The position numbers and the translations under genes were made by a program. The notes beneath the pieces are model-generated. The model searched no databases. It was not told the origin of the DNA and saw only the letters and a program-made list of their open reading frames with translations. Shown here in pieces: positions 1-21,428 of a DNA stretch of 21,428 nucleotides. Within the stretch, counting starts at the first letter, position 1. Each line of letters starts with the position of its first letter. This stretch comes from a virus: the IMG/VR virus record IMGVR_UViG_3300006921_000196, positions 1 through 21,428 of that record; one strand, written 5' to 3'.

Positions 1-2
1 CG

Positions 3-869
3 AAGAATCCTAAATCCGTTTCTGTTGGAATGGATCAAATTCTAGCAAACGATGGCAGACTTCCTGATAATCTTGTCGGCAAAGAAATTATGTCCGCAAA
101 GGTCAAAGCGGCAAATGATGCGACGGTAAGGTTACGGACGTTGCTTAGTGAAAACGCAAAGTCAATGCGTATCACTGCAACGGAAGCCAAGGATCTTAGA
201 GATAGTTTGGGCAAGGCTCGAGAGTCTTTTGTTAGCGGCGAGAGCGGAATCCAGCTTCTTTCTCAAGTTAAAGCTAGGGTTGCAGCAGGGGACGTTACAG
301 GCTTTGGAGTCGCCGGCAGAGAACTAATCCGTCAGGCTTTTGCTGCTGCTGGTAAACAAGATCTACTGAACAAAAAATACACAAGCCTGTCAGAAGCTAG
401 AGAAGAAATTCGTCGTGCTTTCCAAGCTTTGATACCGATCAGTCTTGGTTCTACTCAAACTGCGAACTCAATTTCAAACCGAGACGTTCAATTCTTGGCA
501 GATGCTTATGTAAATTCTGGTTTCTTGGAAAACGGGGTATTTAGTTTTGCAACGGTGAACGACGAAACGTTAGGGCAGCAGCTTGAAGGAGCTATTAGTA
601 AGTTCCGAAACAGGCAAAAAGAAGGTTTAGCGGACTATGATCGTGTCTTGTCTCGCATAAACTCAGCGGAACAAGCCTTTCAGGACGCTAGGGGCTCTGG
701 GATGTTTGTTTCTCCTGGGCCGTTTACCTCATCTTATTTTGATCCTCTTACCAAAGAGATTGATCCTTACGCTCAAAAAACGAGAGCTTTCTTAGAAGGC
801 CGAACAGCAAAACCCGTTTTTACCTACGAGTTTAAAGATGGTGTTTATCGACGTGTTCCAGCGAGGTAG
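3..869 (+). CDS. Hypothetical phage virion protein, 5'-truncated by window edge
   Basis: The frame is open from the first bases of the window, so the ATG at 30 is probably internal and the true start lies upstream. The visible part (about 289 residues) is mostly helical and charged, with Ala/Glu/Arg-rich stretches that could form coiled coil. It has no signal peptide or membrane segment and ends in an aromatic, basic tail (FKDGVYRRVPAR). The stop is followed after five bases by the next + strand gene, whose GAGG ribosome site (863-866) lies in the last codons here, so the two are co-transcribed and probably coupled. I do not recognise the family. Its place before a giant putative internal virion protein and a peptidase suggests a tail or internal virion component; this is inference from position only. 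Confidence 0.7.
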   Translation, partial: KNPKSVSVGMDQILANDGRLPDNLVGKEIMSAKVKAANDATVRLRTLLSENAKSMRITATEAKDLRDSLGKARESFVSGESGIQLLSQVKARVAAGDVTGFGVAGRELIRQAFAAAGKQDLLNKKYTSLSEAREEIRRAFQALIPISLGSTQTANSISNRDVQFLADAYVNSGFLENGVFSFATVNDETLGQQLEGAISKFRNRQKEGLADYDRVLSRINSAEQAFQDARGSGMFVSPGPFTSSYFDPLTKEIDPYAQKTRAFLEGRTAKPVFTYEFKDGVYRRVPAR

Positions 870-874
870 CGGCA

Positions 875-3800
875 ATGGCTATTATTAGCGTAGAAACGCC
901 TGATGGCATCAAGAAGGTTGAAATTGAGGGCGATGCTCCCACAGAAGAGGAAGAACTGTTAATACAACAGACGTTTTTTTCTGATGACGCTCCGGCTCCA
1001 TCTGGACCTCCAGACCCCGCTACAACACCTTACAGTGAATTAAAAGCTTACTATCAAGCACAGGAATCCACTGACGAGGTATCCGACATCGCCCCCACGG
1101 TTGAGGGACAGGTTACCGACTCTGGTGTTCGCTATGAGTTTGGTAAAAGGGACACCGCTCAAGAACAAGAAGAGTTCCTGACTCAGGTCTATGGCCCAGA
1201 CTCTTTCGTCAAGGACAACCGTGGCCGATATCTTCTGAACCTAGATAACATTTCGCCAGAGGTAAAAGCCCGGCAGAACTTGCCTGATGAAGGTGGGCTC
1301 ATGTGGTTCAACAAGCCGGGCGGAGGCTTCTTAGGCCTTTTCGACATGCCCGACATTGTTGAGTTTGGAGGTCGATATCGAGGCGAACTTATTGGGGGAA
1401 CGGCAGCGGCGCTGGCAACAACTGGCGTTGGTTTGCTTCCAGCCTCTATTTTAATAGGTCTGGGCGCTGGCGCTGGTAAAGGGTTTGATGAACTTCAGGA
1501 GTACGTGCAGGGAACGCAGCGGCAAACTCCTGATGAAATCTACGGCGATGTGGCAACGGCAGCCGCGTATAACTTTGGCGGTAATCTTATCGTTGGTGGT
1601 GCACTACGAACTGTTGGTAAACTCATTCGAGGTCCTGGTAATCCGGACGCGCAAGTTATTTCTGATCTTATGGATCAAGGTCTTTCTGCATCCGCAGCGA
1701 AAGCGGCAGCGGTTCAGATGCAAAGAACGCAGACTAGAGAGGCCATAAAAGGTGGCGCACGGCCCACGATCCAAGAAGCAACCGGCAAATCCGTTCTTGG
1801 TCGTATACAGGCTATTCAGGAATCTATCTTCCCGAACAAGAAAGCCGCACGCGCTAATCGCAAGTACGTGCAAGACCTTATTCAGAAATACAAAAGCGGT
1901 GAGCTTAGTGATGAGGCTTTTGGAGCCGCGCTTGATCAAAACGTAAAAGACGTTTCGCGCTTGATAAGTGGCGCGATGAAGGATCCTGACGAGGCTGTTA
2001 AGCTGGCTAATCAGCAGCTTCGTGACGTTATTGAGCAAGAGATGAATCTGCTGAAACAGGTTTACACAACTGGAGACGAGACTGCTGCCGCGTTCCAGAA
2101 TGAGATGACGCGCATGGTTCGTCTTTGGCAGAACAATAACAAGGAACTGTACGACAACGCTGGTCAATTGATGGGAGATGCCAAACTATTCAAATCAGAG
2201 GGTTTGAGAAAACTTGTTGACGACCAGATAAAGGCTCCTTTAGCGGCGGAACAGGGTTTGGCCAACAACCCCGTGTACAAATACATTCTTGGTAAGACAG
2301 ATGACTACACAATCGGTGAGCTTCAGGCTCTTCGATCAGCGGTTCAGAACTCCCGTAGCGGAAGCCTCGTTGGAGACGTTACAGACAATCAGTTGAAGGG
2401 TCTGTCCGACAAACTCGATGAAATGTTCGACGGCGCTGCTAACAGCATCAATCAAAAGATTGTCCAGCTTAGATCTGGCGGTAACGCAACCTATGCTGAT
2501 GTAGGCTTGGCCCCGCCTCCCGGAAGGCCTAGTAGTCAATTTATCCCGAAAGATGACGCTAACAAACTTGCTGATCAACTTTCGTCAGGTTTAGAAAAGT
2601 TTAAAGACGCTCAGAAACACTACAGAGAGGGTGCGGAGATATTCAAAACCGGTGCCATGAACATGCTCAACCAGAACATCAAGGAAGGCTACTTTGCCGA
2701 CCTCAGTTCTGTTGTTGAGGCTGTAGTGCAGCCGGGTAAACCGCAACTTCTGCTTAACTATCTAAAAGGCGTTACACCGGACGCAACAGTGCGCGGCGCA
2801 ATGCAGAGCATTCCAGAAACTCAATGGAATGCGATGGCCAATGCTGCACGTCAAGGGAACATAACAGAAGTTAATCGTCTTCTTGGGGCAAATTTTCCTG
2901 AGTTGGCTGGCGGAGGCTCCGCCGCACAAAAAGCCTTGTCCAAGATTGGGCTTGGTTTTCGTCCTCCGAAATTTATCGAATCACTGCCACAGAACGATCC
3001 GTATCGTCAGCGTGTTCTTGGAGAGCTTGCAGACACGTTTCAGCTTCATGCCGACGATGCCGCAGCCGCAGCGGCTAGGACGGCACACAGGGATGTCGCT
3101 CGACAAGCGTTGGCAAGCACTTGGATAAAAAGCACGGTTCAACAAGCAAATGACTTGGGCGTTTTCGACCCCGCAGCATTTCGTAGATCGTTTGATAGCT
3201 TGGGCAAGGAAGTTCAAGATGCTTTGTTTGGCCCAGCAGAAGCTAAAAGACTTAACGGTGTTTTAAAAGATTTTGCACTGGTGGCACCTGATCCGGTGAG
3301 GGGTGGATTCCGGTTTGGGTCTGTTGCCCCATCGTCTATTACAAACCCAAACATGCGTAACATTGTGCAAAGTTTGCAGGCGGATGTGGCCGAAGCGCAG
3401 GCGCAAAGCTCTAGCGCATTGTTTAACGCTGTGAAAACTGGGCGAATAGACGATGCCGATGCGCTGGTTCAAGCGGCAGTAAAAGATCCAAAGCTTGTAG
3501 ACGAGCTTATCAACAAAGTCCCTTCGTATAACTTAGACGAGCCCTTTGGACTGAAGGACGCCATGATGTCTCGGATTATCCGAGAAGCGTTTCCAAAAGG
3601 GATTACAGAGGAAGCTGTGGCCTCCGGTGCTTGGAGAGATGCCATGGCAGCGTCCATCACCAACCTTAATCAAAGAGGTTCTTTGTCGAAGGTTCTTGGG
3701 CAGGATGTTGTTCGAGACTTGGTGAAGCTCACCAAGATTCCAGTTGGTGATCAGGCACTCAAGGGCAAAGGTGGTCTAGCCGCCCCCACGTATGTCGCCG

Positions 3801-4309
3801 GTTTGGGTGTTGCTTTGATCGCCAACCCTGCGGCAACGATTCCTTCCGTTGCTGGTATATTCCTCAGTTCTAGGATATTGCGAAACAAAAGATTTCTTAA
3901 TTTGCTGACGCGTCCAAACATCAGGGCCGGAGAACTGAAGAAGGGCATAAGAGCTTTGGCTGATGATCTCATGGCCAAGGCCAAGGCAGATGGCGTGACA
4001 TTAACTCGACAGCAGGCTACGGCAGAGGCAAAGAAGCAGCTTGGTAATTTGAGCGTGTTTAGGCGCCGAGTAAATGATGTTATCGGAAAAGAGCTTCGGT
4101 TGATATCCTCAACATATTCTTCCGGAGCAGTTGATTCGGATGACAGAAGAGCGGTAGGAGAAGCTGTTTCTGGAGCAATTGATGCTGCTAGACCCGTTGT
4201 CCAAGACATTAGGCAACAAATTCCTGATGCGGCGGCAGCGGCTCAACAGATGAATCCATTACGGCGGGTAGAGAAGAATAAACTCTTGGGCATTGGAGCA
4301 AATCAATAA
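875..4309 (+). CDS. Large putative internal virion / DNA-ejection protein (1144 aa)
   Basis: A single 1144-codon frame with no recognised enzymatic domain. The N-terminus reads as a short beta element then an acidic helix (PDG..KVEIEGD.PTEEEE), a pattern I have seen at the start of long phage tail or internal proteins. Two hydrophobic Gly/Ala-rich segments stand out, at about residues 172-200 and 966-1000, separated by roughly 750 residues of Ala/Gln/Lys-rich predicted helix. Large helical proteins with a few buried membrane-active segments fit the internal core or ejection proteins of podovirus-like phages, which enter the host envelope during infection. ATG at 875 is preceded by GAGG eight bases upstream. 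The stop shares one base with the next start (TAATG), coupling it to the M15 peptidase. Function is inferred from size, composition and neighbours; a tape-measure-like role is the main alternative. Confidence 0.85.
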   Translation: MAIISVETPDGIKKVEIEGDAPTEEEELLIQQTFFSDDAPAPSGPPDPATTPYSELKAYYQAQESTDEVSDIAPTVEGQVTDSGVRYEFGKRDTAQEQEEFLTQVYGPDSFVKDNRGRYLLNLDNISPEVKARQNLPDEGGLMWFNKPGGGFLGLFDMPDIVEFGGRYRGELIGGTAAALATTGVGLLPASILIGLGAGAGKGFDELQEYVQGTQRQTPDEIYGDVATAAAYNFGGNLIVGGALRTVGKLIRGPGNPDAQVISDLMDQGLSASAAKAAAVQMQRTQTREAIKGGARPTIQEATGKSVLGRIQAIQESIFPNKKAARANRKYVQDLIQKYKSGELSDEAFGAALDQNVKDVSRLISGAMKDPDEAVKLANQQLRDVIEQEMNLLKQVYTTGDETAAAFQNEMTRMVRLWQNNNKELYDNAGQLMGDAKLFKSEGLRKLVDDQIKAPLAAEQGLANNPVYKYILGKTDDYTIGELQALRSAVQNSRSGSLVGDVTDNQLKGLSDKLDEMFDGAANSINQKIVQLRSGGNATYADVGLAPPPGRPSSQFIPKDDANKLADQLSSGLEKFKDAQKHYREGAEIFKTGAMNMLNQNIKEGYFADLSSVVEAVVQPGKPQLLLNYLKGVTPDATVRGAMQSIPETQWNAMANAARQGNITEVNRLLGANFPELAGGGSAAQKALSKIGLGFRPPKFIESLPQNDPYRQRVLGELADTFQLHADDAAAAAARTAHRDVARQALASTWIKSTVQQANDLGVFDPAAFRRSFDSLGKEVQDALFGPAEAKRLNGVLKDFALVAPDPVRGGFRFGSVAPSSITNPNMRNIVQSLQADVAEAQAQSSSALFNAVKTGRIDDADALVQAAVKDPKLVDELINKVPSYNLDEPFGLKDAMMSRIIREAFPKGITEEAVASGAWRDAMAASITNLNQRGSLSKVLGQDVVRDLVKLTKIPVGDQALKGKGGLAAPTYVAGLGVALIANPAATIPSVAGIFLSSRILRNKRFLNLLTRPNIRAGELKKGIRALADDLMAKAKADGVTLTRQQATAEAKKQLGNLSVFRRRVNDVIGKELRLISSTYSSGAVDSDDRRAVGEAVSGAIDAARPVVQDIRQQIPDAAAAAQQMNPLRRVEKNKLLGIGANQ

Positions 4310-4761
4310 TGCAACTCTCCGACCACTTTACCCTGAGTGAGCTTACCAAGTCGTCTACGGCTGAACGGTTGGGCATTACCAACGAACCAGGGTCCACGGA
4401 AGTAGAGAACTTGATCATGGTCTGTGACCAGATCCTTGAGCCTGTCCGCAACCATTACGGTATTCCGTTTGCGCCTAACAGTGGCTTTCGTGATCTTTAT
4501 CTTAATCGAGAGATTGGATCGTCCGACAACTCGCAGCATGTAAAAGGCGAGGCTGTAGACTTTGAAGTGCCGGGTATCCCGAACAAGGAAGTCGCACTAT
4601 GGGTCAAAGACAACTGTGAGTTCGACCAGCTCATACTGGAGTTTTACAAGGAAGGCGTTCCTGACTCCGGCTGGGTGCATTGCAGCTACACGATTGCCAG
4701 AGATAACCGTCAATCCGCACGCGTGTTCGACGGTAAGACATGGAGCGCCTTGGGCGAATAG
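4309..4761 (+). CDS. M15-type zinc D-Ala-D-Ala carboxypeptidase (endolysin or virion peptidase)
   Basis: The 150-residue product matches the Peptidase_M15_3 pattern: an N-terminal LSDHFTLSELTKS segment, the GFRDLYLN turn near residues 59-66, then SQHVKGEAVDFEV with zinc ligands His77 and Asp84, a probable catalytic Glu111 in DQLILEF, and the last zinc ligand His124 in GWVHCSY. All expected zinc and catalytic positions are present, so it should be active. Enzymes of this family cut peptide bonds in the stem peptides of peptidoglycan. There is no signal peptide. It starts on the last base of the preceding gene's stop codon. Sitting among virion genes it could be either the lysis endolysin (needing a holin) or a virion-borne wall peptidase used at entry; a second, exported wall enzyme lies at 15685-16161. 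Confidence 0.9.
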   Translation: MQLSDHFTLSELTKSSTAERLGITNEPGSTEVENLIMVCDQILEPVRNHYGIPFAPNSGFRDLYLNREIGSSDNSQHVKGEAVDFEVPGIPNKEVALWVKDNCEFDQLILEFYKEGVPDSGWVHCSYTIARDNRQSARVFDGKTWSALGE

Positions 4762-4764
4762 GTT

Positions 4765-6012
4765 ATGGCTTATTACAACGCCCCCCCAATATACAATTTT
4801 ACGCAACCCCCAGCACTACAACCCTACACGCCGGACAAGGCTTTACAGAATGAAGAAGGCGAAGACACTTTTGGCGGCGAGGCCGTCAGTTCCGGATCTG
4901 GAATCTCAGGGCTCCCGGGACTTTCAGAGTTTAGCAATACCGTTGGGTCTGCTCTTAGTGGCCTTAATCCAAACGTTAATATCGAAACCCCGCTTGGAGA
5001 TGTTAATGTCAGTGCAGCCGATGTGGCTCTAGGGCTTGGCCTCACAGCGTTAACCGGAGTCCCCGGCATTGGAACGGTTGCAAACGCAATCGGAAGTGCT
5101 TTTGGACCTTCGACCGGAACGGCGTTTGGCGTTGGTGAGCAAACAGGGTCTGGCATAAGCAGTGGGCAAGTTGCTGGGTATGGCACCACGACAGGAGGAC
5201 CAACGGATTTAGGAATTAATGCTTACGGACAAGCCGTTGACCCCAACGCCGAAGCTGTGCTGGGCATGGAGGCGGACGTTGAAGCAGCGGCACAAGCGCA
5301 GGCAGAAGCGCAGGCAGCAGCAACCGCCGATGCGATGGGTATGGGCGGCGGGTCTCCGGGTGAGGAAATGGGTGGTCACGAATTTGCACAGGGCGGTATC
5401 TTGCAACTAGGCGGGTATTCCGCTAATCGACAAGGCGGCGCAGAGACAAGCAAATTTTATTTACGCACTCCCGACCGGGGTATCCCATTAGGCGACAGTG
5501 TAAGCGTCACGGGAAACTACGATAGATCTACCGCCGAAGTAACTCCCCAGGCTATGGGCATTCCTCAAGAGGCTATAGAGTATTTCCGCCTCAAGAATCA
5601 GGAACAAAAATCCACCAGCTACAATGTTGGAATACGCGCCATGTTTCCTGACGGCGTAGTCCCCGACTTCATGGACAAAGTGCTTCGGCCTAAATCTGCA
5701 AACGTCAATTATGGCCGGAGTGAGTCCACGTTTCAAAACGTACTAGGGAACACTTTTACGAATTCTGATAGGAGCCGTGGCATAGGTGCCCAAGGACAGA
5801 TTCTACGCGGAATGTTCGGAGACAACGCCCCAACCGTCACGGGTCAGTATTTTGAGCCCAACAGGTCCGACAGGTCTTTCTCTGGATCCGTAGACATTCC
5901 CATGGGCAACGTACTAAGCGGAGGAAACGTTTCCTTATACGGCTCTCAAAACATAAATGAGGAACGGCCCAAGGACACATCATTCGGAGTTCGAGGGAAA
6001 TTCAACTTTTAG
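4765..6012 (+). CDS. Glycine-rich virion protein with beta-barrel-like C-terminus
   Basis: 415 residues, four bases after the peptidase gene. Residues 1-35 are Pro/Tyr-rich; 85-115 form a hydrophobic Gly/Ala segment (VALGLGLTALTGVPGIG); 170-196 are a run of Ala/Gln/Glu then GMGGG; and 225-415 are rich in alternating polar/apolar residues with many Tyr, Phe, Ser, Asn and Gly. The last residues (SFGVRGKFNF) end in phenylalanine with alternating hydrophobics, as in the final strand of outer-membrane beta barrels that BamA recognises. No signal peptide is present. I do not recognise the family. Possible roles are a tail-tip or ejected protein that forms a pore in the outer membrane, or a fibre-like protein with a beta C-terminus. 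The stop ends one base before the stop of the convergent DNA polymerase gene. Confidence 0.8.
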   Translation: MAYYNAPPIYNFTQPPALQPYTPDKALQNEEGEDTFGGEAVSSGSGISGLPGLSEFSNTVGSALSGLNPNVNIETPLGDVNVSAADVALGLGLTALTGVPGIGTVANAIGSAFGPSTGTAFGVGEQTGSGISSGQVAGYGTTTGGPTDLGINAYGQAVDPNAEAVLGMEADVEAAAQAQAEAQAAATADAMGMGGGSPGEEMGGHEFAQGGILQLGGYSANRQGGAETSKFYLRTPDRGIPLGDSVSVTGNYDRSTAEVTPQAMGIPQEAIEYFRLKNQEQKSTSYNVGIRAMFPDGVVPDFMDKVLRPKSANVNYGRSESTFQNVLGNTFTNSDRSRGIGAQGQILRGMFGDNAPTVTGQYFEPNRSDRSFSGSVDIPMGNVLSGGNVSLYGSQNINEERPKDTSFGVRGKFNF

Positions 6013-6013
6013 G

Positions 6014-7942
6014 TTATTTAGCTGACCCCCAATTATCGCCCAACCCCACATCGACCTTGGACGGTATGGTCAAACCCGGCGCACAGTTCTCCATCAAACC
6101 CTTGATCTCGGCCACCTGTTCATCGCTCTCTATTGAGAAGCAGAGCTCGTCATGAACCGTGAGCATGGGCCAGTGTCCATGGTCCATGCAGTCCTTCATC
6201 GCGAACTTGGTTTGATCCGCCGCCGACGCCTGTATCAGCCTGTTTAGCGCCTTGTACACGAACGCCACCTGATACCGCTCCGGATTCAGGCTTGCCCAAT
6301 TGTTGTCGCGCTCTTCGACCGGCGTGTCCAGAACATCGCGCCACCTCTCTTCGAGGCGGTCCACGTGGATCGGCTTCTTGTACTCCTTGGAGTAGCCTTT
6401 CAGTTCCCGCATAGGGAATCGGCACTTGCGACCCAACAGCGTACGCACTTCGCACCGCTTGGACGCAGCATCCATGACTGATGAGGCAAGGGCCCGAATA
6501 AACGGCACCTTCTCGTCATACTCGTTGCGGAGAAGCTTGGCTTCTTCAAACGGTATATCGCCCAAGGTCGCCGCCAGCTTGCCAATGCCCATGCCGTACA
6601 TGATGCCTAAGTTGATTGTCTTGGCGTGAGTGCGGCTGACGCCGGCCATGTCCGCAACAATCTGATGGAAGTCCAGATCATCGTTCTGATACTGATCAGC
6701 GATCTCCTTGACCTTCTCGTTGTCCCTTGTGGCTGGCGCTAACGAGGCGTAATGCATCATCCACCGTGGCTCTTGGGCGCTGTAATCAAAGCTGCCCCAC
6801 CGGCATCCCTCTTCCGGTATAAACAGGCCACGGACCAAGGACTTTATTTCTGGGTGGCGGGACGGAACTTGCTGCAAATTCGGATTGCTTGATGAGAATC
6901 GTCCTGACACAGTTCCACCTTCGTCAGAGCGCAACTGGTTAAACTGACAGTGGATACGGCCATTGTGCTGATGATTGAGAATCGTATCAACAAAAGTGGT
7001 ATTCGCTTTGTTGTATTCACGAATCTCCAGAATCTTCTTGGCGATGGGGTGTTCGTGGGTTTTAAGGAAGTGCTTTGTAAAGCTGGGCGCGTCTGACTTC
7101 GCTGTTCGCTCATACGTGAGGCCAAGGTTGTCAAAAACCATTGCCAAGCTTTTGGCGTTCCAAGGTTCGAGGTAAACATCTGTTTCATCCTTAACCTCCT
7201 TTAACAGCTTGTCCTCTTTCTTTTGTAGAAACTCCTTGGTTTGCTCTGCTTTGTCTACGTCAACACGAACACCGCGACGTTTCATCTCAAATATCATAGG
7301 CAGAAGCGCCAGTTCTGTCTTCAAGATTTCTTCGCAATCATCCTCAACCAGCTTCTGGTGCAGAACATGCCAAAGCTTGAGCGTCAGCGTTGCGTCCATC
7401 TCCGCATACGCCGCCACCCTTTCGGCTGGTAGCTTCCACATTTCCGCCTTGGCATCTACGCCGTGCTGGTCTGCCGCTCTTCGGAGATCCTCCTCCGCTT
7501 TGCGCTCTCCAAGGTACGTGGACCCCAGAGCGTTAAGAGAATAACTGAACCTGTTCTCATCAAGCAGGGGCGCCGCAATCATTGTGTCCAGAATACGACC
7601 CTTAACCGTAATACCTTCCGATAACAGCCACCCTAAGTCATACTGTGCATTGTGAAACACCACGGACATGCCGTGGTCTAATTGGTCTTGGAGCCACCTG
7701 AGTACGAGATCCTTTGCCATGTTTCCCCCACCCTCGTGGGCAATCGGCAAGTAGGCGCTCCACTCAGAGGTGGCGACAGAAATCCCTATAAGGTCTCCAT
7801 CGTTTCTAACCCACCCTGGCCCCAAGTCTCTTAAATGCGGATCCTTTGTTTCAGTGTCTATGGCAATAATTTTCTCGCCAGACAGGTCCGGTAGGTGTTC
7901 CGGCGGAAACCAGACCTTCTCGTCAAACAAGTCCTCACGCAT
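6014..7942 (-). CDS. polA: Family A DNA polymerase with 3'-5' exonuclease, Leu at the '762' site
   Basis: 642 residues with both domains. Proofreading exonuclease: Exo I DTE (Asp29, Glu31), Exo II NAQYD (Asn98, Asp102), Exo III YAEMD (Tyr179, Asp183). Polymerase: motif T-like TVSGRFSSSNPNLQQVPSR (344-362), motif A DYSAQEPR (386-393), motif B RTHAKTINLGIMYG with Lys441 and Tyr449, motif C VHDE (596-599). All catalytic acids are present, so it should replicate the phage genome with proofreading. There is no 5'-3' exonuclease domain, as is usual in phages. The residue equal to E. coli Phe762 is Leu445. It is the last gene of a - strand replication operon and starts 8 bp inside the DUF6378-like gene. 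Its stop faces the + strand virion operon across one base. Confidence 0.97.
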   Translation of the reverse strand: MREDLFDEKVWFPPEHLPDLSGEKIIAIDTETKDPHLRDLGPGWVRNDGDLIGISVATSEWSAYLPIAHEGGGNMAKDLVLRWLQDQLDHGMSVVFHNAQYDLGWLLSEGITVKGRILDTMIAAPLLDENRFSYSLNALGSTYLGERKAEEDLRRAADQHGVDAKAEMWKLPAERVAAYAEMDATLTLKLWHVLHQKLVEDDCEEILKTELALLPMIFEMKRRGVRVDVDKAEQTKEFLQKKEDKLLKEVKDETDVYLEPWNAKSLAMVFDNLGLTYERTAKSDAPSFTKHFLKTHEHPIAKKILEIREYNKANTTFVDTILNHQHNGRIHCQFNQLRSDEGGTVSGRFSSSNPNLQQVPSRHPEIKSLVRGLFIPEEGCRWGSFDYSAQEPRWMMHYASLAPATRDNEKVKEIADQYQNDDLDFHQIVADMAGVSRTHAKTINLGIMYGMGIGKLAATLGDIPFEEAKLLRNEYDEKVPFIRALASSVMDAASKRCEVRTLLGRKCRFPMRELKGYSKEYKKPIHVDRLEERWRDVLDTPVEERDNNWASLNPERYQVAFVYKALNRLIQASAADQTKFAMKDCMDHGHWPMLTVHDELCFSIESDEQVAEIKGLMENCAPGLTIPSKVDVGLGDNWGSAK

Positions 7943-8207
7943 CTTTATTTTCCATTATCCCCGCCCACAAAGCGGTGTACGCCGAAGCATCTACACCGTT
8001 GTCCGATTTTATCTTGCCCTTTTCGTTTCGAGCCACCTTCAGCAAGGCCATGCAGAAGGCAACCTGTTCCGCTGATATGTCTGTTTCTAGGTACGCGGAC
8101 CACAAGTCCGCCGCCCTTTGATGCATATCTCTGTAGTCTCCGTACTGCTCCGCTCTGTCTCCGCTCACCAGAGCCGCCGCCGTCTCAAGAAACTCGCTGG
8201 GTTTCAT
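7935..8207 (-). CDS. DUF6378-like small phage protein
   Basis: 90 residues, helical, with an N-terminal ETAAALVSGDRAEQYGDY stretch, a middle H..AADLWSAYL and a following VAFCMALLKVAR segment. This pattern is what I recall for DUF6378, a common phage family that may be related to MazG-like all-alpha folds; its function is not established. The start ATG overlaps the helicase stop by four bases (ATGA), and the gene runs 8 bp into the polymerase gene. Translation is therefore probably coupled to both, and a role in replication or nucleotide handling is plausible but not shown. The family name comes from memory of the sequence pattern and was not checked by search. Confidence 0.85.
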   Translation of the reverse strand: MKPSEFLETAAALVSGDRAEQYGDYRDMHQRAADLWSAYLETDISAEQVAFCMALLKVARNEKGKIKSDNGVDASAYTALWAGIMENKDA

Positions 8208-9736
8208 ATCTCGTAATACCTGTTTGTTTCCGGCAGCATGATATGGAGGGCCTTCTTGGCTCTGGTTACCGCGACGTAGTACACCCGATGCTCGGTCGCC
8301 GGGTTGCCCATATACTCCTTGTACGCAGCATAAGATAGGTCTGGAACCACCAGAATGTTATCAGCCTCGCCGCCTTTCATAGAATGTATAGTACTAACCT
8401 TTATTCGTGGGTTACGCACGTTATCTTTTCGTTTCAACGCATTAAGAACATAGTTCTTCGTGTCGAGGTCAATCTTCGACAACGCCCGATGCCATCGCAC
8501 AGATCCATCCAATAACAGGCCCAGTTTGTCCCGCGCTTCCGACATCCCGATCTCTGCTTCCGGATCCAATCCCAAAAGGGCCTTAGAACGCGCTCCGAAG
8601 CCCCGTGAGTAGCCCTCGCCCATTTCCATGAAGGTGTAGACGTTTCTGATCTTCGTGGGCGTCAGCAGCTCTCCCTTGGCCCATTGTTCCCAATCGTGCA
8701 GCGCCTCGTATGTTTTTGTCGGAATGCTGGGGTGGCCATTGCGGCTGTAAACCCAACCCTCGTCGCGCAAAGTTTGCGCGTAATGCGAGGCGATCCGGTT
8801 GGTCCGTGCCATAACGCACCACTCGCCCTCGTCAAATGGGACATCCCAAATGCTCTGATGCACATGGCAACTGCCCTCTTCGTCCTTCGGTCGCCACTGC
8901 TTTGGGGCTCTGCCCTGAATGCGGCTAACGATGCTCTGAGCCTCCGCCCACACCGTCTTGGGTAGCCTGTACGACTGTTGGAGGACCGTTTTCTTTTCGG
9001 TTGCGTTAAGAAAGGCCCCTACATCTGCGCCCTGGAACCCCATGATGGCTTGATCATCATCGCCCGTGAACACCTGTATGCGAGGCTTCTTCCGGAGAAC
9101 ATTGACCATGGACCACTGAAGGGTAGACAAATCCTGCGCCTCGTCCACGAACAAAGCCTCTATGTCTGGTCCATTGCCCGACTTGATGAAGTTCGCAATC
9201 ATGTCCGTAAAATCAATCTTATTACGGACACGTTTGTAATCTTCGTAAGCTAAGACAAGGCGTTTTAGTTCAGGCCAATCAACATTGTAATCCCCAAGGC
9301 GCCTGTGCATCTCTTCGAGGCTCAGTCCTTTGCTCCGCGACAGGTGATACTGGCTCATGTAGAAATCACCCTTGGCCAAGCCCAACGTATCAAAGTCTGA
9401 TTCAGTGCCGCCTCCAGACTTGCTGCCGAATGGTATGCCTACCGCCTGACCGATCTCCTTCATGTCTTTGCCGCTCAGAACATCATCGGAGCTGTAGCCA
9501 CCGGATCGAAACGCCATGGAGTGCAGCGTCTGGAAGTAGGGCATGTCTTTCTCATCAATGCCCCAATCGCGGCACACCCGCTCCCGGCTTTCCTTTGCTG
9601 CCTTGCGGGTAAACGAAACACAGGCAATGCGGTCTGGGGCGATGCCCTGTTCGATGCACTCTCGTATCCGGTTGGAGTTGGTTTGCGTCTTGCCCGTGCC
9701 TGGTGGACCAAGGATGGTTTCGTGTTGATCGGTCAA
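8204..9736 (-). CDS. UvrD/Rep-like superfamily 1 DNA helicase
   Basis: 510 residues carrying the SF1A helicase motifs in order: Walker A GPPGTGKT (10-17), motif Ia VSFTRKAA (40-47), Walker B FVDEAQD (196-202), motif III TGDDDQAIMGFQGA (224-237), motif IV QQSYRL (253-258), motif V STIHSMKGGEAD (448-459) and motif VI VAVTRAKK (488-495). All ATP-binding and arginine-finger positions are present, so it should unwind DNA with 3'-5' polarity as this family does. It is shorter than bacterial UvrD (about 720 residues). The start is a TTG at 9736, with a GAGG ten bases upstream, overlapping the primase stop as TTGA; the upstream frame offers no better start. With no DnaB-type helicase in the operon, it may be the replicative or recombination helicase. 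Confidence 0.96.
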   Translation of the reverse strand: MTDQHETILGPPGTGKTQTNSNRIRECIEQGIAPDRIACVSFTRKAAKESRERVCRDWGIDEKDMPYFQTLHSMAFRSGGYSSDDVLSGKDMKEIGQAVGIPFGSKSGGGTESDFDTLGLAKGDFYMSQYHLSRSKGLSLEEMHRRLGDYNVDWPELKRLVLAYEDYKRVRNKIDFTDMIANFIKSGNGPDIEALFVDEAQDLSTLQWSMVNVLRKKPRIQVFTGDDDQAIMGFQGADVGAFLNATEKKTVLQQSYRLPKTVWAEAQSIVSRIQGRAPKQWRPKDEEGSCHVHQSIWDVPFDEGEWCVMARTNRIASHYAQTLRDEGWVYSRNGHPSIPTKTYEALHDWEQWAKGELLTPTKIRNVYTFMEMGEGYSRGFGARSKALLGLDPEAEIGMSEARDKLGLLLDGSVRWHRALSKIDLDTKNYVLNALKRKDNVRNPRIKVSTIHSMKGGEADNILVVPDLSYAAYKEYMGNPATEHRVYYVAVTRAKKALHIMLPETNRYYEI

Positions 9737-11268
9737 AACGGTGGATCCTCTGGCTCAAACGTCACCTCTGGAAGGTCCACTTCACCACGATGCATCTCCG
9801 GTACAAACCAAACCCGCACCGACTTCCAGTTATCGTTGTTATCACGGAACCTGTAAGTCTTGTCCGACTCCGCCCCGTTGTTCATTTCTTTCAGACGCTC
9901 GGTAATCTGACCCCGCGTATACTGTGTGAAGTTGTTACGCTTCAAAAAGTCCTGCAATGAACTCAACTTGAAATACGTGACACCGTCCTCGGTCCACGGT
10001 TTACCCGTCAGCAGTTCTTCTGGGCTGTGTGCCTGAATCCTCGAAGTGCAGAAGTTCTCCAGCAACTCCGTGAACAAGCCCTTCTGGGTAAGTTCCTCCG
10101 GCACCGATATCCTCGTCGCATCACTGAGCAAACTGTCCACCAGATCTCGCCAATCCGATTCCTTCATCCGTGCCGGCATCTTGTACATCTGTTCCATGCA
10201 AGCCCTCTGAAACTCCACTTGCATCTGTAGCTGCTTGGTAGACAACTCCAGCCGGGCACCGTCCACGTCTACAAACCAGACAGGAGGCTCCGACTCCACA
10301 ACCGTCAGGCCACCGACAGGGACGTGCGAGTTCGCATCCCCCACCCCAAACTTCCGCGACCGACAAAGAGACTTGTTACAGTGACTATGCAAGGGCTCCG
10401 ACTTGCACGTGTAGAAGTACTCCTTCTTCTCCAGCTGCTCTTGCACAACGACCACCTCACGCGCTGGTAGCGGCGGGTTGCAGTAGTCTTGGTTGTGCTT
10501 CTCCAGCAGTTCTTTCCAATCGTTTGGCGCGGCCTGTTTGTAGTAAACGCCAATGTTCATAAGCGTCATGTTGCGGCCACCCTCCGGTGTACCGAACTCG
10601 GTAAGCTGCTGTAGACACGGCGGTCCATCCGGCAGAACCCCCTTGTCGCCGCCCAAGGATATGTTGGCTAGTTGCTTGGCGGTGATCCGCGCCTTCTCCG
10701 CAGCCGCCAAAAACTCCTCCAGTGACATGGAGTCGCCGTTCTTCTTCAGCGCATACCGGGTGGTGTACTTCGCGTTCTGATAAGGCAGATTGATAAAGTT
10801 GCCTACATCGCCGCGTTCCGCCAGCAATTCTTCCTGCTTCGGAAATATCTCGCAGTTGCCCCAACCCAACGCTGCGGCAAACTCGGCCAGACGGTCGCGC
10901 ATCTCGGACGCTGCAATCCGCTCTGACATAAATAGAAACAAATGAGCGCCCCCAGACTTGGACCGACACAGGACCAAGGGGAGCTTGAACCTTTTGACCT
11001 TGGCCAGTAGAAGCGGCAGATCGAGGTTGTAGTCGTCAATGTCCAGCGCACCGAACTGACACTTGTTCGTTTCATCGATTGGTATCGACCCGACACCTAA
11101 TCGTCCGTCCAAGTGATCTTGAACGTGGTCCACGGACAACGGTTCACGGACGATCTCATACTTCGCCTGTTGCTTGCCGTTCCGCTGACGACCTAAAACG
11201 TCTGTCTGTCCATGAGCTCCTTGCGACCCGGAAAACAGGTCAAGGAACCTTTGCGCTAAATCTTCCAT
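9733..11268 (-). CDS. AEP-superfamily primase, TOTE type
   Basis: 511 residues from the ATG at 11268. The archaeo-eukaryotic primase core shows ALDIDDY (Asp76, Asp78 as metal ligands), CRSKSGGAHLF (Ser105-His109 motif), EIFPKQ (140-145) and GNFINLPY (156-163). Farther on, a Cys/His cluster (TCKSEPLHSHCNKSLC) followed by RKFGVG is the zinc element usual in TOTE-type primases, and a C-terminal winged-helix-like part follows. It should make primers for the family A polymerase. A longer frame starting with GTG at 11307 would translate a terminator-like hairpin as MRGTRLVAGPYFF; I reject that start because the protein resemblance begins at MEDLAQRFLD. No Shine-Dalgarno precedes the ATG, only the hairpin and its T-run. 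The stop overlaps the helicase TTG start. Confidence 0.93.
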   Translation of the reverse strand: MEDLAQRFLDLFSGSQGAHGQTDVLGRQRNGKQQAKYEIVREPLSVDHVQDHLDGRLGVGSIPIDETNKCQFGALDIDDYNLDLPLLLAKVKRFKLPLVLCRSKSGGAHLFLFMSERIAASEMRDRLAEFAAALGWGNCEIFPKQEELLAERGDVGNFINLPYQNAKYTTRYALKKNGDSMSLEEFLAAAEKARITAKQLANISLGGDKGVLPDGPPCLQQLTEFGTPEGGRNMTLMNIGVYYKQAAPNDWKELLEKHNQDYCNPPLPAREVVVVQEQLEKKEYFYTCKSEPLHSHCNKSLCRSRKFGVGDANSHVPVGGLTVVESEPPVWFVDVDGARLELSTKQLQMQVEFQRACMEQMYKMPARMKESDWRDLVDSLLSDATRISVPEELTQKGLFTELLENFCTSRIQAHSPEELLTGKPWTEDGVTYFKLSSLQDFLKRNNFTQYTRGQITERLKEMNNGAESDKTYRFRDNNDNWKSVRVWFVPEMHRGEVDLPEVTFEPEDPPF

Positions 11269-11301
11269 GAAAAAGTAGGGACCCGCGACTAAGCGGGTCC
11301 C
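11269..11301 (-). terminator. Intrinsic terminator-like hairpin directly before the primase ATG
   Basis: Read on the - strand: GGGACCCGC, a six-base loop TTAGTC, GCGGGTCCC, then TACTTTTTC, and then at once the primase ATG. The nine-pair stem is perfect and GC-rich and is followed by a T-run, the classic rho-independent form. It begins six bases after the stop of the SSB-like gene. It should reduce transcription from the SSB-like gene into primase, helicase and polymerase, or mask the primase start, so that the abundant SSB-like product exceeds the enzymes. Confidence 0.8.
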
Positions 11302-11307
11302 ACGCAC

Positions 11308-12075
11308 CTAGAATGGCACTTCTTCGGATTGATCCGCAATCGCCTCAACTTCCTGCGGCGGCGGAGCAATCTTCAGTTCTCCCGAACTGATAGACGAATG
11401 CAGTTCCTTACAGTCGTTGTAAGCTTCTAGGGAAGGCACAGTGCCTTCCATTGCAATGCTCCAAGACCCCCAGGAACCTTTGTCGTTACCATCTTCAACT
11501 GACTTGAGACGGTAGGTGTTAGCGAACGACGGCATCGTCTTGCCGTTGTGCTTCTGCATCATCATCATAGACAACCAGAGGCGGCTCTTTTTTAGCTGCG
11601 TCTTCTTCATATCGACAATCGCATTCTCAAGGTTGCCATCTTCATGGACGATCTTGACGTAATGCTGCGCGGTGCGAACAAGCTCGTTACCGCTCGGCAG
11701 AAGTTCCATGCCGCTGTCCTTGTCGCGAACCGCAGCCCGGATGTCCGGTGAGTCCGCTGCAATCTCGCCCAAGAAACCACCGCCTTGAGTTCGAGGTACA
11801 AATTCCAAAAACTTCATCTGGAAATGCACCGGCAGAACGACCACGCCTTCGTCAGCCTCCCACACATGGTTCGTAACCGTGTTGAAGATGTCGCCTTGGC
11901 TGGCTCCCGCGATGAAAGCTGGGTCGCTTTTCTTTAGCTGCGGCGACAGCGCCTGAATGATTCGCAGAAATGGTATCTGCAAATCTGACGAGGTGACTTC
12001 CTCAAAGCCGTATGAAGCATCCTCTTCAAACGCGGCGGCGAGTTCTGCTGGTAGTTTTCCGTTTGCTTTAGCCAT
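11308..12075 (-). CDS. Probable phage ssDNA-binding protein
   Basis: 255 residues from the second of two tandem ATGs (12078 and 12075). The strong AAGGAG at 12083-12088 lies seven bases from the second and only four from the first. The body has a central beta-rich part (GVVVLPVHFQMKFLEFVPR), a SMMMMQKHNGK segment and a final acidic tail ADQSEEVPF that closely resembles the acidic, Phe-ending tip of SSB proteins (DDDIPF) and of T7 gp2.5. It lies in the replication operon just before the primase, and the terminator behind it would favour high expression, as expected for a stoichiometric binding protein. No recognised OB-fold motif can be read by eye, so the function rests on tail, context and expression logic. 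A recombination mediator is an alternative. Confidence 0.8.
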   Translation of the reverse strand: MAKANGKLPAELAAAFEEDASYGFEEVTSSDLQIPFLRIIQALSPQLKKSDPAFIAGASQGDIFNTVTNHVWEADEGVVVLPVHFQMKFLEFVPRTQGGGFLGEIAADSPDIRAAVRDKDSGMELLPSGNELVRTAQHYVKIVHEDGNLENAIVDMKKTQLKKSRLWLSMMMMQKHNGKTMPSFANTYRLKSVEDGNDKGSWGSWSIAMEGTVPSLEAYNDCKELHSSISSGELKIAPPPQEVEAIADQSEEVPF

Positions 12076-12659
12076 CATGATTCTCCTTTGATCTTGGCAT
12101 ATGTTCCAATGGACGCGTTAAACAGTTCTAGGTCGATCTCTTGACCTGATTCCATCCGCTCACGAATAAGCTTCTTGAGCGTCTGGGGTTCCACCCACGT
12201 TTTGGCGGCAGTGTCGTACCCTTGGTCCTCTAGATCCGCTTGCATTGCTCTGGCGCGATTGTCCTCGCTCACGGCAAAATCAACGCTGATCTGATTCTTG
12301 ATAAAATCAGACGCGCCGATCTCACGAAGGTGAGACAACGCAATGTCACGCTGCAAGGGATCTTTCGGCATGGTGCCGTTCACATAGGTGGCTAGGCTAA
12401 TCTTGTTGCCCCCCACCTTCGCCTCATCAAGACCTGTCTCCTGCATCTTTGCCGGAATCAGATCGTGGGTATAACGGTTGATCTGCCGCTTCAGGCCTTT
12501 CAACCGCTCCTCCGCCTCACCAAGCTGCGTCTGCAACTCACTGAGGTGACGGATCATCGACGCCAGCTCGGTGGCGCCCTCTGTAGTCAGATCGTTAAAC
12601 GCATCAGCGTCAGCTTCCGCATCCGCCTCAATCGTTTTCCATAAGTCGTTATCACTCAT
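12075..12659 (-). CDS. Conserved-looking phage protein with N-terminal coiled coil
   Basis: 194 residues. Residues 1-25 are strongly acidic (EADAEADADAFNDL); 30-70 are heptad-like and probably coiled coil (MIRHLSELQTQLGEAEERLKGLKRQI); and the rest is mixed helix with ASDFIKNQISVDFAVSEDNRARAM and LKKLIRERMESGQEIDLELF. No catalytic motif is visible. A strong GGAG eight bases before the ATG decides the start, which overlaps the upstream stop as TAATG; its own stop TGA overlaps the SSB-like start. The tight coupling to an SSB-like protein and primase suggests a replication or recombination accessory factor. I do not recognise a named function. Confidence 0.88.
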   Translation of the reverse strand: MSDNDLWKTIEADAEADADAFNDLTTEGATELASMIRHLSELQTQLGEAEERLKGLKRQINRYTHDLIPAKMQETGLDEAKVGGNKISLATYVNGTMPKDPLQRDIALSHLREIGASDFIKNQISVDFAVSEDNRARAMQADLEDQGYDTAAKTWVEPQTLKKLIRERMESGQEIDLELFNASIGTYAKIKGES

Positions 12660-13009
12660 TAACGTATCTCCTCGTCAGGTGCTAAATTCTGAATGCCACC
12701 GCCGCGCAACTGTAGCTTTACGGGATAGTATGTTTTCTCCATACGATCCCACTTTAAGATGTTGACACGACCGTGGTTTCGTTCCGCAAAAACGGCAAAA
12801 GCTACCCCGATGATGGCCGGGTCACCCATGGCCAACAACCAATCGTCATCACTAACGTCCCGAAGCTTGCGTCGTATCTGCGACACGATGCGGCCAGGGT
12901 TTACGTGTATCTGATCAAAGGGATTCGTAAGCGGTTCAAGGTCCCCCCACTTGTTTGCGGAAACGATATTCACGCGGGGGTTTTCTTGCGTTACGTAGAC
13001 AGTTGCCAT
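12659..13009 (-). CDS. Hypothetical protein, first gene of the replication operon
   Basis: 116 residues from the ATG at 13009 (MATVYVTQENPRVNIV). Longer starts at 13039 and 13090 exist in frame but would run into the divergent promoter region and overlap the SNF2 gene, and neither has a clear ribosome site. The ATG at 13009 has only a weak purine stretch (GCGAGAGA) before it. The product has a beta-rich N-terminus, a basic helix (IVSQIRRKLRDV), a hydrophobic GDPAIIGVAFAVFAERN segment and a basic beta end (KWDRMEKTYYPVKLQLRGG). It has no signal peptide. I do not recognise a family. As the first gene after a divergent promoter region it may be an early protein. Confidence 0.75.
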   Translation of the reverse strand: MATVYVTQENPRVNIVSANKWGDLEPLTNPFDQIHVNPGRIVSQIRRKLRDVSDDDWLLAMGDPAIIGVAFAVFAERNHGRVNILKWDRMEKTYYPVKLQLRGGGIQNLAPDEEIR

Positions 13010-13092
13010 CAATCTCTCGCTTTCTGATTTTCGCACCATAATCCATGATTTAGGGGTATGCAAGAGGTAAGTTGCAATATATAGTGCCAATC
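13010..13092. promoter_or_regulatory. Divergent promoter region between replication operon and SNF2 helicase
   Basis: This 83-base gap separates the outward-facing starts at 13009 (-) and 13093 (+), so promoters for both units should lie here or in the flanking codons. On the - strand, TTGCAT and TATGGT stand 17 bases apart and could be a weak sigma-70-like pair. No confident pair is seen on the + strand. AAGAGG at 13062-13067 sits four bases before a TTG (13072) that could start a longer SNF2 protein. The exact elements are uncertain. Confidence 0.35.
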
Positions 13093-14538
13093 ATGGACTA
13101 TCAGTACAAAACCAAGCCTTATAAACACCAAGACGATGTTTTGCGTCAATCCTGGTCGAAAGAGAACTGGGGTTTTTTCATGGAGATGGGGACCGGCAAG
13201 TCGAAGGTGTGCATCGATACAGCGGCGATGCTGTATCAGACCGGCAAGATCGACACGTTCATCGTGATTGCGCCGAAGGGTGTATACCGGAACTGGTCAC
13301 GCACCGAGATACCCACCCACATGCCGGACGATTGTTTCGAGGCCGCGTTGTCTGCGACGTGGAACCCGAACCCTAAAAAGGCGGACAAGGCCGATCTAGC
13401 CAGCTTCATGCGACCGAGTGAAGGCTTCCGCATACTGGTCATGAACGTGGAGGCACTCAGCACGAAGAAGGGACAGAAGTACCTAACAGAAGTGTTGAGG
13501 ATGTCGAACGCTCTGTTAGCGGTAGACGAAAGCACGTCAATCAAATCGCCCAAAGCTTCACGGACCAAGGCCCTTCTTCGGATGTCGCAATTGGCGAAGT
13601 ATCGTCGCATCTTGACCGGGTTTCCTGTCACGCAATCGCCCATGGATCTCTGGTCGCAATGCCGATTCATGGACAAGCGGCTGCTTGGCGAGACGGGTGA
13701 CAACTTCTTTCAGTTTCAGTATCGGTACGCCGTGATGAATCGGCGCAACGTCGGATCACACAGCTTCAATCAAATCGTCGGCTATCGAAACTTGGAAGAG
13801 CTGTCCAGCCTGCTCAAGACGTTTAGCAGTCGCGTCATGAAGGATGATTGCTTGGACCTACCAAAAAAGATTTACACTCGGCGCAGCGTTCAACTGTCGG
13901 AAGACCAGGCTCGAATCTACCGCGATTTGAAAGAGTATGCGCTGGCGCACATCGAAGACGAAGAGTTCATGACCACGACCAACGTCATGACCCAGCTATT
14001 GCGGATGCAGCAAGTGCTGTCCGGTCACACACGAGCGGATAGCGGAGATACGATAGAGATCAAAGATCATCGACTAAACGAACTGATGGACTGTCTCGAA
14101 GAGGTCGAGGGCAAAGCCATCATCTGGTCGCGGTTCCGCTACGACATAAAGCGTATCGAGAAGGCGCTGACCAAGAGGTATGGCCCACGGTCCACGGTCA
14201 GTTACTTTGGTGACACGTCGGACGCGGAACGGTCGGAGGCCATCGAAAGCTTCCAGAACGGCGAGGCGCGGTTCTTTGTGGGCAACCCACAGACAGGTGG
14301 ATACGGCATCACCCTGACTGCCGCCAACACAGTCGTCTATTTTGCGAACAGCTTTGACTTGGCCGTTCGTATGCAGTCTGAAGACCGGGCTCACCGGATT
14401 GGACAGAAAGAGCATGTCACCTACATAGATTTGATCGCGGAAGGCACGATTGACGAACGAATCGTCAAAGCTCTTCGCGACAAGATGGATGTCGCCAGCG
14501 TGGTTATGGGCGAAGACTTGAAAGAATGGCTGAAATAG
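13093..14538 (+). CDS. SNF2-like superfamily 2 helicase/ATPase
   Basis: 481 residues from the ATG at 13093 (MDYQYKTKPYKHQ). RecA domain 1 has the Q-like YKHQ element, Walker A MGTGKS (32-37), Walker B variant DEST (145-148) and motif III RILTGFPVT (172-180). Domain 2 has IIWSRF, the motif V region GGYGITLTAA and motif VI QSEDRAHRIGQ (428-438), the SNF2 signature. It should be a DNA-dependent translocase or branch-migration ATPase; phage SNF2 proteins of this size act in replication, recombination or anti-defence. An in-frame TTG at 13072 with AAGAGG four bases upstream is an alternative start, adding seven residues. It is the only large + strand gene between two - strand operons, and four bases into a good TAGGAG site it hands over to a small gene cluster. 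Confidence 0.95.
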   Translation: MDYQYKTKPYKHQDDVLRQSWSKENWGFFMEMGTGKSKVCIDTAAMLYQTGKIDTFIVIAPKGVYRNWSRTEIPTHMPDDCFEAALSATWNPNPKKADKADLASFMRPSEGFRILVMNVEALSTKKGQKYLTEVLRMSNALLAVDESTSIKSPKASRTKALLRMSQLAKYRRILTGFPVTQSPMDLWSQCRFMDKRLLGETGDNFFQFQYRYAVMNRRNVGSHSFNQIVGYRNLEELSSLLKTFSSRVMKDDCLDLPKKIYTRRSVQLSEDQARIYRDLKEYALAHIEDEEFMTTTNVMTQLLRMQQVLSGHTRADSGDTIEIKDHRLNELMDCLEEVEGKAIIWSRFRYDIKRIEKALTKRYGPRSTVSYFGDTSDAERSEAIESFQNGEARFFVGNPQTGGYGITLTAANTVVYFANSFDLAVRMQSEDRAHRIGQKEHVTYIDLIAEGTIDERIVKALRDKMDVASVVMGEDLKEWLK

Positions 14539-14547
14539 GAGAATCCA

Positions 14548-14739
14548 ATGCCAGATACGAAGAAGTACAAGTCCGTTGCAGTTCCGATCCCAACATGGGA
14601 GAAGCTTTGGGACATGGCGGAGAAGAATCATCGGTCGCCAGCTCAACAGATATCTTTCTTGGTAGAGGTATCCGAGAAAGCACCGAGTGACGCGAACGTC
14701 ATGTCGATGTACGCGGCGCTATCCGAGAAGGAGGATTGA
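14548..14739 (+). CDS. Small ribbon-helix-helix (Arc/CopG-like) protein
   Basis: 63 residues. The N-terminal YKSVAVPIPTWEKLWDMAEK reads as a beta strand with alternating residues and then a helix, followed by a turn (NHRSPAQQ) and a second helix ISFLVEVSEK: the layout of a ribbon-helix-helix DNA-binding protein. It would act as a dimeric DNA-binding regulator, perhaps on the phage promoters nearby. A clear TAGGAG lies just before the ATG, nine bases after the SNF2 stop, so it is in the same transcript. The fold call is by pattern only. Confidence 0.8.
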   Translation: MPDTKKYKSVAVPIPTWEKLWDMAEKNHRSPAQQISFLVEVSEKAPSDANVMSMYAALSEKED

Positions 14740-14742
14740 AGG

Positions 14743-15000
14743 ATGAACGACCACAACCTGAACAGCTTCTACGAAGAAGTGGACAAGGCCACCTACGAGC
14801 GTGGCGATCTGGATCCGATTGGCAAGTCAGTTGTTCTGTTCCGAGTTGCAATTGAGAACGGTGCTGCCGCCGTTGGTATTCTTGGTATCCTTCATGTCAT
14901 GTCAAAACTTCTGACAAGCACGCTAGCCATTGCTGACGATGAGGGGAGTCACGAAGATTTTCTGGAAAACTTTGACCCAGACGACCCTGTGAAGCACTGA
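14743..15000 (+). CDS. Hypothetical small acidic protein
   Basis: 85 residues, three bases after the previous stop, with a strong AAGGAGG in the end of that gene. The middle (AAAVGILGILHVMSKLL) is hydrophobic and helical, possibly an amphipathic or membrane-associated helix, and the C-terminus is strongly acidic (DDEGSHEDFLENFDPDDPV). No family is recognised. It lies between two small putative DNA-binding proteins, so it may modulate one of them; an anti-host protein is equally possible. Confidence 0.75.
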   Translation: MNDHNLNSFYEEVDKATYERGDLDPIGKSVVLFRVAIENGAAAVGILGILHVMSKLLTSTLAIADDEGSHEDFLENFDPDDPVKH

Positions 15001-15003
15001 CCG

Positions 15004-15204
15004 ATGTCAGAACACTGGGCGCAGATACTACTCGACCTACGAAAAGAAAGCGGCATGACCCGCGCCGAGTTGTCAAAGCTGTCCGGTGTTGGCGTTAATA
15101 CAATCGAAAACTACGAGCGACAAAAAATAAAAGAGCCTTCGATCTACAAAATCGAGGCTCTTTTAAATTCTTTGGGTTATGAACTGGACGCGCTTCAGCC
15201 CTGA
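15004..15204 (+). CDS. Xre-type helix-turn-helix protein with an embedded antisense terminator
   Basis: 66 residues with a plain HTH_3 pattern: LLDLRKESGMTRAELSKLSGVGVNTIENYERQ, in which the recognition helix is around GVGVNTIENYE, followed by IYKIEALLNSLGYEL. It should be a small DNA-binding regulator or the HTH half of a switch. It begins three bases after the previous stop and has no clear ribosome site, so coupling is likely. Its codons from 15121 to 15164 form a strong stem-loop with an A-run before it (listed separately), which would act as a terminator on the opposite strand, and its last ten bases overlap a convergent basic micro-gene. Confidence 0.88.
   Translation: MSEHWAQILLDLRKESGMTRAELSKLSGVGVNTIENYERQKIKEPSIYKIEALLNSLGYELDALQP
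15121..15164 (-). terminator. Terminator for the - strand, lying inside the HTH gene
   Basis: The arms AAAAGAGCCTTCGAT (15129-15143) and ATCGAGGCTCTTTT (15151-15164) pair over 14 bp with one bulged base around a seven-base loop. On the - strand the stem is followed by TATTTTTTG, a good T-run. On the + strand the run TTTTAAATTC is weaker, so it may be bidirectional. It lies about 30 bases past the stop of the - strand micro-gene at 15195, for which it is the natural terminator. Confidence 0.75.
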
Positions 15205-15338
15205 CCCCGATTGCGCTTTCGCATACCACGGGCGCTGCTCCTTGGTCCCAGCTTTTTACGGATGTTGAACGGGTGCGGTTGATTGCGCCGCCGGACCCTA
15301 GTTCGACCCTCATATGTTTGTGCTGCTTTCTTTGCCAT
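15195..15338 (-). CDS. Very basic 47-residue micro-protein
   Basis: An ATG at 15338 opens 47 codons ending in TGA at 15195: MAKKAAQTYEGRTRVRRRN, then PHPFNIRKKLGPRSS and a final RGMRKRNRGQG. About a third of the residues are Arg or Lys, with few acids. It fills an otherwise empty 196-base gap, ends ten bases inside the convergent HTH gene, and is followed by a strong terminator in the right direction, which is good support that it is expressed. AAAGGG just before the ATG is a weak, close ribosome site. It probably binds nucleic acid (DNA compaction, RNA or ribosome binding); the family is unknown to me. Confidence 0.65.
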   Translation of the reverse strand: MAKKAAQTYEGRTRVRRRNQPHPFNIRKKLGPRSSARGMRKRNRGQG

Positions 15339-15343
15339 GACCC

Positions 15344-15352
15344 TTTATACCA
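15344..15352 (-). promoter_or_regulatory. Possible extended -10 element for the basic micro-gene
   Basis: On the - strand TGGTATAAA resembles an extended -10 box (TGnTATAAT) and ends five bases before the ATG at 15338. A transcript from it would start at or next to the ATG and be nearly leaderless. No good -35 hexamer is seen upstream, so the call is weak. Confidence 0.25.
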
Positions 15353-15400
15353 TATGTCGTTGGCTTGATGTTTTAATTTATTACCGTCAGCCTTGCGTTA

Positions 15401-15706
15401 ATGCCGGATATCCGACACCAAACAGGCGACGTTTGCGAAAGCATCCTCGCAGAATACTTGTTCCGGAAAGGGTGGTGGGTATTCATCCCTCTCGGCAAGC
15501 ATGGTCCCATTGACGCTATCGCTGTGACCCCTGAAGCGAAGGTCTTTCTGTTCGACTCAAAGGCCGACAGGTTTCGAAAGAACAAAAACCGTAACGTGTA
15601 CCATCGCATCCACCGGAAGCGATCAGACCTCCAGAAACAGCTCAACGTCCGCATAGCGTATGTAAACGAAGACACACGTGAGATTCACTTCGTGCCGTCT
15701 CTCTGA
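15401..15706 (+). CDS. PD-(D/E)XK nuclease, Hjc-like Holliday-junction resolvase fold
   Basis: 101 residues. The order TGDVCESILAEYLFRKGWWVF, then HGPIDAIAV, then VFLFDSKAD gives the PD-(D/E)XK core: Glu13, Asp38, Asp52 and Lys54. The GPIDAIA and DSKAD pieces are close to archaeal Hjc-type resolvases, though this copy has Asp where many have Glu. The C-terminal half is very basic (RFRKNKNRN, HRIHRKRSDLQKQ), good for DNA binding. It could resolve recombination intermediates or branched DNA before packaging. No clear ribosome site precedes the ATG. Its last 22 bases overlap the convergent SleB-like gene. Confidence 0.85.
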   Translation: MPDIRHQTGDVCESILAEYLFRKGWWVFIPLGKHGPIDAIAVTPEAKVFLFDSKADRFRKNKNRNVYHRIHRKRSDLQKQLNVRIAYVNEDTREIHFVPSL

Positions 15707-16161
15707 GCGTAGAAGATGTGTTCACCAATCTGCTTCTTTCTTTCCATGGAACTGGCCCACGATGGATTGACCCAGTCGGCGTGATAGTGCGTCACGTCCT
15801 CCAGACCAACCATCTGGACCCTGTTCGATAGAAGCATAGTCGCCAGATCAAGGGCCACGGACCAGGGTTCCTTCTCTGCCGGGCGCTCCGGCTTGCCATC
15901 GCAGTAATAGCTGAACTGACACTTGTGCCTGACCGGATTGCCATTGCGATAGCGCCCCTGCCTGACGACGCCGCACACCGTGTCCGGATAACGGTCATCG
16001 CGGACCCTGTTCTGAACTACAATGCCCACGGCCAACATGCCGCGCCAGCCCTGATCTCGAGCTTCGTAGTACATGGCCTCGGCCAGACAAGACTTCTCGT
16101 CGGCCAATGCGTGGCTGGGCGCTAAGAGTAGCGCCGCAGCCAGTGTCATTGCCCTATACAT
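15685..16161 (-). CDS. Exported SleB-like (Hydrolase_2) cell wall hydrolase
   Basis: 158 residues with a Sec signal peptide: MYRAMTLAAALLLAPSHALA, with probable cleavage after Ala20. The mature part begins EKSCLAEAMYYEARDQGWRG, the Hydrolase_2/SleB start with the conserved Glu28 and Glu33, and continues with VGIVVQNRV, CQFSYYCDG and VTHYHADWVNPSWA, all usual family elements. The enzymes cut peptidoglycan glycan strands. A Sec-exported hydrolase would reach the periplasm without a large-pore holin. It is the last gene of the long - strand accessory operon, overlaps the upstream stop by eight bases and converges on the nuclease gene. With the M15 peptidase at 4309 the phage has two different wall enzymes. 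Confidence 0.92.
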   Translation of the reverse strand: MYRAMTLAAALLLAPSHALADEKSCLAEAMYYEARDQGWRGMLAVGIVVQNRVRDDRYPDTVCGVVRQGRYRNGNPVRHKCQFSYYCDGKPERPAEKEPWSVALDLATMLLSNRVQMVGLEDVTHYHADWVNPSWASSMERKKQIGEHIFYAQRDGTK

Positions 16162-16399
16162 CTTTCGAGATCAGCCACAGGTACTTGTTGACTTCCGCCT
16201 TGCATGACGGACAAACCAGTGCTGACCACGCGAAGTTGTACACGTGCGTCGGAGCCTTACAGTGAGGGCAGTAGATCGTCTTGCCCTTCTTGCCGGCGTG
16301 TGTCCACTTCGGAACCGGCATCAGCGCGACACGCTGCTTTTTGGGCTTAGGCTTGGGCTTAGGTTCTTCTCTGCCAAGTAGCCAATCAAAAAACTTCAT
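16154..16399 (-). CDS. Small zinc-ribbon protein
   Basis: 81 residues. The N-terminus MKFFDWLLGREE is amphipathic, followed by a (KP)4-like linker (EPKPKPKPKKQR), then a zinc ribbon with CPHC (about 44-47) and CPSC (about 63-66) knuckles 15 residues apart. The end is hydrophobic (KYLWLISKDV). The zinc ribbon should bind nucleic acid or protein. The start overlaps the upstream stop (ATGA), and its own stop lies eight bases inside the wall hydrolase gene. The family is not recognised. Confidence 0.82.
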   Translation of the reverse strand: MKFFDWLLGREEPKPKPKPKKQRVALMPVPKWTHAGKKGKTIYCPHCKAPTHVYNFAWSALVCPSCKAEVNKYLWLISKDV

Positions 16400-16536
16400 T
16401 TTAGTCCTTCCTTTCTCACACTTTCTTCAACGTGTTTCACATAAAAGTAGTCGATGATTCGTTTCCAGAACTCTTTACAGTCCGGATCCTGCGCCCTTTC
16501 CATTACCTCTATCAATTTGTTGATCCTGTTCTGCAT
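16396..16536 (-). CDS. Hypothetical 46-residue helical protein
   Basis: The frame is open from 16608, but the start is set by AGGAG seven bases before the ATG at 16536, which overlaps the preceding stop as TGATG. The product (MQNRINKLIEVMERAQDPDC, then KEFWKRIIDYFYVKHVEES) is all helical, charged and aromatic. It has no signal or membrane segment. Unknown function; coupled to both neighbours. Confidence 0.75.
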   Translation of the reverse strand: MQNRINKLIEVMERAQDPDCKEFWKRIIDYFYVKHVEESVRKEGLK

Positions 16537-16763
16537 CACTTTCTCCTGTGCTTCTCCGCCACTACCAGTTCGTAGTGGCCCGTCGCAATCTTTCGATGAA
16601 ACAGCCATATCTCATCATGAAGCGCCATATTGACGTGCGTCTGTAAGAAGTCCTGGGTTCTCATGCCAAGTTTCTTTGCGGCTTTCGAGGACTCTGGCGT
16701 CAACGTCCAGCGCCCATGGCCGTATCGCGAGTTGCATTCACCAATAGTCTCGTATTTGGTCAT
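16536..16763 (-). CDS. Hypothetical 75-residue protein
   Basis: The ATG at 16763 overlaps the PAPS-reductase-like stop (ATGA), which makes it the likely start; the frame is open further upstream to 16784 but that would lie inside the neighbour. The product begins MTKYETIGECNSRYGHGRW and continues with a helical SSKAAKKLGMRTQDFLQTHVN and a basic end (VVAEKHRRK). No domain is recognised. It lies directly behind the PAPS-reductase-like gene, so it may be a partner, but this is only position. Confidence 0.75.
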   Translation of the reverse strand: MTKYETIGECNSRYGHGRWTLTPESSKAAKKLGMRTQDFLQTHVNMALHDEIWLFHRKIATGHYELVVAEKHRRK

Positions 16764-17620
16764 AAACCGCACATTCCTTCGCACTCGTTCTGCATCAAAT
16801 CTTTGAACAGTTCACCCTGGCCCAGTTCTTCAGCCGTGCTGAAGTCCACGTCGCGCAGTGGAATCCGTTGAGCGTGAAGGAACCGCGCTCCATGGAACCG
16901 TCCCTCTGCATCCCTGATCTTCTCATCGATCTGACAGGCTTCCTCAAACTCATCGGGAAACTCATCTTTGATCCGCCGCCACTCGTGATCGTTATGGAAC
17001 GGGCAACCAATGCACGCGCTCTTGGCCAACACCCTTTCCGGATACCTGTCACTAAACCACTGAAGGCAGTCCCTCCGGTTCATCTCCTTCTCAAGCAACG
17101 GCCATCGGTTCTCTACCCACGAATCCTGGCTGTCCTTCACCCGCATCATCTCGTCCTTGGATATGCCAATCCACATCTCCACGACAAAATCCTTCGGTGT
17201 GCGCTGTCGAGGCTTCAACCCGGCAAGCTCACGAACCCTCTTGCGTATGGGTTTGAGCTTATACTCACTGGTACACTGTCGTCGGGCCATGCCGTTCGTG
17301 CCGTCTTTGTTGATTAAAAAGAACGGTATCGACGCAAACTTGTGGCCCGTGGTGTTGAGGTCGGATTCCAGATCTTCCTTAATGTTGCCCCGCTGTACGC
17401 GGTACACGGGAAAGGATAGCTGGCCTTCGAGCCAATCCAGGTGGTCGTAAACCTCCTTGGGCTCCCAACCTGTGTCCGCAAATACAGCGCAGTCGGGCCT
17501 CGGACCAATGTCCCCAGCTTCAGCCATCAGCGCCATAACCGTGGATTGAACACCCGCGCCCAAGCTGATTACTCGGAGGTTGGCGTTTTCGACAGGATTG
17601 AACAGGTGGCTAATGGTCAT
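16760..17620 (-). CDS. PAPS-reductase-like (PP-loop ATP pyrophosphatase family) protein
   Basis: 286 residues from the ATG at 17620, six bases after AAGGG; a TTG at 17626 is an alternative. The N-terminus has a PP-loop variant SLGAGVQST (19-27) and the family's FADTGWEPKEVYDHLDWLE (48-66). Cysteines lie at 116 (RRQCTSEYKLKPI), 203 and 206 (ACIGCPFHNDHEW), and 280/284 (CEGMC at the very end), a set that could hold an iron-sulfur cluster. Phage members of this family are usually named cysH, but a role in sulfate assimilation is unlikely here. Lying directly after a cytosine methyltransferase (11-base overlap), it more probably acts in nucleic-acid modification, as DndC-type relatives do. That role is inference. 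Confidence 0.88.
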   Translation of the reverse strand: MTISHLFNPVENANLRVISLGAGVQSTVMALMAEAGDIGPRPDCAVFADTGWEPKEVYDHLDWLEGQLSFPVYRVQRGNIKEDLESDLNTTGHKFASIPFFLINKDGTNGMARRQCTSEYKLKPIRKRVRELAGLKPRQRTPKDFVVEMWIGISKDEMMRVKDSQDSWVENRWPLLEKEMNRRDCLQWFSDRYPERVLAKSACIGCPFHNDHEWRRIKDEFPDEFEEACQIDEKIRDAEGRFHGARFLHAQRIPLRDVDFSTAEELGQGELFKDLMQNECEGMCGL

Positions 17621-18572
17621 GTGCAACCCTTATTGCTTGTCCGATTTCTTGCGCGATCTGCGGGACGATGCTGTTTCCCAAGGCACGGAGTTGAGATACT
17701 CGGTTGGGTAGCCCATCAACCAGGCGACCCACTGCGGGTTCAAACTCCCACCACTCTTCGGGTCGGCCACCACTTGCCGCAAACCCTTCTGAACTATCCG
17801 TCCCGTTTCCTTGTCGTAAAACCTCTGATTGATGTGTGTCGGCGGATTCCCGTTCTTGTCCACCACCTTGATGTTCTTCCACCCCGGTTCTTGGGCGCTT
17901 GGAGTTGGATACAGACGAACCGCGTGACACAGCATCACCTGTTTGTCCTTGTCGATCCTGTTCTGGACGTTGTGCGTGTCGCTCTTGGCCTCCGTCGTCG
18001 TCGGGGTCGGCCACAAACTCAAAACCCAGTTGCCGCTGCCCCGCGTTACCATCGAAGGTGCCGTCTGGTTCGCTTTCGCTGTCGGCGTGTGCAACAACCC
18101 AGATTCGTTGTCTGAGGTGCGGGGCGCCAATCGAGCAAGCTGGAATATTAAACGTCCTTGTGGCGTAGCCTTCGCCTTCCAAGTCAGTGAGTACTTCGTC
18201 CAAGCCCAGTTTGATGAGCCCAACAACGTTTTCTCCAACAACCCAAGTGGGCCGGAGTTCCCGGATAACTCTAAGCATCTCTGGCCAGAGATGGCGGGGG
18301 TCGTCTTGAGCAAGCTGTCTTCCTGCCTGTGAGAACGGCTGGCAAGGGAATCCTCCGCAAACAAGGTCGGGTCGGGAGTCGGGGAAGTCGGGGAGTCGGG
18401 CATGTCTTACGTCATCCAGTATAGGCACATCGGGCCAGTGATGCCTCAACACCGCCTGGCAGAACGGATCCTGCTCCACGAAACAGGTGGTCCGGAAATG
18501 CCCGGTAGCCTCAAGGCCACGGGCAAATCCGCCTATTCCGGAGAACAGGTCAACTGTTGTCAGCTGGCTCAA
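17610..18572 (-). CDS. dcm: C5 cytosine DNA methyltransferase
   Basis: 320 residues with the C5-methyltransferase motifs: I DLFSGIGGF (8-16), IV GGFPCQPFS with catalytic Cys77 (73-81), VI ENV (114-116), VIII HLRQRIWVV (152-160) and X RALGNSIVPQIA (296-307). The enzyme should methylate cytosine in a short target and protect phage DNA from restriction. The target-recognition part (about 165-270) is unusually hydrophilic and low in complexity, rich in Asp, Glu, Gln, Gly and Ser (DPDDDGGQERHAQRPEQDRQ). The start is TTG at 18572, directly after TAA of the preceding micro-gene; no other start is available in frame. The same DNA carries a second 257-codon frame (17630-18403), which may explain the odd composition. 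A run of GTCGGG repeats codes for PDFPDSRPDL. Confidence 0.95.
   Translation of the reverse strand: MSQLTTVDLFSGIGGFARGLEATGHFRTTCFVEQDPFCQAVLRHHWPDVPILDDVRHARLPDFPDSRPDLVCGGFPCQPFSQAGRQLAQDDPRHLWPEMLRVIRELRPTWVVGENVVGLIKLGLDEVLTDLEGEGYATRTFNIPACSIGAPHLRQRIWVVAHADSESEPDGTFDGNAGQRQLGFEFVADPDDDGGQERHAQRPEQDRQGQTGDAVSRGSSVSNSKRPRTGVEEHQGGGQERESADTHQSEVLRQGNGTDSSEGFAASGGRPEEWWEFEPAVGRLVDGLPNRVSQLRALGNSIVPQIAQEIGQAIRVAHDH
17630..18403 (-). CDS. Overlapping +1-frame gene inside dcm: PTP-motif protein
   Basis: 257 codons from the ATG at 18403 lie wholly within the methyltransferase gene, shifted by one base. The product reads MPDSPTSPTPDPTLFAEDSL at the start, has SLTWKAKATPQGRLIFQLA (72-90), three PTP motifs (HTPTA 105-109, WPTPT 131-135, YPTPS 165-169) and ends with GGSLNPQWVAWLMGYP (218-233) and a basic tail. 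I recall these pieces (LTWK.KAT...FQLA, LLPTPTA, LNPxWVEWLMGFP) from phage and bacterial proteins annotated as DNA-methylase-related, so the frame seems to belong to a real family. No enzyme motif is visible. No ribosome site precedes the ATG, so translation could depend on coupling or another start. Function unknown; perhaps a methyltransferase partner. Confidence 0.55.
   Translation of the reverse strand: MPDSPTSPTPDPTLFAEDSLASRSHRQEDSLLKTTPAISGQRCLELSGNSGPLGLLEKTLLGSSNWAWTKYSLTWKAKATPQGRLIFQLARLAPRTSDNESGLLHTPTAKANQTAPSMVTRGSGNWVLSLWPTPTTTEAKSDTHNVQNRIDKDKQVMLCHAVRLYPTPSAQEPGWKNIKVVDKNGNPPTHINQRFYDKETGRIVQKGLRQVVADPKSGGSLNPQWVAWLMGYPTEYLNSVPWETASSRRSRKKSDKQ
18366..18400. repeat. Five GTCGGG repeats within dcm
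   Basis: On the + strand GTCGGG occurs at 18366, 18371, 18378, 18387 and 18395 with short spacers. It directly precedes the complement of the overlapping gene's ATG. The same unit builds the longer array at 20752-20932. It is coding on the - strand (Pro/Asp-rich in both frames). Confidence 0.75.
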
Positions 18573-18692
18573 TTAGAACCAGTACATCAGGATGCCGGAG
18601 ACAACGCTTCCGACAAAGATCAACAAAAAATATTCCGGTCCCATTCTACTCTCCCAGTTCTCTTTGCGTTTGATGCGCTTCCATAAGTCCAT
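18573..18692 (-). CDS. 39-residue single-span membrane protein, holin-like candidate
   Basis: An ATG at 18692 opens 39 codons: MDLWKRIKRKENWESRMGPE followed by YFLLIFVGSVVSGILMYWF and TAA. The N-terminus is basic, with five Lys/Arg in the first ten or so residues, and the C-terminal 19 residues form one membrane span. A strong AGGAGAGG lies about nine bases upstream, within the overlapping zinc micro-gene. Its TAA touches the TTG start of the methyltransferase. Small, basic, one-span proteins of this kind are often holins, spanins or toxins; with a wall hydrolase in the same operon a holin or pinholin role is possible, but not shown. Confidence 0.7.
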   Translation of the reverse strand: MDLWKRIKRKENWESRMGPEYFLLIFVGSVVSGILMYWF

Positions 18693-18813
18693 CTTCAACC
18701 TCTCCTTCACAGTGGCACGTGGGGCAGTCGTCGTAGACTGCCCCCTTTCCATCGTCCCTCACGTCAACAGCGACGTAACCATTACCTCCACAGGTCTTGC
18801 AGATCATCTTCAT
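18646..18813 (-). CDS. 55-residue DnaJ-like zinc-finger protein
   Basis: An ATG at 18813, overlapping the previous stop as TGATG, opens 55 codons. The product begins MKMICKTCGGNGYVAVDVR and has DDCPTCHCEGEVEDG, giving two CxxC knuckles each followed by a Gly-containing turn (CKTCGGNG and CPTCHCEG), the pattern of the DnaJ Cys-rich zinc finger (CxxCxGxG). It should bind zinc. Stand-alone proteins of this type are common in phages and have no settled function. Its end overlaps the start of the 39-residue membrane protein in another frame. Confidence 0.75.
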   Translation of the reverse strand: MKMICKTCGGNGYVAVDVRDDGKGAVYDDCPTCHCEGEVEDGLMEAHQTQRELGE

Positions 18814-19631
18814 CAGTCAATCAGTCCTTTCACAATAACACCATTTCCATAATCACGAACGCCACCCAAGACGACTTCGCCACGCCCCGCATAGCCTATC
18901 GTCTTCCACGAGTAGTCAGCATTCGCCAAGAACACCGCCCGTGCAAACCCACGCGGGGTAGCACTGCGAATGTTCTTCGTCCTCGCAGACTTGCCACCCG
19001 TCAAACCATGAACGGGCGAGAAGTTGCGTCCCTTCTTCGGATCAGCTCGGTCATACGTCAGCGTCTTATGCGCCACCGCATTCTGGCGCGGCATATTGAA
19101 ACCGCCACCTGTCCAGAGACAAGTCTTCTTCCGATAACCGTCACGCGGGGGAATAACGTCAGGCCAACGCGGATGCACGTCGTCCTCCGGAAGATACCCG
19201 CCGTAGTCGCACGGATCAAACTTGTGATCCGGCTTGCGCCACAAACGCGGCAACGCACCAATGGGGTTCTCAATGTAGAACGGGCAACCCAACGCCTGAC
19301 CAACAAGCATACACCGCTGAACATGGGCAGCGGCCTTGTCTTGAAATAACGGGTCGGCCTCCGCCTTCTTGGACCACCACCGCGCACCTGACGCAGCAAG
19401 ATCTGTGCAAGGCGGGAAAGCGGACATGAAACACGCCCCCGTCCCGTGGCGACCGATGATCTCAAGAAGCGTGTCCGTATTGTAAAGGTCGGCGTGGACG
19501 TAGGTGATGTTGCCTTCCGTCCGCTCACCGTCATGCTGGATGTCGTAGGCGAAGCACTGATAACCAGCCTCGGCCCAAGGGCGCAAAGCCTCGCCCGTAT
19601 AATCGTAAAGGGAAATAACGTGGTTTCTCAT
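18813..19631 (-). CDS. C5-methyltransferase-like phage protein with PPC and ENP motifs
   Basis: 272 residues. The N-terminus HVISLYDYTGEALRPWAEAGY followed by AYDIQHDG reads as a Rossmann S-adenosylmethionine site (Asp30). It is followed by a motif IV-like MSAFPPCTDLAASGARWW with Cys75, and a motif VI-like FYIENPIG with Glu121. The usual PCQ and ENV of C5-cytosine methyltransferases are thus PPC and ENP. Further family-like parts are WRKPDHKFDPCDYGGYLPEDD and KKTCLWTGGGF. I recall many phage homologues annotated as DNA methyltransferase. It may methylate or hypermodify cytosine or another pyrimidine. AAGGAAG six bases before the ATG is a good ribosome site. It is the first gene of the - strand accessory operon, next to the iteron region. 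Confidence 0.9.
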   Translation of the reverse strand: MRNHVISLYDYTGEALRPWAEAGYQCFAYDIQHDGERTEGNITYVHADLYNTDTLLEIIGRHGTGACFMSAFPPCTDLAASGARWWSKKAEADPLFQDKAAAHVQRCMLVGQALGCPFYIENPIGALPRLWRKPDHKFDPCDYGGYLPEDDVHPRWPDVIPPRDGYRKKTCLWTGGGFNMPRQNAVAHKTLTYDRADPKKGRNFSPVHGLTGGKSARTKNIRSATPRGFARAVFLANADYSWKTIGYAGRGEVVLGGVRDYGNGVIVKGLID

Positions 19632-19700
19632 CTTTCTTCCTTTCTAGAAACGTGGTAGTTCGTAAAGGTAGCATGAAACATGGACCAAGGTCAAATGCTT

Positions 19701-19719
19701 CCCGTCACATATATACGGG
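19701..19719. repeat. Short inverted repeat CCCGT-n9-ACGGG
   Basis: CCCGTCACATATATACGGG has five-base arms around an AT-rich centre. The preceding bases make TTCCCGTCACA, similar to the long iteron form. It may be an operator or part of the - strand promoter for the methyltransferase operon. Confidence 0.45.
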
Positions 19720-19763
19720 CAAATTCAAAAAAGCGTTTTGAAAATAAAAATATGGGTGAAAAA

Positions 19764-19781
19764 AAGTGTAAAAGTGTGACG
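19764..19781 (-). repeat. Inverted copies of the same iteron
   Basis: AAGTGTAA (19764-19771) and AAGTGTGACG (19772-19781) are tandem reverse-strand versions of TTACACTT and CGTTACACTT, the second with one mismatch. They lie about 48 bases before the direct set, so the array is two-sided, as in many origins or looped operators. Confidence 0.7.
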
Positions 19782-19828
19782 AGTACCTGGAAACAGTGGT
19801 TAAACCGTTGATCTGGTTGAAAAGTAGT

Positions 19829-19880
19829 CGTTACACTTCCCGTTACACTTCGTTACAGTTTAGACCTTCCCGTTACACTT
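19829..19880 (+). repeat. Phased CGTTACACTT iterons (four direct copies)
   Basis: CGTTACACTT occurs at 19829, 19841 and 19871, with a one-mismatch copy CGTTACAGTT at 19851. Start-to-start distances are 12, 10 and 20 bases, close to whole helical turns. Two copies share the longer form TTCCCGTTACACTT (19837 and 19867). The phasing suggests cooperative protein binding on one DNA face. Confidence 0.85.
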
Positions 19881-19898
19881 TTCTAGCCAAAGAGCTGT

Positions 19899-19927
19899 TT
19901 GACCCTTGTTGGAAACGGGGTTAGTTT
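19899..19927 (+). promoter_or_regulatory. Possible promoter for the small terminase gene
   Basis: TTGACC (19899-19904) is close to the sigma-70 -35 box. The hexamer 17 bases on, TAGTTT, is a poor -10. It lies just after the last iteron and 31 bases before the ATG at 19958, so a bound iteron protein could block or help it. Confidence 0.3.
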
Positions 19928-19957
19928 TGAGAAAGCCCGTATAGAGGAGTTACTTAC

Positions 19958-20545
19958 ATGAAACGTCGAATCGACTCAAAAGCTGAAGAGATCGAGGAAG
20001 CGCACGGACGCAAACTTACGAATCGACAAAAGACTTTTGCCCGACATTACGTGGATGGAACGCATTCAAATGCCGAGTGCGCCCGGCTGGCTGGGTACTC
20101 TGACAAGAACGGGATTGCGAAGATCCAGGCGCACAAACTTTTGAACACGAAAGATTTCCCGCACGTTGCGGAGTACGTTGTGGAACTCCGAGAAGAGCGC
20201 GAACGAAAGTATGGCGTCACCCTGATGGGGCAGTTGAAGCGATTGCGCGAACTTTCGGAAAACGCCGAAGAGGCCGGCCAGTTCTCTGCTGCCATCAACG
20301 CGGAGAAGACGCGTTCGGCGCTGGGCGGATTGACGACCGACAGACGCGAGACGAATCACTTCCACGCTATCGAAAACATGAGCCGCGACGAGATCGAATC
20401 CCGATTATCTGAACTTAGGCAGGCGCACCCAAGCGTGTTTGTAGATGCTGATTACGAGGTGATAAATGACACAGAAACCGGAGACGCTTCTATGGAACAA
20501 TCTTCGAGCGAACTTCCCCAAAAGCTGGCACACCACACGGATTGA
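19958..20545 (+). CDS. terS: Terminase small subunit (Terminase_2-like)
   Basis: 195 residues. The part KLTNRQKTFARHYVDGTHSN, AECARLAGYS and HKLLNTKDFPHVAEYVVELRE matches the N-terminal DNA-binding pattern of Terminase_2 small subunits: an LT.RQ..F...Y start, an Ala-rich helix, a GYS turn and an ending helix. A coiled, charged middle (ERERKYGVTLMGQLKRLREL) and an acidic C-terminus follow. It should recognise the packaging start site. GAGGAG eight bases before the ATG is a strong ribosome site. Its last 80 bases overlap the nuclease gene in another frame. No large terminase follows within the window, which is unusual for this gene. Confidence 0.88.
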   Translation: MKRRIDSKAEEIEEAHGRKLTNRQKTFARHYVDGTHSNAECARLAGYSDKNGIAKIQAHKLLNTKDFPHVAEYVVELREERERKYGVTLMGQLKRLRELSENAEEAGQFSAAINAEKTRSALGGLTTDRRETNHFHAIENMSRDEIESRLSELRQAHPSVFVDADYEVINDTETGDASMEQSSSELPQKLAHHTD

Positions 20546-21014
20546 AAACCGCTTCGGCGGCGGGATACCCGACGTTCACATATGCGCGGAAGGCCTTCCT
20601 TTCTGGTTAGAACTTAAAGTGACCAAAACTAACCGCGTAAATGTATCAGCCCATCAAGTCGCTTGGAATTTCGCCTATTGCAAGTCGGGGGGCGTAAGTT
20701 TCTTCCTTGTTAAGGCCCTCGAACAGTCGAACCTATATTTGTTTGACGGGAGTCGGGGTCGGGAGCTAGCGGAACACGGGCTCAAGTCGGGTCGGGTCGG
20801 GGACCATGGACCGGGGTCGGTCGGGTCGGGGTCTGGGTCGGTCGGGTCGGGGTCCATCATTTCCCAGGAGATCGGGTCGGGGCCAGGGACCATGGTGCCG
20901 TGCCTCTGGTCGGGGTCGGACCAGCTCGGGCTCCAAGAGTTTCTGATCGGATACACCCGGCGCCGGATTGGCCAGCCTGGTCCTCGAGACCATCGGCCTG
21001 GGCCAGGGGTATAG
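20466..21014 (+). CDS. VRR-NUC-like PD-(D/E)XK nuclease with a Gly/Ser repeat tail
   Basis: 182 residues. The first about 105 form a complete small nuclease: E.LLWNNL, RIENRFGGGIPDVHI with Asp36, FWLELKV with Glu49 and Lys51, and SAHQVAW with Gln64, the VRR-NUC order. It may cut branched DNA or act with the terminase. From about residue 108 the sequence turns into a Gly/Ser/Val tail (GPGSVGSGSGSVGSGS) coded by a GGGTCGG array, then a Pro/Arg/Gly-rich end. The tail looks added by repeat growth; most homologues I recall end near residue 110. The ATG at 20466 has GAGGTG six bases before it and lies inside the terminase gene. Stop TAG at 21012 is followed at once by a large hairpin. Confidence 0.82.
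   Translation: MTQKPETLLWNNLRANFPKSWHTTRIENRFGGGIPDVHICAEGLPFWLELKVTKTNRVNVSAHQVAWNFAYCKSGGVSFFLVKALEQSNLYLFDGSRGRELAEHGLKSGRVGDHGPGSVGSGSGSVGSGSIISQEIGSGPGTMVPCLWSGSDQLGLQEFLIGYTRRRIGQPGPRDHRPGPGV
20752..20932 (+). repeat. G-rich GTCGGG array with a 21-base tandem repeat
   Basis: GTCGGG or GGGTCGG units recur many times on the + strand between 20752 and 20932. A unit of 21 bases (starting GGGTCGGTCGGGTCGGGG) is repeated twice in tandem at 20814-20834 and 20835-20855 with one end-base difference; 21 bases equals seven codons, keeping frame. Runs of three or four G at short intervals could form G-quadruplexes. The strand is strongly G-biased against the rest of the window. Confidence 0.85.
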
Positions 21015-21016
21015 GA

Positions 21017-21046
21017 AACCCCGGCCAGATAAATCTGGCCGGGGTT
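21017..21046. terminator. Perfect 13-bp stem-loop after the nuclease stop
   Basis: AACCCCGGCCAGA (21017-21029), loop TAAA, TCTGGCCGGGGTT (21034-21046). It starts two bases after the nuclease stop, between convergent genes. No T-run follows on the + strand and only TTT on the - strand, so it is at best an atypical terminator; it could also be a protein-binding or packaging site. Confidence 0.6.
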
Positions 21047-21047
21047 C

Positions 21048-21071
21048 GGCGGCTGGGTGCACCCAGCCGCC
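21048..21071. repeat. Perfect 24-base palindrome
   Basis: GGCGGCTGGGTG followed directly by its reverse complement CACCCAGCCGCC, with no spacer. It lies one base after the preceding stem-loop. Further GGCGCC palindromes follow at 21075-21080 and 21098-21103. A symmetrical site of this length without a loop suggests binding of a dimeric protein, or a cos/pac-type site near the terminase. Confidence 0.8.
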
Positions 21072-21081
21072 AGCGGCGCCA

Positions 21082-21288
21082 TTAAGTGTCAACAACCGGC
21101 GCCGTATTAAATGCTGACATATATTTAAGTAATTCATTCCCGCTACTAAGGCCTACGGTGTTCCAATGATCACCGTCGATAAATACCACAACGTGGTATT
21201 TATCCCCCTCATAATTTTCGGTAACTTCTAAACGAACGTTTTCATCATCGGACAAACGAAGATCGATATCAAAACATAATTCCCCCAT
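21082..21288 (-). CDS. Hypothetical 68-residue acidic protein
   Basis: The frame is open back to 21405, but the upstream part is the shadow of another gene. The ATG at 21288, one base after that gene's TAA and eight bases after a GGGGG run, is the likely start. The product (MGELCFDIDLRLSDDENVRL, then EVTENYEGDKYHVVVFIDGD) reads as a small acidic, mostly beta protein. It has no signal peptide or known motif. The gene is A/T-richer than the palindrome region beside it. Function unknown. Confidence 0.7.
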   Translation of the reverse strand: MGELCFDIDLRLSDDENVRLEVTENYEGDKYHVVVFIDGDHWNTVGLSSGNELLKYMSAFNTAPVVDT

Positions 21289-21289
21289 T

Positions 21290-21428
21290 TTAATACCCCC
21301 GCACAACAAAACCGCTAGTGTCGGCTTTCGCTTTCTTGCCCTTCGGATCCAGCCCGACAATAACGGGTTGCGGATCCAAGTGTCGTAAGTCATGTTCCGT
21401 GCCATCGATCACGCGGTGACCCATGAAC
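21290..21428 (-). CDS. 3' end of an unidentified gene running off the window
   Basis: On the - strand the frame is open from the window edge, through an ATG at 21424, to TAA at 21290. The visible 44-45 codons read MGHRVIDGTEHDLRHL and then GLDPKGKKAKADTSGFVVR, ending in GY. The basic KGKKAKADTSGF end looks like the C-terminus of a real phage protein; I have a faint memory of similar ends but cannot name the family. The next gene begins one base after the stop, so the two are coupled. Confidence 0.55.
   Translation of the reverse strand, partial: FMGHRVIDGTEHDLRHLDPQPVIVGLDPKGKKAKADTSGFVVRGY

Follow-up and report, generated by a model that had tools for sequence, protein, structure and literature searches.

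We propose that two genes nested in different reading frames of one viral locus encode the two subunits of a single C5-cytosine DNA methyltransferase, in which the outer protein (alpha, the dcm frame) catalyzes the reaction and the inner protein (beta, in the +1 frame) recognizes the target. We consider this interpretation highly probable. The locus lies in IMG/VR record IMGVR_UViG_3300006921_000196, and the window, as used here, is the whole 21,428-nucleotide stretch that was analyzed (Table 1). The two-subunit interpretation rests on inference where it says that the proteins are produced, bind each other and methylate DNA, that one recognition sequence is set by each module, and that the enzyme plays an anti-restriction role.

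Table 1. Features of the nested alpha/beta locus in the window
Feature	Position	Strand	Remarks
Alpha ("dcm"), C5-cytosine methyltransferase catalytic subunit	17610..18572	(-)	320 aa, TTG start; motifs I-VIII and X, without motif IX
Alpha motif I (LFSGIGG)	18528..18548	(-)	
Alpha motif IV with catalytic Cys (PCQPFS)	18330..18347	(-)	
Alpha motif VI (GENV)	18225..18236	(-)	
Alpha motif VIII (RQRIWVV)	18093..18113	(-)	
Alpha hydrophilic low-complexity spacer, beta modules read out of frame	17736..18092	(-)	Alpha dN/dS 0.58 vs beta 0.37
Alpha motif X (LRALGNSIVPQ)	17658..17690	(-)	HMM register with HhaI GNSVV
Beta, nested in alpha, +1 frame	17630..18403	(-)	257 aa, ATG start; proposed target-recognition and motif IX subunit
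Beta translation-initiation region	18404..18418	(-)	TGGATGACGTAAGAC-ATG in the window; most relatives have AGGAGATATAAA-ATG at this position
Beta N-terminal domain, aa 1-104	18092..18403	(-)	Conserved SGQRC, W66, W75 and LTWKAKATPQGRLIFQL; overprinted on alpha motifs IV-VIII
Putative beta recognition module "J" (WPTPTTTEAKSDTHNVQNRIDKDKQVMLCHAVRL)	17912..18013	(-)	From module clustering
Putative beta recognition module "A" (YPTPSAQEPGWKNIKVVDKNG...GLRQV)	17762..17911	(-)	Common to 10 other loci, at differing array positions
Beta motif IX (LNPQWVAWLMGYPTEYLN)	17690..17743	(-)	Invariant L-N-P and L-M-G columns

Geometry and motif content of the nested pair

The initial annotation had described a 257-codon +1 frame inside dcm, and its coordinates proved exact, on the minus strand. 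The motif overlays that it named between the two frames were correct to within about 1 base: beta HTPTA (18091-18077) overlies dcm AHAD (18092-18081), beta WPTPT (18013-17999) overlies dcm VADPD (18014-18000), and beta NPQWVAWLMGYP (17740-17705) overlies dcm AVGRLVDGLPNR (17735-17700). Its statement that the dcm frame has every C5-methyltransferase motif could not be upheld. The AdoMet-binding and catalytic motifs I, IV (PCQ), VI (ENV) and VIII are all present in alpha by the PF00145 criteria, and alpha matched phrog_363 (E = 4.7e-76) and Pfam DNA_methylase (E = 3.5e-39). The Pfam match covers residues 5-167 only, however, and against HhaI the alpha profile covers residues 7-173, with a weak further match at motif X. 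Alpha does not combine a recognition domain and motif IX with the catalytic motifs in one chain, although the alpha-beta pair as a whole does; motif IX is present in the +1 frame only.

Beta matched phrog_1008 (E = 3.3e-29). Its homologues share a layout of a conserved N-terminal domain, 1-6 xPTP modules and a C-terminal LNPxWVxWLMGYP, and in the window the motif IX sequence LNPQWVAWLMGYP likewise sits after an array of xPTP modules of about 40 residues. This motif was aligned to motif IX of conventional C5 methyltransferases by way of fused homologues. Two points go beyond the initial annotation: beta contains motif IX, the part that alpha lacks, and thereby makes the enzyme complete, and M.EcoHK31I is a precedent for such a division.

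In the mechanism that we put forward, alpha would bind AdoMet and catalyze methylation through motifs I-VIII and X, and beta would be translated from an internal ATG in the +1 frame. Beta would supply a target-recognition array (modules of about 40 aa, each with an xPTP start; two here), followed by motif IX. The modules and motif IX would make up the greater part of the HhaI "small domain", and alpha and beta together would therefore rebuild a complete enzyme. Alpha would read the module DNA out of frame, as a hydrophilic spacer between motifs VIII and X. The enzyme would probably shield phage DNA from host restriction, with the modules determining the protected site or sites; this role is inferred from common phage biology.

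The start of beta is marked in most homologues, where the start-region alignment placed TAGGAGATATAAA before the beta ATG; AGGAG was found no more than 16 nt upstream of this ATG in 48 of 86 loci. The window's own Shine-Dalgarno sequence for beta, GGATGA, is weak.

The beta profile, run against PDB chains with hmmsearch, gave no C5 methyltransferase match, only noise at E > 0.4. An AF2 model of beta alone, built with 68 homologues, reached a pLDDT of 60.6 and a pTM of 0.24 and contained a confident beta-hairpin at residues 72-92 (the N-terminal domain has a dN/dS of 0.39 in the beta frame). Foldseek found no significant match to this model. Such a poor model is as expected for an obligate partner, yet it lends no support.

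Two neighboring genes were noted. A PAPS-reductase-like gene (phrog_424; 16760-17626, minus strand) lies directly downstream and overlaps the end of alpha by 17 nt, and a similar PAPS-reductase gene lies near the nested pair of Aeromonas phage AeroV_348 (L006). A second "DNA methyltransferase" PHROG match (phrog_757) occupies 18813-19631 on the minus strand; in its +1 frame lies an arginine-rich open stretch of 189 codons, probably a chance occurrence.

Conservation of the inner frame

The +1 ORF could in principle be a non-coding by-product, with the protein sequence and codon usage of dcm keeping the +1 frame open and forcing its motif words. Genes of the dcm type do leave this frame fairly open (the mean longest +1 ORF was 120 codons after synonymous shuffling), and WPTPTxS is simply VADTDS shifted by one frame. 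A +1 ORF at least as long as beta arose in 14 of 20,000 synonymous-codon shuffles of the window dcm, and an equally long one in 24 of 20,000 when codon usage was taken from the remaining genes of the window. For one locus alone, this is moderate evidence that the beta ORF exceeds chance and is suggestive only. Conventional phage C5 methyltransferases, however, carry 12-25 stops in the +1 frame, and together with the evidence on selection, modules and gene layout given below, this leads us to regard a non-coding origin as extremely improbable.

A search with beta matched 93 phage records at below 60% identity, and 80 IMG/VR loci and 80 bacterial-genome loci were kept. The homologues in phages and bacterial genomes were about 28-45% identical, and the bacterial loci came from Bacillota, Pseudomonadota, Bacteroidota, Acidobacteriota, Chloroflexota and others. 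The nested pair ranges over Lactobacillales, Paenibacillus, Clostridia, enterobacterial phages and marine phages. Alpha overlies beta in the same +1 phase at all 80 beta-picked bacterial-genome loci and likewise at the IMG/VR loci. To avoid a choice based on beta, we assembled a second set from the 80 closest alpha relatives, which were fetched by alpha-frame patterns; a few of these overlap the earlier set. At every one of these alpha-selected loci (80/80), the +1 frame contained an ORF of 91-399 codons that matched the beta profile significantly, and the longest +2 open stretch was 26-117 codons. Words of the motif IX type occurred in the +1 frame only, and motif X (LGNxxV) occurred in alpha. 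Stops freely present in the +1 frame of relatives would have refuted the dual coding suggested by the initial annotation; they were not found, and a database search of the +1 frame returned homologues in phages and bacteria as well as the phrog_1008 match.

We also considered whether beta is an independent passenger that overprints the methylase gene, such as a homing endonuclease, an anti-restriction protein or a regulatory protein. Out-of-frame HNH genes are indeed present inside some actinophage methylases (PMC11855218). In contrast to this ShiLan-type insertion, no HNH domain was found in the inner frame: 68 beta proteins searched against Pfam and NCBIfam gave no match of any kind, HNH included. 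Moreover, beta ends in motif IX, which is missing from alpha, beta was seen only together with alpha, and beta sequence is fused in frame with alpha in actinophages. A passenger is therefore very unlikely in our judgment, and a Vsr, HNH or other passenger identity for beta was rejected for want of family support in Pfam and NCBIfam.

Selection in the two frames

Selection was estimated with a simplified OLGenie-type count over 27 homologues (137 pairs, 72-99.5% nucleotide identity), with bootstrapping over codon columns. In alpha 4-54, a non-overlapping control, dN/dS was 0.08 for alpha and 0.95 (0.54-1.66) for the +1 frame. Within the overlap, the values were 0.39 for beta and 0.18 for alpha over alpha motifs IV-VIII, 0.37 (0.30-0.47) for beta and 0.58 for alpha over the modules, and 0.29 (0.15-0.51) for beta and 0.83 for alpha over motif IX. 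Therefore, alpha is the more constrained frame over its catalytic motifs, whereas constraint on beta is the stronger over the modules and motif IX. An excess of synonymous-site constraint, the absence of which would have told against dual coding, was evident in dcm: alpha-synonymous differences fell from 0.66 outside the overlap to 0.30 over motifs IV-VIII, 0.36 over the modules and 0.11 over the motif IX stretch.

These estimates carry several caveats. The method is home-made, the pairs are non-independent, a Jukes-Cantor correction was applied, and the middle of the alignment is approximate since the modules differ. Additionally, the stretch labeled "post-p1 stop" still lies within the beta tail and thus is not a control. 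On these estimates, beta is under purifying selection inside the overlap, and the confinement of +1-frame selection to the beta overlap argues against a non-coding by-product. Judged by comparative sequence evidence, beta is a real gene, that is, a conserved and selected coding sequence, and its expression is inferred. The matter is settled for us by the +1 frame that is open in 80 of 80 relatives, the frame-specific purifying selection and the homology across phages and bacteria, taken together.

Proposed modular recognition array

Clustering identified 131 modules in 48 proteins, with a median length of 40 aa and a combinatorial order and number. Beta of the window has two modules, J-A, and close relatives with a scaffold that is about 91% identical have the arrays J-A (the window), J-A-L, J-L or J. 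Copies of the same module on unrelated scaffolds mostly share 60-85% identity in the beta frame, compared with mostly 20-50% for the same module DNA read in the alpha frame and 18-59% for the N-domain scaffold. The modules are gained, lost and shuffled between phages, which is the pattern that exchangeable target-recognition modules would show, and the binding of DNA by these modules is inferred. The conservation of the modules in beta and not in alpha is a further point against a non-coding by-product. The initial annotation had suggested that the hydrophilic "recognition" stretch of dcm would be the price of coding two proteins. Our data support this idea, since it is beta, not dcm, whose reading of the recognition modules is conserved.

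Other layouts of the same parts

In natural REARRANGEMENTS, actinophages hold the same parts as single chains, tandem genes or other nested pairs. Single chains that combine motifs I-VIII, LLPTP modules, motif IX and motif X include Gordonia phage Leonard gp5, Mycobacterium phage Seagreen gp68 and IMG/VR loci; the loci with this layout are L253, L259, L261-L269, L277 and L279. In the tandem genes, the +1 ORF has both motif IX and motif X (Nyxis gp78/gp77; loci L256, L305-L308 and L313). In other nested pairs, the module array is in the +1 frame but motifs IX and X are in alpha (L270, L274, L299, L301 and L302). Whether beta-type proteins occur without an overlapping dcm had been raised as a check on dual coding, and beta-type sequence does exist outside full nesting, in the tandem and fused actinophage genes. 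In these forms the alpha frame is not read over the modules and motif IX, which a non-coding by-product would not explain. Of the two outcomes that the initial annotation had left open, a widespread dual-coding gene pair is supported by the open +1 frame, the selection on it and the occurrence of beta sequence outside full nesting, and a systematic artefact of dcm sequence constraints is rejected by the +1 selection in the overlap, the conservation of the modules in beta and the fused and tandem forms.

Two modules remain in the +1 frame of Leonard ahead of the fusion point, and the single chain looks as if it was derived from a nested ancestor through indels. Motif IX is in the alpha frame in L054 and L163 (in L054 the modules are as well), and motifs IX and X are both in the beta frame in L143. 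Unless they are assembly errors, these three loci look like frame swaps or intermediate steps, not losses.

Several further arrangements were observed. In L253, L259 and L261-L268, an open +1 stretch (LFSAHSEPYSETLPTSGMTRNG...LPTPRATDGTKGG) lies over alpha residues ~120-260, upstream of the fused modules. Two Gordonia phage methylases (L265 and L267) contain an out-of-frame insertion that resembles the ShiLan HNH element (PMC11855218) and adjoins a beta-type relic frame. At L085, the catalytic core has been deleted in phase from both frames, and the modules and motif IX have been retained.

The compact single chain L279 was modeled with AF2 (pTM 0.78). Compared with M.HhaI, the model gave a Z score of 22-23 over ~255 residues at 3.3-3.8 A, spanning model residues 1-346, its whole length. 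In L279, LSARFVEWMMGLP aligns with conventional motif IX, and LLGNGVVPQQ aligns with motif X. The identification of motif IX relies on a forced global hhalign alignment and on the structure; the local hit spanned only motifs I-VIII. When beta tails were aligned with the fused proteins, LNPxWV was wrongly placed over motif VI, and single-chain sequences only were used instead. The L279 module (residues ~226-258) had a pLDDT below 50, and its DNA-reading fold is unresolved. As a whole, the fused relative models as a complete HhaI-like enzyme.

Relation to known methyltransferases and to current annotation

Lee, Kam and Shaw reportedly found in 1995 that the small subunit of M.EcoHK31I is encoded within the large one, in another frame. 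M.EaeI is a further two-polypeptide C5 methyltransferase of this kind and is likewise close to the alpha/beta pair. M.EcoHK31I has been described as a naturally split enzyme (PMC3439449). Its activity requires both of its polypeptides, of which the large one bears motifs I-VIII and X and the small one motif IX (PMC3404938, PMC3439449). The window pair is similar in that alpha has motifs I-VIII and X and a separate small polypeptide, nested in the alpha gene in another frame both here and in relatives, has motif IX. The pair differs from M.EcoHK31I in the start of beta, which lies further upstream (over alpha motif IV), and in the recognition array of beta, which is variable and shuffled.

This comparison raises the possibility that beta supplies motif IX only and that specificity resides in the variable region of alpha, as was published for M.EcoHK31I, where the predicted target-recognition domain (TRD) was assigned to the large subunit (PMC3404938). 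Nevertheless, the corresponding region of alpha is poorly constrained (dN/dS 0.58-0.83, compared with 0.29-0.37 for beta), it is in beta that the shuffled modules are conserved, and the fused and tandem forms keep the modules on the chain that bears motif IX. In L299, L301 and L302, moreover, beta has up to seven PTP modules without motif IX, making it an inner gene with the recognition array only. We therefore find a beta limited to motif IX unlikely. We favor a TRD in the small subunit, against the published placement in M.EcoHK31I, on evidence that comes from the relatives studied here and not from EcoHK31I itself.

M.AquI is a two-subunit C5 methyltransferase with the catalytic part and the recognition/IX part on separate chains, motif X in the small subunit and its genes in tandem. 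Actinophage relatives such as the mycobacteriophage locus L256 fit this scheme, but the window keeps motif X in alpha, and its genes are nested, not tandem. M.SPRI and M.phi3TI, from Bacillus SP-beta-type phages, are multispecific single-chain C5 methyltransferases with serial, exchangeable recognition modules of ~40 residues. The J-A array of the window would be similar in having serial, exchangeable modules of ~40 aa, with DNA binding again inferred; in contrast to these enzymes, the array is on a second polypeptide in the other reading frame.

In PHROGs, beta sits in phrog_1008 and phrog_31772, "DNA methyltransferase", and 68 of 68 beta proteins match phrog_1008. This label is misleading for beta because beta has no catalytic motif. 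The same nested pair is already in the public record as gp55/gp56 of Paenibacillus phage Shelly, where gp56 is marked "g55 internal gene", and as gp34/gp35 of Escherichia phage K1G, where both are annotated "DNA methyltransferase". The literature searched, with subscription papers mostly outside its coverage, yielded no description of what the inner gene does. What appears to be new is the breadth of the arrangement, the modular recognition array in a hidden frame and the interconverting architectures.

Implications

Long same-strand overlapping genes in bacteria and phages are rare and are often dismissed as annotation noise; here, the proposed function of beta follows from the enzyme motif that is missing in alpha. 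Automatic annotation usually calls the outer frame only, so that for many phage methylases the part proposed to confer specificity is not seen by Pfam or NCBIfam. Our analysis offers a testable answer on where such enzymes keep their sequence specificity and questions the placement of the TRD in M.EcoHK31I, and the nested pair is a natural system for following or swapping recognition modules. More broadly, we think it likely that phage and prophage C5 methyltransferases include a major, mostly unannotated class with DNA specificity in the second frame of the catalytic gene. In this class, the shuffled array would be selected in beta, alpha would tolerate the out-of-frame reading, and single indels would interconvert nested, tandem and fused forms, so that the overlap may act as an evolvable specificity cassette.
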